Assembly: GCA_017545185.1 (NCBI GenBank)
Contig: JAFWQJ010000073.1
Span: 41,419 to 105,418, forward strand
Origin: Oscillospiraceae bacterium
GTDB taxonomy: Bacteria; Bacillota; Clostridia; Oscillospirales; Ruminococcaceae
Reading direction: 5' to 3'
Length of the DNA: 64,000 nucleotides
Below the pieces are notes generated by a model. The model ran no database searches and was not told the DNA's origin. It worked only from the letters and a program-made list of their open reading frames with translations. The position numbers and the translations under genes were made by a program. Below, piece after piece: positions 1 through 64,000 of this stretch. Positions within the stretch are counted from its first letter, which is position 1, and every line of letters begins with the position of its first letter.

Positions 1-95
1 CACTGTTCCGGCCGCAAAAGCGACAATAGATATACATGATATGTCCGTGGCTTTGGGGAATCTTCCGAAATCTCATTTGCTTTCGCAGTTTTCCC

Positions 96-124
96 TTGAC
101 TTTTTCATGATATTATGGTATCAT
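96..124 (+). promoter_or_regulatory. Promoter of the his operon
   Basis: A TTGACT -35 (96-101) and a TATCAT -10 (119-124) are separated by 17 nt. Transcription would begin near 131 and give a leader of about 400 nt before hisZ. The -10 is imperfect and an overlapping TATTAT lies at 111. Confidence 0.6.
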
Positions 125-130
125 ACTATC

Positions 131-539
131 ATGTTACTATGTTAGCAAGCTAAAGCGGCGCAGAGCCCGCGCCGGCGATTCCCTCCGGGGGCAGTTAGCG
201 AAGCTCTCCCCGGCAGCGTAATGCACGCCGCGGGGCGGCTTCTTCGGCGTTACCACTCCCAATGCTGAAGCACGCCACAAGCATACCGGGATTCTTTATT
301 ATAGTAAATAGTGAATAGTGAAAAGTATGATACGTGCAGTTCACCATTACGATTCACTGCACCCCATAACCCAAAGAAGCACCTATGAACAAGTATGACC
401 GCAGCGCGGAGCCCGCGCGGGCATTTCCTGAAGCCCGCCGGATTCGCCCGGAGCAGTCATTCTCTGTTATTCTTTTCAGGCACATAATCGGAGTACAGCA
501 CTCCGTTTTCAACCAGCAACCTCAGCCAAAGGAGTCTTT
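131..539 (+). other. Long structured his leader, no recognised riboswitch
   Basis: The leader holds GC-rich hairpin-forming segments (about 150-270), a tandem ATAGTGA-type repeat at 301-325, a perfect 7-bp inverted repeat (GTGCAGT 334-340 with ACTGCAC 356-362) and an imperfect direct repeat of about 28 nt (155-182 against 401-428). I looked for the T-box signature (GGTGGNACCGCG), which often controls his genes in Clostridia, and did not find it. A regulatory role is inferred only from length and structure. Confidence 0.35.
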
Positions 540-543
540 ATGA
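385..543 (+). CDS. Short upstream ORF overlapping the hisZ start
   Basis: This 52-codon frame begins with codons for MNKYDR, the same six residues that start HisZ; 17 of 18 bases are identical. It ends in a TGA overlapping the hisZ ATG (ATGA), an arrangement that allows translational coupling. The ribosome-binding site is weak (AAGAAG). The rest of the peptide is rich in Arg, Pro and Ala and resembles nothing I know. It may be a leader peptide, or a relic of a rearranged hisZ 5' end; expression is unproven. Confidence 0.3.
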   Translation: MNKYDRSAEPARAFPEARRIRPEQSFSVILFRHIIGVQHSVFNQQPQPKESL

Positions 544-1751
544 ACAAATATGACCGCATAACACCGGAAGGCACCCGCGACGCTTTATTCGCGGAATGCA
601 CCCTCCGGAGACAGATCGAGAACCGCCTGAACGGTCTTTTCACCGCGAGAGGCTACAGCGAGATCATCACGCCGACACTCGAATTTTACGATGTGTTCAA
701 CCGCGACGCACAGCCCTTTCCGCAGGAGCATATGTATAAGCTCACCGACGCAAAGGGCCGCCTCATGGTGCTGCGTCCGGACAACACCGTCCCGATCGCC
801 CGCGTCTGCGCGACCAGACTGCGCGGCGCAGGGCTCCCGCTCCGCCTCTGCTATCAGCAGAATATCCATGTGATCTCTCCGTCGCTGAAAGGCCGCGATG
901 ACGAGATCTCGCAGGCGGGCATTGAGCTGATTGGCTCCGATTCCCGCATGGCAGACCTCGAGGTCGTGGCGGCAGCCGTCGATGCGCTGCAGGCCTGCGG
1001 TGAGGAATACACACTCGAACTCGGCAATGCGGCATTCTTCCGCACGCTGATGCAGCAGCTCAACGCCTCCGACGAGATCAAGGATACGATCCGCGACTGC
1101 ATCGAGGCAAAGAATTATCCTGCACTCAACGATCTGCTGGACGCGCTGCCGGAATCTGATTCGGTCAGAACGCTCCGGATGCTCCCGCGGCTGTTCGGCG
1201 GCGAGGAGGTCTTTGAAAAGGCTGCGGCACTCTGCTCCGGCGAGGCGTTCAACGCGATCCTCCGCGAGCTGCGCTCCCTCTGGGAAGCGGTCGTGCAGTT
1301 TGCAGGCGCAGACCGCGTCAAGGTCGATCTCGGCATGATGCACCGCACCGACTACTACACCGGCATGATCCTGCGCGGCTATCTCTCCGGCTACGGCGAT
1401 GAGATCCTCTCCGGCGGCCGCTACGACAACCTGATCGCGGAGTTCGGCTACGATGTTCCCGCGACCGGATTCGCCGTCAATATCGACGCGGTCGTCAAGG
1501 TACTGAGCAAGCAGGGCGATCCCGCACCGAAGGCAGAGCAGGTCAGCAATGTGCTGATCTGGGCGGCAAAGGGCTGCGAGGCGGATGCCGTCGAGGCGGC
1601 AAGAAATCTCCGCAGCAAGGGGCTTATCGTTGAGCATTCGCTCTCCGAGACACTGGACGAGGCAAAAGCCTACGCCGCGGCACACGGCATTGACAGCGTG
1701 CTGCCGATCGAGATCTCCAAACAGCAGGCAGACTGCGGAAAGGAAGCGTGA
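540..1751 (+). CDS. hisZ: ATP phosphoribosyltransferase regulatory subunit HisZ
   Basis: HisZ is a catalytically inactive histidyl-tRNA synthetase paralogue that forms a complex with short-form HisG and activates the first step of histidine synthesis. The 403-aa product begins with the HisS-like PEGTRD segment and contains class II synthetase-like stretches (GRYDNL, TGFAV). Its length fits HisZ and it lacks the usual C-terminal anticodon-binding domain of HisS. The ATG is preceded by AAAGGAG. It is the first structural gene of the operon and is followed after 3 nt by hisG, whose short form requires HisZ, so the pairing is coherent. Confidence 0.93.
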   Translation: MNKYDRITPEGTRDALFAECTLRRQIENRLNGLFTARGYSEIITPTLEFYDVFNRDAQPFPQEHMYKLTDAKGRLMVLRPDNTVPIARVCATRLRGAGLPLRLCYQQNIHVISPSLKGRDDEISQAGIELIGSDSRMADLEVVAAAVDALQACGEEYTLELGNAAFFRTLMQQLNASDEIKDTIRDCIEAKNYPALNDLLDALPESDSVRTLRMLPRLFGGEEVFEKAAALCSGEAFNAILRELRSLWEAVVQFAGADRVKVDLGMMHRTDYYTGMILRGYLSGYGDEILSGGRYDNLIAEFGYDVPATGFAVNIDAVVKVLSKQGDPAPKAEQVSNVLIWAAKGCEADAVEAARNLRSKGLIVEHSLSETLDEAKAYAAAHGIDSVLPIEISKQQADCGKEA

Positions 1752-1754
1752 CCC

Positions 1755-2393
1755 ATGCAGAGACCGATTCGCATTGCATTGACAAAGGGCAGACTGGAAA
1801 AGGATACCGTCAATATGTTTGAGCAGCTCGGGCTCGACTGCACCGCCGTCCGCGAAAAGGGCAGAAAGCTCATTCTGCCGGTCGGCGACGGCAGCATCGA
1901 GGTCGTGCTCGCCAAAGCAAATGACGTCATTACATACGTGGAGCACGGCGTCTGCGATCTCGGCGTCGTCGGCAAGGATACCATTTTAGAGATGCAGGGC
2001 AAGTTCTATGAGCTGCTCGATCTCGGCTTCGGACGCTGCAAATTCGCGCTCGCCGTCAAAAAGGGCACCGATTTTTACAGCGGATACGGCGTCAAGACGA
2101 TCGCGTCGAAATATCCGAATGTCACGCGCCGCTTCTTTGAGGCGAAGGGCATGGACGTCGATATCGTCAAGATCGAAGGCTCCGTTGAGCTGGCTCCACT
2201 GCTTGAGCTCTCCGACGGCATCGTCGATATCGTCGAGACCGGCACGACCCTGAAAGAAAACGGGCTTGAGGTCTTTGAAGACGTCTGCCCGATCTCCGCA
2301 AGACTGATCGCAAACACCGTCAGCATGAAGCTCCGTCAGCAGGAGCTCGAAGCACTCATCACCAAGATCGAAAGCTATTTCAGCGGGCAGTAA
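1755..2393 (+). CDS. hisG: ATP phosphoribosyltransferase catalytic subunit, short form
   Basis: It catalyses condensation of ATP and PRPP to phosphoribosyl-ATP, the first committed step of histidine synthesis. At 212 aa it is the short form lacking the C-terminal ACT-like regulatory domain, consistent with the adjacent hisZ. Visible family segments are the N-terminal ALTKGRLEKD and the PRPP-binding loop DIVETGTTLKENGL. It begins 3 nt after hisZ, so the two are very probably translationally coupled and made in matched amounts. Feedback inhibition by histidine is expected for HisZG complexes but cannot be read here. Confidence 0.96.
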   Translation: MQRPIRIALTKGRLEKDTVNMFEQLGLDCTAVREKGRKLILPVGDGSIEVVLAKANDVITYVEHGVCDLGVVGKDTILEMQGKFYELLDLGFGRCKFALAVKKGTDFYSGYGVKTIASKYPNVTRRFFEAKGMDVDIVKIEGSVELAPLLELSDGIVDIVETGTTLKENGLEVFEDVCPISARLIANTVSMKLRQQELEALITKIESYFSGQ

Positions 2394-2424
2394 CCACCCG
2401 TTTTACGAAGCAGGAGGAATCATT

Positions 2425-3711
2425 ATGCAAATCATTCGCTGCAACGGAAAAGACGAAGCTGCGTTCTTTGCACAGCTCCGCGCAAGAAGCGCCGCACCGG
2501 ATCCGAAGGTCGTGGAAACGGTCACAACGATCCTCGAAGACGTCCGTACCAAGGGCGACGACGCCGTGCGCGCCTATACCGAAAAATTTGACGGCAAATG
2601 CCCCGAGAAATTCGAGGTCGATGCCGATACGATCTCCGATGCGCTGGAAGCCGCAGACCCGAAATTCGTCGAGGCGCTGCTCAATTCCATTGAGAACATC
2701 GCAGATTTCCACAACCGTCAGAAGGAGCAGGGCTTCTGCAATGCTCGCCCGGACGGCGTCATTCTCGGACAGAGACTGCGCGGTCTGGAACGCGTCGGCC
2801 TGTATGTGCCCGGCGGCACGGCGGCCTATCCGAGCTCGGTGCTGATGAACGCGATCCCCGCAAAGATCGCGGGCGTCAAGGAGCTCATCATGGTGACGCC
2901 CCCCGGCAAGGACGGCAAGCCGAATCCTGATATCCTCGTAGCTGCGTCGCTTTGCGGCGTGGACCGCATCTTCCTCATGGGCGGTGCGCAGGCGGTCGCG
3001 GCACTCGCCTACGGCACGGATTCCATTCCGCGCGTGGACAAGATCGTCGGTCCGGGTAATATTTTCGTCGCGACGGCGAAGCGTCTGCTCTACGGCGTGG
3101 TCGATATCGACATGGTCGCGGGGCCGAGTGAGGTGCTCGTCATGGCGGACGACACCGCAATTCCGAAGTATGTTGCGGCCGATCTGATGTCGCAGGCGGA
3201 GCACGACAAGCTTGCTTCCGCGATCCTCGTGACAACTTCCGAGCGCGTCGCGAACGAAACGATGGCGGAATTTGAGCGCCAGATGGCATATCTCGAACGC
3301 CGCGAAATTATCAGATCCTCGCTTGACAATTTCGGCGCGATCCTGATCTGCGAGACACCGGAGCAGGCGGTCGAGATCGCAAACGAGGTCGCACCGGAAC
3401 ACTTAGAGGTACACATGGAGAATCCGCTTGAATATATCGGAAAGCTCGATAATGCGGGCTCTGTGTTCCTCGGTGCATACGCGTCCGAGCCGCTCGGCGA
3501 CTACTACGCAGGCCCGAATCACGTACTCCCGACCAGCGGCACCGCACGGTTCTTCTCGCCGCTGTCCGTGTACAGCTTCGTCAAGCGTTCAAGCTACATT
3601 TACTATACTGAGGACGCGCTCCGCGGTGCGAAGGATGACATCATCCTCGTCGCAAACAAGGAGGGTCTGACCGCACACGCAAATGCGATCGCCGTGCGTT
3701 TTGAGGATTGA
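2425..3711 (+). CDS. hisD: Histidinol dehydrogenase
   Basis: This enzyme performs the last two steps of histidine synthesis, two NAD-dependent oxidations of L-histidinol to L-histidine, using a bound zinc. The 428-aa length is standard. Family hallmarks include GLYVPGGTAAYPSS, the GPGNIFVATAKR loop, VAGPSE, the APEHLEVH catalytic segment and GPNHVLPTSGTARF near the C-terminus. An AGGAGG-type site precedes the ATG. It lies 31 nt after hisG and 12 nt before hisC in one transcription unit. Confidence 0.97.
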   Translation: MQIIRCNGKDEAAFFAQLRARSAAPDPKVVETVTTILEDVRTKGDDAVRAYTEKFDGKCPEKFEVDADTISDALEAADPKFVEALLNSIENIADFHNRQKEQGFCNARPDGVILGQRLRGLERVGLYVPGGTAAYPSSVLMNAIPAKIAGVKELIMVTPPGKDGKPNPDILVAASLCGVDRIFLMGGAQAVAALAYGTDSIPRVDKIVGPGNIFVATAKRLLYGVVDIDMVAGPSEVLVMADDTAIPKYVAADLMSQAEHDKLASAILVTTSERVANETMAEFERQMAYLERREIIRSSLDNFGAILICETPEQAVEIANEVAPEHLEVHMENPLEYIGKLDNAGSVFLGAYASEPLGDYYAGPNHVLPTSGTARFFSPLSVYSFVKRSSYIYYTEDALRGAKDDIILVANKEGLTAHANAIAVRFED

Positions 3712-3723
3712 GAGGATATTGCT

Positions 3724-4779
3724 ATGTTCAGATTACCCGAGAAGCTCACAAAGCTGAAGCCCTACGATCCGATCACCGGCAGCTATGCCGTGCGTCTGGA
3801 CGCGAATGAGTCCTATTTCGATCTGCCGCAGGTGCTGAAGGCGAAGATCGCCGACCAAATCGAGCAGATCAGCTTCAACCGCTACCCCGATCCGGTCGCG
3901 ACCGAGGTCATCGAGGCATTCGCGGATTATTACGATATTGCGCCGGACTGCGTCACAGCGGGCAACGGCTCCGATGAGATCATCACGCTGCTGCTCGGCA
4001 CCTTCATGGCGAAGGGGCAGACGCTCGTCACCGTGTCGCCGGACTTCTCCATGTACGGCGTGTACGCGTCGCTCTCTGAGATCAATGTCGTGACCGTGCA
4101 GAAGAAGGAGAACCTTCAAATCGACATGGATGCGCTGATTTCCGCGTGTCAGAAAGCGAATGCGGTCGTGTTCTCGAACCCCTGCAACCCGACCTCGCTC
4201 GGCATCCCGCGCTCTGAGGTCATCCGGCTGATCGAATCCGCGCCGGACTGCATGATCATCGTCGATGAAGCCTACATGGATTTCTGGGATGAGAGCGTGC
4301 TCGATCTCGTGACGAAATATGAGAATCTTGTGGTGCTGAGAACCTGCTCCAAGGCGATCGGCCTTGCGGCTGCAAGAATGGGCTTCGCGGTCATGGACCC
4401 GTACAAGACCGGGCTGCTCCGCGCGGCAAAATCACCGTACAACTGCGACGCGATCTCCCAGAAGATCTGCGCGACCGTCCTGCGCGAAAAGCAGATCCTG
4501 CAGCACTGCCGCGATGAGATCATCGTGCAGACGCAGCGGCTCTATACCGCGGCGGTCGAGCTGGCGCAGCGGTACCCCGACCTGCTGGAAACGGTCTATG
4601 CGCCGCGCACGAACTTCATCTTCATCAAGACTGCTTATGCGAAGGAGATCTTCGAGCAGCTGCAGGCTGCCGGGATCGCCGTCCGCTGCTTCCCGCACGG
4701 ACTTCGCATCTGCGCCGGCACCCGCAGAGAGCAGACGCTGCTCATCAGCGAGCTGGAACAGATCCTGCAGCCAAAATAA
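3724..4779 (+). CDS. hisC: Histidinol-phosphate aminotransferase
   Basis: A PLP-dependent class I/II aminotransferase that converts imidazole-acetol phosphate and glutamate to histidinol phosphate. The 351-aa product shows the family pattern: NGSDEI near residue 81, NPCNPTS (Asn155), VDEAY (Asp181) and the PLP lysine in TCSKAIGLA (Lys210). It ends the operon: a strong terminator follows within 10 nt. The other his genes (hisB, hisH, hisA, hisF, hisI) are not in this window, so the pathway is split. In some bacteria this family also serves aromatic amino acids, but the context here points to histidine. Confidence 0.95.
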   Translation: MFRLPEKLTKLKPYDPITGSYAVRLDANESYFDLPQVLKAKIADQIEQISFNRYPDPVATEVIEAFADYYDIAPDCVTAGNGSDEIITLLLGTFMAKGQTLVTVSPDFSMYGVYASLSEINVVTVQKKENLQIDMDALISACQKANAVVFSNPCNPTSLGIPRSEVIRLIESAPDCMIIVDEAYMDFWDESVLDLVTKYENLVVLRTCSKAIGLAAARMGFAVMDPYKTGLLRAAKSPYNCDAISQKICATVLREKQILQHCRDEIIVQTQRLYTAAVELAQRYPDLLETVYAPRTNFIFIKTAYAKEIFEQLQAAGIAVRCFPHGLRICAGTRREQTLLISELEQILQPK

Positions 4780-4783
4780 CAGC

Positions 4784-4827
4784 AAGCCGCAGTATTCCTG
4801 TATCTGCTGAGAATACTGCGGCTTTTT
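4784..4827 (+). terminator. Rho-independent terminator of the his operon
   Basis: A perfect 14-bp stem (4784-4797 with 4811-4824) and a T run directly after hisC. Confidence 0.9.
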
Positions 4828-4845
4828 CCGTATCGAACAGGAGTA

Positions 4846-5940
4846 ATGACATTGAAAAAAGTCCTGAAAATCATCGGCAGGATCCTGCTGATCCTGCTCA
4901 TGCTGCTGCTGATCTTCACACTTGTGACGTTTATCCGGCACCGCATCAAGACCAAACAGGAGATCGCACTGCTGACCGAAAAAGGCTATGTAAACCCGGT
5001 TTCAGTCGGGGATCACTGTCTGAACGTCGCAAAATTCGGCAATGAGAACGGCGATCACACCATTGTTGCGCTGGCGGGATTGGGCGCGAATGATTATTCC
5101 GTGACCGAAAGAAAGATGACAGCGGCGATCGAAAAAGAGAATACGGTCGTGTTCATTGACCGTGCGGGTTCCGGTCTGAGCGATGATACAAACCATGAAA
5201 TGACACTGGAATTCATCGTGGAGGATTACCGCAAGGCGCTCCGCAGCGCGGGGATCGAAGCCCCGTATATCCTCATGCCGCATTCGATCGGCGGCGCCTA
5301 TGCAAATTACTGGTCGAGCAAATATCCCGATGAGATCGAAGCAGTCGTTTTTGTTGACGGTACACAGCTCTGTGAAAATGTGTTTGATGACGAGCCTGAA
5401 AGTACAGTCGGTTTCAGTGATAAAGCATTGGTATTTCTTGCAAAGCTCGGTTTCAGCAGATATGCGCTCAGACAATACTATTATCTTCTGCCGGACACTT
5501 ATTCCGAGGAAGAACAGCGCCTATGTGATGCGCTGGAGCTGATGAGCTGCGAGAAGATCGCAAACGCGTCCGAGAGCAGTCTGCTGGCGGAAAACGGTCG
5601 GAAAGGCTGGGAAAGCATCGTCACAAACGATATCCCGAAGCTTTATATCTGTGCAAGCTGGGGCTATCAGACAACAGAGGAATTCAGAGAATATCTGGAA
5701 TGGATGCACGCACTGAAAGTAAAAAATCACCGGAGCACATCGGATCCTGCAGCCGTATCGGATGAAAAGATACAGGAACAGCTTGATCTGTTATCGCAGT
5801 TCAGGGAGGAAACGCTTTATCCCTATGCAGAGAAAATGGGGAACTGCAAGGTCGTTCTGCTGGGCGGCGACCACGCGATCTATGTGCAGAAGCCGGATGA
5901 ATGCAGTTCGGTCATCTGCGATTTCCTTGCGGGGGTATAA
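4846..5940 (+). CDS. Membrane-anchored alpha/beta hydrolase
   Basis: A 364-aa protein with one N-terminal hydrophobic segment (about residues 7-27) that would anchor it to the membrane, followed by an alpha/beta-hydrolase fold on the outside. Visible elements are a DRAGSGLSD segment, the nucleophile elbow MPHSIGGAYA (G-x-S-x-G variant with Ser in HSIGG), and a C-terminal GGDHAIY that supplies the catalytic His. The substrate is unknown. AGGAG at 4839-4843 is only 2 nt from the ATG, whereas TTG at 4852 is 8 nt away, so translation may start at the TTG two codons later. It faces the phosphonate operon tail to tail, with a shared terminator between. Confidence 0.8.
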   Translation: MTLKKVLKIIGRILLILLMLLLIFTLVTFIRHRIKTKQEIALLTEKGYVNPVSVGDHCLNVAKFGNENGDHTIVALAGLGANDYSVTERKMTAAIEKENTVVFIDRAGSGLSDDTNHEMTLEFIVEDYRKALRSAGIEAPYILMPHSIGGAYANYWSSKYPDEIEAVVFVDGTQLCENVFDDEPESTVGFSDKALVFLAKLGFSRYALRQYYYLLPDTYSEEEQRLCDALELMSCEKIANASESSLLAENGRKGWESIVTNDIPKLYICASWGYQTTEEFREYLEWMHALKVKNHRSTSDPAAVSDEKIQEQLDLLSQFREETLYPYAEKMGNCKVVLLGGDHAIYVQKPDECSSVICDFLAGV

Positions 5941-5950
5941 ATGAAAACGA

Positions 5951-5986
5951 AAAAAGGACGCTGATCGTGCAATCGGCGTCCTTTTT
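5951..5986. terminator. Bidirectional terminator between convergent genes
   Basis: A GGACGC/GCGTCC-based stem flanked by an A run on one side and a T run on the other lies between the hydrolase (plus) and the phosphonate operon (minus). Confidence 0.85.
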
Positions 5987-5998
5987 CGATCCATTCGT

Positions 5999-7123
5999 TC
6001 ATGGGATCTCTGCAAGATATCCCATGAAATTCTGCTTGTTCTCCTGCGCCGTCAGCGTCGGTCTGCCGAGATCGTCCCGCGCACCGATCGCACAGCGCAC
6101 CTCGATCAGCGTCAGTTCCCCGCGCTGCTTTGCCGTCTCCAGTGCAGCATCCAGCTCCGTTTCATTATCAACACAGACCGCCGCCGGATAACCGCAGCCC
6201 TTTGCAACCGTCACAAGGTCGATCGCCTGCGCGACCGTCGGCATCCCGCCGACCGTCTCATGCGCGCCGTTGTTGATGACGATATGCACCAGATTCTGCG
6301 GCCGGTTCGCGCCGATCACCGCCATTGCCCCGAGATGCATCAGCGCCGCGCCGTCGCCGTCCACGCACCATACCCGCTGCGCAGGCTTGCTGAGCGCGAG
6401 CCCCAGCGCGATCGACGAGGCGTGCCCCATGGAGCCGACCGTCAGGAAATCATATTTGTGGCTCTGACCGTTCGCTTCACGGAGCTCGAACAGCTCGCGG
6501 CTGGCCTTGCCGGTCGTGGAGACGATCGGATCCTCCCCTGCCGCCTGCACGATATGCCGGATGATCTCCTCGCGCAGCATCCGGTTTTTGTTCTGATATG
6601 TGATCGCGGGCGCATCGGTCAGCGCGCCCTTGCGGATCACAAACGCGGCCTGTCTGCCGGATGCGAGCAGTCCGCGGAAGCCGTCCATTGCGGCCTGCAC
6701 ATCGGCCTCCGGTGTCTCTTTCCCGATCACAAAATACGGGATCTCCATGTCGTCCAGCAGGCGGAGCGTCACCGCGCCCTGATAAATATGCTGCGGCTCG
6801 TCATGCACGCCGGGCTCGCCGCGCCAGCCGATCACGAATATCATCGGGATCGCATAGACCTTTTCATGCAGCAGCGAGGCGATCGGATTGATGAGATTCC
6901 CCTCGCCCGAATTTTGCAGATACACGACCGGCACTTTGCCTGTCGCGAGATGATACCCCGCGGCCAGTGCGGCACAGTTGCCCTCATTCGCCGCAATGAT
7001 ATGGTGCGCGGGGTCAATGCCGTAAACCGACATCAGTTCATTGCAGAGTGCTTTCAGCTGCGAATCCGGCACGCCGGTATAAAAATCCGCGCCGAGCATC
7101 TGCACAAAATGCTTCACATTCAT
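5999..7123 (-). CDS. aepY: Phosphonopyruvate decarboxylase
   Basis: A thiamine-diphosphate enzyme that decarboxylates phosphonopyruvate to phosphonoacetaldehyde, the irreversible step that pulls the unfavourable PEP mutase reaction forward. The 374-aa length is typical. The N-terminus carries the family-typical FYTGVPDSQLK, a DEPQHIYQG segment, and the ThDP/Mg motif GDGAALMHLG followed by INNGAHETVGG. Its ATG overlaps the stop of the upstream reductase by 4 nt (ATGA), so the genes are coupled. It is the last gene of the three-gene operon. Confidence 0.92.
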   Translation of the reverse strand: MNVKHFVQMLGADFYTGVPDSQLKALCNELMSVYGIDPAHHIIAANEGNCAALAAGYHLATGKVPVVYLQNSGEGNLINPIASLLHEKVYAIPMIFVIGWRGEPGVHDEPQHIYQGAVTLRLLDDMEIPYFVIGKETPEADVQAAMDGFRGLLASGRQAAFVIRKGALTDAPAITYQNKNRMLREEIIRHIVQAAGEDPIVSTTGKASRELFELREANGQSHKYDFLTVGSMGHASSIALGLALSKPAQRVWCVDGDGAALMHLGAMAVIGANRPQNLVHIVINNGAHETVGGMPTVAQAIDLVTVAKGCGYPAAVCVDNETELDAALETAKQRGELTLIEVRCAIGARDDLGRPTLTAQENKQNFMGYLAEIP

Positions 7124-8241
7124 ACGGCCTGCTCCGTTCCGAGAATTTTCCGGTACAGCGTTTCGATCGCGGCAGCGTCCAGCCTGACGGGGTGATTGTG
7201 CAGACGCTCCGGATTGACCGTGCCGCAGAGGATCCCGAGCTCCGACGGGTCGCAGACAGCGGGCGCGGAAAGACCGGTCTCCCGCAGGAGCGCGGCAAAC
7301 TTCTCCGCGGCCTGCTCCTGTGTATCGCAGCCCATGGCCTTCGCGATGCCCGCAAGCGCTTCCTGCAGATGTTCAGCGCCGCGGGGGTCTGTGCAGTCGT
7401 CCGTGTGCGTCAGCATATGCGGGAACAGCACCGCATTGCAGAGTGCCGCCGCATGACCGTGCGAAATACCGTAGAGCTTTGTCAGCTTGTAGCACATGGC
7501 ATGACCGGCGGTCGTCTGCGTGATGTTGATCGCCCTGCCCGCGAGATTCGCCGCTTCGAGCATCCCGGCATTGCCCGCATCCGTATTCGCGAGATAGCCG
7601 TCTTTATGCGCAAAGACCGCTTCGATCGCGCGGTGTGCAAAGGCCGTACTCTCCGCATTTGCGCGCACCGACCAGCAGGACTCGACCGCGTGGCTGAGCG
7701 CATCGAACATCGTCGCCTTCCGCTGATAGGACGGGAGCGTTTTCAGCGCGTCCGGGTCAAACAGCACCGCCGACGGCAGAATGCTGTCATCCGCGATTGA
7801 CAGCTTGGTGCCGTTCTCGTAGATCACGGAGAAGCGGGTCGCCTCGCTGCCGGTGCCTGCGGTCGTCGGGATGACGAGCAGCGGGATTCCGTTCGGCGCG
7901 GGCTTTGTTTTCGGGTCGATCTGCTCCGCTTCGGCATAAAGCTTGATGCATTTGGCGACGTCCATGGCGCTGCCGCCGCCGATCGCCGCGACCAGATCGC
8001 AGTGTGCGGCGCGGAACAGCTCCGTGCCCCTGACCGCCGACGCAAATTCCGGATTCGGCTCGTACTCCGAAAACGGGATCACGCGGATGCCCGTGCGTTC
8101 CTCCAGCGCATCAAAATACGCGCCGATGCGGAGCGAACGGGACGAGCTGCCGCATACGAGCAGGATGCGCCGTGTGCCGGTCTCCGCAAAATAACTGTCC
8201 AGTGCAGTATATTCTGCATCTGCCTTCATCATCTTCTGCAT
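7120..8241 (-). CDS. Phosphonoacetaldehyde reductase (iron-containing alcohol dehydrogenase)
   Basis: A 373-aa group III metal-dependent alcohol dehydrogenase. It shows the nucleotide-binding GGGSAMDVAK, the TTAGTGSEATRF loop, and metal ligands in FDALSHAVES and in GHAMCYKL...ISHGHAAAL. In phosphonate clusters this subfamily reduces phosphonoacetaldehyde to 2-hydroxyethylphosphonate. The position between PEP mutase and decarboxylase genes supports that role rather than general alcohol metabolism. It starts 1 nt after the PEP mutase stop with GGAGGAT as ribosome-binding site, and overlaps the decarboxylase start by 4 nt. No 2-aminoethylphosphonate transaminase is present, so the alcohol, not the amine, is the expected product. 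Confidence 0.85.
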   Translation of the reverse strand: MQKMMKADAEYTALDSYFAETGTRRILLVCGSSSRSLRIGAYFDALEERTGIRVIPFSEYEPNPEFASAVRGTELFRAAHCDLVAAIGGGSAMDVAKCIKLYAEAEQIDPKTKPAPNGIPLLVIPTTAGTGSEATRFSVIYENGTKLSIADDSILPSAVLFDPDALKTLPSYQRKATMFDALSHAVESCWSVRANAESTAFAHRAIEAVFAHKDGYLANTDAGNAGMLEAANLAGRAINITQTTAGHAMCYKLTKLYGISHGHAAALCNAVLFPHMLTHTDDCTDPRGAEHLQEALAGIAKAMGCDTQEQAAEKFAALLRETGLSAPAVCDPSELGILCGTVNPERLHNHPVRLDAAAIETLYRKILGTEQAV

Positions 8242-8242
8242 A

Positions 8243-10261
8243 TCAGATATCCTCCGGAATCAGTCGGATGATCTCCCGGAACGGCATACAGACCGCGTCG
8301 CACTCCTTCGCACGGTGATGCGTCAGGATCAGCTCCGCAGCATGCTGCATCGCGGGAAAGCCCGATCTTGTCAGCTGGTTGGCATAGATCACAATGTTGA
8401 TGCCGCGCGCCTGAAATTCCTCCTCCGTGACCGTGTTGAACGCCGTCGGAACGACAACAAGCGGCGTCACGGGATCCTTGGCGCGGAACTGCTCCGTAAA
8501 CGCAAAGATCTCGGCGGGATCCTCCCTGCGGGAGTGGATCATGACCGCATCCGCGCCCGCCTCCGTATAGGCAAAGGCACGGTTCAGCGCGTCGTCAAGG
8601 CCGCGTTCGAGGATCAGGCTCTCGATGCGCGCGCAGATCATGAAATCCGCGGTTTTCTGTGCCTTTTTGCCCGCACGGATCTTCGCGCAGAATGCAGGGA
8701 TCGGTGCCTGCGTCTGCTGCACCTCCGTCCCGAACAGCGAGTTCTTTTTCAGGCCGGTCTTATCCTCGATGATTACCATGGAAACGCCCATGCGTTCCAG
8801 CGTCCGCACCGTATAGACAAAATGCTCCGTCAGGCCGCCGGTGTCGCCGTCAAAGATGACAGGCTTGGTCGTGACCTCCATGATGTCGTCAAGCGTGCGG
8901 TAGCGCGAGGCCATATCGACCAGTTCGATATCCGGCTTGCCGCGTGCCGTCGAATCGCAGAGCGAGGAGATCCACATCGCGTCAAACTGCCGCGCACCGC
9001 CGTCCTGATACACGACGGTCTTTTCCGCGATCAGTCCGGTCAGGCCGCTGTGCGCTTCGATCGCGGAGACCGTGCCCTTCATCGCGAGCAGCCGCTTCAG
9101 TCTGCCGCGGCGGAAATCCGGTATGGAAAGCTCCGCACGGGCACGGCGTTCCAGCTCCCGATACTTCTGATCCTCGGCATACGGATATTCGACAAGCTGC
9201 CCGCCGTAGGACGCCAGCACCGCCGTCACCTCGTCGCGGATGACCTTCTGGAAGCCGTGCTGCCAGTCGTCGCCGTGGACGACAAAGTCCGGGCGGTAGG
9301 CTTCCAGATTTGCGCGGTAGCTCAGTTCTTTCTGCTCCACGACCCGCCAGACGCCTGCAATATTCTCGAACATCGCCTTCCGCTCCGCAAAGGGCAGCAG
9401 CGGGAACCGCTTATAGCCCGCGACCGCTTCATCGGACAGGACGCCGATCATCAGCCGGCCGAGCCGCCGCGCCTTTTTGATAATGGCGATGTGGCCGCTG
9501 TGGATCATGTCCGTCGAGAAGCACATATAGACCGTGCGGCGTTCGACCGCCTGCAGCTTTGCCGATACCACGGCGAGATCGGACGGGTTGTCGATCTCCG
9601 CGCAGAGGCGGCCGCCGATATCCAGCGCAGCGATCTGCTTCTCCGGCAGCTCATTCAGCGCATTCTCCGCATAGCAGCGGCGCTTTGCCGGGTCGCCCGA
9701 TTCGCAGTACGCGATGATCGCGTCGAGCCAGCGGTCCCAGTCATCCTTCCGCAGCTTGTAGAGCGGCTGCGCGGCAACGGCATCGGTGAAGAACTCGATA
9801 CCGACCTTCTGCACCATGCCGCCGGCCGTCACCGCCTTGAAATCCTTTTCCGGCAGCGGCACCGCCGAGCTGACCGCCATGCAGCTTGTCTCACAGGCAA
9901 GCAGGTCGTCCAGCACGGTATTCTCGAACACGAGATCGCCGTGCATCAGAAGGATATCCTGCCCGCGGAGCGCCTCCCGCGCACAGTAGATCGAATAGAT
10001 ATAGTTGGTCTGCGCGTAATCCGGATTTTTGACGAAAATGATCCGGAGCGGCAGATCAAGGCGGCTGCATTCGCTGACCAGTACGCTGTCAAACGCGCCG
10101 GTCGTCATGACCGCCTCCGTGATGCCCGCCTCGTAGAGCATCCGGAGCTGGCGGCTCAGGATCGTTTCGTTCGGTGAGACCGGTGTCATGCACTTGGGAT
10201 GCTCCTTTGTCAGATCGCCCATTCTGCTGCCGAGCCCGGAGTTCAAGATCAATGCCCGCAT
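8243..10261 (-). CDS. pepM: PEP mutase fused to two nucleotidyltransferase-like domains
   Basis: A 672-aa, three-domain protein. Residues 1-230 are a sugar-nucleotidyltransferase-like fold (ALILNSGLGSRMGDLTKEHPK); residues 243-375 are a second cytidylyltransferase-like domain (FSTDMIHSGHIAI with the HxGH motif at 254-257; VVHGDDW); residues 388-672 are PEP mutase, with DSTARGKPD, FDGDTGG and the diagnostic EDKTGLKKNS at 499-508. PEP mutase isomerises phosphoenolpyruvate to phosphonopyruvate, the entry to C-P bond synthesis. The fused transferase domains suggest CMP activation of the final phosphonate for transfer to a glycan or lipid (inference). The start at 10261 has GGGAGGA 7 nt upstream; an open frame continues to 10600 but lacks such a site and lies upstream of the mapped promoter. 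Confidence 0.9.
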   Translation of the reverse strand: MRALILNSGLGSRMGDLTKEHPKCMTPVSPNETILSRQLRMLYEAGITEAVMTTGAFDSVLVSECSRLDLPLRIIFVKNPDYAQTNYIYSIYCAREALRGQDILLMHGDLVFENTVLDDLLACETSCMAVSSAVPLPEKDFKAVTAGGMVQKVGIEFFTDAVAAQPLYKLRKDDWDRWLDAIIAYCESGDPAKRRCYAENALNELPEKQIAALDIGGRLCAEIDNPSDLAVVSAKLQAVERRTVYMCFSTDMIHSGHIAIIKKARRLGRLMIGVLSDEAVAGYKRFPLLPFAERKAMFENIAGVWRVVEQKELSYRANLEAYRPDFVVHGDDWQHGFQKVIRDEVTAVLASYGGQLVEYPYAEDQKYRELERRARAELSIPDFRRGRLKRLLAMKGTVSAIEAHSGLTGLIAEKTVVYQDGGARQFDAMWISSLCDSTARGKPDIELVDMASRYRTLDDIMEVTTKPVIFDGDTGGLTEHFVYTVRTLERMGVSMVIIEDKTGLKKNSLFGTEVQQTQAPIPAFCAKIRAGKKAQKTADFMICARIESLILERGLDDALNRAFAYTEAGADAVMIHSRREDPAEIFAFTEQFRAKDPVTPLVVVPTAFNTVTEEEFQARGINIVIYANQLTRSGFPAMQHAAELILTHHRAKECDAVCMPFREIIRLIPEDI

Positions 10262-10372
10262 GATGTCCTCCCTGCCGGGATCATATGAATGCGCACGATC
10301 TGTTTCCGTGCGCGTTCTCCCGATCATGTTTGCAGTCCCTTGCCGTTCCCGGCAGACAACTGCTTTCCTCTT

Positions 10373-10401
10373 ATTATAATGGTTTCCGTTTTGTTTGTCA
10401 A
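10373..10401 (-). promoter_or_regulatory. Promoter of the phosphonate operon
   Basis: Consensus TTGACA (10396-10401), 17-nt spacer, TATAAT (10373-10378), giving a 5' UTR of about 105 nt before the start at 10261. This position also argues against the longer frame beginning at 10600. Confidence 0.85.
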
Positions 10402-10811
10402 GCCGCAGCGGGACTGCTGCCGCGGGGCTGTTACGGTATCTGAATTCCGTCTTAAAAGTATTACAGATTGTAATTGATAGTTGATCTATTATTGTCGGTA
10501 TTATTTTGTTGCTCGCTGAAGCCCTTTCCCGCCCGTTCCGGATGCCCTTCGAGAAAAATTTATTTTTTAAGGATTTGGCAAACAAGCCGGATTTCGGCAA
10601 ACAAAAAAATAATGCCGTTTTTGCATATTGTTATGAAAAGCGTTCCCGGCTTATTCTTCATTTTTATCGTATATACGTGTATTTCGTCAGCCGTAATGTC
10701 CGATTTTTTTGACGCTTTTTGCGTGACCTATCTTGCGTTTAATTATCATCATTAACTTTAGCTTTGTGCAATGTGCAGCAAAATTATGCAAAAAATAGGG
10801 CATAAAATGAC
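10402..10811. other. AT-rich divergent intergenic region
   Basis: About 400 nt between the promoters of the minus-strand phosphonate operon and the plus-strand unit at 11026. It is AT-rich, contains two GGCAAACAA repeats (about 10575-10605), and shows no convincing gene, RNA or element. Confidence 0.5.
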
Positions 10812-10840
10812 TTGACAATTTTGTCAAAGTGTGGTATAAA
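10812..10840 (+). promoter_or_regulatory. Promoter with a dyad over the -35
   Basis: TTGACA (10812-10817), 17-nt spacer, TATAAA (10835-10840). The -35 is half of a perfect inverted repeat, TTGACAA (10812-10818) and TTGTCAA (10821-10827), which could be a repressor operator. It drives the two-gene unit at 11026-13284 through a 5' UTR of about 180 nt. Confidence 0.75.
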
Positions 10841-11025
10841 AATAGTGTAAGATATTGCATTGCAGACCGCCGAGCGTGCCCGCGGAACGCGATGCATCCG
10901 CCGATCGGCCGGACATAAGCCCCCGTTGAGAAATACAACTTTTATACACATTGTAAACGCAGCGGAGACTTGTACGGCAAACGGCATACAAGCCTGATTT
11001 ACATAACTGAAAGGAGGAATGCTTC

Positions 11026-11676
11026 GTGATAGATTTCAACCAGATCTACAAAATGGCGACCGATCTCATCAGCTACCTCGCATCATCCCGCGGCTATATC
11101 GAGCCGAACACGACGGTCTGCGTCATTCTTGCAAAATCCGGCAGAGTCTTCAACGGTGTGAGCCACAATGAGGTGCACGCCGAGGTCGAGGCAGTTCGCA
11201 ACATGCAGAGCTTCAACGAAAGTGCCGTTGAATCGCTCATTCTGGTGGATGCAGGCAGCCGTCTTGCGATGCTGCCATGTCCGAACTGCATCCGGTTCAT
11301 CACCTCGCTGAACCCGGCAAATGCCGCGGCAATGGTGAATATGCCGGACCGTCCGGTCCCGTTCCGGGAGATCCTCCCGCCCAGCCAGCCGATCGCGGCG
11401 AACCAGCCGCTCCCGCAGGGAATGCCTGTTTCGGTCAGTCCGGTCAGCGGCTATATGCCAGTGCAGCAGCAGGTCGCCGTTTCCGCGACAAGATCGTCCA
11501 TGGTCATGACCGGACGCTCCAAGGCTGCGCTCCTGAGCGGCAAGGTCAACGGACTGCTCGCAGCGGCGCAGAACGAAGAGCAGTCGGATGAGGATCTCGA
11601 GCTGCTGGATGAGCTCAAAGAAAACGCACAGAAGAAAAAAGGTCTGCTCGGCGGACTTTTCGGCAAAAAGAAGTAA
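11026..11676 (+). CDS. Cytidine-deaminase-fold protein of unknown role
   Basis: A 216-aa protein starting at GTG with AAAGGAGGA ideally placed. The first 110 residues show the zinc motifs of the cytidine deaminase superfamily: HAE at 51-53 and PCPNC at 84-88. Overall length and surrounding sequence differ from standard nucleoside deaminases. A middle Pro/Gln/Val-rich stretch (about 120-165) looks disordered, and the tail is rich in Lys and Gly (ends GLFGKKK). It is followed after 33 nt by a degenerate GGDEF membrane protein and shares its promoter, so the two may work together. Deaminase activity is plausible because all zinc ligands and the glutamate are kept, but the substrate is unknown. 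Confidence 0.7.
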   Translation: MIDFNQIYKMATDLISYLASSRGYIEPNTTVCVILAKSGRVFNGVSHNEVHAEVEAVRNMQSFNESAVESLILVDAGSRLAMLPCPNCIRFITSLNPANAAAMVNMPDRPVPFREILPPSQPIAANQPLPQGMPVSVSPVSGYMPVQQQVAVSATRSSMVMTGRSKAALLSGKVNGLLAAAQNEEQSDEDLELLDELKENAQKKKGLLGGLFGKKK

Positions 11677-11709
11677 GGCAATAGATTGTTAGGAAAGGAT
11701 GGATGAACA

Positions 11710-13284
11710 GTGGCACAGTTACCGAAGAAAAAAAAGGGTCTTTCGTTCAATTTCTTAAACCGATTCATGGTGATCCAGTTTATACTGATGCTGATTCTCT
11801 CCCTGTTTATTACGTACAAGGTCAATACCCACACGAAGGAGAACGCAACCGCACAGCTCAGCGCGATCGCAAATGAGCGCGCGCTCATCGTTGACGAATT
11901 CGTTGACAACGCTGAAAGCAAGCTGCGGATATTCTCGACGGAACCGGAAATCATCAATATGATGCAGAATATGTCCGACAAAAATATCCAGATCGCGGCT
12001 CAGAAATGTACAGAGCGTCTCGCGCCGGAGATCACCGGTCTTGAAGGCCTGTACACGATGAACTGGAATTCCAAGGTCCTGACACACAGCCTGATCAGCG
12101 GCGTCGACGATGTGACGCATGAGCAGGATGCGCTCGCGGAGCTTCAGGCAGGCGTCATGGAGCAGCACAATAAGGAACTCAACAAAGAGGGCAGCGGCGT
12201 CTACAACGAAGGCATCAGCGTATCGCCGGTCACCGGCCATAAGGTCATGTACCTGTACCGCGGCATGTTCAGCGACAACGGCAAGCCGCTCGGCATCGTC
12301 GGTCTGGCGCTGAATGCGGACGTCATCATGAACAAGCTGTCCGCGATCAAGGCACCGGGTCTTGAAAACTCCACCTACACCATGATGGATATCGTCAGGG
12401 CGGCTTACATCTTCGACCAGGATGACCCGAACAACGCCGGCAAGCCGGTCGTGCTGCCGGACCTCGTCAGAACCTGTGAAGAATACCGCAACGGCATCAA
12501 CACCGATATCTCCACCACCTACGAATATGCACTCCCGCACATGGGCTCCTTCGTCGGCGCATCCGTCTGGCTGCCCGACCGCAACTGGATCCTCATGATG
12601 AATGACCGCAGCTCCGAGGTTTACAAGCTCGTGTACGCGATGAGATGGTTCCTCGGTATCTTCTCCGCACTGATCCTCGCGCTCATGATCGTGTTCACCT
12701 TCCTCAACAAGAAGCAGGAGCAGGTCAACATGAAGCTCGTCCAGTCTGTTGAGAGAATGAATCAGGCAAAGCACTCGCTGAACGCGGCAATGTTCAACGA
12801 CGTTCTGACCGAAGTCGGCAACCGCGTCAAGCTGACGATCTCGCTCTCCGACGTCACCGACGGACAAACCAATCCGTACTACTTCGCAATGTTCAATATC
12901 ATGGACTTCAGCAGCATCAACACCGCATTCGGAAGCGATACCGGTGACGAAGTGCTCGTCCGCACTGCAAAGGCGATCCAGGACGCATTCCCGAACGGCA
13001 GCGTCTACCGCACCGGTTCCGATGAGTTTGTCGTCATGATCCGCTCCGAGAACGGCAGCCCGCGCAGCGATACCATGGTATCCGATGTCGATAACGTACT
13101 GCGGACACTCACCGCACCGCAGAACATCGAGGGCGTCGGCACGCTGTATCCGAAGTACAAGGTCTCCGTCATCAAGAAGAACACCGGCATTGATCCTTCC
13201 GTCATCACGATCCTGAAGGAAATGACCAATGCAAGAGGCGAGGCTATGGTCGGCATGATCGACTTCTCCGACCTCACCGAGTAA
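11710..13284 (+). CDS. Membrane sensor with degenerate GGDEF domain
   Basis: A 524-aa protein starting at GTG (an ATG at 11703 is out of frame). It has a lysine-rich N-terminus, a first membrane segment near residues 18-38, a Cache-like extracellular sensor region to about 310, a second membrane segment near 312-335, and a cytoplasmic C-terminal GGDEF-type domain. The signature is RTGSDEF (GSDEF at 436-440) instead of RxGGDEF, the usual DxLTGLxNR reads DVLTEVGNR, and the metal-binding DxD region reads NIMDF. These changes suggest that it does not make cyclic-di-GMP and acts as a binding or signalling domain. A residual activity cannot be excluded because GSDEF keeps the acidic residues. Confidence 0.8.
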   Translation: MAQLPKKKKGLSFNFLNRFMVIQFILMLILSLFITYKVNTHTKENATAQLSAIANERALIVDEFVDNAESKLRIFSTEPEIINMMQNMSDKNIQIAAQKCTERLAPEITGLEGLYTMNWNSKVLTHSLISGVDDVTHEQDALAELQAGVMEQHNKELNKEGSGVYNEGISVSPVTGHKVMYLYRGMFSDNGKPLGIVGLALNADVIMNKLSAIKAPGLENSTYTMMDIVRAAYIFDQDDPNNAGKPVVLPDLVRTCEEYRNGINTDISTTYEYALPHMGSFVGASVWLPDRNWILMMNDRSSEVYKLVYAMRWFLGIFSALILALMIVFTFLNKKQEQVNMKLVQSVERMNQAKHSLNAAMFNDVLTEVGNRVKLTISLSDVTDGQTNPYYFAMFNIMDFSSINTAFGSDTGDEVLVRTAKAIQDAFPNGSVYRTGSDEFVVMIRSENGSPRSDTMVSDVDNVLRTLTAPQNIEGVGTLYPKYKVSVIKKNTGIDPSVITILKEMTNARGEAMVGMIDFSDLTE

Positions 13285-13323
13285 TTCCCTTCAATCAATT
13301 CACAACCTCTGAAAAATATCCCA

Positions 13324-13367
13324 CTGCAAAACGCGCGGCGTATGAAAGTACGCTGCGCGTTTTGCAG
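13324..13367. terminator. Strong hairpin terminator
   Basis: A 19-nt arm at 13324-13342 pairs with 13349-13367 with one mismatch region; AAAA and TTTT lie in the arms, so it can act in both directions. It closes the two-gene unit. Confidence 0.8.
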
Positions 13368-13388
13368 TCCGGCGTGCCGATGCATCCC

Positions 13389-13417
13389 TTGCAAAATTTT
13401 CCGCATTATGGTATACT
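13389..13417 (+). promoter_or_regulatory. Promoter of the thpR unit
   Basis: TTGCAA (13389-13394), 17-nt spacer, TATACT (13412-13417), about 50 nt before the ATG at 13468. Confidence 0.7.
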
Positions 13418-13467
13418 GGGATCATCCGGACGACAGTGCCGGACTGCATGATGCGGAAAGGAGAATT

Positions 13468-13992
13468 ATGCGGTTATTTATCGCGGTCATATTGGAACCG
13501 GCTCTGAAGCAGGCACTGCTTGATTCGCAGGCAGCACTGAAAAAGCGCGGCTTCAGCGGGTACTATACCAGAGAGCAGAACCTGCACCTGACAATAGGCT
13601 TCATCGGCGAGTATCCCGATCCGGACGCCGTTCTGGAAGCCATGGAAACGATCCCGTTCCAGCCGTTCCCGCTGACGCTCAGCGGCGGCATCGGCAGTTT
13701 CGGGAATCTGCTCTGGGCGGGAACGGAGCCCTGCCCGGAAGCGGAGCAATACGTGAAGCGGCTCCGTCATGCACTCGCGGCGCGCGGCATCCCCTTTGAC
13801 AAAAAGAAGTTTCATCCGCATATCACGCTGCTGCGGAACGCCGAAAGCCGGCAGCCGTTCGCGGATATCGCAATCGCCAAGGAGGCCATGACCGTCCGGC
13901 GCATTTCGCTGATGCGCTCGGATATCGGCAGGCACGGCGCACAGTATACGGAGCTGGATGCCGTCGGATATGAAGAAGGGAGATCATCATGA
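13468..13992 (+). CDS. thpR: RNA 2',3'-cyclic phosphodiesterase (2H family)
   Basis: A 174-aa member of the LigT/ThpR group of 2H phosphoesterases, which hydrolyse 2',3'-cyclic phosphate RNA ends. Both catalytic H-x-T-x motifs are present: HLTI at 40-43 and HITL at 118-121, at the usual spacing. The start at 13468 follows AAAGGAGA; an upstream in-frame extension to 13342 would run through the promoter and is rejected. The stop overlaps the next ATG by 4 nt. Its physiological role in bacteria is unclear. Confidence 0.9.
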   Translation: MRLFIAVILEPALKQALLDSQAALKKRGFSGYYTREQNLHLTIGFIGEYPDPDAVLEAMETIPFQPFPLTLSGGIGSFGNLLWAGTEPCPEAEQYVKRLRHALAARGIPFDKKKFHPHITLLRNAESRQPFADIAIAKEAMTVRRISLMRSDIGRHGAQYTELDAVGYEEGRSS

Positions 13993-14381
13993 AACGGGAA
14001 TACGGAATCGCACGCTGCGGACTGGCCTGCAGCCTCTGCAGCGGGAATACGCACTGCACCGGCTGCAATTCCGGCGACTGCCCGGATAAGGACTGGTGCG
14101 AAAACAGACGATGTTCCGCCGAAAAAGGCTTCTCGCACTGCTATGAATGCGAGGCGGACTGTCAGAAGGGAATGCTCTCGAAGATCAAGCCGCTCGGCTT
14201 TACGCTGTTCGCAAAGCGGTACGGTGCGGAAGCATTGCTGGACTGCCTCGAACGGAATGAGAAAGCGGGAGTCGTCTATCACCGCACGAGCATCACGGGT
14301 GACTACGACGATTTCGATGATGCTGAGGCACTGATTGGCTTTATCCGGACGGGAAAGCGGGAAGGCGGCGGAGCGGAATGA
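13989..14381 (+). CDS. DUF3795 cysteine-rich protein
   Basis: A 130-aa protein with a Cys-rich N-terminal half (RCGLACSLC, CTGCNSGDC, DWCENRRC, CYECEADC) typical of DUF3795 proteins, which probably bind zinc or an iron-sulfur centre; no function is established. It overlaps thpR and the following small gene by 4 nt each (ATGA), so the three are translationally coupled. Confidence 0.75.
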   Translation: MKREYGIARCGLACSLCSGNTHCTGCNSGDCPDKDWCENRRCSAEKGFSHCYECEADCQKGMLSKIKPLGFTLFAKRYGAEALLDCLERNEKAGVVYHRTSITGDYDDFDDAEALIGFIRTGKREGGGAE

Positions 14382-14605
14382 AGCTGTTTCATAAGAAAAA
14401 GGAGCCTCTGCCGATCCCGGAGCCGTTCACGGCGGCGGATATCAAAGTCGAGGCGAGCATCTGCACCGGCGAGCGCATAATCGGATTCTACGACCGGAAA
14501 ACACACCGTCTGCGGTATGCGGAGCCGGTGCATTCAGAGCAGGATATCCGGGATTTTTACGCACAGTACGGTGCCGGACCGGATGAAGCGGAACAAAAGG
14601 CGTAA
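14378..14605 (+). CDS. Small hypothetical protein
   Basis: A 75-aa acidic protein coupled to the DUF3795 gene by a 4-nt overlap. It is mostly charged, with no membrane segment or motif that I recognise. The coupling supports that it is real; the function is unknown. Confidence 0.6.
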   Translation: MKLFHKKKEPLPIPEPFTAADIKVEASICTGERIIGFYDRKTHRLRYAEPVHSEQDIRDFYAQYGAGPDEAEQKA

Positions 14606-14663
14606 CCTGCGGCGCGGACAGACCGCAGGGCGATCTGCCTGATTATAAGTTGTAATTTAGCCA

Positions 14664-14691
14664 ACTGCGGGCAGTTATTGCCGTTTTTTTT
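14664..14691 (+). terminator. Terminator after the thpR unit
   Basis: A short stem (GGCA/TGCC, or alternatively AACTG/CAGTT) is followed by a run of eight T residues. Confidence 0.6.
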
Positions 14692-14721
14692 GCTTCAAAT
14701 CTGAAAAAATGCGATACCCCC

Positions 14722-14750
14722 TTGACAAATCGGCTGTAATGTTATATAAT
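14722..14750 (+). promoter_or_regulatory. Promoter of the HU gene
   Basis: Perfect consensus TTGACA (14722-14727), 17 nt, TATAAT (14745-14750), as expected for an abundant nucleoid protein. Confidence 0.9.
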
Positions 14751-14804
14751 AAGTTCAATGCAAACCCTTAACCCACGCAATAAAATGAAAACGGAGGAAT
14801 CACA

Positions 14805-15116
14805 ATGAACAAGACTGAACTGATCGAAGCGATCGCAAACGAGACCGGCATTGCCAAGAAGGACATTGACGCAACGCTCAAGTCCTTTATCAATGTCGTT
14901 TCCGACACGCTCCAGAAGAAGGACAAGGTGCAGCTGATCGGCTTCGGCACCTTTGAGACCACTGAGAGAGCTGCCAGAACCGGCCGCAACCCGGCAAGCG
15001 GCGAACCGCTCAAGATCGCGGCTTCCACGCTGGTCAAATTCAAGGCCGGTGCTGCTCTGAAGGAGAAGGTCAACACCAAGCCCGCAAAGGCAGCAAAGAA
15101 AGCAAAGAAAAAGTAA
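14805..15116 (+). CDS. HU-family DNA-binding protein
   Basis: A 103-aa bacterial histone-like protein that bends and compacts DNA as a dimer. It begins MNKTELIEAIA, has the canonical GFGTFET strand and the beta-arm with GRNPASGEPLKI, and ends in a Lys/Ala-rich tail longer than that of typical 90-aa HU. It has a GGAGG site, a consensus promoter and its own terminator, so it is monocistronic. Confidence 0.96.
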   Translation: MNKTELIEAIANETGIAKKDIDATLKSFINVVSDTLQKKDKVQLIGFGTFETTERAARTGRNPASGEPLKIAASTLVKFKAGAALKEKVNTKPAKAAKKAKKK

Positions 15117-15128
15117 TCACACAACCCG

Positions 15129-15165
15129 AAACCGGCCGGCCGTCTGAAAACGACCGGTCGGTTTT
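15129..15165 (+). terminator. Terminator of the HU gene
   Basis: An imperfect AAACCG...CGGTTTT stem-loop directly downstream of the stop codon. Confidence 0.75.
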
Positions 15166-15175
15166 CATAATGCCG

Positions 15176-15218
15176 AAAAAAAGCCTGCTGCACTGCCGAT
15201 CTCAGCGCAGCAGGCTTT
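15176..15218 (-). terminator. Terminator of the dockerin esterase gene
   Basis: On the minus strand, AAGCCTGCTGC pairs with GCAGCAGGCTT followed by a T run, four bases past the stop at 15222. Confidence 0.85.
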
Positions 15219-15221
15219 GCT

Positions 15222-17900
15222 TTATTTCAGCATCCGCTTCATCGCGGCAAGGTCTTTCGCATCAAGGCGGTCATCCGCACAGAGATCGGCGGCTTCCGGG
15301 TCGGCAAGGTGCGTATCCGGCACGGCAAGCAGCCATTTCTGCAGCTGTACGGCATCGGCGGCGGTCAGCGCACCGTCCGCATTGACGTCGCCCCGGACCC
15401 GCTCCGCCGGAACAAGCTGCAGTCTGTTGGTCGGCAGCGTGTTTTTGTTATCGAACCGGACCGTCGGGTCTTTGCCTGCGGCAAGCGGATTGCCGCTGTC
15501 GTACATCGCAAGGCAGAGCACTGCGTTTTCGTCCGGCACGCCGTCGTATTCAAACAGGAATGTCTTTTCCGATCCGTCGCGGAAGGTTCCTTTTTCGATC
15601 CTGACCGGATTCCCGAACGCTTTGATCCTGTTTCCGTCCGCGTCGGTGATCTCCGCGCAGAGATCAATGTTGAAATATGCAGGCGCAAGGCCGGTGTTCC
15701 GGATGCGAACCGCCAGCCTGCTGCCGTAGCGCGCAGCAGAGGTGACCGTAAAATTGTAGCCCAGTCTGCTGCACATCTCGTCGATCACGGCTTTCTGCTC
15801 CTTGTAGAACACATAGCTGCAGTCGCTGTCCTGATCGAGCGCAAAGACCGACATGTGCGGGATCTCGATCGTTTCGCGGAAACGCTCCGGCGTCCAGTTC
15901 ACATAGGAATATTCGTTTTCTCTGACCGTATCGCGCATCCATGCATACGGCCAGTAATTTTCACCGACGACCGGCATGTTTGCTCTGTATGCAGGCAGCA
16001 GGCTCCATTCGGCATTCGGAATGGAAATCAGGCCGTCATCGCGCTTGGTGATGCCGATCGAGAGCGCATACCGGTAAATCCCGCCGCGCGCATTGGAGGG
16101 CAGCACGGTCAGCGTTTTCCGGAATGCCGCGGCATAGCAGTCCAGCATATCCTTCTGGATATCCAGCGAGGGCATGAACTGCGCATCTCCGACCGCAAAC
16201 GAATTATGCCACTCTCCGAAATCGCCGAACGGCCGGACATCCACAAATTCCACTCTGGGATCCCCGTCGTATTTCTCCGCCAGCGCTTTGACAAACGCCT
16301 TATGCGCCTGCAGATAGACCGGGTCATCCCACTTCGGGAACACGACCGTCTCTCCGGGGTTATCGCGGGACTGCGCCGTGTTGTGTTCCGCACCCGCATC
16401 ATAGACCCACTGCGGAACATAGTCCTCCTTCAGATACGACGAATACGGCATAATGCGGATGCCGTAGGTCAGGCCGTGCCGCTCGCAGGCTTCCAGCATC
16501 GCGTCGATCTCATCCCAGTTGTAAACGCCCTTTGCCGGATTCAGGTCATTCCAGTGCGGCGAGCCGCTGACGATCGTCACGACATCCCACGCGCGGTTAT
16601 CCGCAGAACCGCCGATGCCGTACTGAAAGCCCTGCGTCGAGTCGATCATATCCGGCGAATAGGCCGTCATCACAAAGCCCTTGTGCGGATTGGAGACCGC
16701 TTTGCCCGATCCCGCCGTCTGATAGACCGCCGTCGGAACGCCGAGGTCATAGCCGTCATCCCCGGAAAAAGCAGGTACGGCGGGCGGGAAAAGCTGCTGA
16801 CTGACCATTTCCGCCTGCTTCTCCGCGCCGCGCGCATTCAGATGCAGGTCATCCGAAGTGTAATATTCTGTCTGTGCAAAATACGTGTTTTCGAGCGAAA
16901 GCTCCAGCCACGGCCGGAACAGGTCGATCACGCCGGTCTGCTCTGCTTCCGCGAGCGCGCCGATCGCTTCGCCGAACCATCTGTACTTCGGCAGCGGATA
17001 TTTTGCCGTATCACTTTTCTGACCGTGCTGCCTGACCAGATACACCGTCATGCCCTTTGCCTTTGCGCGGCGGATCATATCCGTCATATTGGCGATATAA
17101 TCGGCCGGGTCGGGGTTCGCGGTGTTCTGCTTCGTATAATCATTGATGCCGGCCGCCAGCAGCAGAATGTCCCCGCGCTTGCCGTAATGCTCGGCCGTCC
17201 TGAACAGATAGCCGCGCAGATCGCCGGATGTGACGCCGCTTGCCGAGATGTTCCGCACATCATACTGTTCCGTATCCATATATTTGTAAAGATACTGCCC
17301 CCAGCCGTGCGCTGCATCCTCTGATACATTATAGCGGCAGGCAGCCGTCGAATCACCGCAGACCCAGACCGTCGGTTTGGTTTCGGTATCCGCTGAGACC
17401 TGCTCGATCTCCAGCGCACTGATCGAAAACTCCGTCCCGACGCCGGATCCCGCATAAAGACTGAGCTGACCGTCCGTCACCGGGATCGTAAAGGAATCCG
17501 ACGCATTGCTGCCGGTCAGGAAGAACAGCTGCGGCACGCCCTCTGCGGTGATCGTCGCGGAGCTGACGTCGCCGGTCGTGACCGTGATCCTGTAAACGCC
17601 GGCCGGCAGATCGGCAAGGAACACATGATCCGGCACATCGGATCTGAACCGCACCGCATCCGCAAGCGCGCCGGTTCCGCTCGCCTTCACATTTTCAACG
17701 GCTTCGGGATTCGCAAAGCCGTATCCCCTTGCGGCAGTATAGCCGTCTGATGCGGATACGCCGGTATAGCCGTCCGCTGCGCCGAGCCCGCCGAGATCAA
17801 AGCGCTTTACAGTCACGGATGCCGCTTCTGCATCCGTTTGCAGCGGCATCGGAAAAATGGTCATGACAGCCGCAAGTACGGCCGCAAACAATCGTTTCAT
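15222..17900 (-). CDS. Dockerin protein: SGNH esterase plus DUF4832-type domain
   Basis: A secreted 892-aa cellulosomal enzyme. Order: signal peptide (about 1-25); beta-sandwich N-domain (to about 150); an SGNH hydrolase like rhamnogalacturonan acetylesterases, with CGDSTA, a GIND block and DDLHLN carrying the catalytic Ser, Asn and Asp/His; a long DUF4832-like region (NPHKGFVM, WNDLNPAKGVYNWDEID, GIRIMPYSS) resembling a glycosidase barrel; and a C-terminal type I dockerin with two calcium-loop halves (GDVNADGALTAADAV and ADDRLDAKDLAAMKRML). It probably deacetylates and processes pectic or hemicellulosic polymers from the cellulosome; the substrate is inferred. GGAG precedes the ATG and a consensus promoter lies upstream. 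Confidence 0.85.
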   Translation of the reverse strand: MKRLFAAVLAAVMTIFPMPLQTDAEAASVTVKRFDLGGLGAADGYTGVSASDGYTAARGYGFANPEAVENVKASGTGALADAVRFRSDVPDHVFLADLPAGVYRITVTTGDVSSATITAEGVPQLFFLTGSNASDSFTIPVTDGQLSLYAGSGVGTEFSISALEIEQVSADTETKPTVWVCGDSTAACRYNVSEDAAHGWGQYLYKYMDTEQYDVRNISASGVTSGDLRGYLFRTAEHYGKRGDILLLAAGINDYTKQNTANPDPADYIANMTDMIRRAKAKGMTVYLVRQHGQKSDTAKYPLPKYRWFGEAIGALAEAEQTGVIDLFRPWLELSLENTYFAQTEYYTSDDLHLNARGAEKQAEMVSQQLFPPAVPAFSGDDGYDLGVPTAVYQTAGSGKAVSNPHKGFVMTAYSPDMIDSTQGFQYGIGGSADNRAWDVVTIVSGSPHWNDLNPAKGVYNWDEIDAMLEACERHGLTYGIRIMPYSSYLKEDYVPQWVYDAGAEHNTAQSRDNPGETVVFPKWDDPVYLQAHKAFVKALAEKYDGDPRVEFVDVRPFGDFGEWHNSFAVGDAQFMPSLDIQKDMLDCYAAAFRKTLTVLPSNARGGIYRYALSIGITKRDDGLISIPNAEWSLLPAYRANMPVVGENYWPYAWMRDTVRENEYSYVNWTPERFRETIEIPHMSVFALDQDSDCSYVFYKEQKAVIDEMCSRLGYNFTVTSAARYGSRLAVRIRNTGLAPAYFNIDLCAEITDADGNRIKAFGNPVRIEKGTFRDGSEKTFLFEYDGVPDENAVLCLAMYDSGNPLAAGKDPTVRFDNKNTLPTNRLQLVPAERVRGDVNADGALTAADAVQLQKWLLAVPDTHLADPEAADLCADDRLDAKDLAAMKRMLK

Positions 17901-17951
17901 AGGCTGCAGCTCCTTTTTCAGATCTTGCGGATCCCGAAGGATCCTGTTTTC

Positions 17952-17980
17952 ATTATAGCATTGTCAAAAGCAGTTGTCAA
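17952..17980 (-). promoter_or_regulatory. Promoter of the dockerin esterase gene
   Basis: TTGACA (17975-17980), 17 nt, TATAAT (17952-17957) on the minus strand. A second TTGACA lies within the spacer. Confidence 0.85.
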
Positions 17981-18017
17981 TGCGGCCTGCTATGAAAGAC
18001 CCGCGGTTTTCCGAAAG

Positions 18018-18050
18018 AAGAAGCCCGAAAGCATCTTCCTTCGGGCTTCT
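18018..18050 (-). terminator. Terminator of the LRR-dockerin gene
   Basis: AGAAGCCCGAA pairs with TTCGGGCTTCT on the minus strand, followed by a pyrimidine-rich tract. Confidence 0.75.
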
Positions 18051-18080
18051 GTCGGTGATTTCTGCTTTGCGTCCGGTCTT

Positions 18081-21000
18081 TTATTCATCGACCGGGAAAA
18101 CAGTGATTTTTCTTGCGATGTACTGCAGGATCAGCACAACGTCGTTAATATCCGCATTACCGTCGCCGTTGACATCCGCGTTCAGCACACCGAGATCGGT
18201 GATCTTCGCAGAGACATCCTCCGCGGCAAATCTTGCCAGCAGCACCGCATCACTGACGTCGATCCTGTCGTCGCCGTTCAGATCGCCGGGGTGATAGCCC
18301 TCCGGACGGTTTTTCCGCACCAGACGCAGCAGCGGATCGTTTCCGGTCTCGATGATCTCCACTTTGCTCCACTTCGCGCCCGTACCGGTCAGCTTCGCTT
18401 CCTTCAGCGATTCGCAGCAATCAAACGCATACTCCCGGACGGTTTTCAGCGAACCGGAGAACGTCACGCTTTCCAGCGTCGGATCGGTCTGGTTGAACCG
18501 GAAGAAGCCGGCCGGAACCGTCTCGCCGCCCGTGACCGTCACCTTTTTCAGCTTCTCCGGGAAGTAGTGGTAATTGTGCGTGCCGTTGAAGCCGCTCGTC
18601 AGATACTTGTAGCAGAGCTTCATGCCCGGATGCGCACGGTCGTAGTCAATATCCTCGTCAAAGAATGCGTACATCAGATGCGCGGTGTCATCCCTGCTCA
18701 GGCCGAAATACGGCACCGTGATCTCCTCCATATTGCAGCAGCCGGAGAACAGGTGCAGGCCGATCTCCGCGATGCCGTCCGCCAGAACAGCCTTTCTCAG
18801 GTTCACGCAGTTCCGGAACGCCTGCTTGGAGACCGTCATGCCGCTGCCGGGAATGTTCAGCTCCGTGATGCCCTCGCAGCCGCAGAATGCATCCTCACCG
18901 ATGAATCCGACGCGCTCCGGTACAGACAGCGCACCGAACGGCAGAGACTTACAGCCGCTGAACGCAGAATTTCCGACTGATTCCAGATACTCCGGCAGGA
19001 CGGTATATGCCGGTGCATCCCCGCTGCCGAACTGCAGGACCGTCAGGTTTTCGCAGGCGATGAACGCGCTGCTTCCGATCGTTTTGATGCCCGCCGGCAG
19101 CACAAGCGTTCCTGCCGCATAATGATGGAAGAAGCTGTCCGGCACTGCCTCGCCGCCGGAAACTGTCAGCTTCTGCAGCTTTTCCGGCAGATAATAATAG
19201 CTGTGCCACTGATTGAATCCGCTGGTCAGCACCGTATCGACCAGCTTCATCCCCGGATGCGGCTTTTCGGACTGATCGTCCGCATCGAAGAATGCATAGA
19301 CCTGATTTGCGGTGTCCTCCGCGTTCAGCCCGAAATACGGAAGCGTGACTTCCTCGAGACTGCCGCAGTTCGAGAACACGAACAGGCCGAGTGACTGAAT
19401 GCCCGTGCCGAGCACTGCGGTTTTCAGATTCGAGCAGCCCCGGAACGCCAGCGTCCCGATCTCCGGACTGCTGTTTTCAGGGACTGTCACGGCGGTCATG
19501 CCCGCACAGCCCTCGAACGCATTGTCGCCGATCGTCCGGATGCTCTCCGGCATGGTCAGCGCACCGAACGGCAGCGCGCTGCAGCCGCTGAACGCCGATT
19601 GCCCGACAGAGATCAGTCCGTCCGGCAGTACGGTTTGTTCCGAATTGCCCCCGCTGCCGAACTGCAGAACCGTCAGGCTTTCGGCGGCAAGAAACGCATT
19701 GCTGCCGATCGTCTGGATGCCCGCCGGCAGAACGACCGTTCCGGCCGCAAAATGGTGGAAAAAGCTGTCCGGCACGGCATTGCCGCCGGTAAACGTCAGC
19801 TTCTGCAGCTTTTCCGGGAGATAATAGTAGCTGTACCACTGATTGAACCCGCTGGTCAGCACCTGATAGGCCAGCTTCATCCCCGGATGCGGCTTTGCGG
19901 ACTGATCATCCACATCGAAGAATGCGTAGACCTGATTGGCAGTATCCTCCGCGTTCAGTCCGAGATACGGAAGCGTGACTTCCCCGAGACTGCCGCAGTT
20001 CGAGAACACGAACAGGCCGATCGACTGAATGCCCGTGCCGAGCACCGCGGTTTTCAGATTCGAGCAGCCCCGGAACGCATACTTCCCGATTTCCGGCTTG
20101 CTGCTGCCCGGGACGGTCACGGCGGTCATGCCCGCGCAGCCCTCGAACGCATTTTCGCCGATCGTCCGGATGCTTTCCGGCATAGCCAGCGCGCCGAATG
20201 CTGCAGCGCTGCAGCCGGAAAACGCATAAGCGCCGACCGATTTCAGCGTATCCGGCAGCACAAAGGTTTCGGATACATCATCCTCACCGCCGTAGCGCAG
20301 ATACTGCAGGCTTTCACAGCCGGAGAAGGCCGAATTGCCGATCGCAGTGATGCGCGCAGGCATATAAACATATTTCAGATTCTTCGCACCGGAGAACAGC
20401 CCGTTTCCGATGTCGTTGATGTACAGCCCGTTTTCCGGCTCATGATCCATGAACACGACCTCGCGGATCCCGGCTCTGACTTCCGCCGGAATGACGGGAT
20501 TCTCGTACATATCGCCGTAGCCGTACACAAGGAAGGAGCCGTCATTGTTGAACTGACCGGAGATGTTCTCGCCGAGATCATAGTTATCCGCCTTTTTGCT
20601 GATCTTTTCCGGAGACGGAATCTGATCGGTATAGTCAAAAACCGGCGGCTCTGTCGTAATGACCGGTTCCGTCACCGTCGTGACCGCCTTGCCGGTCTGA
20701 ATGTTTCCGCCGTCGGCAACAGGCAGCGCGGTGCCGGTTTCAACCGCAGGCCACTCGATCGTATGAGAGATTTCCAGCGGTGCGTTCGTCACGGTAAAGG
20801 TTTTTCCGCTGATCTTCTGCTCGCCGTTCACCATGATGAGATACTCATAGGACTGACTGTCCGTGCGCGGCTCGGCATAAAGGATCAGTGTGCCGTCCGG
20901 CGAAACAGTCAGCGGGAAAACAGAACCGTCTGTGATCAGAGAGGCTTTTGTCCCGTATGGTGCATTGACAAAACCGACATGGAATGTGACACGGTATGCA

Positions 21001-22925
21001 TTGTGCGGACAATGGCTCGTGCCGTCTGCCTGCACCTTTTGAAGAGAGAAATGCAGTCCCCGGTGATCGCCGGCGGAATTGTACGAGCAATAGATATCAT
21101 AGGCCGGCAGCCTGTGTCCGAAAACGGATTCAATTTCCTTTTTGAATGTTTTTGAGTATTTCAGCTTGTCCGCACCAAGCAGATTCGCAAGCTTTGCAAG
21201 CGCATTTTTGGAATCCTTGATATCAAAGCCGGCAGAGACCTTTGCCTCAATGATCAGCTTCACTTCCAGACGGATCCTGCGGCATCGCTCATCATAATGA
21301 ACCGTATCCGCCGTGACAGCAGGCTCCGGCATAAACACCATTTTGCCGGTCTGGTTGTACCGCGGATCGGAATCGGTATCGCTCCCGACTGTTGCGGTCC
21401 CCTGAATGCCGCCGGTCACGGATGCCTTCAGCAGACCTTTCAGCGCCTTGAGCTCAATGCCTGCCTTGAATTCAACGGACAGCTCTCCCTGAAGCTCCAG
21501 CTTGCTGAAGAACGGCTCGGTATCAAATATGATCCATTCCAGACCGTCATCGGAATCAAAGACAAAGCCCTTTGTGAACTGCAGCCCGACCTCCAGTTCA
21601 AATTCACCGCTCAGTTCAAGATCCAGATCCAGGATCAGGGATACATCCGCTGCACCGCATGAATAGATCGGAAGCTGGTGCCAATGGTCGTTCGTTTCTG
21701 TGCCTTCTTCCTTCGGATCCTCACCGTCCGTCGTTGCGGTCGCCTTGAGATTGAACGTGACCTTTGTTTCCGTCACAAGAAACAGGTTCAGATAATGGAA
21801 TCTCTTATACACATTCCATTTCGTTTTGACCTGATAGTTCAGAGACGGCGTGACCTTTATGTGCTCGCGAAAGCCCTTCATTTCCACGGAAACGGAATTA
21901 TTGACTGAGATTTCTTCCGGCTCCGCGTCGGGGTCAACCGCCTTCAGTCTCTGGTCCAGCTCATTCTCATCCGTGATGACCTGCGCATTGACCCCGTAAT
22001 ACTGCGTTCCGTGATACGCACCCTCGACGGTCTGCTCGCTTTCCGACTCGATCTTGATAAAATCGAACATGTCGTCGATCTCACCCGTACCGGTGATCGT
22101 TGCGGTATCGCCGTCGATCACGATCTCTCTTACATCCGTCGAGATGATGTCATCGCCGGTCGGCTGAATGTAAAAATACTGTCCCTGCTCCAGCGAACGG
22201 ATGCTGTCATCAATATGATCGAACACGTAGATATTCCGGTCATAGTCCGCAGACACAAGGATATTGCTGTCTGCTGTTGTTTCCGCACGGACAGTGTCCT
22301 CAGAAAGCACAAGGAAATTCGTTGTCCCGTCCCCGTCCAGATTGACGACCTGCTCCGGTGCAAAATCCGAGACCTCCGTCCGGATGATCTCCTGCATTTC
22401 CCGGTGATAGGTTTTCAGCTCAAACGCCCTGCACAGCGGCAGACCCGCTCTGCCGACGATCTGCGCCTGAACCGTAAAATATTCCGGCAGCCGCGATATG
22501 TCCGCACTGAATACGCTGTGCACGTATTCCCCCGCCGCTGTGCCGTAATCAACGGTATAGACATTCGCCGGATGATCCTCGTCGATAAACGAAACACGCA
22601 GCGTAACGGCTTCGCTCTGCGTCGAGGTCACACGGATGACGCCGGTTTCCCGGTCAAAATCCAGATCGGTCACCGCAAACACGGCGTCCGCAGCAGATGC
22701 CGCCAGCGGCTGTGCGGCAGGCGGTGTGTTTGCAGCCTGCTCTGTCCCCTGCTTCGCCAGATAGCGCGACAGGGAATTGGAACCGGTCAGGGTCATGTTC
22801 TCCTGTGATGCAGCGGGCACCGGCTGCTCCGCCGCAGGCTCTGTGCCGCTCATCGGTGCCTCGCGCAGCAATGCCGCAGAGCATAAAGCTGCACTCATGA
22901 TACATGCAACGACTTTTTTAAACAA
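18081..22925 (-). CDS. Giant dockerin protein with BspA-type leucine-rich repeats
   Basis: A secreted 1614-aa protein. A signal peptide (about 1-30) is followed by a roughly 800-aa region of beta-rich, unrecognised sequence, then many LRR_5/BspA-type repeats with the recurring core IG..AF.GC..L..V.LP (about residues 850-1500), and a C-terminal type I dockerin (GDLNGDDRIDVSDAV and ADVNGDGNADINDVV). BspA-like repeats usually mediate binding to surfaces or other proteins, so this may be a non-catalytic adhesive component of the cellulosome (inference). Part of the LRR region is a 630-bp near-identical triplication. It has its own promoter and terminator. Confidence 0.85.
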   Translation of the reverse strand: MFKKVVACIMSAALCSAALLREAPMSGTEPAAEQPVPAASQENMTLTGSNSLSRYLAKQGTEQAANTPPAAQPLAASAADAVFAVTDLDFDRETGVIRVTSTQSEAVTLRVSFIDEDHPANVYTVDYGTAAGEYVHSVFSADISRLPEYFTVQAQIVGRAGLPLCRAFELKTYHREMQEIIRTEVSDFAPEQVVNLDGDGTTNFLVLSEDTVRAETTADSNILVSADYDRNIYVFDHIDDSIRSLEQGQYFYIQPTGDDIISTDVREIVIDGDTATITGTGEIDDMFDFIKIESESEQTVEGAYHGTQYYGVNAQVITDENELDQRLKAVDPDAEPEEISVNNSVSVEMKGFREHIKVTPSLNYQVKTKWNVYKRFHYLNLFLVTETKVTFNLKATATTDGEDPKEEGTETNDHWHQLPIYSCGAADVSLILDLDLELSGEFELEVGLQFTKGFVFDSDDGLEWIIFDTEPFFSKLELQGELSVEFKAGIELKALKGLLKASVTGGIQGTATVGSDTDSDPRYNQTGKMVFMPEPAVTADTVHYDERCRRIRLEVKLIIEAKVSAGFDIKDSKNALAKLANLLGADKLKYSKTFKKEIESVFGHRLPAYDIYCSYNSAGDHRGLHFSLQKVQADGTSHCPHNAYRVTFHVGFVNAPYGTKASLITDGSVFPLTVSPDGTLILYAEPRTDSQSYEYLIMVNGEQKISGKTFTVTNAPLEISHTIEWPAVETGTALPVADGGNIQTGKAVTTVTEPVITTEPPVFDYTDQIPSPEKISKKADNYDLGENISGQFNNDGSFLVYGYGDMYENPVIPAEVRAGIREVVFMDHEPENGLYINDIGNGLFSGAKNLKYVYMPARITAIGNSAFSGCESLQYLRYGGEDDVSETFVLPDTLKSVGAYAFSGCSAAAFGALAMPESIRTIGENAFEGCAGMTAVTVPGSSKPEIGKYAFRGCSNLKTAVLGTGIQSIGLFVFSNCGSLGEVTLPYLGLNAEDTANQVYAFFDVDDQSAKPHPGMKLAYQVLTSGFNQWYSYYYLPEKLQKLTFTGGNAVPDSFFHHFAAGTVVLPAGIQTIGSNAFLAAESLTVLQFGSGGNSEQTVLPDGLISVGQSAFSGCSALPFGALTMPESIRTIGDNAFEGCAGMTAVTVPENSSPEIGTLAFRGCSNLKTAVLGTGIQSLGLFVFSNCGSLEEVTLPYFGLNAEDTANQVYAFFDADDQSEKPHPGMKLVDTVLTSGFNQWHSYYYLPEKLQKLTVSGGEAVPDSFFHHYAAGTLVLPAGIKTIGSSAFIACENLTVLQFGSGDAPAYTVLPEYLESVGNSAFSGCKSLPFGALSVPERVGFIGEDAFCGCEGITELNIPGSGMTVSKQAFRNCVNLRKAVLADGIAEIGLHLFSGCCNMEEITVPYFGLSRDDTAHLMYAFFDEDIDYDRAHPGMKLCYKYLTSGFNGTHNYHYFPEKLKKVTVTGGETVPAGFFRFNQTDPTLESVTFSGSLKTVREYAFDCCESLKEAKLTGTGAKWSKVEIIETGNDPLLRLVRKNRPEGYHPGDLNGDDRIDVSDAVLLARFAAEDVSAKITDLGVLNADVNGDGNADINDVVLILQYIARKITVFPVDE
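18490..20300 (-). repeat. Three tandem 630-bp coding repeats
   Basis: Matching positions at 18921, 19551 and 20181 are spaced exactly 630 nt (210 codons). The middle and upstream copies are close to identical over long stretches; the copy nearest the C-terminus has diverged more. Each unit encodes about eight leucine-rich-repeat turns plus a PEKLQKL..-type segment. This points to recent in-frame unequal duplication. Confidence 0.85.
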
Positions 22926-22987
22926 TCCAAATCACTCCCGTATTTTATATTCTCAGCAATAATCCCCCGAAATATTGCCAATAGTAA

Positions 22988-23016
22988 ATTATACCATTTA
23001 TCATAAAACTTGTCAA
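22988..23016 (-). promoter_or_regulatory. Promoter of the LRR-dockerin gene
   Basis: TTGACA (23011-23016), 17 nt, TATAAT (22988-22993) on the minus strand. Confidence 0.85.
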
Positions 23017-23153
23017 GTATTACGGCAAAACTGAAATTTGATGCGGAAGGATAACAAAAGCACCCGGACGCCGTGCGCATTCTAATTTTATATTCCATCC
23101 CCCCGGAAAAAGAAAGGCGGGTACTCACAAAGAAGTTTTTATGATTTGAAGAT

Positions 23154-24842
<1,689 letters not shown>

Positions 24843-24847
24843 TTATC

Positions 24848-24881
24848 ATTATAGCGCGCATTACGGTAAAACGCAATGCGC
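24848..24881 (-). promoter_or_regulatory. Recombinase promoter with overlapping dyad
   Basis: TTGCGT (-35, 24871-24876), 17 nt, TATAAT (-10, 24848-24853). GCGCATT (24856-24862) and AATGCGC (24875-24881) form an inverted repeat across the spacer and -35. The same arms occur at 25678-25711. Confidence 0.7.
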
Positions 24882-24894
24882 CGATATTCCAAAG

Positions 24895-25113
24895 TTACAC
24901 AGCCTGCTTCTCGGGTTCTTGTCCGGATTCACCGAGGAGTTTTTCGCTCTCTCGGATAATCAATCTTTTCATGATTTCTGAAAGACTTTCCTTTGAAGCA
25001 GGATTGAACACGGTGGTCACCGTGTAAAGTGTATGCCCGATCTTGTATTCGGACGTTGTGGTAAAAGTGTTATCTGCCTTCTCTATATCTACGGCAGTAT
25101 CATTATTTTTCAT
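24895..25113 (-). CDS. TnpW-like transposon-encoded small protein
   Basis: A 72-aa protein of the type found beside TndX-family recombinases and annotated TnpW. It is soluble, begins with an Asp/Asn-rich segment and contains the strand YKIGHTLYTVTTVFNP followed by a helix. The function of the family is unknown. It lies just upstream of the recombinase promoter on the same strand. Confidence 0.65.
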   Translation of the reverse strand: MKNNDTAVDIEKADNTFTTTSEYKIGHTLYTVTTVFNPASKESLSEIMKRLIIRESEKLLGESGQEPEKQAV

Positions 25114-25255
25114 AGCTTAAACTCCTTAGCTTCTTTTTCTATATGCTGTTAGAGCGAGGGGATCGCTTTCTCTATCTGCCCCTCTTGGTGTTATAGCTGT
25201 GCGGAACGGCATTGCTGCCGCCCCTCACAACTTTCGTCTTGTTGTCGGATATATG

Positions 25256-25594
25256 TTAATCCTCATAAGGATTTTTCTTATCCGTAAAGCTCATCTGCTG
25301 ACCGAACGTTTCATCGGTATCGCTGATTTTATCATCAACGGACTCCGAAGCAACAGCACTATCCGAATCGGTCATACGGTCGGCTTTCAGCTTTGCCGAC
25401 TGTTCACGCTCTCTGGAAAGAACTTCCAGCAGCTCACGACCTTCGCAGTTGTATTCTGCCTTAATCTCAAGATAGCTCAGGTGAGCGTTTTCGTCCACCA
25501 GCTTTTTGAGCTTTGCCTTGCTGGTCTCGATCGTCGCCTTCAGCTTCTTGATCTTCTTCTCGTTCTCTTCGATCTTTTCAAGATACAGCCCCAT
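25256..25594 (-). CDS. DUF4315 family protein
   Basis: A 112-aa protein starting at 25594 (GTGAGGTG site upstream; the longer frame to 25669 has no good site and crosses the -10). The N-terminal half is a Lys/Glu-rich coiled coil (EKIEENEKKIKKLKATIETS), as in DUF4315 proteins of conjugative transposons; the C-terminal half is acidic and low in complexity. The role in mobility is unknown. Its promoter shares an inverted repeat with that of the recombinase. Confidence 0.7.
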   Translation of the reverse strand: MGLYLEKIEENEKKIKKLKATIETSKAKLKKLVDENAHLSYLEIKAEYNCEGRELLEVLSREREQSAKLKADRMTDSDSAVASESVDDKISDTDETFGQQMSFTDKKNPYED

Positions 25595-25669
25595 CGCATT
25601 CACCTCACTTTCTGTTTCAGAATATTTATGAAACTTAGATTTGCGGTCACATCGTTTGACCACGATCAC

Positions 25670-25711
25670 ATTATAGCGCGCATTACCGTTTCAAAACAAG
25701 CCGCAATGCGC
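25670..25711 (-). promoter_or_regulatory. DUF4315 promoter with the shared dyad
   Basis: TATAAT (25670-25675) with a possible TTGTTT -35 (25694-25699, 18-nt spacer). GCGCATT (25678-25684) and AATGCGC (25705-25711) repeat the arms seen at the recombinase promoter but with a longer gap. Confidence 0.6.
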
Positions 25712-25857
25712 ACAAACTTTCGTTCACAGTTTGATAACAATCAACCGGGGAATTTTGTGATTTCAAAATACGAAATGACGCTATTACGACATAAAATATC
25801 CCCGGTGATTTTGACGAAGCCGTTTATTACCGCCCGAAAAAACTTTTCGGATAGCCA

Positions 25858-25886
25858 TTGACTGTTTTTGAAATCTTTGGTATAGT
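25858..25886 (+). promoter_or_regulatory. Promoter toward mobC
   Basis: TTGACT (25858-25863), 17 nt, TATAGT (25881-25886), about 250 nt before mobC and upstream of the oriT-like region. Confidence 0.65.
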
Positions 25887-25979
25887 GGATATGGGGAATC
25901 GAAGGAGCGACGATTATAGAGAAACAGAAAAAGTCGCATAGCTCCCATTCTTGACAAGCAAGAAAAAATCCGAGCTGAA

Positions 25980-26110
25980 ATGCTCGGAAATGCAAATCGC
26001 CCCAGAGCGGCGAAACAAGAGTAGCAAGCTCGGTATCATGTGGGCGCGCACAACGACTTTCACATGATACAATGCTTGGCAGAGGGCGCTGCCCCTACGA
26101 CCCCGAATTG
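25980..26110 (+). other. Probable origin of transfer (oriT)
   Basis: A perfect 10-bp inverted repeat, GTATCATGTG (26033-26042) and CACATGATAC (26061-26070), is followed by GGCAGAGGGCGCTGCC (26076-26091). It lies directly upstream of mobC, the position expected for a mobilisation origin. The nick site cannot be assigned. Confidence 0.5.
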
Positions 26111-26139
26111 ATAAAAACAGAGAAAGGATAAATGAAAAG

Positions 26140-26484
26140 ATGAAAGACGAGAACAAGCGTAATCTGTACCTGAAGGTAAGAGTGAGTCAGGCGGAAATGG
26201 ACGCTATCAAGAAGAAGTTTGAGAACAGCGGCATGAGCAGTCTCAGCGGATTTGTCCGTGCGATGACCTTTGAGGGCTATATCGTTCACATGGGCGAGAA
26301 TGAGCTTCACAAGATTTATAAGCTCGCCACAAGTATTACCAACAATATCAATCAGATCGCTGTCCGTGTAAACAGCACTCGAAATATTTACAAGAGTGAT
26401 ATTGCCGAGATTAAGGACGGTGTGAACAAGCTCTGGCAGCCGTTAAACTTTCTGCAAGGGAAGGTTTTGCAGTTGAAGCGTTGA
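26140..26484 (+). CDS. mobC: MobC-like relaxosome accessory protein
   Basis: A 114-aa DNA-binding protein of the MobC family that helps a relaxase open oriT. It has a ribbon-helix-helix-like N-terminus (LYLKVRVSQAEMDAI), the GMSSLSGFVRAM helix and the conserved TNNINQIAVRVN segment. GAAAGGA precedes the ATG. A relaxase gene normally follows; here only about 180 nt of non-coding sequence and a small broken ORF follow before the Wadjet operon, so the mobilisation module is incomplete. Confidence 0.85.
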   Translation: MKDENKRNLYLKVRVSQAEMDAIKKKFENSGMSSLSGFVRAMTFEGYIVHMGENELHKIYKLATSITNNINQIAVRVNSTRNIYKSDIAEIKDGVNKLWQPLNFLQGKVLQLKR

Positions 26485-26673
26485 GTATAATAAAATTGTG
26501 CTGTCAGGAGAAATTTCGACAGCACTGAATCTGATATGTGCGCTCTGCACTGGACTCATATTTGAAAATGCTGCGCACTTCACAAAAATGGTTACAATCA
26601 TTCTGCAAAGCTGGACTCTGGCATGAATATGATATATACTGTATCTACAATAATGATTTGGAGGTACACAGCT

Positions 26674-26886
26674 ATGTTGAAAACACCTGAATTGGCAATG
26701 CCGAGAACACGCAAGATCACTACCGTATGCAACGGCAAGCGTGAGGTCTGGACGGACTATGAACAGGCAAAGGCATATTTCCTTGAACTTATGATGACCA
26801 CAGACGGCGATGAACACGACCGAGCAGAATGCATTTATATTTAGCTTATACATGGGCTGGAGGAGTGCTCGGACGAAGATGAATAA
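26674..26886 (+). pseudogene. Small element-associated ORF broken by an amber codon
   Basis: From ATG 26674 (GGAGG upstream) a 56-aa frame runs to TAG at 26842-26844. Beyond the TAG the same frame continues for 13 sense codons (LIHGLEECSDEDE) to TAA at 26884, with the acidic ending expected of a natural C-terminus. A CAG-to-TAG change would restore one 70-aa protein. Short ORFs of this kind are common near relaxase genes of clostridial elements; I do not know a function. Confidence 0.5.
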
Positions 26887-26887
26887 T

Positions 26888-26925
26888 AAAAACAGGGCGT
26901 TGCCGTTGAGTGGCAATGCCCTGTT
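26888..26925 (-). terminator. Terminator of the Wadjet operon
   Basis: On the minus strand, a 13-nt arm ending in the jetC side (26911-26923) pairs with 26891-26903 with one mismatch and is followed by TTTTTATT. Confidence 0.9.
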
Positions 26926-26932
26926 ACAATTA

Positions 26933-29900
26933 TTAAAAAAGTGAAAGTTGCTCTGACAAATAATAAGCGTGTTCCATGTGCTGTTTGGCTTCGGATTCAA
27001 GTACCTCCACATTTGAAAGTGGCAGGCTCTTGAAACGCAGCTGGTAAACCATATCAAAGAAGCTTGTTACAGCAGCTGTGCCAAGATGAGTAAGGCAGAT
27101 CAGCTGAATATGGAAATGCCGTGCGATACGGAACATTGGTTCAAGAAGATGCGGTGATGAGATAGGTCCGAAAGGGTTATCAAGGATCAACACACCGCTT
27201 GTAGTATTCAAACTGCTTGTCAGACTCCGTGTGTAATTCATTACGGAAACGATCAGAGAGAATAATACAACAAACTGCTCTCCGCCGGAATTGGCTTTCA
27301 ATGCGTCCTGCCATGAACGATAACGGCTGTTCTGGACATTCTTATCGATCTTGAAAACGGTGATCGGAATGGTTTCTTTGCCGATGTAGCAATTCAGCAG
27401 TCTTCTGATTGCCAGATGTTCGTGATGTGATTTTGCCGAAGTATCCTGTTCGGACAGATACTTTTTTACCTGCTCTGTAATATACTGATTTATCCTTTCA
27501 GCAGGTTGCTCGCTCATGGGATCAATGACAGGCAGATCAATTCGTATCATCTGTTTTTTGGTATTGCCGATCTGTATTGTTGACTTTTTTGATAGTATCG
27601 CAAGATTTTCATACAGCCGTCCGACACGCTGAAGACAATTTGTCACAAGCTGATTTCTGCTGTCCTCAACATCTTTGAGCAGAACAGCAAGCTGTGCGAT
27701 ACGATCATGATAACGTCTGATATCGCCCTCTGTACGCTCATAAAGCGTAAAGTATTTATCGCCTGCAATATCATGATTATCAATAACGGATAAAATTCCG
27801 TCAAGCGTTCCCGTAAACAAGGTATGCGTGTTTCTGAACGGTTCAAGCTCAGTACTGTGATATTTCTTCGATTGGCTCTCGGCTTGTTCCAGTTTATCAA
27901 TGCAGTTCTCTATGGTATCACGCAGTTTGTCGGTGTCTTGCAGAACAACTGACAGTTTCGGCGTGTAATCTGAATATTCAACTGTAAATCGTTCTGCATA
28001 TTTCGCTGTGTATTTGCGGTCTGCATTCAATTCATTTAGCTTATCGGTACACTCCTGCTTATTCTTTTCAGAATCGTCTAAAGCAGATCTGCATTCCGTT
28101 ATACGGTGTTCAAAATCTGAACCGACTTCGGAACGTGGCAGAAGCTCGGTATGCAATTCCGAAAGTTTAGCCTTTGCTTGTTCCAATGCGCTTTCGGCTT
28201 TAGCATGGCATTCCACAGCGGCCGAATGCTGCTCGAAGGCCTGATTGTGTTCGATTTGTGCCTGAGAAAGTTGTTTCTCTGTACGCTGATAAGCATCATC
28301 GGAATATACTGTTTTTTCATATTCTGCTGGTTCGATATGAAATCTTTCGATATCTTTAGCTTTTTTCTTGATGCCTTCATGTGCCTTTTGCAGTTGCCTG
28401 TGAAGTTCCTGAAGATTTGACGAATAATTCTCCTGATACATACGATATTCTGCAATCATTGCAGAATAATCTTCGGAAAGTACTTCCGATTCCGGTGTAT
28501 CTTTTAATTCGGCAAGCAAATTCTGATACTCTGTCAGTTTATCATTGAGCTGCTTGATCTTTTCATCACATTCAGCTATAAGTTCAGAAATCCGACTTTC
28601 TTCCCTTTGCTCTGACTCGATCTGCGTGGCAAGCCGTTTGCAGGCTGATTCCATATCAGTTATTTGTCTGCTTAGTTCTTCATATTGCGAAATAGTACCA
28701 CAAATACGCTCAAATTCTTTTTGCTGGTTTTCCGTCTGGCGTAAAACGTGCTGCTCTGCATTTATGAGACCATGAAGTTCCTTTGTGCGCTTTTTTATCT
28801 CTTCTTTTCGCTTATCAAGTGCCGATAGCTTATCTTGAATTTCATGGAGTTCTGACTGACAAGAAGTGATCTGTTTCTGTATACGCTTTTCGTCATCAGC
28901 AGTATATGTAAAAGCAACGAGTATGCTTCGTTCTGATTCCCACTCTCTGATCTGACGCTTAATATGTTCAATCTCAGCTTTTGCATCGTCAAGTCTTTGC
29001 TGTATGACATCTTTATAAGCAGAAGCATCACTAAAGTATTCCTTATCAAATGCAGAGAGGAAACGGTTATGCTCACTCCAATTTCCGTCAGCCATATCAG
29101 CAAGCTCAGAACGTGAATATACCGGAACAACAGCCGACAGCCATTGATCTGTTGTTTGTGACAGTAGCTTTATCTGCTCCTTTTTGGAATCAACTATTAC
29201 GGCATAAGCGACAAGCGGATTGACTGCAAGAATATCCTCCCGTATTTTGGGTGACTGAAAAATCAGATATTGCTCGCCTGTCTGGAAAGAAACGCCCGAT
29301 TCCTGCAAGAAGTCAACTGCTGTTTTAGAAAGGTGGAGCTGACCTGCTTCAATGCATCTGAGCTGTTCAGCAAGTAATTCGGCTGAATGCTCTGTTTGTC
29401 TCTGGTGTTCTGTCAGGTTGGCAAGTATATTATCAAGACTTGTTATCGGCTCATCAGTAAACAGTCTGATTGCAGATATTGACAGATGCTCCAAAACAGG
29501 AAGAACAGCGTTATATGCTTTTCTGTATTGTTCCATTGCAGTCTCATACTGTTGCAGTCTGACATTAAAATTTGCCTGTGCCTGAGTCAGCTCTGTGCGC
29601 TCTGTATCCTGATCGTCAAGCTCCAGTCCAAGCTGTTCTGCTTCATTTTGACATCTTTCAATTTCGTCATTTGCATTTTTGATCTTTTTATCATAGCAAG
29701 AGCGGATATTCACGATATCCTCTTTGGAATAGCTTTCGTCAAGCATGAGCGTGATATGCAAAGCAATCTCAGACAGTCCCTGATTGATCTGTTCAAGCAT
29801 TATGTTTTTGCTGCCTATAGTTTGGTTTAGACTGACATTTCTGTCATTAAGTTGTGTGGTAAGCTGTTCTATCTTTTCTTTTACCTTACAGAGTGCATCT

Positions 29901-31231
29901 GATTGTTCTTTCCTTGTTGAACCCTCCTGATACAAATTGCTCTCTGTCTGTTGTCTCAATTCGGCTGATATCAAAGAGAGCGAATACTTCAAAGAAAGAA
30001 TACGGGAATCCTGTGTTCCCTGCTCCAGATCCCTGATCTGTGCAGTTAGAGCTTTTTCATCATTTTGCAGATCAAGCAGTTCTGCATATTCCTTAGCAGC
30101 ATTCAATACGTTGACCAGATGAGCAAACTTGTCACGCTGATTTTCTGCATCTTCTTTTTGCTGTCTGCATTCTTCAAGCTCCGTAGATGCTTTGTCAAAA
30201 CTCTCCTGTGCAAGATAATAAATCTCCGAAGCCTTTTCTGCTTTGATGTGATGCAGTTTTGCTTTCAGGTCAGCTATTGTTTGTTCAAGCTGTGCCTGCT
30301 TATCGCTTTCCACTTTGATATGATGATCGAGCGTGAACAAATGATCAGCCAGCAGACGTATTGCCTGTATCCTCGCATCCTCGGCATCCCACATATTCTT
30401 CATAAACGGAAGTATCCCTTGCAGTTTTTCGGTGAATGACTTGATCTGCGACTGCAAGCGGAGATTCTCTTCCTGCCCTGCATAGCTTTCAGCGTAATGG
30501 ACAAACATATCTTCAAGTTCTTCTGCGGATACTGTATCATTCGGCATGACACCAGGGATAATGAATTTGTCGAGGAGTCTATCAGCGGTTCTGTATTCTT
30601 CAAAGAATTTTGTAATACCGCCCTCCACCGCATTGATGCGAACAAGGATATTTTCCCATTCAGTATGTAGTATCCCGTATTCTTCCAAACGTTTATGGTA
30701 TCGGCGCTGATCGGCAGACTCTGAAGAATAATAATCCACCTTTCTGTTCTGCAAATATTTACGCAGATCATCATAAGACATGGGACGGATATGACTGCCT
30801 GTCCGCTCAGTAAGGGGAAGATTGATCAAATCGAGCTTGTCACCAGTTCTCGTATAATCGTGCATAAATGTGTAAAAGCGAACAGTCTTGCTTTCATTTT
30901 CATCATCTGCTGTGGTGCTTGCAGCCAATGAGATACCGGTCAGCAAGCTGTTGGATGAACCGTCTAATGACCATTCTATCAGAACGAAAGCGTGATCAGT
31001 GCCTTTCTGGAAATAATCGCTGATGTTGCGGTTCTGCACTTTCGCTTTCGGGCAGACAGGCTGAAGGAGCAGCTGCACGATAACAGACTTACCGCCGCCA
31101 TTATCGAGATTCAGCAGCGTGTCGATCGGCTTTCCCTCAGCGTTTTCGGTACAGAAGATCTCATCCGGTATCAGCTTTGCACCGTCATTAAATCTGAAAT
31201 TGACAATTCTGATCTTACGGATCGCCGGCAT
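26933..31231 (-). CDS. jetC: Wadjet SMC-like ATPase JetC
   Basis: A 1432-aa SMC/MukB-like ATPase, the motor of the Wadjet complex, which extrudes loops of small circular DNA and leads to its cleavage by JetD. Walker A is DNGGGKS (43-49); the middle 950 residues are long coiled coils around a hinge-like segment (about 560-690); the C-terminal head has the ABC signature SGGEQ (1315-1319) and Walker B LILDNPFG (about 1348-1355). The residue after the Walker B Asp is Asn, where SMC proteins have the catalytic Glu. The ATG at 31231 has GGGAGGT upstream; a GTG nine nt earlier overlaps that site and is less likely. It overlaps jetB by 17 nt. Confidence 0.9.
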   Translation of the reverse strand: MPAIRKIRIVNFRFNDGAKLIPDEIFCTENAEGKPIDTLLNLDNGGGKSVIVQLLLQPVCPKAKVQNRNISDYFQKGTDHAFVLIEWSLDGSSNSLLTGISLAASTTADDENESKTVRFYTFMHDYTRTGDKLDLINLPLTERTGSHIRPMSYDDLRKYLQNRKVDYYSSESADQRRYHKRLEEYGILHTEWENILVRINAVEGGITKFFEEYRTADRLLDKFIIPGVMPNDTVSAEELEDMFVHYAESYAGQEENLRLQSQIKSFTEKLQGILPFMKNMWDAEDARIQAIRLLADHLFTLDHHIKVESDKQAQLEQTIADLKAKLHHIKAEKASEIYYLAQESFDKASTELEECRQQKEDAENQRDKFAHLVNVLNAAKEYAELLDLQNDEKALTAQIRDLEQGTQDSRILSLKYSLSLISAELRQQTESNLYQEGSTRKEQSDALCKVKEKIEQLTTQLNDRNVSLNQTIGSKNIMLEQINQGLSEIALHITLMLDESYSKEDIVNIRSCYDKKIKNANDEIERCQNEAEQLGLELDDQDTERTELTQAQANFNVRLQQYETAMEQYRKAYNAVLPVLEHLSISAIRLFTDEPITSLDNILANLTEHQRQTEHSAELLAEQLRCIEAGQLHLSKTAVDFLQESGVSFQTGEQYLIFQSPKIREDILAVNPLVAYAVIVDSKKEQIKLLSQTTDQWLSAVVPVYSRSELADMADGNWSEHNRFLSAFDKEYFSDASAYKDVIQQRLDDAKAEIEHIKRQIREWESERSILVAFTYTADDEKRIQKQITSCQSELHEIQDKLSALDKRKEEIKKRTKELHGLINAEQHVLRQTENQQKEFERICGTISQYEELSRQITDMESACKRLATQIESEQREESRISELIAECDEKIKQLNDKLTEYQNLLAELKDTPESEVLSEDYSAMIAEYRMYQENYSSNLQELHRQLQKAHEGIKKKAKDIERFHIEPAEYEKTVYSDDAYQRTEKQLSQAQIEHNQAFEQHSAAVECHAKAESALEQAKAKLSELHTELLPRSEVGSDFEHRITECRSALDDSEKNKQECTDKLNELNADRKYTAKYAERFTVEYSDYTPKLSVVLQDTDKLRDTIENCIDKLEQAESQSKKYHSTELEPFRNTHTLFTGTLDGILSVIDNHDIAGDKYFTLYERTEGDIRRYHDRIAQLAVLLKDVEDSRNQLVTNCLQRVGRLYENLAILSKKSTIQIGNTKKQMIRIDLPVIDPMSEQPAERINQYITEQVKKYLSEQDTSAKSHHEHLAIRRLLNCYIGKETIPITVFKIDKNVQNSRYRSWQDALKANSGGEQFVVLFSLIVSVMNYTRSLTSSLNTTSGVLILDNPFGPISSPHLLEPMFRIARHFHIQLICLTHLGTAAVTSFFDMVYQLRFKSLPLSNVEVLESEAKQHMEHAYYLSEQLSLF

Positions 31232-31907
31232 CTGACGCACCTCCCTCTAAAATAGCGTGTATCTCAGCAATGCGATTCTGCGATAAATAGTACGGCATCA
31301 AATCGTTCAGTTTGACCGTCGGCTTCCAGACGCCGTCAGCATCATATAATAATTCCTCATCACGGAACTTTCTGATGATCTTCATGAAACGGCCGTGCTT
31401 TGTATCCACTGAATTCGATTCATCGCCACGCTTTGCGAGCCAGTTGTCCGCAAGCCGCAAAAAATCAATGCTATATTGAGCGGCGGCATTTTTCAGTGTT
31501 TCACCCTCGGCTCGTACCTGTTCACAATGCTGTGTGAATTCATTCAGAAAATCCGATTCTTTGATATAATACCTTGTTTGCAGTGTATTGCCTTTTCCGC
31601 CATACAGTTCATGTAAAAGAAATATCGCCATATAGTTCAGCAAATACAGCTCTTCCAGCTTTTCGTTGCCTACACTGCGGCGAAAGTCACTGTTGTCTTG
31701 TGAGAACAATTCGTTGCTTGGATTCGGCAAGAGATAAAGCCTGCCGTTTGTTCTGTATAGCGTAAAATCAAGCTCTTGCTCCATAATTGCAAGCTCGGAT
31801 GCAATCTCGGCATCACAGTAATATTCATAATATGAAGGCTCCTGTTCACGGGTGATATATCCTTTTTCCATAAGTTTCGCGAACAGTCTCAGACTTTCTG
31901 GCTTCAT
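31215..31907 (-). CDS. jetB: Wadjet KITE-like subunit JetB
   Basis: A 230-aa protein of the small winged-helix (KITE) type that accompanies the kleisin in MukBEF-like complexes; it most resembles the JetB of clostridial (type III-like, DUF6063) Wadjet systems. It begins MKPESLRLFAKLMEKGYI and is largely helical, with a C-terminal two-strand wing-like region. The start overlaps the jetA stop by 4 nt. The assignment rests on position and size as much as on sequence. Confidence 0.8.
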   Translation of the reverse strand: MKPESLRLFAKLMEKGYITREQEPSYYEYYCDAEIASELAIMEQELDFTLYRTNGRLYLLPNPSNELFSQDNSDFRRSVGNEKLEELYLLNYMAIFLLHELYGGKGNTLQTRYYIKESDFLNEFTQHCEQVRAEGETLKNAAAQYSIDFLRLADNWLAKRGDESNSVDTKHGRFMKIIRKFRDEELLYDADGVWKPTVKLNDLMPYYLSQNRIAEIHAILEGGASDAGDP

Positions 31908-33430
31908 CGTCTCACCTCGATCTTAAAATCATTGATTTTGATACGGTTTCCTGCATCATCAGATAATGTAATAACTCCATCGAGCTTATGTATCAATATC
32001 GACTGCATCTGCACCAAATCTTCCGTAAGCTCGCTCAGACAGTAGGAAAGGTCAAATTCACCAACAGGCACGATGATGTCATGCTGTTCTGAACGCCAAC
32101 CTGCTACATCTATCTCTCCCATTCCGTAGAGCTTTAACATAACATCGGGCAATGATTTTTCCTGTAATTGTTCCTGTAACTGCTCTTTCGATACAGATGC
32201 AATATAGTCGCTGAAACTGAAAATGGCGTTCTGGTTTGCAAAAGACAACAATACCTTTATGATCTCAACATATCTTTTGTTTCTGATATCAGCTGCGGTC
32301 TCAGCATTATCATCACTTACAATATCAACACCGTCATCTCTAGTACTCTCACGGATAGCATTTTGCCTGCTGTAAAAGAAATCAGGACCAAACAGATGCG
32401 GAAATGAAGGGCGATAAAGGGGCGCAAACAACTTTCCGAGATTTTTGGAATCTTGCAGCTGCATTTTCTGCATGGGGAGCAGTAATTCCTGTTCTAGGTC
32501 AAAGTGGCCTGCCTGCATATAAGAAAAGCTGTCATCCAACAGATTTGCATACAGCTCAGAAAGTGAAAATTTCTGATTGAAAACACGGCTCTGTTCACTG
32601 ATTACTGTATCAATGTTTTCGAGGATCTCCCGAATCTCCTGTTCGGTCTGACCTATATTCTCGTCTGTAGTAATCTGGGCATCTGCAATCGCTTGCAGCT
32701 TTGCCGATACGAGTGTACGGATATCACTGAGCTGTTTGTTTTCGTCCTCAAAGGAATCCCTGACCTGTGTGACGATCTCCTCGTATTCGTCAATGGATAC
32801 TTCGGATATATTGGTTCTGCACCGAAGCATAAAATCGTCCATTCTTGTTTTCAGATTCCTCACCCTGCTGACCAGCTCGCGGCTCTCCCGAAGCGCTTTC
32901 CCGTAGTTACCTCGCTTGATAAATTCCTGTAGCTTGAAGCGGTTGACAGAGAAATCCAATTCACTGTCGATCTCCTTGGTTCGGAAAAGAAATTCATATG
33001 CTTCATTTGTCAGAACATAGCTTCCGCTTTGCTGTTCAAGGAGAATAAGCGAGCGCTGATCTTTGAACTGTTCATCACTATTGTAAAAAGTATCAAATGA
33101 ACGTACTTTTCCGTTGCTTTGCAATACATCTGTTACGATATAATCGGTTAGAATTATAGCCGATTCCGGTTCATAATCATACACATCGGCAAGCTCTCGC
33201 AAAAAAGCTGTGATATCCTGCTTAGTACATCGCTCACCATAGCGAAGCGTGCTGTCCATGATAAACACCATTACCATAAGAATCAGATTATCGGTCTTAT
33301 CATCATCATTATGCAGTAATTCGTTGATCTCTCTTGGCTTGCTTCTTTGCAGCCAGTATTTGATAAGATTCACGAATCGCATACGTTTCTCAAAATCCTG
33401 TAATAAATCTTTGGATTCTGCTGAAATCAT
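31904..33430 (-). CDS. jetA: Wadjet kleisin subunit JetA
   Basis: A 508-aa protein corresponding to the kleisin of Wadjet, which bridges the SMC heads and recruits JetB; it resembles the DUF5716/type III-like JetA family. The N-terminal 180 residues look like winged-helix domains, the middle (about 180-300) is coiled coil (SRVRNLKTRMDDFM and following), and the C-terminus is a compact domain. GAGGTAGGA precedes the ATG, 4 nt after the jetD stop. Wadjet complexes restrict plasmid transformation. Confidence 0.82.
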   Translation of the reverse strand: MISAESKDLLQDFEKRMRFVNLIKYWLQRSKPREINELLHNDDDKTDNLILMVMVFIMDSTLRYGERCTKQDITAFLRELADVYDYEPESAIILTDYIVTDVLQSNGKVRSFDTFYNSDEQFKDQRSLILLEQQSGSYVLTNEAYEFLFRTKEIDSELDFSVNRFKLQEFIKRGNYGKALRESRELVSRVRNLKTRMDDFMLRCRTNISEVSIDEYEEIVTQVRDSFEDENKQLSDIRTLVSAKLQAIADAQITTDENIGQTEQEIREILENIDTVISEQSRVFNQKFSLSELYANLLDDSFSYMQAGHFDLEQELLLPMQKMQLQDSKNLGKLFAPLYRPSFPHLFGPDFFYSRQNAIRESTRDDGVDIVSDDNAETAADIRNKRYVEIIKVLLSFANQNAIFSFSDYIASVSKEQLQEQLQEKSLPDVMLKLYGMGEIDVAGWRSEQHDIIVPVGEFDLSYCLSELTEDLVQMQSILIHKLDGVITLSDDAGNRIKINDFKIEVRR

Positions 33431-33434
33431 GTTC

Positions 33435-34457
33435 CTACCTCATGTTGTCTGCCAGTACGGGATAGGAGAGTATCTCCTGCGGCAGACGCTTATTATCGTT
33501 CAATATCTGTGTGATCTGTTCTTGTTCATCAGCCAAAAACCCGGGCAGTATTCTGGACATTTCGGGTATGATGGATCGTTTATCCTCGCTGTCGGGCAGC
33601 TGAATGCTACGGCTCAGCTCCAGCATTTTCCGATATGCAGGCAAGAATAATTCGATATGCAGTTCTTCTGCCGCTTTGCAAAGACGCAGAAAGATATCAA
33701 AGCCGGCTCTGTCTATGTCTCCGCAGTACAGAAAATGGACTTCATCAGCACCCAAAAAGGCGGCATAGGAACGGAATTTATCCTTACCTGTTATGTCATT
33801 ACCCTGCCCAAATATCACGCCGTCAATCTGAGTATCAAATAATGTGTCAGCTTCGGATTCGTACATAAGGCGGCGGATATTGAACCAGATATCCTTGTTT
33901 TCGCAGATAAGCAATGTCATTTCTCGCTTTCGGACGGGGATATAATCCGAAAAGCACTGTTCGGGCGTTTCGTAATATCGAAGCGTGTCTCCTGAGATAC
34001 CGACAGCTTCCAATAATCTCAAATGGTTATCCAATTCCTTTTCTTCATCGAAGATGGCAAAGGAACGCTCACGCCTCGACATCATATCATTGCCCTTGTA
34101 ATCGGTAAGCCACTCGCTTAATCGGCACAAAAACGCTCTGTTATTGACAAACTGTATTCGATTGCGAAGCAGATACCCATTTGCTGATAGTCTCGGATGA
34201 AGTGCATATATCTCATCCGGTGATACCTGTTTCGTGTTCTCAATGCAGACAGTATATCGCATAAACAACGGATTCTTCTGATTTCCGTTTGTTCCGCTGC
34301 TCTTAACAGGCACTAATACGCCATTATCAGTCAGCTCTTTGATCTGTTCATAGAGGTTTTCGGAATCCGTACATAATCTGCTGAGTTCCTCTAATGTGAT
34401 CCGTTTGCGCGGAAAATCCTGCAATGCTTTATATAGTGTATTACTGGGCTTGCTCAT
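33435..34457 (-). CDS. jetD: Wadjet Toprim nuclease subunit JetD
   Basis: A 340-aa protein related to topoisomerase VI subunit A; JetD is the nuclease that cuts the looped plasmid. Toprim acidic residues are visible: Glu186 in LLICENKD and the DxD of CGDIDRAGF (Asp247, Asp249). The N-terminal part is helical, with a likely winged helix (residues 15-50). It is the first gene of the operon, so the order is jetD-jetA-jetB-jetC, unlike the better-known A-B-C-D order. Confidence 0.88.
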   Translation of the reverse strand: MSKPSNTLYKALQDFPRKRITLEELSRLCTDSENLYEQIKELTDNGVLVPVKSSGTNGNQKNPLFMRYTVCIENTKQVSPDEIYALHPRLSANGYLLRNRIQFVNNRAFLCRLSEWLTDYKGNDMMSRRERSFAIFDEEKELDNHLRLLEAVGISGDTLRYYETPEQCFSDYIPVRKREMTLLICENKDIWFNIRRLMYESEADTLFDTQIDGVIFGQGNDITGKDKFRSYAAFLGADEVHFLYCGDIDRAGFDIFLRLCKAAEELHIELFLPAYRKMLELSRSIQLPDSEDKRSIIPEMSRILPGFLADEQEQITQILNDNKRLPQEILSYPVLADNMR

Positions 34458-34498
34458 ACATTGCCACCTCTAAACTAAACACAGAATAGTATATACAT

Positions 34499-34527
34499 AT
34501 TGTAGCATAATTTGGTCGAAAAAGCAA
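34499..34527 (-). promoter_or_regulatory. Promoter of the Wadjet operon
   Basis: TTGCTT (34522-34527), 17 nt, TACAAT (34499-34504), about 35 nt of leader before the jetD start. No clear operator is seen. Confidence 0.7.
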
Positions 34528-34580
34528 GATATCAGCTGTAAGAAAGAGATTTTTCCGGGATTAAGCGTTATCATAACAAA

Positions 34581-34619
34581 AAACAGGCAGACACCTCATA
34601 GTGAAGTATCTGCCTGTTT
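34581..34619. terminator. Orphan bidirectional hairpin near the element edge
   Basis: AAACAGGCAGA (34581-34591) pairs with TCTGCCTGTTT (34609-34619). No gene ends into it from either side, so it may be what remains of a gene removed when the element inserted, or an insulator of the jet promoter. Confidence 0.6.
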
Positions 34620-34779
34620 GGTTTCATAGCTTGCCGTATAGGTCTTTACATAATATAAGCCCTAAAACTTCTATATTAGTACCGCCCTAAAGGCGGGAAG
34701 GCTGTTTATTTCCCTGAAAACGGCAGGGAGCATACCGCTTCAAACACATGCAGATTCTGAACCTGCGCGAGTTTATCTC

Positions 34780-34808
34780 TTGCTTTTTCCGGCCCGGTAT
34801 AGTATAAT
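34780..34808 (+). promoter_or_regulatory. Promoter of the zinc-ribbon protein gene
   Basis: TTGCTT (34780-34785), 17 nt, TATAAT (34803-34808), then AAAAAGGAG before the ATG at 34847. Confidence 0.75.
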
Positions 34809-34846
34809 AGAATAAAACCTGATAAAGGGAAAAAGGAGTTCTGATC

Positions 34847-35605
34847 ATGGGAATTCGTTACTGTATGCACTGCGGCATGCCCGTTCCGCGCAGAGCAAAA
34901 ATCTGTCCGGAATGCGGCCGCTCTCTGAAAATGCGGGCTCCGCAAAATGCTCCGGAGCCGAGGGTGCTTCCGGAAAGGCCGGCTGCAAAAGGCAGAACGC
35001 CCCGCGGCAAACAACCAGCCGACAAAAAGGCATCGTGCTTTGCGCTCGGTTTGATCGCTTTGCTCTGTACCGCAGCACTGATCATTATCAATGCAGGCGA
35101 TCGAATTGAAAACGCACGCTCACGGCGCCGTGAAAAAAAGACGGATACACAGCATAACACAGCAACAACACGACGGGAGATCAAAATCCCGGAAATCATT
35201 ATGCCTGATATTACCATTCCGGATATTCAGCTGCCGCAGCCGCCGGCGGCGGAATTTTCCGCGGAAAGCTATACAGTTGAAACAAATCTCCTGGGTGAAA
35301 CGGTTTTATATGTGAATATCAACTATACCAACAAAGCAGAAACCCCGGAATGCTTCCTGACAAGCTTTCAGATCTCCGTGCAGCAGGATGATAAAGCGTG
35401 CTTAATGACTGCCGGCAATCCCGCGCAGGAAAATCATTTGATGGATCAGGTGCAGCCGGATGAAACCGCCCTGATCTCAGAGGCTTTTATCATCAGCCCG
35501 GAAAAGGAAGCAGCCGTATCCGTGAATGCATATTTCAGCGATGACACTTATCTGGAACAAACCATTCTCCCGCACGCAGACGGAACGGTATCTGTAATTC
35601 AATAA
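34847..35605 (+). CDS. Zinc-ribbon membrane protein with DUF5067-like domain
   Basis: A 252-aa protein with an N-terminal cytoplasmic zinc ribbon (CMHCGMPVP...CPECGRS), a basic linker, one membrane segment (about 64-84) and an extracellular C-terminal beta domain of DUF5067 type (FSAESYTVET to the C-terminus). Such proteins are common in Firmicutes and have no proven function. A Pro/Ile-rich spacer (PEIIMPDITIPDIQLPQPP) links membrane and outer domain. Confidence 0.7.
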   Translation: MGIRYCMHCGMPVPRRAKICPECGRSLKMRAPQNAPEPRVLPERPAAKGRTPRGKQPADKKASCFALGLIALLCTAALIIINAGDRIENARSRRREKKTDTQHNTATTRREIKIPEIIMPDITIPDIQLPQPPAAEFSAESYTVETNLLGETVLYVNINYTNKAETPECFLTSFQISVQQDDKACLMTAGNPAQENHLMDQVQPDETALISEAFIISPEKEAAVSVNAYFSDDTYLEQTILPHADGTVSVIQ

Positions 35606-35672
35606 AAATGCCGGTTCCGGCGCGGGCGTGGTATAACGGAAACCGATATTTGACACAAGGAGGCTATGCGCC

Positions 35673-37118
35673 ATGAAACGTCTCATCCGTATCGCTGCGG
35701 GACTGCTGGCTGCCTGCATCACAGCGCTTTCTCCGGCGGCGTTCCCTGCCGTTCCGGCATCTGCTGCAGAAATTCCCGTTTCTGTCATCTGCCGCGGCGA
35801 CATCAACCATGATATGATCATCGGCCGCACCGATGTTCAGCTATTGCAGGCGTATCTGCTCGGTGACAGCGCTGAAACAAATACAGCGGCATCCGCGCAT
35901 CTCAAAGATGCCGACCTCGACAGCAGCCAGTCGCTCAATGCCAAAGACCTCACGCTGCTCAAGCGCATCGTCCTGCAGATCGACCCGCCGGTCCCGATCG
36001 GCGATGACATTCCTGACGGCGATCAGCTCATTCCGCCGCCGATCAGCGCGGTCAGCCCGACTTTGCCCTGTGTCGGGGAATCGCATGTGCTGATGATCGC
36101 AGTCAGCTTTCCGGATGCACAGCAGCCGCTTTCTGCCGACGAGATTCAACAGCAGTGCTTCGGCCCGTCAGACCCGCAGTCTCCGAAATATCCGCAGGAG
36201 AGCATCAGCGGATTCTATTCCCGCGCTTCCTACGGCAGACTGAATATGACCGGAAAGGTCTACAGCTACACCGCGAAATATGAAGTCGATGCCTATATGC
36301 AGACCGATCCGCGGAAGGCCGATTACCGCACCCGCGACGATCTGCTGGATGAGGCGCTCGAAGCACTGGATGATGTCATTGACTACAAAGACTATGATCT
36401 CAACAAGGACGGCATTCTTGATGCGGTCATTCTGACGCTGCCCAAGGAAGCAGCGGGCAGAGATGTCAACGACGACGGCAGGGAGGACTGGGTGCCTTGC
36501 TCCGGCACCTATTACGGTTCGGCGGAGCATGACGGCGTCAAACCGACCCAGATGTGCATCGGCGAACGCGACGTGACCTATATCACCAAATTCAACAAAT
36601 CATGGATCCATGAGCTCGGTCACGCAATGGGTCTGCCGGACTACTATCGGGTCATCACCAACAGCCCGCATGATCAGGAAGGACTGACCGGCAACGCCGG
36701 CTGGGAGATGATGGACGATGCCGACGGCGATTTTTCGGCGTTCTCCAAGCTGATGTACGGCTGGTTCAAGGGCAATGAAGTACAGGTCTACAACGGCGGC
36801 ACCCAGACCTACGAGCTGAAATCCATGCAGGACGCACCGAACTGTGTGCTCATCCCGCGCGGCGGATTCAACGGCTTTTACAGCGAATATTTCATCGTCG
36901 AATTCAACACCCCGACCGTCAACAATTTAACGTATTTCGTCGGCGATAACCGGGTCCCGCTCTTCCGGCAGGCCTGTTCCGCTTGCCGGATCTCACGCTC
37001 GGCGTTCGCTGCAGTTAACTGCAGAAACAGGAAGCCGAAATCGGTGTTTCCGCTTTCATATTTCGACCTGCAATGCCGGTATCCGGAACAATCAGCAGCC
37101 GTCTTGGCAGCTGAATAA
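35673..37118 (+). CDS. M6-type metallopeptidase with N-terminal dockerin, C-terminus damaged
   Basis: A secreted protease: signal peptide (1-32), type I dockerin directly after it (about 40-108; GDINHDMIIGRTDVQLLQ and DLDSSQSLNAKDLTLL), then an M6/immune-inhibitor-A-like catalytic domain with zinc motif HELGHAMGLPDYY and the downstream GWEMMDDADGDFSAFSKLMYGW segment. After EFIVEFNTP-type sequence near residue 415 the last 60 residues are Arg/Cys-rich and unlike the family, and the frame runs 27 nt into the convergent serine hydrolase gene. The natural 3' end seems lost through a frameshift or rearrangement near 36950. A dockerin on a protease suggests cellulosome turnover or defence of the complex (inference). 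Confidence 0.7.
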   Translation: MKRLIRIAAGLLAACITALSPAAFPAVPASAAEIPVSVICRGDINHDMIIGRTDVQLLQAYLLGDSAETNTAASAHLKDADLDSSQSLNAKDLTLLKRIVLQIDPPVPIGDDIPDGDQLIPPPISAVSPTLPCVGESHVLMIAVSFPDAQQPLSADEIQQQCFGPSDPQSPKYPQESISGFYSRASYGRLNMTGKVYSYTAKYEVDAYMQTDPRKADYRTRDDLLDEALEALDDVIDYKDYDLNKDGILDAVILTLPKEAAGRDVNDDGREDWVPCSGTYYGSAEHDGVKPTQMCIGERDVTYITKFNKSWIHELGHAMGLPDYYRVITNSPHDQEGLTGNAGWEMMDDADGDFSAFSKLMYGWFKGNEVQVYNGGTQTYELKSMQDAPNCVLIPRGGFNGFYSEYFIVEFNTPTVNNLTYFVGDNRVPLFRQACSACRISRSAFAAVNCRNRKPKSVFPLSYFDLQCRYPEQSAAVLAAE

Positions 37119-38153
37119 CAGCGGTGATATTGAAGCTGCCGTTTCGTAATAGTTCTTTCTGACCTTTCGCATGAGAGACCACACATTGTCACCGTAATTA
37201 CTGACTATAATTGAGATCATTCCATTATTGGGATTAAATTCCGCAATAGCACTGACGCCGGGATCACACCCCTGCATATACACATAATCTTTGCCTGAGG
37301 GATTATCAATGATCCACACGCCGTATCCGTAATAGCCTTCTTCCGGATCCGCACCGTCTCCGCTTTGTTTGGAGAGCATCTTTGTGAGCATTTCATCGGA
37401 GAGGAGTTTATGATCAAGAAGTCCGTTCCAGAAGTTCATAAGATCTCCGACTGTCACAAAAGCACCGCCGTCTCCTGTTCCCTTTGCGCCGACAGCGTAA
37501 ATATTTGTCCGGTAATCTCCCGTATCTTCGCAGTAAATGTAATTGTTTGCACACTTTGAAGGCAGTCTGTCCAGTTCAAAATAACCGGTCGATCTCATAC
37601 CGCAAACATCAAAGACCGCTTCCTTGAGATAAACATCAAAGTCCTTGCCGGAAATTTTTTCAATGATCATTGCCAGCAAAACATATCCTGAATTGTTATA
37701 TTGAAACCGCACGCCTTTCGGATACATCATCGGTTTATCTATGAACAACGGGAGCAGATCGCTGTTGTGCCTGATCTTATAGTTTGGATTGTCCTTCCAT
37801 AATTCTTCGTACGCACTCATGACCGATTCATCAAAATAATCCGGAACACCGGATGTATGTGTGAGAAGCTGTTCTACTGTAACATCAGGATCAATATCCT
37901 TCAGATCAATATCCAGAATGCTGCCCAGTCTGTCATCAAATCTGAGTTTTCCCTGCTCAATCAACTGAAGGATACCGACTGCCACAAACGTCTTCCCCAT
38001 TGATGCTGTCGCAAACTTCGTATCAGAAGCGTTTGGTATTTCATTGGCCAGATCAGCGTATCCATTGCTGTACGCAAACAAAACATTGCCATTTTGTGTG
38101 ATCAGTATATTTCCTCTGAATTTATCATTGATCAGTTCCTTCATATCTGTCAT
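37092..38153 (-). CDS. Serine hydrolase, class C beta-lactamase/PBP-like
   Basis: A 353-aa protein of the beta-lactamase superfamily. The nucleophile motif S-x-x-K is SMGK (about residues 52-55, TASMGKTFVAV) and the second motif Y-x-N is YNN in QYNNSGYVLL. It lacks a signal peptide, so it is likely a cytoplasmic esterase or peptidase rather than a resistance enzyme. The final dozen residues look like readthrough into the disturbed junction with the M6 peptidase gene. A TTGACT-17-TATAAT promoter lies upstream. Confidence 0.8.
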   Translation of the reverse strand: MTDMKELINDKFRGNILITQNGNVLFAYSNGYADLANEIPNASDTKFATASMGKTFVAVGILQLIEQGKLRFDDRLGSILDIDLKDIDPDVTVEQLLTHTSGVPDYFDESVMSAYEELWKDNPNYKIRHNSDLLPLFIDKPMMYPKGVRFQYNNSGYVLLAMIIEKISGKDFDVYLKEAVFDVCGMRSTGYFELDRLPSKCANNYIYCEDTGDYRTNIYAVGAKGTGDGGAFVTVGDLMNFWNGLLDHKLLSDEMLTKMLSKQSGDGADPEEGYYGYGVWIIDNPSGKDYVYMQGCDPGVSAIAEFNPNNGMISIIVSNYGDNVWSLMRKVRKNYYETAASISPLLFSCQDGC

Positions 38154-38295
38154 ATAGATCGCTCCCTTCTTTTTGGCATATAGACCATGATTAATCGATC
38201 CTGCCTGCAGCTCACTTTTTCAAGATTCATCCGTCCTGTGCTTTGTACACAGTTTCAAATTATGACTTATTCTTTAAAAACGATAATATACCAGA

Positions 38296-38324
38296 ATTAT
38301 AGCACAGCAGGGAGAAAAAGTCAA
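38296..38324 (-). promoter_or_regulatory. Promoter of the serine hydrolase gene
   Basis: TTGACT (38319-38324), 17 nt, TATAAT (38296-38301) on the minus strand. Confidence 0.8.
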
Positions 38325-38382
38325 TCAGATACTTGCATTTGCTGCACGCAGCATTTAAGAATGCAGGCATTCCGTACATCCG

Positions 38383-38823
38383 TCACGTGCTGCCCATACC
38401 CTTTCCAAATTCGCTGAACCACCAAAAGACGTAGACCACGCTCAGCAGCCCGAAAAGGCAGCAGACCGCAAGAACAGTCTGCAGGATCTGTCCGGCAGAT
38501 GAAATGCAGCAAAGAACCGTACTGATGACAGCGATCAAGCCGATCACCGCACCGGCTGCCTTCATCTTTTTATCGTATGCAATCACTGCCTCACGGATGC
38601 CCCATAATGCAAAAAGCAATACGGCACAGCAAAGAATCGCAATGATGACCGCAGGGATCATATATCCTTGACGGATACACCGCAACCCCAGCACAGGGAC
38701 CAGATTCACGACAGCCGTATAAAGCAGCACTTCTATGCCGCCGAGATCAAAAAAGAATGCTAAGAATATCAGTGCCAGCGCAAGCACATACGGCAGCCAG
38801 ATATGTGATAACAGAAAGAGCAT
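38383..38823 (-). CDS. Small multi-pass membrane protein
   Basis: A 146-aa hydrophobic protein with about four membrane segments and no recognisable motif. The ATG at 38823 has CGGAGG upstream; the frame extends ten codons further without a site. It follows a similar-sized membrane protein by 29 nt, probably as a two-gene unit. Confidence 0.6.
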   Translation of the reverse strand: MLFLLSHIWLPYVLALALIFLAFFFDLGGIEVLLYTAVVNLVPVLGLRCIRQGYMIPAVIIAILCCAVLLFALWGIREAVIAYDKKMKAAGAVIGLIAVISTVLCCISSAGQILQTVLAVCCLFGLLSVVYVFWWFSEFGKGMGST

Positions 38824-38852
38824 CGGGATTCCTCCGTTCTGAATTCGCCTCA

Positions 38853-39266
38853 TCAGTGCAGATGATTCAGATCATTTTTGACCTCATATAATACAAACAC
38901 GAAATTCGCAGCAAAAAATATGCAGCAAAGACTGATCCCGAGCAGGATCCGCTGCCATGAAGGCTCCGCCGGAACATGGGACATCTGAACGACCGTGAAA
39001 ACGATCTCCGCGGCAGCCGGTATCAACAGCTTGATAAAATTGACGAGCGTTGCGAATAAATAGGGAATCATCGTAATGCAGTTGATGATCGCCAGAACAA
39101 GAAATGCAGTCATAAAGCCTTCGCTGCAGCATACGATCGCCGCCAGCGGGAACGCCGTCAGAATATACCCCGGCCACGGGACTTCATCGAACATGATCAG
39201 GCAGACAAGCGACAGCAGTCCGCATACAACGAGATATATGATCAGGCATTGCACCATTGAAAGCAT
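38853..39266 (-). CDS. Small multi-pass membrane protein
   Basis: A 137-aa protein with about four hydrophobic helices, start at 39266 with AAGGAG upstream. It shares general character with the next gene and the two may interact in the membrane. I do not recognise the family. Confidence 0.6.
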   Translation of the reverse strand: MLSMVQCLIIYLVVCGLLSLVCLIMFDEVPWPGYILTAFPLAAIVCCSEGFMTAFLVLAIINCITMIPYLFATLVNFIKLLIPAAAEIVFTVVQMSHVPAEPSWQRILLGISLCCIFFAANFVFVLYEVKNDLNHLH

Positions 39267-39437
39267 GGCTGATTCTCCTTTTTTACAAGCAATCAGAATC
39301 GCATTCATCCTATCAGGCAATCACGGCATCTGCAGGTGAAAGCAGGCAGCCATAAGTGCAGGAGAAGAAGATGCGTTTTTCTTCATTATAGCATAGGGAG
39401 AATCAGAAAGCAAGAGAGAATGAAACAACCGGACAGA

Positions 39438-39470
39438 AAAAGCAGCGGGCTGATATTAACCCGCTGCCTG
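39438..39470 (-). terminator. Terminator after an AAA+ gene remnant
   Basis: GCAGCGGG (39442-39449) pairs with CCCGCTGC (39460-39467), followed on the minus strand by a T run. Confidence 0.75.
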
Positions 39471-39503
39471 TATATCCTGCTCACATGATTTTGCAATACT
39501 CCG

Positions 39504-39829
39504 TCATATCTTTTCCGCCTGTTCCAGCACGTTCCGCGCGAATCTGCCGTTGCTGAAATCCGGGATCGTGACTGCATTCCGGAAAACAGCGCGTGCGGCA
39601 TCTTCGGCAGCAGGCTCCAGTTTCATCGACTGCTTCTTTGCCATGAGCTTCAGAATTTCAAGCAGCTCGTCCGGCGTATAATCCGGAAAAGCCACATGAA
39701 ATGCGACACGGCTCCGCAGACCCGGATTCTTGTTCAGGAACTGTTCCGTTTTGTCGGGACAGCCCGCAAAGATCACGATCGTGTCCTCGCGGTGATTCTC
39801 CGTTTCCTGCACGATCGTATTGATGCGTC
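39504..39829 (-). pseudogene. Fragment of a CbxX/SpoVK-type AAA+ ATPase
   Basis: About 105 residues correspond to the second half of an AAA+ module: Walker-B-following strand (TIVIFAGCPDKTEQFL), the arginine-finger-like NPGLRSRVAF, and the lid with FSNGRFARNVLEQA. There is no Walker A or B upstream; sequence upstream of 39829 is unrelated. The frame stops right after LEQAEKI where the family continues. It is a remnant with its terminator still in place. Confidence 0.7.
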
Positions 39830-40004
39830 AGCAATAGATAATGCTGAATGTGACGACAGAAGCAAGCAGCATTGTCACAGGCGACTTGATACCGCAGTTC
39901 GCGGCGATTGTTCTTTGCTTTACCGAGATAACTGCTGCGCCTTGCAGCGTCTTGCCGAAACCCGGAAGGCTGCACAGATAAGCGTATACGCTCAGTTCCT
40001 GCGC

Positions 40005-40154
40005 ATGACCCCCTATTGGTATGGTTCTACCATTATACTGAAAGATGGATTTGTTTATTTCGTTGATGAAGAAGAAATGTCAGTTGACCAAATAACTGAA
40101 GGATACTGCTATTTTAAAGCAAGACATATGAAATATCGAATCATCCCTGATTGA
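40005..40154 (+). pseudogene. C-terminal fragment of an unknown protein
   Basis: A 49-residue acidic/aromatic frame (MTPYWYGSTIIL...YRIIPD) followed by a strong terminator. There is no ribosome-binding site. Its position after the AAA+ fragment suggests the 3' remnant of a lost gene; the family is unknown. Confidence 0.35.
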
Positions 40155-40197
40155 TTATTACAAATCCTGATTTCCTTGGGCAATAGTCTCACCACAG

Positions 40198-40236
40198 AAC
40201 CGGATAACCGTTCAGCAAACGGTTATCCGGTTTTGT
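40198..40236 (+). terminator. Strong rho-independent terminator
   Basis: A perfect 15-bp stem (40198-40212 with 40218-40232), 5-nt loop, then TTGTATTTT. Confidence 0.9.
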
Positions 40237-40244
40237 ATTTTCGA

Positions 40245-40273
40245 TTGACTTTTGCGGTGAGGTCTGCTATAAT
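40245..40273 (+). promoter_or_regulatory. Promoter of the HEYGH protein gene
   Basis: TTGACT (40245-40250), 17 nt, TATAAT (40268-40273). Confidence 0.8.
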
Positions 40274-40356
40274 GAATAATAACCGGAAGACAAATCCCCT
40301 GCGGATAAAACCGCAGCATCCGTTACGGGAAATCATACACAGAAGAGGCAAAGACA

Positions 40357-40806
40357 TTGAAACCAAGATACATACCGTATATGCTTTTACAATGGACATG
40401 GGGAATCCTGCAAACGATCGTCGGTTTCGTTCTGTTTTGCACCAGCATCCGTGACAGGCACACCTTTTTTCACGGTGCGGTCGCAACTTACTGGAACAGA
40501 CCGTTCGGAATCTCTTTGGGCACGTTCATCTTTATCCCACCGAAAGCGCGGTTTTACAATCCGGAAAAGTATCATTTCAGTGAAGCAGAGATTCAGGAAC
40601 GGCTCACGGTACATGAATACGGACACACGATCCAGTCATTGATTCTCGGTCCGTTCTACTTTCTGATTGTCGGGATCCCGAGCGTGATCTGGGGAATGGT
40701 GAAACCGGCGGAGCGCTCCTATTTTTCTTTCTATGCGGAAAAATGGGCAAACCGCTTCGGAGAAATCTGCACCGGCAGAAAATCAATGGAGACGATTGAT
40801 ATATAA
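40357..40806 (+). CDS. Small membrane protein with zinc-peptidase motif
   Basis: A 149-aa protein with two to three hydrophobic segments and the motif VHEYGHTIQS (about residues 86-95), an HExxH zinc-binding signature followed by a membrane segment, as in membrane metalloproteases. No third ligand is evident, although SFYAEKWANRFGE near the C-terminus could supply an acidic ligand. The start is probably TTG 40357 with AAGAGG upstream; ATG 40381 is an alternative. It is followed by the remains of a YezG-type immunity gene. Confidence 0.6.
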   Translation: MKPRYIPYMLLQWTWGILQTIVGFVLFCTSIRDRHTFFHGAVATYWNRPFGISLGTFIFIPPKARFYNPEKYHFSEAEIQERLTVHEYGHTIQSLILGPFYFLIVGIPSVIWGMVKPAERSYFSFYAEKWANRFGEICTGRKSMETIDI

Positions 40807-40866
40807 CCGAAAAGCTTTTCCTAAAGAGAGTACAAACAGGAGGCATATCAGGAAAAAATTGAAAAC

Positions 40867-41323
40867 ATGGAAGCGATCGAAGCCATACAAACAGAACTCG
40901 GCTTATTCTTAGCGGATATGATTCCGGTTCCGTGGGAGAAGATATGCTTTTATGCGGAATGTTCGCCGGGAACGGCATCGACATGGTTCGCTTTTTGTGG
41001 AACAGGAAACAGGGGTTATATGCACACGCGGTTTTTTCTGGAATCGTTATGATACATATAAATATCCTGAGAGAGCGGCTGTCAAACGCCTTCTCGATTA
41101 TGCAGCAGATCTTTATAAGGCGTATGTAAAGAAAGTCGGTCAGGATAAAGTCTGGAGCACGATGTACTATACATTAGAGTCTGACGGCGCAGTGCATATT
41201 GATTTTGAATTCGAGCTTCCGGCTGACAATATTCTGGAAGTGCGCAATGCTGTATACCGTAAGTTTTTCCATACAGAACCGAAACATTATGACACGAAAT
41301 ATCCGAGTAAGGAACTGAAATGA
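40867..41323 (+). pseudogene. YezG/DUF600-type immunity protein, frameshifted
   Basis: The first frame (40867 onward) gives LADMIPVPWEKICFYAEC, typical of the YezG family of toxin-immunity proteins; the homology then continues in another frame (VEQETGVICTRGFFWNRYDTYKYPE ... ending at 41323). The shift coincides with a five-T run at 40992-40996; four T residues would restore one frame. An AGGAGG lies at 40838-40843 but no ATG is well placed, so the 5' end may also be damaged. No toxin gene is adjacent. Confidence 0.65.
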
Positions 41324-41412
41324 CAGGGCAGGTTTTCTCCCGCCCCATCACACATTCAGCGCATTGCTGAACCGAAACAGGCTCACTGTGCAGCCTCCTT
41401 TCAGATAGATAG

Positions 41413-41441
41413 TTGACTTTTTATGATTGCTTTGTTATAAT
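41413..41441 (+). promoter_or_regulatory. Orphan promoter upstream of IS remnant
   Basis: TTGACT (41413-41418), 17 nt, TATAAT (41436-41441). It is followed within a few bases by IS-end-like sequence (AGAACCGTCCCC), so the gene it served seems to be gone. Confidence 0.55.
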
Positions 41442-41444
41442 GGG

Positions 41445-42170
41445 GATGAAAGAACCGTCCCCGCCGAAAATGAACCGAACCAGTAAAAACGGACAGTGAC
41501 AAAGAACCACCTCCTATGGTATAATAGAAGCCATAGGAGGTAGTTTATTATGTCGAAAGAGTATGGACGAATCAAAAAGCATGAAAAAAGAGATAGAAGA
41601 ATTAAGCGCACAAGGAGCAACACAACGGGAAATAGCAGAGCAGTTAGGATTCACAAAAAAACAGGTTAAAGAATTCATCCATAGGCAGCATAGAAAAGAA
41701 AGACAACTTGCAGCCGGAATCCCTGTACGCAAGCAGGGAAGACCCTGCAGCCGAACGCTGAATCCCCAAACGGACAAGCTATCCGAATTACGGTATATCC
41801 TCGCCCGAAAAGAGACGAGAATCAAAGAACTCGAAATGGAAAACGAGCTGATGCGGGATTTTCTATCGCTTACAGAAAGGAAGTGAGACCGGCAGTTAAG
41901 TATTTGGTAATCTATCGTCACAAAGAAAAATACCGTATCAGTGAAATGTGCAGATTCTTCAAAGTATCCCGAAGCGGTTATTATGATTTCGTGAAGCGTA
42001 TGGACAAGCCGGCAGCGGATCTGGAACTGTCAGGCCATATTCGTGCGTGTCAGGCTGAGACGAAGCAAACCTATGGCTATCGCAGAGTGTGGATATGGCT
42101 GGAGCGAAAAGGAATACATCACAATCCCAAGACGATCCTGCGCGTGATGCGGAAATACAGCCTGTTATAT
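41445..42170 (+). mobile_element. Decayed IS3-family insertion sequence
   Basis: Remains of an IS3-type element with orfA (frameshifted) and the first third of orfB. The right part, including the DDE catalytic domain and right terminal repeat, is missing; sequence after about 42170 belongs to another gene fragment. An AGAACCGTCCCC motif like the ends of firmicute IS3 elements lies at 41450-41462. Confidence 0.75.
41550..41886 (+). pseudogene. IS3-family OrfA (helix-turn-helix), frameshifted
   Basis: AGGAGG precedes ATG 41550, whose frame reads MSKEYGRIKKHEK and then leaves the family. From a six-A run near 41581-41588 the homology moves to the next frame (EIEELSAQGATQREIAEQLGF to LSLTERK at 41886). 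One A fewer would restore a typical OrfA with HTH and C-terminal leucine-zipper-like helix (ARKETRIKELEMENELMRDF). It overlaps orfB by 4 nt. Confidence 0.75.
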
Positions 42171-42206
42171 GCAGCTTGTTTTAAGCGTATTTCAAATCTT
42201 TTTTGA
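41883..42206 (+). pseudogene. IS3-family OrfB, truncated
   Basis: The N-terminal HTH_21-like part of an IS3 transposase (YRISEMCRFFKVSRSGYYDFVKR, TYGYRRVWIWLERKG, NPKTILRVMRKYSLL) is followed by unrelated residues and a stop. The DDE integrase core is absent, so it cannot transpose. Confidence 0.8.
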
Positions 42207-42342
42207 TCTGAAAGAAGCAAGGACTATAAAGGAACATAATATACCGCTTCTTGTCCTGAATACGGAATCAGGGATTTTCAGCACGGGTATCACAAAGAAG
42301 CTCGCAGAATATGCAGGAGCGTTATATACAGAAATCCGGTAA
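42172..42342 (+). pseudogene. C-terminal fragment of a Mg-chelatase-like vWA protein
   Basis: In a frame other than orfB, the sequence reads IKEHNIPLLVLNTESG, then ITKKLAEYAGALYTEIR and a stop at 42340. This matches the last strand and helix of the vWA domain of magnesium/cobalt chelatase subunit D-like proteins. Only the 3' end is present, joined to the truncated IS. Confidence 0.55.
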
Positions 42343-42384
42343 AAAAGTCGTCCACTCTTGGACGGCTTTCCGTTTGGAAAAGCC

Positions 42385-42439
42385 TTGAAAATTCAGTTAG
42401 CGTGTGCTATAATAGGACTATAAGTTTGCACACGCTAAC
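42385..42439 (+). promoter_or_regulatory. Promoter bracketed by a perfect 12-bp dyad
   Basis: TTGAAA (42385-42390), 17 nt, TATAAT (42408-42413). GTTAGCGTGTGC (42396-42407) and GCACACGCTAAC (42428-42439) form a perfect inverted repeat with a 20-nt gap that contains the -10 and the start site. The layout is that of a TetR- or MarR-type operator, but no such regulator gene is adjacent. Confidence 0.8.
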
Positions 42440-42476
42440 CTTCCGTTCAAAATTATAATTCAGGTGGTGACTATGT

Positions 42477-43121
42477 ATGCAGAAATATACCGGCAAGTAC
42501 TGGATGATTCTTGCGCCGCTCGTGAAAAAGTCGCTGAAAAAGCATTACGGTAACTCTTTTGCGGCGGATACCATGAAAAAAGCAAAAGCAGAATACAAAG
42601 CGATGCTGAACAGAGTGGATGACATCGGCGCAGATAATCCGATGGCTTCCAATATCTATATGAGCTTCATTTTCTTTGCTGTCTATCGAGCGGCGAACGG
42701 AAGAATCACGGTCGATGCTCTGAGAACGATCGCCCATGAAGCAATCGAATGGAAGCCACTGCGGTGCATGGGAATGATTATCAATGCGAATAAGCCGGGC
42801 GGCATCCGTGCGATACGGAAAATGATGCTGAAAAATGCGGAATGGCTTGAAAGACACCCAATGTATAAGAAAGTGTCATGGGACTTCAATTTTGACGAAA
42901 CCAAGCACCGTGACGGCTACTGCTATCATTTTACGCAGTGTCCGCTGAATAATTTTGCAAGGCGTGAGGGGCTTCTGGACGTACTGCCTGTGATGTGCGA
43001 TATGGATTTCCTGACCGCAGGTCTGATGCACGCAAAGCTGCACCGCGAGCATACGCTTGCAGGCGGCGGAAAGATATGTGATTACTGGTATGTTGGCGAT
43101 AAAATGAAGAATCCACGATAA
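42477..43121 (+). CDS. L-2-amino-thiazoline-4-carboxylic acid hydrolase family protein
   Basis: A 214-aa protein of the ATC hydrolase-like family (PF14196 type), which in Pseudomonas opens the thiazoline ring on the way to cysteine but in Firmicutes has no proven substrate. Recognisable parts are the N-terminal YYxxLAPLVKKSLK-like helix, a central WKPLRCMGMI segment, and a Cys/His-rich C-terminal half (HFTQCPLNNFAR, LPVMCDMDF). AGGTGG precedes the ATG. It is the first gene of a six-gene operon under the dyad promoter. Confidence 0.75.
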   Translation: MQKYTGKYWMILAPLVKKSLKKHYGNSFAADTMKKAKAEYKAMLNRVDDIGADNPMASNIYMSFIFFAVYRAANGRITVDALRTIAHEAIEWKPLRCMGMIINANKPGGIRAIRKMMLKNAEWLERHPMYKKVSWDFNFDETKHRDGYCYHFTQCPLNNFARREGLLDVLPVMCDMDFLTAGLMHAKLHREHTLAGGGKICDYWYVGDKMKNPR

Positions 43122-43146
43122 AAATATGGAAAGGTAATATTTCGCT

Positions 43147-43551
43147 ATGTATGAAACAAAAATCTCGACGCCCCGTTGGATTGCTTATGATATTCCGGGC
43201 AACATCGGATGGATACTGTATCTGATCGGTTACGGCAGACTGGTCGCCGTTCAAGGCTTCTCGCAGCACCTGCTTTCAAGTATTCTGCTGACGATACCGG
43301 TTATTTTAATAGTCATCGGCATAGCTGAGTTGGTAAGCGAGCGCATTGCAAAGCTGGACAGAATACTGCCTGCTCTCCGCCTATGGCGTGGATTTGGCGC
43401 TTTGACGCTTGCAGGACTGCTCGGTGCGGTTCTTGCGCTGCTGACACTGAATAGTAATCTCAATACCGCAAACGCCGTTATGATGATTTCAGGCGGAATC
43501 CTGTGCTTTGTGTTTGCGGGATTGCTGCTGATCGGATATAAGAAAAAGTAG
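43147..43551 (+). CDS. Four-helix membrane protein
   Basis: A 134-aa hydrophobic protein with about four membrane segments and a conserved-looking TPRWIAYDIPGNIGW N-terminus. It lies 25 nt after the ATC hydrolase-like gene in the same operon. Function unknown. Confidence 0.65.
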   Translation: MYETKISTPRWIAYDIPGNIGWILYLIGYGRLVAVQGFSQHLLSSILLTIPVILIVIGIAELVSERIAKLDRILPALRLWRGFGALTLAGLLGAVLALLTLNSNLNTANAVMMISGGILCFVFAGLLLIGYKKK

Positions 43552-43560
43552 GAGGTCGCT

Positions 43561-44070
43561 ATGAACCTGTCAAGAACGATTTTAGACGGTATCGTCCTGA
43601 GTATCCTGTTCAATGCGGTTGTCGGACTGTTTTTCTTTGTTGTTCCGCAGGCTTATGCGATGATGTTCCCGAAAGGACTCAAAGAAGCCGCAAAGCCGTA
43701 TGTCACACGAAAAGAACTCCGTGTCATGCACCTTGTTCTGTATCCGCTGTATCTGCTGATGTTCCTCTATATGGCGGTCAGCGCACACCTTGCAGGGGTC
43801 AGCGGCTTTTGGAGTTTCTTCTGGACGGGATACATTGAAATGATGTTCGTCAGCGTCAGCGATTTCATTCTGCTGGATGTTCTCGCTCGTATCTATGTCA
43901 AGGACAAGGGACTGATAAAGGGTACAGAGAATCATCCCGGCTGGGAATGGAAGGAGTGGAAGAAGCTCGCCATACCGGAACACGGCATCTTCTGGACATT
44001 CCTGTTCTGTCCGCTGACTGGGTTGATTGTTGCGTGGATTGGTGCGCTGCTTTCAAACCGAATACAATAA
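43561..44070 (+). CDS. Polytopic membrane protein
   Basis: A 169-aa protein with about four membrane segments; AGGAGG lies 7 nt before the ATG. Central aromatic-rich and acidic segments (FWSFFWTGYIEMMFVSVSD) separate the helices. Similar proteins accompany ATC hydrolase-like genes in Firmicutes, but I cannot name a function. Confidence 0.65.
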   Translation: MNLSRTILDGIVLSILFNAVVGLFFFVVPQAYAMMFPKGLKEAAKPYVTRKELRVMHLVLYPLYLLMFLYMAVSAHLAGVSGFWSFFWTGYIEMMFVSVSDFILLDVLARIYVKDKGLIKGTENHPGWEWKEWKKLAIPEHGIFWTFLFCPLTGLIVAWIGALLSNRIQ

Positions 44071-44083
44071 TGGAAGTGATAGC

Positions 44084-44845
44084 ATGAAATATTTTGAATG
44101 GGGAAAACAGCACGAAAAGACGATTATGCTGCTGCCCGGAACCTGCTGCAATGTGAAGTCCAATTTTTCGCAGGTCATACCGCTGCTTGCAAAGCATTAT
44201 CGTGTGATCGGCGTGGATTATGACGGGTTTGACGGCAAAGGAACCGAGTTTTCGGATATGTTGACAATCACACGAAAAATCGAACGTTTCATTGCCAAAA
44301 AGCTGAACGGAAGTGTGCATATCGTTTACGGTTCATCGCTCGGCGGCAGTTTTGTCGGACTGCTTGTGCAGAGAAACAGGATACACATTGACCATGCAGT
44401 CATCGGCAGTTCTGACTTCGACCAGCGCGGAACAGTCAGCGCATGGCTGCAAACACAGCTTCTCGGCGGCGCATTTTATAAGATGCTCCGAAAAGGACAA
44501 ATGCCGCAGTGGATGCTTAAATTATCCGAAAAGAAAATGGGTAAGGAAGCGACGCAGAAATACGCTGCAATGATAAGCAGCATTTCCGATGCGATGCAGA
44601 CCGTATCCAAGAAAAGCATGAAGCAGCAGTTCTATTCCGACCTTGTAACACCGCTTGGAGAGCAGATCAAGGCAGACGGGACGGCAGTGCATATCTTTTA
44701 TGCGCTGCAAATGGGTGAAAAATACCGTGACCGCTATCTGCTGCATTTTGCTGATCCTGACATCATCGAACAGGATTACGGGCATGAGGAATTGCTGTTC
44801 TTTTATCCCGAAGAATGGGTAAAGGAGATCAGAAAGTGCTGTTAG
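44084..44845 (+). CDS. Alpha/beta hydrolase
   Basis: A 253-aa cytoplasmic hydrolase. It shows MLLPGTCCN near the oxyanion strand, GVDYDGFDG, the nucleophile elbow YGSSLGGSF and a late YGHEELLFF that supplies the catalytic His. The start at 44084 (14 nt after the previous stop) is preferred over an upstream ATG that overlaps the membrane protein gene. The substrate is unknown; the operon context with a membrane methyltransferase hints at lipid or envelope chemistry (inference). Confidence 0.75.
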   Translation: MKYFEWGKQHEKTIMLLPGTCCNVKSNFSQVIPLLAKHYRVIGVDYDGFDGKGTEFSDMLTITRKIERFIAKKLNGSVHIVYGSSLGGSFVGLLVQRNRIHIDHAVIGSSDFDQRGTVSAWLQTQLLGGAFYKMLRKGQMPQWMLKLSEKKMGKEATQKYAAMISSISDAMQTVSKKSMKQQFYSDLVTPLGEQIKADGTAVHIFYALQMGEKYRDRYLLHFADPDIIEQDYGHEELLFFYPEEWVKEIRKCC

Positions 44846-44858
44846 GAAGGGGTGCATC

Positions 44859-45641
44859 ATGCCCAAAGAAGTAATCAGCGGTCTGCTGCTGCCTTTTCTC
44901 GGTACATCACTTGGTGCAGCCTGCGTGTTTTTCATGAAGCAAGACCTGAGCAGAGGTGTTCATCGGGCATTGACAGGCTTTGCGGCAGGCGTAATGACAG
45001 CCGCTTCGATCTGGAGTCTTATCATTCCCGCAATAGATCTCTCAGAGAATATGGGAAAGCTCGCTTTTCTGCCTGCGGTGATTGGCTTTTGGTGCGGTGT
45101 TCTGTTCCTTTTGCTGCTTGACAGCCTGATACCGCATTTGCACATGAACGCTGAAAAAGCTGAGGGCTTACCGTCAAAGCTGGCACGGACAACGATGATG
45201 GTGCTTGCGGTCACGCTCCATAATATCCCCGAAGGCATGGCGGTCGGTATCGTATACGCAGGCTTTCTGACCGGTTCTGCAAATATGACCGCAGGCGGCG
45301 CACTGGCTCTGGCGCTTGGCATTGCAATACAGAATTTTCCGGAAGGCGCGATCATTTCCATGCCGCTTCACGCAGAAGGGAAAAGCAAAGAAAAGGCATT
45401 TGCCGGCGGTGTGCTGTCAGGTGCAGTCGAACCTGTCGGCGCACTGCTCACGATACTGTTTGCAAGCCGGTTGCTGCCGGTTATGCCGTATCTGCTGAGT
45501 TTTGCCGCCGGTGCAATGATCTATGTCGTAGTGGAAGAACTGATACCTGAAATGTCAGAGGGCGAGCATTCCAACATCGGTGTCATTTTGTTTTCTGTCG
45601 GCTTTACGCTGATGATGATATTGGATGTTGCGCTGGGATAG
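44859..45641 (+). CDS. ZIP-family metal transporter
   Basis: A 260-aa, eight-helix divalent metal importer of the ZIP family, closest in layout to ZupT-like bacterial ZIPs. The metal-binding motifs HNIPEG (helix IV) and QNFPEG (helix V) are present, with a His-containing loop (HLHMNAEKAEG) between helices III and IV. Zinc, iron or manganese uptake is expected. It is preceded by AGGAAGG and sits in mid-operon. Confidence 0.9.
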   Translation: MPKEVISGLLLPFLGTSLGAACVFFMKQDLSRGVHRALTGFAAGVMTAASIWSLIIPAIDLSENMGKLAFLPAVIGFWCGVLFLLLLDSLIPHLHMNAEKAEGLPSKLARTTMMVLAVTLHNIPEGMAVGIVYAGFLTGSANMTAGGALALALGIAIQNFPEGAIISMPLHAEGKSKEKAFAGGVLSGAVEPVGALLTILFASRLLPVMPYLLSFAAGAMIYVVVEELIPEMSEGEHSNIGVILFSVGFTLMMILDVALG

Positions 45642-45651
45642 GAGAGATACA

Positions 45652-46128
45652 ATGAAGAAAAAGGAGCATTTACCGCTGTTCGGTGTCGGACCGATCTATG
45701 TTTACACCATTGCGATGATTACGCTGATCGCTTTTCTTTGCAGAAATCTGTCCGTATTTGAAGCAGGAAGGCTCTCAAATATCAAAGCAATACTGATAAT
45801 ACTCGGAAGCGTCCTTGTCGTGATCGGAGCAGTTATGTGGATCATGGCGGTGATCGTATCAAAACTCGATGACAATATCAAGAAGAATCATCTTGTAACG
45901 ACCGGTATTTACGCTTGGGTGCGGAATCCGATCTATTCAGCTTGTATGTTTGCCTGCACGGGCTTTATTCTGATGATCGGAAATGCGTTCTTCTTTGTCC
46001 TTTCCTTTGTTTTCTGGCTTTTCATGACGGTTCTGATGAAGCATACAGAAGAAAAATGGCTGCGTGAACTTTACGGTCAGGAGTATGAGGATTACTGCAA
46101 GCGTGTCAATCGGTATTCAGAGCTTTGA
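45652..46128 (+). CDS. Isoprenylcysteine carboxylmethyltransferase-like membrane protein
   Basis: A 158-aa integral membrane methyltransferase-like protein (ICMT/PEMT group). The SAM-binding region reads HLVTTGIYAWVRNPIYSA and the C-terminus has the typical EEKWLRELYGQEYEDYC. Bacterial members methylate lipids or unknown small molecules. The start at 45652 has GGAGAG upstream. Its 3' end overlaps the following gene by 26 nt. Confidence 0.85.
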   Translation: MKKKEHLPLFGVGPIYVYTIAMITLIAFLCRNLSVFEAGRLSNIKAILIILGSVLVVIGAVMWIMAVIVSKLDDNIKKNHLVTTGIYAWVRNPIYSACMFACTGFILMIGNAFFFVLSFVFWLFMTVLMKHTEEKWLRELYGQEYEDYCKRVNRYSEL

Positions 46129-47668
46129 GAAGTTGCGGGAGTTTCAGGCCGTTTATGTCGATAAAACAGAATATGTATATAAACTCGTCCATGAACTGAT
46201 GCCATTTTTTCTGATCCGTCCCAGACGGTTCGGAAAAAGCCTGCTTCTTTCAACACTTCGTGCATACTGGGAAGGAAAGAAGGAGCTCTTCACAGGGCTT
46301 GCGATTGAGCAGCTGGAAGCAGATAACCCGGAAGCATGGCAGCCATACCCTGTTTTCTATTTTGATCTGAACGGAACGGACTATACCAAAGTGAATGCGC
46401 TGGAGAGCACACTGTCTGCTCACCTGAGTAAATGGGAAACGCAATTCAGCTGTGAAGCTGAGAACAAATCGCCGGAAGAGCGCTTTGCGAATCTGCTGAT
46501 GAAGGCGCATCAGCAAACCGGACGGCGCTGTGTTGTTCTGGTCGATGAATACGACAAGCCGCTGCTTGATCTGATTGACTATCCTGATCTCGAAGAGCAT
46601 AACAAAGCAGTATTCAAGGGATTCTTCGGCAATCTGAAAAGCTGCGACGAGCATCTCCGGTTTGTGTTCATCACCGGTGTAACGAAATTTCATAAGGTCA
46701 GCATTTTCAGTGATCTGAACCAGTTGTGTGATATTTCACTGTCCAAAGAGTATTCCGGTATCTGCGGAATCACGGATGACGAAATGCAGAGCTACTTTCC
46801 GTATGAGATCGAAAACCTAGCAAATGAACAGGATATTCCTGTTGCGGAATGTCTGACACGGCTAAAGCAGACGTATGACGGCTATCGCTTTCATGAAAAA
46901 GGCGAAAATGCGTATAATCCGTACAGCTTGCTGAAAGCATTTTTCGCCAAAGCGTTTGATTCATACTGGTTTGAGACGGGTACGCCGACATTCCTTCTGA
47001 AGCAGCTGAAAGCAATGGACTTTAATGTCCGCAGTTTCAGCAACAAAACCCTGTACGCAAGTGCAAGTATGCTGAAAGACTACAACGCAGACAATCCTGA
47101 TCCGATCCCGCTTTTGTATCAGACCGGCTATCTGACGATTGCCGACTACGATCCTGCGGCGCGTGAATATACGCTTGCATTTCCAAACAACGAGGTCAAG
47201 TACGGCTTTCTCGAAAGCCTGATGCCGGAATATGTGTCCGACTGCGGTTCTGGTTCCGGAATAGATGTGTTCACGCTCAGACGGTATATCAGCCGCGGCG
47301 ATCTGGAAAGCATCCGGAATGTCCTGACAGCACTTTTTGCAAGAATCACCTACACCACAAAGGATACTCCGTTTGAGCATTATTTTCAGACTGTCATCTA
47401 TCTTGTGTTCACACTGCTCGGACAGTTCGCAGAATGCGAGATGCACACCTTTACGGGGCGGATCGACTGCAAGGTCGAAACAGATCAATTCATCTATCTG
47501 TTTGAGTTCAAGCGTGATGAGACCGCAGAGAATGCCCTGAAACAGATCGAGGATAAAAGCTATGCGCTCCCCTTTGCAGCAGATAACAGAAAGCTGCTGA
47601 AAATCGGCGTATCCTTTGATTCGGAAAAGCGGATGTTGGCAGACCGGAAAGTAGTTGAAGCATCATAA
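46103..47668 (+). CDS. AAA-ATPase-like / PD-(D/E)XK nuclease-like protein (DUF1703 type)
   Basis: A protein of about 521 aa with an AAA-ATPase-like N-terminal domain (PF09820 type: YVDKTEYVYKLV, Walker A-like RPRRFGKSLLLS, Walker B VVLVDEYDKPLLD) and a C-terminal PD-(D/E)XK nuclease-like domain (GRIDCKVE...IYLFEFKRDE, the D...ExK motif). Such genes are abundant in gut bacteria and their role is unresolved. GTG 46103 is the most natural start for the family; an ATG at 46085 is possible. Either lies inside the preceding methyltransferase gene, so the 5' end may have been fused by insertion. A terminator follows. Confidence 0.85.
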   Translation: MSIGIQSFEKLREFQAVYVDKTEYVYKLVHELMPFFLIRPRRFGKSLLLSTLRAYWEGKKELFTGLAIEQLEADNPEAWQPYPVFYFDLNGTDYTKVNALESTLSAHLSKWETQFSCEAENKSPEERFANLLMKAHQQTGRRCVVLVDEYDKPLLDLIDYPDLEEHNKAVFKGFFGNLKSCDEHLRFVFITGVTKFHKVSIFSDLNQLCDISLSKEYSGICGITDDEMQSYFPYEIENLANEQDIPVAECLTRLKQTYDGYRFHEKGENAYNPYSLLKAFFAKAFDSYWFETGTPTFLLKQLKAMDFNVRSFSNKTLYASASMLKDYNADNPDPIPLLYQTGYLTIADYDPAAREYTLAFPNNEVKYGFLESLMPEYVSDCGSGSGIDVFTLRRYISRGDLESIRNVLTALFARITYTTKDTPFEHYFQTVIYLVFTLLGQFAECEMHTFTGRIDCKVETDQFIYLFEFKRDETAENALKQIEDKSYALPFAADNRKLLKIGVSFDSEKRMLADRKVVEAS

Positions 47669-47690
47669 TCACGATATCGCTGTAAAAATC

Positions 47691-47719
47691 GCCGCCTGAT
47701 TCCATGTCAGGCGGCGGTT
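47691..47719 (+). terminator. Terminator after the DUF1703-type gene
   Basis: GCCGCCTGA (47691-47699) pairs with TCAGGCGGC (47707-47715). Confidence 0.75.
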
Positions 47720-47834
47720 GCTTCATTTCCCCTTGTTGCTATGAAAGACGTACCATAACAGCACGCAAACCTCGCTGCGCCAAAATATCTCTGCGTTCAA
47801 TAGCCTTGAAAAATTCATTCATTTCGGTGTATAC

Positions 47835-47995
47835 GCCGGCGCGTGAGAGCCACCTTACCGCTGTTTGAGAGCCCCCCTGCCGGAGTTGAGAGACACTTGA
47901 CGAATTGCCGGCACCAGAATCGCACTCTGCCGGAGTAAAACCGCACTTGAGCGGAACCGGCAAGGCGTCATTCGCCTTGTCGGTTGCATTTTAAA
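47835..47995 (-). repeat. IS21-like end remnant with repeated motifs
   Basis: On the minus strand, CTCCGGCAG, TCTCAA and GGGGGCTCTCA-type motifs recur three to four times over 150 nt, the layout of multiple transposase-binding repeats at IS21-family ends. No istA or istB gene follows, so only an end remains. The assignment is tentative. The rest of the interval 47720-48020 shows no gene. Confidence 0.35.
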
Positions 47996-48024
47996 GAAAA
48001 ATGGTAAAAGGCGATAAAAATCAC

Positions 48025-48053
48025 TTGAAATATTAGAAAGAATGTGTTATAAT
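48025..48053 (+). promoter_or_regulatory. Promoter of the 154-aa protein gene
   Basis: TTGAAA (48025-48030), 17 nt, TATAAT (48048-48053). Confidence 0.75.
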
Positions 48054-48107
48054 TAAACCATATACATGCACCGACCCATTGTTCCAATGAAAAAGGAGGT
48101 TTATAAT

Positions 48108-48572
48108 ATGGTAACGAAAGAAGAAATGAAGAACGTGATTGCCAATGCGGAGAAGGCACAGGAAAAGCCCGTTTTCAGCGTCACGCCGGAGGAAATGCGG
48201 CAGTTCAAGAAAAATGCATACGAACTGCCAGATCTGATTATGAATAAAAAACGCCAAAACGATAAGAAATGCGGCATTACGTGGACTGCAGGCTTCGGGA
48301 TAATTGAGGAAATGTGTCAAATCAGCGAAACAAATATGAAGAGGACAATTAACGGTACAATCCGCGTGACACGAACTTTCCTTTATAAATTCACAATCGG
48401 ACTGCATATGTCTCTCGATGAAGCCAACGAATTATTCGCACTCTGCGGCGGGCCGCTGCGCGAAACGGATCCTGCCGATTATATCTGCATCAACTATCTG
48501 GAAACGAAGGATGACATTCACAAGTTTATTGAGCAGTATGAGCAATACGTCGGTAAAAAGCTGACCAGATGA
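48108..48572 (+). CDS. Hypothetical all-helical protein
   Basis: A 154-aa soluble protein starting at 48108 with AAAAGGAGG. The C-terminal part (FTIGLHMSLDEANELFALCGG followed by short helices) resembles the region after the helix-turn-helix in Xre-like proteins, but I do not see a clear DNA-binding helix. It has its own promoter and is 81 nt upstream of a second promoter that starts the helicase module. Confidence 0.55.
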   Translation: MVTKEEMKNVIANAEKAQEKPVFSVTPEEMRQFKKNAYELPDLIMNKKRQNDKKCGITWTAGFGIIEEMCQISETNMKRTINGTIRVTRTFLYKFTIGLHMSLDEANELFALCGGPLRETDPADYICINYLETKDDIHKFIEQYEQYVGKKLTR

Positions 48573-48590
48573 AAGGTGCAAACTTTGCCC

Positions 48591-48619
48591 TTGCACTTCC
48601 CGATCTTGTGTGATATGAT
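48591..48619 (+). promoter_or_regulatory. Promoter of the helicase-SprT module
   Basis: TTGCAC (48591-48596), 17 nt, TATGAT (48614-48619), about 25 nt of leader before the ATG at 48654. Confidence 0.65.
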
Positions 48620-48653
48620 GAAATCATAAAATACAACACAGGAGGTAATCCTT

Positions 48654-49289
48654 ATGAAACCGATTATTTTTGCAAGAGTAGCCGACATGAAGCTCTATAA
48701 GGGAATCACGGAGACCGATCGTCCAGTCAACGGCGGGGCATATGTCAGGGAGACGAATGATGCGCATGAATGCTTCAATTTTTATCCGGTTCTGCTGAAT
48801 GAAGATACGGAGCATGAATACTGCCTTGGCTTTACCCAGCTGCTCGGCGGGCAGAATCCGCAGCTTCATATTGAGCGCATTGTCGGCTGCGAAGCCATGA
48901 AGAACGAACCGGAAGTACATGATGTGATTGTCGTATTCTGTTCCAAGGCACAGAACAGCAAGTCCATGAGAGTCGTCGGATTCTACAAACACGCAACAGT
49001 CTACCGCGATTATCAGCAGTGTACGTTCCCGTGCGCGGACGGATATGAAGATGTCCAGTACTACTGCTTTCTCGCGGAAAAGAAGGACTGCGTTCTGCTT
49101 CCGTACGGAAAGCGCTTCACAGACGGTTCCTGGTTTGTCCCGACAAGCGGAAAAATGGGCTGTTCCTTCGGATACGGTCACTCCAACATCTGGTTTGCAG
49201 GCAGCAATACCGAGAACGAAGATGAGATCCGCTATGTGAATAAGATGATCGAAAGCATCGAAAACTACAGCGGCGAGAACATGATCTGA
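48654..49289 (+). CDS. Unrecognised 211-aa partner of the helicase
   Basis: A soluble protein of mixed alpha/beta composition with many aromatic residues and cysteines (HECFNFYP, HIERIVGCEAMK, DVIVVFCSKAQ, MRVVGFYKHATVY, GKMGCSFGYGHSNIWFAG). The middle strand pattern (VVGFYKHATVYRDY) is reminiscent of small modified-base or nucleotide-binding folds such as EVE/YTH, but this is only an impression. AGGAGG precedes the ATG. It is 14 nt upstream of the helicase-protease gene and in the same unit, so the two probably function together. Confidence 0.6.
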   Translation: MKPIIFARVADMKLYKGITETDRPVNGGAYVRETNDAHECFNFYPVLLNEDTEHEYCLGFTQLLGGQNPQLHIERIVGCEAMKNEPEVHDVIVVFCSKAQNSKSMRVVGFYKHATVYRDYQQCTFPCADGYEDVQYYCFLAEKKDCVLLPYGKRFTDGSWFVPTSGKMGCSFGYGHSNIWFAGSNTENEDEIRYVNKMIESIENYSGENMI

Positions 49290-49303
49290 AAGGAGGGACT
49301 GTG

Positions 49304-51880
49304 ATGGCATTTTCATGGGTGAATTTTGGTACATCCTTTCTCAAGGAAATTCTGAAAAAAAACGAATTGAATGCGCAGCAGCGTGAAAACTTGGATTTTG
49401 CGCTGCAAATCAATGAAGTAAACATTCTGAGCAGTATCATGCTAAGTATATGTTCAGAACCGGATATTTCATTCGTAAAGCAATACCGCACGATCATTGA
49501 AAATTCGCTGCTCAAGTCATATAAGGAGGAAGTCCTTCAGATCTGCAAAGCACTTCACATTACCGGCCGAACATTCGACGAAAAGTGGCAGGCATTGATG
49601 AAAAAGCCGACTTCTGCCGGATTGATCGACGCCTATATCAGCGCGCTGCATCACATCAGCGGAATTGAAACGCCGCTCAATGAATACAGTAAATTCAAAA
49701 CAACCATATCGCTTCGTATGTCAGAGACGTATGCAGAGGATGTTCCGCTGTATCCGTTCCAGAAAGAGGCAGTATCCCGGCTGACAGAGCATTTCATTTC
49801 CAATGATCAGAACGCTGGCATTCTGGTAATGCCGACAGGCAGCGGAAAGAGCAGGACAGCATCCTATTTTCTGATCAAGGAAATGATTTCCCGCGGCTAT
49901 CAAATTCTCTGGATTGCACACCGTCATATGCTGATTGATCAGGCAGCGGACTGTTTTTACCAGTTCGCCGGTTTGAGCAAAATCAACAAGCCGGATATCA
50001 AAGACTACAGAATCTGCTGCATTTCCGGCAGGCATATGAGCATCCGGCAGGTTGGCAGGGCGGAAGTGATTGTTGCAAGCATCCAGTCTGTCTGCCGGAG
50101 CAAGGATCACCTTCGCCGGATCCTGAAGCGCGGAAAAGTCATGGTTGTTATTGACGAATGCCATCATACGGCTGCGCCGACTTATCAGAATACGATCAAA
50201 TTCATCAGAAAATGCAGAACAAACGTGAAGCTGCTCGGCCTGACCGCAACGCCGATTCGTTCAAATGAGAATGAAACATCACATCTGTATCAGATATTCG
50301 GAAACAGCATCATCTACGAAATCTCCATGTCGAATCTGATTGCAAAGAAAATCCTTGCAGATCCGCATTTCATCCGCGTTGAAACGCATTCAGATTTTGA
50401 ACGGGAAGTCACTTACGACGAAGCGAAATTCATCAATCGCTTCGGTGAACTGCCTCCGACCCTTGTTCACAAGATTGCAGTTTCAAAGGAACGTAATGCT
50501 GTCATTCTGCAGCAATACCTGTCATACGCAGAAGAATACGGAAAAACGCTTATATTCACCTTGAATGTGGTACATTGCCGTCTGTTGTATGAAGAACTGC
50601 AAAAAAAGCATATTCGCTGCGGACTTGTGTATTCCGGGAAGGAAGACAATGCCAAGGTCATCAGCGATTTCAAGGAGAATAAGCTCGATGTTCTGCTGAA
50701 TGTCAATATTCTGACGGAAGGTTCTGATGTTCCGGACATCCAGACAGTTTTCCTGACCCGTCCGACCTCAAGCGAAGGGCTCCTGATGCAGATGATCGGC
50801 AGAGGAATGCGCGGTCCGCAGGCAAAGGGAACCGAGACCGTGAACATTGTGGATTTCCACGATAACTGGAATGTCTTTCAGAAATGGCTTGATCCGCAGT
50901 GGATCATTGAAGAAGAGCTTGCAGAGGAAACGGAATCCGCCGCTGTTCGGAAAAAGCTGGACCATGAATCGTATGACTGGCGGGCGTGCAGAGCGCTGTA
51001 TCGTGCGATGAAAGCCGATGCCGCTGCGCTGGACTGCACCGTAGCGGTACCGTCAGGGTGGTATACACTGGTGGATGAAGAAGGCGAGCTCGTCAGAATG
51101 CTGGTGTTTGAGGATCAGCTTTCCGGTCTGAAAGCGATGATGTCCGAGAAGAAGCGCTGGAAGAATAATTCTGCGTTCCGTGCACAGGACGCATTGGAAC
51201 GATACTTTTCCGGTTTTGGTTATCCGCCGGATGAGAGAGAGCTTGCACTCCTGATTGATAACATTCGGACGCTGGAAGATCCGCCCCTGCTGCATGTTCT
51301 GAAAAACAGAAAATATGCAGACCCGGACTATGCGATTCAGCTGGCAGAAACCGAGCAGAAAGAGCTGCCCGAGCTTGGCCGTGAATTGTATGAGACGCAT
51401 GAGATCATCCGTGACATGTACGCATCTGTCGAAGAATATCTGGAAGCATTGAGCAGGGTCAAACAATACGGGAAGGAAAATCAGCTCAGAACCAGAATCG
51501 AGGAGCTGCCTTTAGAACAGATCCCATTTGATACCACACCTTATTATGATATCGAAGAGCTCTATGAAGAAGTGAAGCAGGAACGCTGGGGCGGCAAGTT
51601 TGACGGAATCAGCTCCATAAACTGGACAGACAAGCCGTATAAGACATATTTCGGCATCTATTATCCGGACAATTCCAGCATTAAAATCAATATGATTCTG
51701 AACAGCAAGGATGTCCCGCGGGAAGCTGTCAAGTTTGTGATCTATCATGAGATGCTTCACCGTGACAATCGCCGTCACGACGCAGCGTTCAGGGAACAGG
51801 AGCATCGCTACCCGAACTATGAGGAATTGGAGCATTTCCTGTACGGTGAGATGCTGCAGTACGATATCAGCAAAATGTGA
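49304..51880 (+). CDS. SF2 DEAD/DEAH helicase fused to SprT-like zinc protease
   Basis: An 858-aa protein. Residues 1-140 are an unknown helical domain. Residues 145-510 are a superfamily 2 helicase core: Walker A MPTGSGKS (176-183), DEAH-box variant DECHH (284-288), LTATP (313-317) and motif VI QMIGRGMRG (496-504). A linker domain follows, and the last 100 residues form a SprT-like metalloprotease: strand INMILN, then HEMLH (815-819) with a third ligand in HDAAF (His825), as in SprT/Wss1. SprT-type proteases degrade DNA-protein crosslinks, so DNA translocation coupled to proteolysis of DNA-bound proteins is the natural hypothesis. ATG 49304 is 7 nt after AGGAGG. Confidence 0.85.
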   Translation: MAFSWVNFGTSFLKEILKKNELNAQQRENLDFALQINEVNILSSIMLSICSEPDISFVKQYRTIIENSLLKSYKEEVLQICKALHITGRTFDEKWQALMKKPTSAGLIDAYISALHHISGIETPLNEYSKFKTTISLRMSETYAEDVPLYPFQKEAVSRLTEHFISNDQNAGILVMPTGSGKSRTASYFLIKEMISRGYQILWIAHRHMLIDQAADCFYQFAGLSKINKPDIKDYRICCISGRHMSIRQVGRAEVIVASIQSVCRSKDHLRRILKRGKVMVVIDECHHTAAPTYQNTIKFIRKCRTNVKLLGLTATPIRSNENETSHLYQIFGNSIIYEISMSNLIAKKILADPHFIRVETHSDFEREVTYDEAKFINRFGELPPTLVHKIAVSKERNAVILQQYLSYAEEYGKTLIFTLNVVHCRLLYEELQKKHIRCGLVYSGKEDNAKVISDFKENKLDVLLNVNILTEGSDVPDIQTVFLTRPTSSEGLLMQMIGRGMRGPQAKGTETVNIVDFHDNWNVFQKWLDPQWIIEEELAEETESAAVRKKLDHESYDWRACRALYRAMKADAAALDCTVAVPSGWYTLVDEEGELVRMLVFEDQLSGLKAMMSEKKRWKNNSAFRAQDALERYFSGFGYPPDERELALLIDNIRTLEDPPLLHVLKNRKYADPDYAIQLAETEQKELPELGRELYETHEIIRDMYASVEEYLEALSRVKQYGKENQLRTRIEELPLEQIPFDTTPYYDIEELYEEVKQERWGGKFDGISSINWTDKPYKTYFGIYYPDNSSIKINMILNSKDVPREAVKFVIYHEMLHRDNRRHDAAFREQEHRYPNYEELEHFLYGEMLQYDISKM

Positions 51881-51900
51881 ACGCAATTCTTATTCTAATA

Positions 51901-51945
51901 AACAGCCGCCGGTGTGTATTCTGACTGAAACAACGGCGGCTGTTT
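51901..51945 (+). terminator. Terminator of the helicase module
   Basis: AACAGCCGCCG (51901-51911) pairs with CGGCGGCTGTT (51934-51944), followed by TTC. Confidence 0.8.
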
Positions 51946-51983
51946 TCTGGGTAAGCGTAAACCGACAACATATGCTTTTAAAG

Positions 51984-52014
51984 AAACAGACTCCCCTCGA
52001 AGGTGAGTCTGTTT
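51984..52014. terminator. Second hairpin, bidirectional type
   Basis: AAACAGACTC (51984-51993) pairs with GAGTCTGTTT (52005-52014). It would also terminate minus-strand transcription from 52930. Confidence 0.65.
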
Positions 52015-52046
52015 GAATATCAAGTATTGAATGGCAGGCAGATCGT

Positions 52047-52210
52047 TCAGCATAGCGCATTCACCAATGCTAGCAATGTATCCTGCGTAATACTGGTCGG
52101 CAGTGAGATATTCAGACCGTTCTTCTCGATCCGGATATCTGCATTCTGCAGCTGTGGTACTGTCAGCGGAACAACTGCTATCTTACCCTCGTATGTTTGT
52201 TGTCTTTTTA
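52047..52210 (-). pseudogene. Fragment resembling an IS66-type accessory protein
   Basis: The minus strand reads IAVVPLTVPQLQNADIRIEK, then NGLNISLPTSITQDTLLALV and a stop at 52047. This looks like the C-terminal part of the IS66 TnpA/OrfA accessory protein (LRIxxNGxxIxLPxxxxxxxLxxL). The N-terminal helix-turn-helix and the remaining IS genes are missing. Confidence 0.45.
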
Positions 52211-52243
52211 TGCCGAGAGGAACGGCAGAACCGTCCCCAACAG

Positions 52244-52930
52244 CTAATCGGTTTTCAGCAGTAATGCCTTTTCAAGCTCACGCCTGAGTGTATAGGAATC
52301 GCAGATACAATAATCTGCATAACGCCTGCAAACGCTGTACTGAACGTCAAGCGGTCTGCACCGAAGCGTCCCCTCCGTCATGTGCAGTATTTCAGCGGCG
52401 ACAGGAAGAAAATGAAGGCATTTATCGCCCTTGAAATTCTCCCACAGTTCACGGCGAAAATCAGCGTATTCTTCCGAAGTTGCCTTCTTTATTATCTCGT
52501 CAACTTCTTCCTTATAATCAGCATCATAGGCGAAGAAGATACGCTCATCACTCAGCCTGACGCTGAACGGAACACCGCTTGCAGTAAGAGCAGCATATTG
52601 CTGTTGCTCTTGCGAACTAATTTCAATAGTATAGGTTCCAGGCTTAACAATAGATGTCAGATCCTCTACTTTAGACGCTTTTTCTTTATTGCGAGTTACA
52701 GTAACATCAAAACTAGATCCGCCTTTATTGATGATAAAACCGTCCTCTACAGACTTCTTACCAGAAATATCTTTTCCGGAAGTAATATCATACAGTTTAA
52801 CTGCATTATCACTATAAGTCACATAAAACTCATACTTTTCGAGTATTTCCTTATATTCATATACATCGTCAGTTATCACTTTCAGTTTCTTTTGAGTTTT
52901 CGTTCTTTTACCAATTCGATATCCGATCAT
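52244..52930 (-). CDS. Hypothetical protein with uncertain start
   Basis: A 228-aa soluble protein with a Lys-rich N-terminus, a beta-rich middle (KPGTYTIEISSQ) and a helical C-terminus; I do not recognise it. ATG 52930 has no ribosome-binding site. AAGGAG (52962-52967) is ideally placed for ATG 52952 in another frame, which stops after 14 codons (MSNILPRYDRISNW) beyond ATG 52930. Either one indel has split the gene or translation re-initiates. The promoter is consensus with an embedded dyad. Confidence 0.5.
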   Translation of the reverse strand: MIGYRIGKRTKTQKKLKVITDDVYEYKEILEKYEFYVTYSDNAVKLYDITSGKDISGKKSVEDGFIINKGGSSFDVTVTRNKEKASKVEDLTSIVKPGTYTIEISSQEQQQYAALTASGVPFSVRLSDERIFFAYDADYKEEVDEIIKKATSEEYADFRRELWENFKGDKCLHFLPVAAEILHMTEGTLRCRPLDVQYSVCRRYADYCICDSYTLRRELEKALLLKTD

Positions 52931-53012
52931 AACGCGGTAATATATTACTCATTATTTCAGCGCTCCTTTTGTAGAGATAAACTAATATTTCGAGGAAAGA
53001 ATATATATTTTT

Positions 53013-53041
53013 ATTATAACACAAACCGATGTTTGTGTCAA
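53013..53041 (-). promoter_or_regulatory. Consensus promoter with embedded dyad
   Basis: TTGACA (53036-53041), 17 nt, TATAAT (53013-53018). ACACAAAC (53019-53026) and GTTTGTGT (53031-53038) form a perfect inverted repeat with a 4-nt spacer, filling the space between -35 and -10, so a repressor bound there would block RNA polymerase. Confidence 0.8.
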
Positions 53042-53120
53042 GGCATCAAACGAAATGCAGATAAATTTTGTGCAAACAGCCAATTCCGGCAGAACCGAAG
53101 CTCTGCCGGAATCGAATTGT

Positions 53121-53771
53121 TCAATTGACGAAAATATCGTATTCTCCTGTGATATCGGATGCTTTCAGCAGTTCTTCAAGTATGTCCTCTGCATGATTCT
53201 CAGCATTCCGGAAAATCTTCCCGTCAGCCAAGTATTCAGCCTCTTTTTGATTCTGGAAGTCAGCCATGACCTGGATCAATTCCTGATCTTCGGTCGTGAT
53301 CAGCCAGGAATTTTTTACGCTTTTCAGATAGGCGTGATCCATGTCAATCTCATTATACTTGACCTCTGCATCCGGTAAGGTCAGTGTAATGCGTTCACGC
53401 CGGCGGTCGATGTTCACATCGACTTCTTCCAGATCGAACCCGATCCCGATTTCGCAGCTGAACGCGAGAAATGTCTCGTCTGAAGTAAAGGGAACAGCAA
53501 ATCCGAGGAGCTCACGGTGTTTCTCATACGATTCATGCACCATATAAGAGTCTTTCATCGTGATCAGTTCAGCAGCAGGCTGAATGATCTCCATGACATC
53601 CGTCTCGGTGATCTGATAAACCTCGGTTGGCTTGACTTCAATGCCGGCATTGTCTTTCGCGGTCGAGTGCTTTATGATGCTGAATACACCATAGCCCGTA
53701 AGCGAAAGCACTGTGAGGCTGCCGATTACAGTCAGAATCATAATCGCTTTTTGGATCAGATTTCTTTTCAT
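53121..53771 (-). CDS. DUF4230 membrane-anchored protein
   Basis: A 216-aa protein with one N-terminal membrane segment (about 9-31) and an extracellular DUF4230-type domain with the recurring beta-strand pattern ELITMKDSYMVH...SCEIGIGFDLEEVDVNID...ITLTLPDAEV. The family is widespread and uncharacterised. AAGGAGGA precedes the ATG. Its promoter contains the 18-bp box shared with the two other units of the kinase-STAND island. Confidence 0.75.
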   Translation of the reverse strand: MKRNLIQKAIMILTVIGSLTVLSLTGYGVFSIIKHSTAKDNAGIEVKPTEVYQITETDVMEIIQPAAELITMKDSYMVHESYEKHRELLGFAVPFTSDETFLAFSCEIGIGFDLEEVDVNIDRRRERITLTLPDAEVKYNEIDMDHAYLKSVKNSWLITTEDQELIQVMADFQNQKEAEYLADGKIFRNAENHAEDILEELLKASDITGEYDIFVN

Positions 53772-53819
53772 TGTTATTCCTCCTTTTTTCGGTTGAGTGC
53801 CTGTCCTTTTGACAATTTT

Positions 53820-53860
53820 ATTATAGCAGATTGCCGAAAAAAGATATAAAAACGGATTCC
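53820..53860 (-). promoter_or_regulatory. Box-type promoter of the DUF4230 gene
   Basis: TATAAT (53820-53825) lies 17 nt from the 18-bp box GGAATCCGTTTTTATATC (53843-53860), which takes the place of a TTGACA -35. A 10-bp inverted repeat (53783-53792 with 53834-53843) also brackets the -10, one arm reaching the ribosome-binding site. Confidence 0.75.
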
Positions 53861-53873
53861 ACAGTCTGGATAC

Positions 53874-53900
53874 AAAAAAGCCGCCGGCGAACCAGCGGCA
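53874..53900 (-). terminator. Terminator of the zinc-ribbon gene
   Basis: GCCGCTGG pairs with CCGGCGGC on the minus strand, followed by TTTTTTG. Confidence 0.8.
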
Positions 53901-53924
53901 GTAAAAATGATAAAAGAATACCGT

Positions 53925-54812
53925 TCACATTGCAGAAAGCAGCTTCTTTTCAACGCGCAGCGTTACCAGCAGATAGTAGGCGTCATCAGCTGGCGAGAGT
54001 GTTTTCTCGTCGATCGCGTCGATCTTTTCTGTCCACTCCTGCAATTCAGTCATCATCGCCATATAGTCGTTGAGCATCGCCATCATATCACCCTCGCCGG
54101 AATTGTATTTCTGCATAAATGCGAGGTAATTGTCGTAGAACGCCTCATAAGAATCCATAAATGCCTTGAATTCCGGCGTAACAAGCGAATAGTCACCGTT
54201 GGCGATCATATCCTGAATATCCTGCGCAGACAATTCCTGTTCGGAGGATTCCTCGGCAGGCGGTTCCGTTTCAGCCGGAGCTTCATCAACCGGCTCAGTT
54301 GTTGTCGGTGCAGTCGTTTTAGCAGCGGGTTTCGTTGTTTTCGCAGAACCAGAATCATCCGGAACGCGCTCCGTCACGACGGGTTTCTGCGGAGTCTCCT
54401 GCGGCTGCTCTGCGCCGCGGTTTCCGCCTGTTCGCGGTATCACCATAATCAGGAGATACACGATCCAGCCGGCCGCAATGATGCCGTATTTTACCTTTTT
54501 ATTCATCGTTTTGTTGCGCAGCATCAGAATCGTCAGCGGAATCGGAAAGCAGAAGATCCAGCCGAGCACCCAGAGCAGCGTGTGCTTTTTCTTCGGCGGT
54601 TCCTGCGGCGGAACGGGCGTTGCAGCGACAAATCCGGCGCGGTCATTGCTGTGATTTGCCTGATAATTCTGCATCGCATTCGCCGTGATAAGCGGCTGCT
54701 GACAGAATTGGCAGGTGCAGCATTCCTGCGACGGATTGACCGGAAATTCGCCGCCGCAATTCGGGCATTTTGCGGGCACAAATGTACCCTGCGGATTGAT
54801 CTGTTCGTTCAT
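53925..54812 (-). CDS. Zinc-ribbon membrane protein with DUF6591-like C-terminus
   Basis: A 295-aa protein: N-terminal zinc finger (CPNCGGEFP...CTCQFCQQP), two membrane segments (about 78-95 and 107-125), a Thr/Pro/Glu-rich linker (about 130-190) and a helical C-terminal domain (about 195-290: FKAFMDSYEAFYDNYLAFM) of the DUF6591 kind. It could pass signals across the membrane or anchor other factors; the function is unknown. AAGGAGG lies in one arm of a perfect 15-bp inverted repeat. The box promoter is upstream. Confidence 0.7.
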   Translation of the reverse strand: MNEQINPQGTFVPAKCPNCGGEFPVNPSQECCTCQFCQQPLITANAMQNYQANHSNDRAGFVAATPVPPQEPPKKKHTLLWVLGWIFCFPIPLTILMLRNKTMNKKVKYGIIAAGWIVYLLIMVIPRTGGNRGAEQPQETPQKPVVTERVPDDSGSAKTTKPAAKTTAPTTTEPVDEAPAETEPPAEESSEQELSAQDIQDMIANGDYSLVTPEFKAFMDSYEAFYDNYLAFMQKYNSGEGDMMAMLNDYMAMMTELQEWTEKIDAIDEKTLSPADDAYYLLVTLRVEKKLLSAM

Positions 54813-54820
54813 AAAATAAC

Positions 54821-54875
54821 CTCCTTGTGTTGTGATCGGGGCTTTGCTGATTTCAGTATATCACAACACAAGGAG
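54821..54875 (-). repeat. Perfect 15-bp inverted repeat covering a ribosome-binding site
   Basis: CTCCTTGTGTTGTGA (54821-54835) and TCACAACACAAGGAG (54861-54875) are exact reverse complements with a 25-nt gap that contains the -10 (54855-54860). The RBS-proximal arm includes AAGGAG of the 54812 gene. Confidence 0.85.
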
Positions 54876-54895
54876 CGGTTATAAAAATGGATTCC
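54855..54895 (-). promoter_or_regulatory. Box-type promoter of the zinc-ribbon gene
   Basis: TATACT (54855-54860) lies 17 nt from the box GGAATCCATTTTTATAAC (54878-54895). No TTGACA-like hexamer is present. Confidence 0.75.
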
Positions 54896-54900
54896 GCGGC

Positions 54901-57612
54901 TTAGATTCCGTTTGCTTTTTCGCGTATTTCGGGTGAAACCTCGCGGAATACGCCCTGTTCGCGGTATGCTTCATTGATGCGGTCGATCTCCGCGATCAGT
55001 TCCCGGCATTTTGCATCGTCCTGCAGCTCAGCGTACACATCGAGCAGACAGTTCAGCAACTCCGCCTGCTTGTCAATATACGGCAGCAGATCGGGATGCT
55101 TTTTGCAGATCGTGACCGCTTCTTCCAGCTTCGCCGCGGCAGCCTGCAAATCGCCGTGATAGAACCAGCAATTCGCAGTCGGAATATGAATGATGTCAAT
55201 GATTTCCAGTTCCGTCGGGAAAACCTGTCTTGCGATACGCTCCGCCTGTTGTGTCAATCGCCGTGTTTCATCAATATCCGGTTCAGCAAGCGAATAGTAA
55301 TCTGCCAATACCATACAGAAATAACAATGATTCTCGCTGTTTTCTTCTATCATTTCTGCTGTCTTGATAAGCAGGGCAGCGGCTTCATCGAAGAAATCAG
55401 TATGGCTGTGTATCAGAACACTTGCTAAGGATATATAATATTTCGTGAGATATCTTTTGCTGCGCAGATCAGAAGACTGCTCCATTTCTGCAATCGCCGT
55501 GTCCATTGCGTCCAACTCTTTCCGCAGTAATTCCGCTTCCTGCTCGTTTCCGGGATAATATGCACCGCCGGTCAGAACATCATAATACCATGCAAGCATA
55601 TCATAATACATTGCAGTGATGATGTGACGGGAATGTTTCTTTCTGAAAATGTCAGCTTCATCTATGATCTCTTTGATCTGCAATTCATTTGCCATGCCGA
55701 CATAGATATCAATCATTTTCTGATGATACTCCATGACGGTCACATCGTCCGCATACCATTCCCAATTACGCACCGTTTCCGCAATGACCGGATGCACGCG
55801 GATCACGCTGTCCGCGTAAAGCCAGCCCTGCGCATTGAGCTGCGGCACACAGCTGAGGTCAAGCCGCACAATGTCACGGATCAGGTCAGCGTTCAGACCG
55901 CGCACATCCAGCAGCGACAAAACCTGCATTGTCAGCCGCTCCTGCGGCGTCATGCCGCCTGCATCAAACAGCGCAGAAATGATTGCGGACAGCGTATCGT
56001 AAACCTCCTCGCCGTCCTTATAATTGCCGATCTTCACATCGGAAAAACGCGAAAAACCGTGCTCCCGAATGAGCGCAAGTGCCGATTCAATCTCCAGTTT
56101 TCCGGCGGCGATCTGCCTTGCGATCAGCTCGATCACAAGCGTATGTCCCTGCACCCGTTCGATGATCTCAGCAAAGGCGGCACGCTCGTCCTTTGTCAGC
56201 GGGCGTTCAAGATTCAGCGCGACAAGACGGAATAATTCCGCTGTATCAGTAATTGCACCGATTTCAATGAATGCAAAGCTGTTCTTCGGCGGCTGATTCC
56301 GTGTGACGATGACCGTATCATAGCCGCAGTCCATGACGCGGCTCAGGTCTTTTGTCACCTTGCCGCTGAAATTATCGAGCACAAACAGCACGCGCTTTTC
56401 CGCGCAGATATTGCGGAAATACGACAGCTTGCGGTCAAAATAATCGTCCGGTGATTCGCTGTTCAGACGGCTGACCGTGCTGATCTGCAGCTGCATATCG
56501 TCGCAGAAAGTGCGTTTGAAATCACCGTCAAATTCCAGATAAACGAGCACATCATATTCAGACTTTGAGCGATGCAAATAATTTCGTATCAACGTGCTTT
56601 TTCCGATACCGCCAATGCCGGTCACATACAGCACGGGATTCCGGTTCAGATGCTCCGCAATCGCTTTTAGTTCCGTCTCTCTGCCGACAAAATGCGGTGA
56701 GACAGAAGGCAGCTTCGGAATCACATAGTCCTTTTTGTTTAATTCATCACAAAGCAAAACAAGCAGCTTTTCCGCATCTGCAATATTCTGAAAGCGATTT
56801 GACGCAGCAGAACGGATCGTACCGCGGAACAGTCTCGTGAACAACGCTTGAATATCCGGTCTGTCGGTATATTTACGGTATTCGCGTCTGCATTCATCAA
56901 ACGAATATTTTGAAAAGCCGCGATGCTCCTGCTCCGTGGAATGCCGCCCGAACAGCAGATAAAAAACGATCTCACCGAGCGTATAGATGTCCGCAGTTAC
57001 ACCGATCTTTCCGGCGGAATAGGGGTTCATCTGCTCCGGTGCTGCCCATTCTCTCGAATATGAAAACGCTGTATTTTCGTCTGTTCCGGCAACGATGCGG
57101 ATGCTGTCAAAGTCGATGAATTCAACAATCTGCGTGATTGTATCATCAGGTGCATTCTGCAAAATAAAGATGTTTTCCGGCTTCAGATCAAGACACAGAT
57201 ACCCTGCCGCATGATAATAACCGACTGTTTTGGCAATCGTCCGGCAGATTTGAAGATACTGCGGCAGCGTGAGGGCATTGAGCCGGTCGAGTGTCGTGCC
57301 GCCAAAGCAGGCAACGTCAAGAAACGCCGTGCCGTTCGCTTCAAAAATATGGCTGACAGGCGGCGTCTGGTTATTCAGCGCGGACTGCTGCCGGATCTGA
57401 TTCTGCATATTTCCGGCGGCGAGAAAACGCGCCTTGCCTCGTTCAAAATCATCCGTGTTCTGCGGCGCATATTCTTTCAGAATGCACTTGGCCGTCAGTC
57501 CGCCGTGCCGACATTCCGCCAGATATGCAGCAGTATTTGCGCCCTGCCCGAGCAGTTCCAGAATCGTATATTTCCTCGCATCTGCTGATATAACAGAGCC
57601 CTTTTCAAGCAT
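54901..57612 (-). CDS. Ser/Thr kinase - STAND NTPase - TPR signalling protein
   Basis: A 903-aa protein in three parts. Residues 1-280: protein kinase fold with P-loop GQGANTAAYLAE, an ILKEYAP lysine strand, catalytic loop CLDLKPENIFI (HRD replaced by CLD), a metal-binding loop FIDFDSI (DFG replaced by DFD) and WAAPEQ. Residues 305-580: NB-ARC/STAND NTPase with VGRETELKAI, Walker A GIGGIGKSTLI, Walker B VLFVLDNF and sensor VIVTRNQ. Residues 640-890: TPR-like helical repeats. STAND proteins act as switches that assemble on ligand binding; a fused kinase would be the output. No membrane segment is seen. The catalytic Asp and Lys are kept, so the kinase may be active. Confidence 0.85.
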   Translation of the reverse strand: MLEKGSVISADARKYTILELLGQGANTAAYLAECRHGGLTAKCILKEYAPQNTDDFERGKARFLAAGNMQNQIRQQSALNNQTPPVSHIFEANGTAFLDVACFGGTTLDRLNALTLPQYLQICRTIAKTVGYYHAAGYLCLDLKPENIFILQNAPDDTITQIVEFIDFDSIRIVAGTDENTAFSYSREWAAPEQMNPYSAGKIGVTADIYTLGEIVFYLLFGRHSTEQEHRGFSKYSFDECRREYRKYTDRPDIQALFTRLFRGTIRSAASNRFQNIADAEKLLVLLCDELNKKDYVIPKLPSVSPHFVGRETELKAIAEHLNRNPVLYVTGIGGIGKSTLIRNYLHRSKSEYDVLVYLEFDGDFKRTFCDDMQLQISTVSRLNSESPDDYFDRKLSYFRNICAEKRVLFVLDNFSGKVTKDLSRVMDCGYDTVIVTRNQPPKNSFAFIEIGAITDTAELFRLVALNLERPLTKDERAAFAEIIERVQGHTLVIELIARQIAAGKLEIESALALIREHGFSRFSDVKIGNYKDGEEVYDTLSAIISALFDAGGMTPQERLTMQVLSLLDVRGLNADLIRDIVRLDLSCVPQLNAQGWLYADSVIRVHPVIAETVRNWEWYADDVTVMEYHQKMIDIYVGMANELQIKEIIDEADIFRKKHSRHIITAMYYDMLAWYYDVLTGGAYYPGNEQEAELLRKELDAMDTAIAEMEQSSDLRSKRYLTKYYISLASVLIHSHTDFFDEAAALLIKTAEMIEENSENHCYFCMVLADYYSLAEPDIDETRRLTQQAERIARQVFPTELEIIDIIHIPTANCWFYHGDLQAAAAKLEEAVTICKKHPDLLPYIDKQAELLNCLLDVYAELQDDAKCRELIAEIDRINEAYREQGVFREVSPEIREKANGI

Positions 57613-57635
57613 AGCATCAGCCTCCTTTCTGTTTT

Positions 57636-57676
57636 ATTATACACGCACAATTCCGGCAGATATAAAAATCAATTCC
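57636..57676 (-). promoter_or_regulatory. Box-type promoter of the kinase-STAND gene
   Basis: TATAAT (57636-57641) lies 17 nt from the box GGAATTGATTTTTATATC (57659-57676), which overlaps the last codons of the upstream regulator gene. The box matches those at 53843 and 54878 at most positions. Confidence 0.75.
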
Positions 57677-58787
57677 GACCGTATTCAATGACCGAATGCA
57701 GCGTCGTGACCGGATCAAATGAATTTGCGCAATAAAGCAGCAGACAGTCGAACGGATGCCGCAAATAGGTCTGTGCAAAGCCGCAGGAATACAGCATTTC
57801 ATCCAGTTCGGCATGAAAGTCCATCAGATTTTCATTCGCAGTCTGATGATCTGTGTTCTCTGTTTCCGAATAGAAATTATAAAACCGCAGCAGCATCATA
57901 GTTTTGCGCAGCAGCTCATAGGATGCTTCCTCGTCATTGATGATTTTTCCGAGTGTGACATCATTGGGCAGCGATTCCGTAAACCGTTTCGGCAGCTTCG
58001 CACCGATCGACTTGTCTCTGCTCTGATAGCGGTAACCGAGCAATTCAAAAATCGTCGCGCTGTTCAGACGGTCAGGTGTGAGCTGGGATTCGGTGTCATA
58101 TTTCGTAATGTGTTCTTTGATTCGTTCAATTTCAAGCTTGATTTTTTGTCTGGCAAGCTGAAATTGCTGTTCGTTTCCGTAGCAATGTGCGGAAAGATAG
58201 CGAGAAAATGCTTCCTCATTTTCCGTTTGCAGGATCACCGACTTGATTTGCGAAGTCGCGGTATGAGCATCCTCCTGATTGACAAAATCGCGGCTTTCTT
58301 CCAGCAGTTTTACCGCTGTTTGATATGGTTTACGATAATACAGGCAGTACAGAAACACCGCATCTACTTTATTCTTGACATAAAACGGCAATGTCAGGTA
58401 ATGCTTCTGAAAGAACAGTCCTGTCTGCTGTTCGTCCATTTCCAGCGCAAAGCAGAGATCGTAATGATTCTGTCGGTTTGTCACGCCGGGAACCGTACCC
58501 CTGATCCAGTTCTGTACAGTCCGCGGGCAGGGCTTTCCGAGCAGATCACGGTATCGTCTTTTTACCTCTGCAAGCATCATTTCAGTATCGTCAGGGCGGC
58601 AAGGAATACCAAGCTGTGTAAGACGCGCTGCCAGCCCCTCAAGAAAAATCGGGCGTTCTTCAAGCGCAAGCGTTCGCTCAATGCCTGCAATGATCTCCTC
58701 TGCATTGTCAGGGCTGACCGGAGCGCCATCATAGAGTTCATCATACATAAATTCCGTATAAGTATCACGGGGCAGTTCGTTTGACAT
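57669..58787 (-). CDS. Possible transcription factor of the kinase-STAND island
   Basis: A 372-aa soluble, mostly helical protein. Residues 60-125 look like a divergent helix-turn-helix of Cro/Xre type (AARLTQLGIPCRPDDTEMML, CPRTVQNWIRG, NHYDLCFALEMDEQQTGLFF); the remaining 250 residues are helical repeats like those of regulators that sense peptides or partner proteins. I do not recognise a named family. ATG 58787 has AGAGGTG upstream; a GTG at 58796 is less likely. It has a consensus promoter of its own, unlike the three downstream units, which fits a role as their activator (inference). Confidence 0.6.
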   Translation of the reverse strand: MSNELPRDTYTEFMYDELYDGAPVSPDNAEEIIAGIERTLALEERPIFLEGLAARLTQLGIPCRPDDTEMMLAEVKRRYRDLLGKPCPRTVQNWIRGTVPGVTNRQNHYDLCFALEMDEQQTGLFFQKHYLTLPFYVKNKVDAVFLYCLYYRKPYQTAVKLLEESRDFVNQEDAHTATSQIKSVILQTENEEAFSRYLSAHCYGNEQQFQLARQKIKLEIERIKEHITKYDTESQLTPDRLNSATIFELLGYRYQSRDKSIGAKLPKRFTESLPNDVTLGKIINDEEASYELLRKTMMLLRFYNFYSETENTDHQTANENLMDFHAELDEMLYSCGFAQTYLRHPFDCLLLYCANSFDPVTTLHSVIEYGRN

Positions 58788-58816
58788 CTTCTTCACCTCT
58801 GAAACCTTTTTTTCCT

Positions 58817-58845
58817 ATTATAATTTCTATTTCAGGCTTTGTCAA
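58817..58845 (-). promoter_or_regulatory. Promoter of the 372-aa regulator-like gene
   Basis: TTGACA (58840-58845), 17 nt, TATAAT (58817-58822). It lacks the 18-bp box. Confidence 0.85.
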
Positions 58846-58935
58846 GTATGATTTCTATGTATCAGCAGCAATCATGATTTCAAAACGGTACCGAAAGAAA
58901 TCGTATTCAACATAATTGACTCATGCATCAATCCG

Positions 58936-59037
58936 TTAACAAAAACGGCAGCATTCATCAAAGATTTGGTATCTGCCGTCCCGGTGCAGCAGTTCCGGCA
59001 GCGTGAGTTTTCCGCAGCAATCACAGATAGATTACAT
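58936..59037 (-). pseudogene. Tiny Cys-rich ORF with a stop at codon 2
   Basis: GGAGGACAAA precedes ATG 59037, whose second codon is TAA; the frame then continues for 31 sense codons (SICDCCGKLTLPELL, DGRYQIFDECCRFC) to a TAA at 58936. The two CxCC/CCxxC clusters resemble a mini zinc ribbon. One base change (TAA to AAA or CAA) would restore a 33-aa protein. Otherwise 58850-59149 shows no gene. Confidence 0.3.
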
Positions 59038-59121
59038 TTTGTCCTCCCAGATATATTAAGATAGCAGCCGTACTTCGGACTGCCTCGCCTTAATTATATA
59101 TCTGAAACAACAAAATAAAGT

Positions 59122-59143
59122 GATGCCTGCCGATCGGCAGGCA
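59122..59143. terminator. Hairpin at the end of the HTH remnant
   Basis: ATGCCTGCC pairs with GGCAGGCAT around a 4-nt loop, just beyond the stop of the HTH pseudogene. Confidence 0.55.
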
Positions 59144-59149
59144 TTCGTC

Positions 59150-59458
59150 TTATCTGTTCATGCGGTTTATGACAGCGAGGAGCAGCTGCAAATCCTCATC
59201 GTTGAAGCTGTGCAGCTTTTCGGTAATCTCGCGGATCAGGATCGGATTTGCGGTTTCTGTAGCGAAAAACTCCTGCGGCGTAACGCCGAGATAGTCACAG
59301 ATCACAAGAAATTCGCTCATGGAAGGCAGTGCTCTGCCGGAAGAAATACTCTAGAATATAGCTCTTGCGGTGTCCGAGATCAAGGCTCATCTGGTACTCG
59401 GATACGCCTTTTTCATCCGAAGCTGTGTGAGCCTGCTGCGAATATCGTCTTCTGTCAT
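59150..59458 (-). pseudogene. Xre-type HTH regulator with two compensating indels
   Basis: The minus strand starts MTEDDIRSRLTQLRMKK and then leaves frame at a five-A run (six A expected); the true frame continues VSEYQMSLDLGHRKSYI. It shifts back where CTAG stands in place of CAG, and continues SISSGRALPSMSEFLVICDY to the natural C-terminus ITEKLHSFNDEDLQLLLAV..RMNR at 59150. Corrected, it would be a 102-aa helix-turn-helix protein typical of Ruminococcaceae. As given, translation stops after about 24 codons. Confidence 0.75.
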
Positions 59459-59535
59459 GATGAATGCACCGCCTTTCCTGCTTATTGTATTATATTTTCT
59501 GCACGAATATTACTGATTATTTCGCAAATTTTCTA

Positions 59536-59564
59536 TTGACATATAACGATATAAATGGTATAAT
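59536..59564 (+). promoter_or_regulatory. Promoter of the 214-aa protein gene
   Basis: TTGACA (59536-59541), 17 nt, TATAAT (59559-59564). Confidence 0.85.
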
Positions 59565-59648
59565 GATAAAAAAATCGAAGAATATCGGTAATCGGGAGCA
59601 TTTCCGACTCGTATGATGATAAGCACTGTCAAATGGAAGGAGCCGATT

Positions 59649-60293
59649 ATGGAAATACAGGATAAAATCGAAGAATTAGCTGATTTGCTTGAAAACAGAA
59701 TCAAACAGTATGTGCCAAACGGAACTGATGCGATCAGAAAATTCTGGGGTGCTTATAAATTGACTGCGGTTATGAGAAGCGAATCGAAACAAGACAAATG
59801 CATACAGGAATACGGGCAGGCCGAAGACCTGCTGGATGATGAGATCACTGCAGCGATCTATCAGGTCGGTGCTTTTTCCGTGCGTATTTCAAAGAACGTC
59901 TGCGAGGGCAGGTATCCGAATGATTGGGCAGAAAGAACGCCCGCTCCTGCTGAGGTGATACAGAATTTGCGGGAAAAGGAAAATAAGCGCGCTGAAGCGT
60001 CTGACTTTGAAAGCGATTGTCCGCGTAATTGCCGGATTGAAATTGTGGTATCAGCCTGCAGGCATTCGGGAATTGCACCGGCAAAGAAATATCAGTACAT
60101 CTGTCATGCGCAGCCGGAATGGCACGGCTGGTGTGAGACAATCGGGAAAATCTGTGCAGTCAGGCTCTCCAGGCGCAGCGATCAGGATGCTTTGATCGTA
60201 AATAAGCACTTTTTCGGAGACAGTCATTCAGCAGAACACTGGTATGCATTTTTTGAGAACGGAAAAGTGGAAGGATACTCGATAGATTGCTGA
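59649..60293 (+). CDS. Hypothetical protein
   Basis: A 214-aa soluble protein starting at 59649 (AAGGAG 6 nt upstream). The N-terminal half is helical and charged; the C-terminal half has paired Cys and aromatic residues (DCPRNCRIEIVVSACRHSG, WHGWCETIGKICAVRLS). I do not recognise it. It leads a possible three-gene unit with the Cys-rich peptide and the Sel1-repeat protein. Confidence 0.6.
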   Translation: MEIQDKIEELADLLENRIKQYVPNGTDAIRKFWGAYKLTAVMRSESKQDKCIQEYGQAEDLLDDEITAAIYQVGAFSVRISKNVCEGRYPNDWAERTPAPAEVIQNLREKENKRAEASDFESDCPRNCRIEIVVSACRHSGIAPAKKYQYICHAQPEWHGWCETIGKICAVRLSRRSDQDALIVNKHFFGDSHSAEHWYAFFENGKVEGYSIDC

Positions 60294-60332
60294 AAACCTG
60301 CAATCTGAATGGATACAGAGGAGGTGCGGATT

Positions 60333-60506
60333 ATGTTCCTGAACAATAACGCAAAGCCTTTGCCGGACGGGCTCAAGTGCCTGAAATGTCCGTATTATCT
60401 CGGGCAGATCAAATGCATTGTCAGTCCGTGCAGAGAATGCATTATGAGCAAACGGAAAACGCATCCGTTTGTTCATTTGAAATCGGAACGGAAATCGGAG
60501 AAATGA
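60333..60506 (+). CDS. Small Cys-rich protein
   Basis: A 57-aa basic protein with GAGGAGG upstream of ATG 60333. Six cysteines (CLKCPYY...IKCIVSPCREC) suggest a small zinc-binding fold. Unknown function; 12 nt before the Sel1-repeat gene. Confidence 0.55.
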   Translation: MFLNNNAKPLPDGLKCLKCPYYLGQIKCIVSPCRECIMSKRKTHPFVHLKSERKSEK

Positions 60507-60518
60507 TCGGAGGTTCAG

Positions 60519-61061
60519 ATGATGGAGCAAAACAGCGCGCAGCAGCAGATTTCTGATTATGCGCTTGCAGAGAAGCAATTTGTTTCCGGTCATGCCAAAG
60601 ATGCATTTCCTGCGATCGCCCAATTTGCCGAACAGGGCAATCCAAGGGCAATGTATCTGTTAGCCTGTTTCTATCACATGGGGTTCGATACGGTTCCGAT
60701 TGATCATGCGCGCCGGAACAGCTTGTGTGAACAGGCAGAAGCGTATGATGAGCCGATGCTGATGCACGGATATGCAGTCTGGTGCCTGAAAGAAGATCAG
60801 AAGCCTTATCGGGATCAATGCACGGCAGCCGTTTTTGACCGGCTTTTGAAAACCGCAGAGGCCGGTGACACGGCTGCACAGTATATCATCGGAAAAATGT
60901 ATATGGACGGCGACGCCGTTGAACAGGACTATGCTGCATCTGCAAAGTGGTTCCGGCACGGTGCCGAATCGGGATATGCCGCTGCACACACCTTTGACGA
61001 AGAACGTAGAAAGGTTGACGAGCAGATCGACGGATTCTTCAATGCACTGCTGAACAAATAA
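60519..61061 (+). CDS. Sel1-like repeat protein
   Basis: A 180-aa helical-repeat protein with Sel1-type motifs (AEQGNPRAMYLLACFYHMG; AEAGDTAAQYIIGKMYMDGD; AKWFRHGAESGYAAAH). Sel1 repeats form protein-binding solenoids and often act as adaptors. A second ATG one codon in (60522) is an equally good start. A strong terminator follows. Confidence 0.75.
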   Translation: MMEQNSAQQQISDYALAEKQFVSGHAKDAFPAIAQFAEQGNPRAMYLLACFYHMGFDTVPIDHARRNSLCEQAEAYDEPMLMHGYAVWCLKEDQKPYRDQCTAAVFDRLLKTAEAGDTAAQYIIGKMYMDGDAVEQDYAASAKWFRHGAESGYAAAHTFDEERRKVDEQIDGFFNALLNK

Positions 61062-61070
61062 GCGATTCAA

Positions 61071-61113
61071 AGAGACACGCTGCTTCCTGTTCAAGGGAGA
61101 CAGCGTGTCTTTT
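61071..61113 (+). terminator. Terminator of the Sel1-repeat unit
   Basis: GACACGCTG (61074-61082) pairs with CAGCGTGTC (61101-61109), followed by TTTTGTG. Confidence 0.85.
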
Positions 61114-61199
61114 GTGTATGCCGGTCAGACTGCCGCAGCTGCACAGACATTTTGCCCACCATTGCCGGTGACTGCCCGCGTACACTGCGCGGCATAAAT

Positions 61200-61231
61200 G
61201 AACCCGCCTGATTTTGTGATCAGACGGGCTC
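61200..61231 (-). terminator. Terminator of the dockerin/SH3 gene
   Basis: CCCGTCTGA pairs with TCAGGCGGG on the minus strand, followed by TTCATTT. Confidence 0.7.
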
Positions 61232-61259
61232 TTCTATATATTCCATATACAAAATGGTG

Positions 61260-63494
61260 TTACTGCTGGATTTCCACACCGCCCCATTCAACGACTGCAA
61301 ATCCCTTTCTTTCAAAGGGTTCCAACTGCTGCGGTTCAATCTCTACGGGGCTCTCAAGCGGAACGTATGCCATGAAGATCCGGCATTCGCTGTCAGGTGC
61401 CGGTGTGACCGTCAGCTTTGCAGAATTCGAATAGGCATCGCCCTGGAAGGAAATGAGGTTATACGCATTATGCTCCATCAGCGGAAGCCAGTATACGATA
61501 AACTCATTCATTTCCTGTTCGGTCAAGCCCATATATGTGAGCTTTTCTTTGAGAAAGCGCTCGGTATCACTGCCTGCTACGCAAAAACCAGTCGAAAAGT
61601 CAAAGCGTGTACGGCAGTTGACCGCATCCCAGAACAGGTATCTGTGATGTGACCCGTCCGCTTTGTTCAGGAGCGTGCCGTCCGGATTTGCGACCACATC
61701 CCAACCGTTGTCATACTTCGGGTAGGTTGTATTCAGCTCAGATTCTGTCAGTTCAAGCTCAACATGGACATCGGTTTCTTCTTCAGGATAGAGGTAGATG
61801 ACAGGCTTTCTGGCCGCTTCTTCAAAGTAGATCACCATTTTCCCGTCCGAATCCAATGTATTGATCCAGCCATACTGTCCGTTATATTCCGTAAACAGCC
61901 AATCATTGTTGCCGTTCTGCACACCTTTTTCAATCAGGCGGGTATTCGCAGGAATGGAAGCGACTGCTTCATAGCTTTCATCGGGGCCGAGATAAAGCTT
62001 CAGACCGTCCCTCTTTACAAAGAACGGAACACCATACTCAAAATGCTCATCAGGTTCAACATAGTCACGTACTGGTTCCGTCACCAATGTCTGTTTCATC
62101 AGGGTGAGGTCAGCAGCGTTCAGCTTATCGTCTTTGTAAAAATCAACCGCTTTCCAGTTTGCGAGATGTACATCCGGCACGGCAAGCAGCCATTTCTGAA
62201 GCAGTACCGCATCGGCAGCATCGAATTTGCCGTCACCGTTGGCATCGCCCGTGGGGGTGAATTTCAGCCAGAACTTCACATCCGCTGCACCGTTGTCGAA
62301 GGTTGTCACAGTCATATTGCCATCCGGAATAATATGTCCGCCATAATATCCGGGACGCACCTCATCACAGATAAACGAATATCCGCTCGGCAGCGTTTGC
62401 CCCTCCAGTCCAAACGAAAAACCTTCCGAACCCATGGAGTTTCCAAGATCATTTACGATTGCAGGATTTGTTTCCAGCATAAAGATCGGCCCTGTGGACT
62501 CGTTGCCATCAGAGAAATCAGTCCAGATATAAGTATTATCAGCAGCTCTGAGCATAATCGGCTCACCTGTATGAAAGTCAATCAGATTCGCTCTCATCTG
62601 ACCTGACAGAAGAATAGTCTGAGCGTTATCAAGAACAGCACAGTCTGCAGTCAAAGTATAGGGCGTTGGTTCCTGCTGATCCGGTCTCATTTGAGATGTT
62701 CGTGTCCATGAGATTTTTTCATATCCGTCCTTCTCTGCCTGATAGACATACATGATATCAACAGAACCGTCATCATACATATCCCGTGCCTGCATCGTAC
62801 AGTCAGATGTCAGGAGATACTTTATGTTCTCATATTTATTATTGCTGTCAGGCTCCCATCTGTCTCCGAACTGGTCAACCGTCATCGTACTGAACACAAC
62901 ATAGTTATCCTTGACTGAAACTTCACCGTTGTCCTGGAGATAATCGCTGAATTCTGCTTTGCCGTCCGGCAGCCAACTGAAAATATCGGTTTCAGTAATG
63001 TTCATGTCATCCTTGGCCGAGAAGGAATACCGAGCGAGGGCATGACCGTATTCCAAGCCCGGATCCGGTTCCTCTGCCCATGAGTCCGTGATCACGATAT
63101 CAAAATCTCCAGCCTTCTGGGGATCAAAGACATCGATCTCATAGTAATATGAGCTGATATCCGAACCGAAAGTCGTCTGCTGCAGTTTTTTTATCGATTT
63201 GTCGGTTATTTGAGTTTCATAACGCACCATACCCTGGGGCTGCCCCTCCGGTACAGGCTCGCGCTTAAAAACAGATACAACACAGACAAGACCGTTATCA
63301 ATATGCGTTGCGCCGTAGGTGTTGCGGAATTCTACGGCAGAATCAAAATCGTTCGGGATCCATTCCGGGAGTGTTGCGGCTGTGCCTTCAGCAACCATGG
63401 CAGAAGGCGTGAGCAAAGCGGAATCGCTGAAAGAAAACGGCGTAATTACGAGTGTTGCTGCGAAAAGTGCAGCAGATAGTTTCGTAAATTTCAT
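61260..63494 (-). CDS. Dockerin protein with SH3-like and KPVIYLYP domains
   Basis: A secreted 744-aa protein: signal peptide (1-26), a roughly 370-aa region of unrecognised beta-rich sequence, a type I dockerin in mid-protein (about 415-475: GDANGDGKFDAADAVLLQKW and KDDKLNAADLTLMKQTL), a bacterial SH3-like domain (about 490-555: VKRDGLKLYLGPDESYEAVA) and a C-terminal domain that begins RKPVIYLYPEEETDV and recurs in Firmicutes surface proteins. The last domain has no known function. It is a likely cellulosome component of non-enzymatic or unknown activity. GGAAGGTGA precedes the ATG. Confidence 0.8.
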   Translation of the reverse strand: MKFTKLSAALFAATLVITPFSFSDSALLTPSAMVAEGTAATLPEWIPNDFDSAVEFRNTYGATHIDNGLVCVVSVFKREPVPEGQPQGMVRYETQITDKSIKKLQQTTFGSDISSYYYEIDVFDPQKAGDFDIVITDSWAEEPDPGLEYGHALARYSFSAKDDMNITETDIFSWLPDGKAEFSDYLQDNGEVSVKDNYVVFSTMTVDQFGDRWEPDSNNKYENIKYLLTSDCTMQARDMYDDGSVDIMYVYQAEKDGYEKISWTRTSQMRPDQQEPTPYTLTADCAVLDNAQTILLSGQMRANLIDFHTGEPIMLRAADNTYIWTDFSDGNESTGPIFMLETNPAIVNDLGNSMGSEGFSFGLEGQTLPSGYSFICDEVRPGYYGGHIIPDGNMTVTTFDNGAADVKFWLKFTPTGDANGDGKFDAADAVLLQKWLLAVPDVHLANWKAVDFYKDDKLNAADLTLMKQTLVTEPVRDYVEPDEHFEYGVPFFVKRDGLKLYLGPDESYEAVASIPANTRLIEKGVQNGNNDWLFTEYNGQYGWINTLDSDGKMVIYFEEAARKPVIYLYPEEETDVHVELELTESELNTTYPKYDNGWDVVANPDGTLLNKADGSHHRYLFWDAVNCRTRFDFSTGFCVAGSDTERFLKEKLTYMGLTEQEMNEFIVYWLPLMEHNAYNLISFQGDAYSNSAKLTVTPAPDSECRIFMAYVPLESPVEIEPQQLEPFERKGFAVVEWGGVEIQQ

Positions 63495-63738
63495 ATAGAT
63501 TCACCTTCCATTCTTCAAAATCAAGATATAAGCCGAAAGAGATTCCTGTGATGATCGACACACGCTGCCTGCGTTTCATAAGGGTACGCCTTTCTCTTAT
63601 CGGCGGTGTCTGATCTGTCGTCCCATACATATCATTGGCAGCAGGTTGTTTTGACGGCTCACCTCCGTTACTTTGAAAGGATTTTGCTGTTTCATCTTTA
63701 TTGGTATCACGATGAACAGGAAGAAGGGGGGGATTCAT
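63388..63738 (-). CDS. Doubtful small ORF overlapping the dockerin start
   Basis: A 116-aa frame with AGAGGGTGA before ATG 63738 and a soluble, polar first half. It overlaps the dockerin gene by 107 nt, and its C-terminal third is the out-of-frame signal-peptide region. It may be a short real peptide that loses its natural stop, or chance. Low confidence. Confidence 0.25.
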   Translation of the reverse strand: MNPPLLPVHRDTNKDETAKSFQSNGGEPSKQPAANDMYGTTDQTPPIRERRTLMKRRQRVSIITGISFGLYLDFEEWKVNLYEIYETICCTFRSNTRNYAVFFQRFRFAHAFCHGC

Positions 63739-63927
63739 TTGATTTCACCCTCTAATAGTATAGACAAAAATAAACTCATAAGGTTACACGATCAGTCGAA
63801 AAAATATCCCTGCCTTTCGGCGGGGACGGCAGTTTATAAAGTAAAAGGAAGAAAAATCGTCCCAACAGGCTTCAAAAACCGGCTTTTTTGTCTCCGATTC
63901 CGGAAATTCATTTCCGGCGGAAAGCAA

Positions 63928-63966
63928 GAAAAAAGCCCTGGATGCTTGATTTTCACACACCCAGGA
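63928..63966 (-). terminator. Terminator of the tRNA gene
   Basis: On the minus strand, CCTGGGTG pairs with CATCCAGG-type sequence, followed by TTTTTTC, 14 nt after the tRNA 3' end. Confidence 0.8.
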
Positions 63967-63979
63967 CATTCTTCAAAAG

Positions 63980-64000
63980 TGGAGACAGAGGGACTCGAAC
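63980..64000 (-). tRNA. Partial tRNA gene, 3' end only
   Basis: The minus strand reads GTTCGAGTCCCTCTGTCTCCA: the T-loop TTCGAGT, the T-stem 3' strand CCCTC, the acceptor strand TGTCTCC and discriminator A, without an encoded CCA. The rest, including the anticodon, lies beyond the window, so identity cannot be given. Confidence 0.8.

Follow-up and report, generated by a model that had tools for sequence, protein, structure and literature searches.

At class-II sigma-70/sigma-A promoters of the PhoB and lambda cI type, the -35 element is overlapped or replaced by the binding site of an activator, at a fixed spacing from the -10 element, which is of the extended kind. To our knowledge, it is seldom known what bacterial STAND Ser/Thr kinases act on. 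According to a review (PMC4601284), M. tuberculosis PknK is a soluble, STAND-containing Ser/Thr kinase that controls, by phosphorylation, the transcription activator VirS, in a system that includes the mymA promoter. Rgg proteins respond to peptides.

The locus described here, part of a 64,000-nucleotide stretch of DNA analysed as a whole (the window), resembles the PknK system in that a gene for a kinase with a STAND NTPase (gene K) adjoins a putative regulator gene (gene A). Protein K carries a Hanks-type kinase domain with its catalytic residues, followed by a STAND NTPase. The two systems differ in that VirS belongs to the AraC family, whereas protein A lacks a Pfam match of that kind (the families listed for 28 members at E 1 include no AraC model), and in that the kinase gene itself is boxed here. 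By analogy, K may control A as PknK does VirS, through a putative phosphorylation of A by the product of the neighbouring gene. Rgg-type XRE regulators (Rgg2, PDB 4yv6) answer peptides, whereas A goes with a kinase; A also has no sequence match to HTH families, and its structure match is too weak to establish membership. With class-II promoters, the promoters of this locus share a site in place of the -35 element, a fixed -10 spacing and an extended -10, but they differ in having an asymmetric 18-bp box without a clear repeat, present at 2-4 sites per genome in the six genomes with A that were scanned with mismatches.

Box promoters and their genes in the window

The sequence-only reading had described three 18-bp boxes on the minus strand, each exactly 17 nt from a -10 element, and a check of the sequence bore this out. 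Box 3, GGAATTGATTTTTATATC (57659..57676), with TATAAT at 57636..57641, forms the promoter of gene K; box 2, GGAATCCATTTTTATAAC (54878..54895), with TATACT at 54855..54860, that of a DUF6591 gene; and box 1, GGAATCCGTTTTTATATC (53843..53860), with TATAAT at 53820..53825, that of a DUF4230 gene. The box consensus, YGGAATCCRTTTTTATAWY, lies at about -48 to -30. At N17, the -35 position of all three promoters reads TATATC or TATAAC, matching TTGACA at 2 of 6 positions, and no consensus -35 was present in them at a spacing of 16-18 nt. Box 3 overlaps the last codons and stop codon of gene A, where GG AAT TGA encodes Asn-stop, and box 2 begins 5 nt past the K stop codon.

The window held no other box: three sites in total were found at up to 3 mismatches to the pattern of the sequence-only reading. 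Shuffled windows contained a mean of 0.61 such sites (≤3 mismatches), and 3 of 100 shuffles reached three sites, a comparison that is not a fair test because the pattern was built from the sites themselves. The genome scan proposed earlier, with GGAATNNNTTTTTATANC, returned three matches, all at this locus, and none for the reversed control. Box-N17-TATAMT with up to 2 mismatches likewise recovered only the same three sites in the 3.6-Mb genome to which the window belongs (control, 0). For three sites placed uniformly, the probability of all falling in a 3.8-kb span is about 3e-6.

The genes behind the boxes were also as first described. Gene K (54901..57612, minus strand; 903 aa) encodes a Ser/Thr kinase, a STAND/NB-ARC NTPase and weak C-terminal repeats, as judged from profile matches to Pkinase (3e-15), nSTAND6 (1.6e-7; 31.9 bits vs a cut-off of 27.7) and NB-ARC (7.9e-6; 25.7 bits vs 23.5), the repeats matching TPR_MalT at E 0.0078, below the family cut-off. 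Residues K46, D142, K144, N147 and D167 and the P-loop K338 were identical in all 24 aligned K sequences. The second gene (53925..54812, minus strand) encodes a zinc-ribbon-like membrane protein of 295 aa with a C-terminal DUF6591 (PF20234, E 7.3e-30); its N-terminal zinc-ribbon-like CxxC pattern and hydrophobic stretches were read from the sequence. This gene is followed by a terminator-like hairpin (53880..53899, minus strand; 8 pairs, 7 of them G-C, then TTTTTT), 19 nt before box 1. The third gene (53121..53771, minus strand) encodes a DUF4230 protein of 216 aa (PF14014, E 1.3e-16). Gene A (57669..58787, minus strand; 372 aa, ATG at 58787, stop at 57671-57669) has the ordinary consensus promoter attributed to it, TTGACA-N17-TATAAT at 58817..58845 on the minus strand, with 12 of 12 consensus matches.

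Conservation of the box with the A-K unit

The two-gene unit of A and K, with a few box promoters, was found in Ruminococcus-group bacteria from gut and rumen, on both chromosomes and plasmids. On plasmid pRUMAL01 of R. albus 7, A (RUMAL_RS17560) and K (RUMAL_RS17555) are accompanied by three exact boxes, located at 184227-184267, 174441-174481 and 166609-166649, all on the minus strand. All 20 full-length A orthologues (52-100% identity, window included) had a box and a -10 element between A and K, with matches at 10-13 of 13 box positions and 5-6 of 6 positions of the -10, and with a spacing of N17 at 19 junctions and N16 at one (L153). Among distant A homologues (≤30% identity), none of the 11 scanned had box and -10 directly after A. 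Boxes also stood upstream of A in 7 of the 20 loci, often with a small ORF between, and in one genome (G023) a box preceded a DUF6591 gene on a separate contig.

Across 396 family genomes, the box promoter occurred together with A in 16, A alone in 2, the box alone in 4 and neither in 374 (Fisher 5.7e-23, a p-value that is too small because the genomes are related). The box mostly travels with the A-K unit, and since it is also conserved across species, a tiny private regulon is likely. The earlier idea of a 'private regulon of a signalling system' thus gains support from the conserved junctions, from the co-occurrence with gene A and from the lack of further sites in the window's own genome.

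The boxes in A-less genomes leave room for a binder other than A. Another regulator, with A and K merely co-regulated members of its regulon, would suit the four A-less family genomes that keep boxes, including a 99% complete one (G361/YE71) whose box gene is the orthologue of an R. albus 7 box gene. It would also suit the K promoters of G468 and G448, which keep 11 and 12 of 13 box positions with no neighbouring A; in G448, the A match is a distant relative only, and another gene lies upstream of its K. We nevertheless regard such a regulator as unlikely, for the exact box promoter is absent from 374 of 378 A-less family genomes and present in 16 of the 18 genomes with A. Moreover, the small XRE genes found divergent to some of the boxes (L036, L037, L043, L070, L078 and L121) differ from one another, and visual inspection showed a separate palindrome adjoining the box at L078 and L121.

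Promoter type and the putative activator

We aligned 54 non-redundant box promoters, for which TATAMT was part of the search pattern and the TRTGn columns lay outside it. The results showed T at -17 in 83%, R at -16 in 85%, T at -15 in 69% and G at -14 in 63%, with TGn in 32 of the 54 promoters vs a 9% spacer background. Flanks and spacers varied while the box, TRTG and the -10 stayed constant, and the seventh position after the -10 was an A in 70% of promoters, within a stretch that is A-rich throughout. No -10 unlike that of sigma-A was found, the promoters reading TRTGnTATAMT with TATAMT fixed by the pattern and TRTGn free. TRTGn and TATAMT are features of sigma-A promoters. Judged by these motifs, the box promoters are sigma-A extended -10 promoters in which a putative activator site replaces the -35 element.

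Protein A matched no Pfam family at E 0.01 and no sigma-factor family. Its predicted structure is all-helical, the C-terminal part included, and the top two of 24 structure matches to the predicted fold were the DNA-binding proteins Rgg2 and Stl, both weak and covering the same residues. This weakly suggests an Rgg/XRE-like DNA-binding domain with a predicted HTH fold near residues 46-130.

With moderate confidence, we propose that the box is the site of a dedicated activator, most likely A, and that K, itself a target, adjusts A by phosphorylation. Protein A, in this model a possible Rgg/XRE-like HTH with a helical signal domain after it, would be made from its ordinary promoter and turn on the genes for K, the DUF6591 protein and the DUF4230 protein. 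When bound at a box, A would interact with region 4 of sigma-A, and transcription would start about 7 nt after the -10, as in class-II activation. A ligand of the STAND/repeat part would activate K, which would then tune the activity of A by phosphorylating it; with K among the proposed targets of A, a feedback loop would result.

It is improbable that A acts as a repressor from an operator over the -35 position, with induction as derepression through K. The box spans -47 to -30, a region where repressors also bind, but the poor match to TTGACA in all three window promoters leads us to expect little basal activity, and an extended -10 fits an activated promoter. The sequence-only reading had offered either an activator or an alternative sigma factor; the activator is favoured because the promoters carry TRTGn with TATAMT and because the best, though weak, structure matches of A are DNA-binding domains. 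A sigma factor reading box and -10 as a single composite promoter would be in keeping with the rigid N17 spacing and the missing -35, but given the sigma-A features and the lack of a sigma-factor match in A we consider it highly improbable. Chance or recently copied repeats are barely credible as a source of the boxes: the box is rich in A and T, of the 102 genome-collection stretches 42 were excluded as likely chance matches (a single repeated Pelagibacteraceae site accounts for many of these) and the reversed control with 2 mismatches gave 6 matches in 14 genomes, but this reading is contradicted by the 20 conserved junctions, by the exact-pattern genome counts (reversed pattern, 0 of 396 family genomes) and by the constancy of box, TRTG and -10 amid differing flanks and spacers.

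Significance and distant relatives

Comparative genomics here gives a STAND kinase a likely partner, a DNA site and a list of 2-4 target promoters, in a system that also occurs in R. albus 7, a strain already in culture and sequenced. As a possible application, the system might provide gut Firmicutes with an orthogonal activator-promoter pair. More tentatively, A may represent an unnamed family of activators, each working with a cytoplasmic Ser/Thr kinase of its own, one kinase and one activator forming a switch with private, asymmetric boxes. In Ruminococcus, where the unit sits on chromosomes and plasmids, such a switch would control itself and no more than a few envelope proteins, its ligand gating coming from phosphorylation of the activator by the STAND kinase. 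In keeping with the proposed pairing of A and K, distant relatives of A have Ser/Thr kinases as neighbours in 4 of the 17 places viewed (L175, L048, L246 and Butyrivibrio pCY186). At L048, the kinase lies 3.8 kb from the A relative, which has a PP2C beside it.

Box promoters in the source genome

The three 18-bp boxes lie on the minus strand at 53843-53860 (box 1, before the DUF4230 gene), 54878-54895 (box 2, before the DUF6591 gene) and 57659-57676 (box 3, before the kinase-STAND gene K), each exactly 17 nt (N17) from its -10 element (TATAAT, TATACT and TATAAT, respectively), as the sequence-only reading had placed them. That reading had seen no boxes elsewhere in the window; across the 3.6-Mb genome (94 contigs), GGAATNNNTTTTTATANC matched only boxes 1-3, and a scan for box-N17-TATAMT with up to 2 mismatches returned the same three alone. 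The reversed control gave no match in this genome and 6 over all 14 genomes scanned in this way. Because the pattern had been derived from the window sites themselves, testing it within the window would be unfair, and the evidence was therefore taken from relatives.

Column counts were made on 64 unique promoters (54 non-redundant), with 42 of 102 pattern loci set aside by hand. The columns left free by the pattern read YGGAATCCR...ATAWY within the box and TRTGn ahead of the -10; the seventh base past the -10 was A in 70%, which carries little weight in so A-rich a stretch. In Gram-positive bacteria the extended -10 of sigma-A promoters reads TRTGn, and the -35 position here carries TATATC or TATAAC. 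The box promoters are therefore sigma-A promoters lacking a -35 element, with the site at -47 to -30, a class-II activation layout. Of the two options first proposed, an activator is thus preferred over an alternative sigma factor. The observation proved genuine and its main interpretation stands; the box is very likely a real activator-type site.

Association of the box with gene A

We detected the exact promoter pattern in 20 of 396 family genomes and the reversed control in none of the 396. Gene A (372 aa; 57669-58787, minus strand) was scored as present on a match of at least 52% identity, fragments counted (n = 18). Both occurred in 16 genomes, A only in 2, the box only in 4 and neither in 374, and a recount agreed (Fisher P = 5.7e-23, overstated since the genomes share ancestry). 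The two A-only genomes carry an N16 spacer (G433) and TATCAT (G124). Within the genus, N17 promoters were present in all five genomes with A, and a shorter box, GGAATNNNTTTTTATA, matched in 11 of 30 genomes. Six of the genomes with this shorter box lack A: G024 has the exact promoter, G008 has TATTAT, and G002, G003, G012 and G028 show no -10 at the N17 place.

Protein A was searched against 61 relatives and then the 396 family genomes, giving 20 full-length orthologues (52-100% identity, window copy included), whose loci were scanned for a box of at least 10/13 positions plus a -10 at spacing 15-19. Both elements lay directly 3' of A in all 20 loci (box 10-13/13; -10 5-6/6), at N17 in 19 and N16 in one, while such a pair in sense orientation was found at none of 11 distant A homologues (at most 30% identity). 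The junction box overlaps the end of A in three forms: GG AAT TGA (Asn-stop); a TGA stop replacing the first bases (TGAATCCA); and an extension reading (C/T)GG AAT TCC GAT TTA TAA, where the T-run is altered to suit the codons.

Genes behind the box and kinase K

Box promoters precede K and, in 7 of the 20 loci, also lie upstream of A. The recurring box genes encode membrane or secreted proteins, as judged from sequence: DUF6591 proteins, DUF4230, a 45-48-aa membrane protein, lipoproteins and an approximately 635-aa surface protein. On plasmid pRUMAL01 of R. albus 7 (DSM 20455), A is RUMAL_RS17560 and K is RUMAL_RS17555; the plasmid has three exact boxes, before K, the 48-aa RUMAL_RS21950 and the 634-aa RUMAL_RS17475. 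At 3 mismatches, 2 further sites appeared, alongside 3 control sites. In isolate YE71, where A was not found, a box is kept before an orthologue of RUMAL_RS17475 (39.6% over 571 aa).

The pRUMAL01 pair (L256, NC_014824.1 160000-186000) lies in what looks like a defence region, with brxL, a ThiF-family adenylyltransferase, a Mov34/MPN/PAD-1 protein and a PIN/antitoxin pair close by. A conserved 65-aa ORF stands between a box promoter and A at L006, L007, L008 and L012 (three genomes; 83-100% identity to the L006 copy; for example L039:5795-5989, minus) and is absent from the window. At L036:8417, L037:7879 and L043:7294, a small XRE gene is divergent to the box promoter of a zinc-ribbon, CxxC or coiled-coil gene; at the first two loci the XRE frame could even start at ATG GAT TCC inside the reversed box.

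K combines a kinase, a STAND/NB-ARC NTPase and weak repeats, and its catalytic and P-loop residues were identical in 24/24 aligned sequences. A Ser/Thr kinase was present near distant A relatives in 4 of 17 places inspected, directly 3' at L175, L246 and Butyrivibrio pCY186, and 3.8 kb away at L048, where a PP2C gene touches A; none was seen at the other 13, mostly viewed with just 1.5 kb of flank. One contig (L060) bears a 36%-identical A, a K start and a perfect box, together with ParB-like, ParM-like and relaxase-like ORFs read from translations, and is probably a mobile element.

Boxes without A and the favoured reading

A GTDB collection scan yielded 102 stretches, of which 80 were examined. 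In 34 of these, among them records labelled as Lachnospiraceae and as Erysipelotrichaceae, an A or K homologue (E 1e-4 or better) lay within 8 kb; many of the rest look like AT-rich chance, chiefly one repeated Pelagibacteraceae site. Among 32 hand-chosen loci (29 genomes), A matched in 19 genomes, one of them (G448) by a 32% relative only. Eleven genomes thus have no close A: in G457 it is truncated where the contig stops; in both G448 and G468 a long K frame (908 aa, and 732 aa running off the contig) is boxed, with a different gene in the expected A position; G449 and G452 have K pieces; and six have neither A nor K. The G448 K box reads GGAATTGA, keeping an AAT TGA that looks like the leftover end of a lost A. 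Upstream of K at L072:2508-2571 and L205, the box promoter is kept and A is gone from beside K. The 32% relative of G448 lies elsewhere (L196), adjoining an integrase-like ORF.

Taken together, A is probably the box-binding activator and K its controller, a system known in kind as a STAND kinase plus a transcription activator. None of the libraries searched names A, and its predicted DNA-binding fold is a weak match. Against the link stand this weak match, boxes without A in four family genomes (one 99% complete) and two boxed K genes without an adjoining A. Either these lineages have lost or relocated A, or the box is read by a second protein.

Other features of the window include an apparently broken HTH regulator gene, read from the sequence (59150-59460, minus), and another TTGACA-N17-TATAAT promoter, its -10 preceded by TG (53013-53041, minus), followed by a 228-aa ORF with no Pfam match. 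An 859-aa helicase (49301-51880, plus) combines a ResIII domain with a C-terminus that weakly resembles YgjP/SprT metallopeptidases; its PADLOC match comes via the helicase part.
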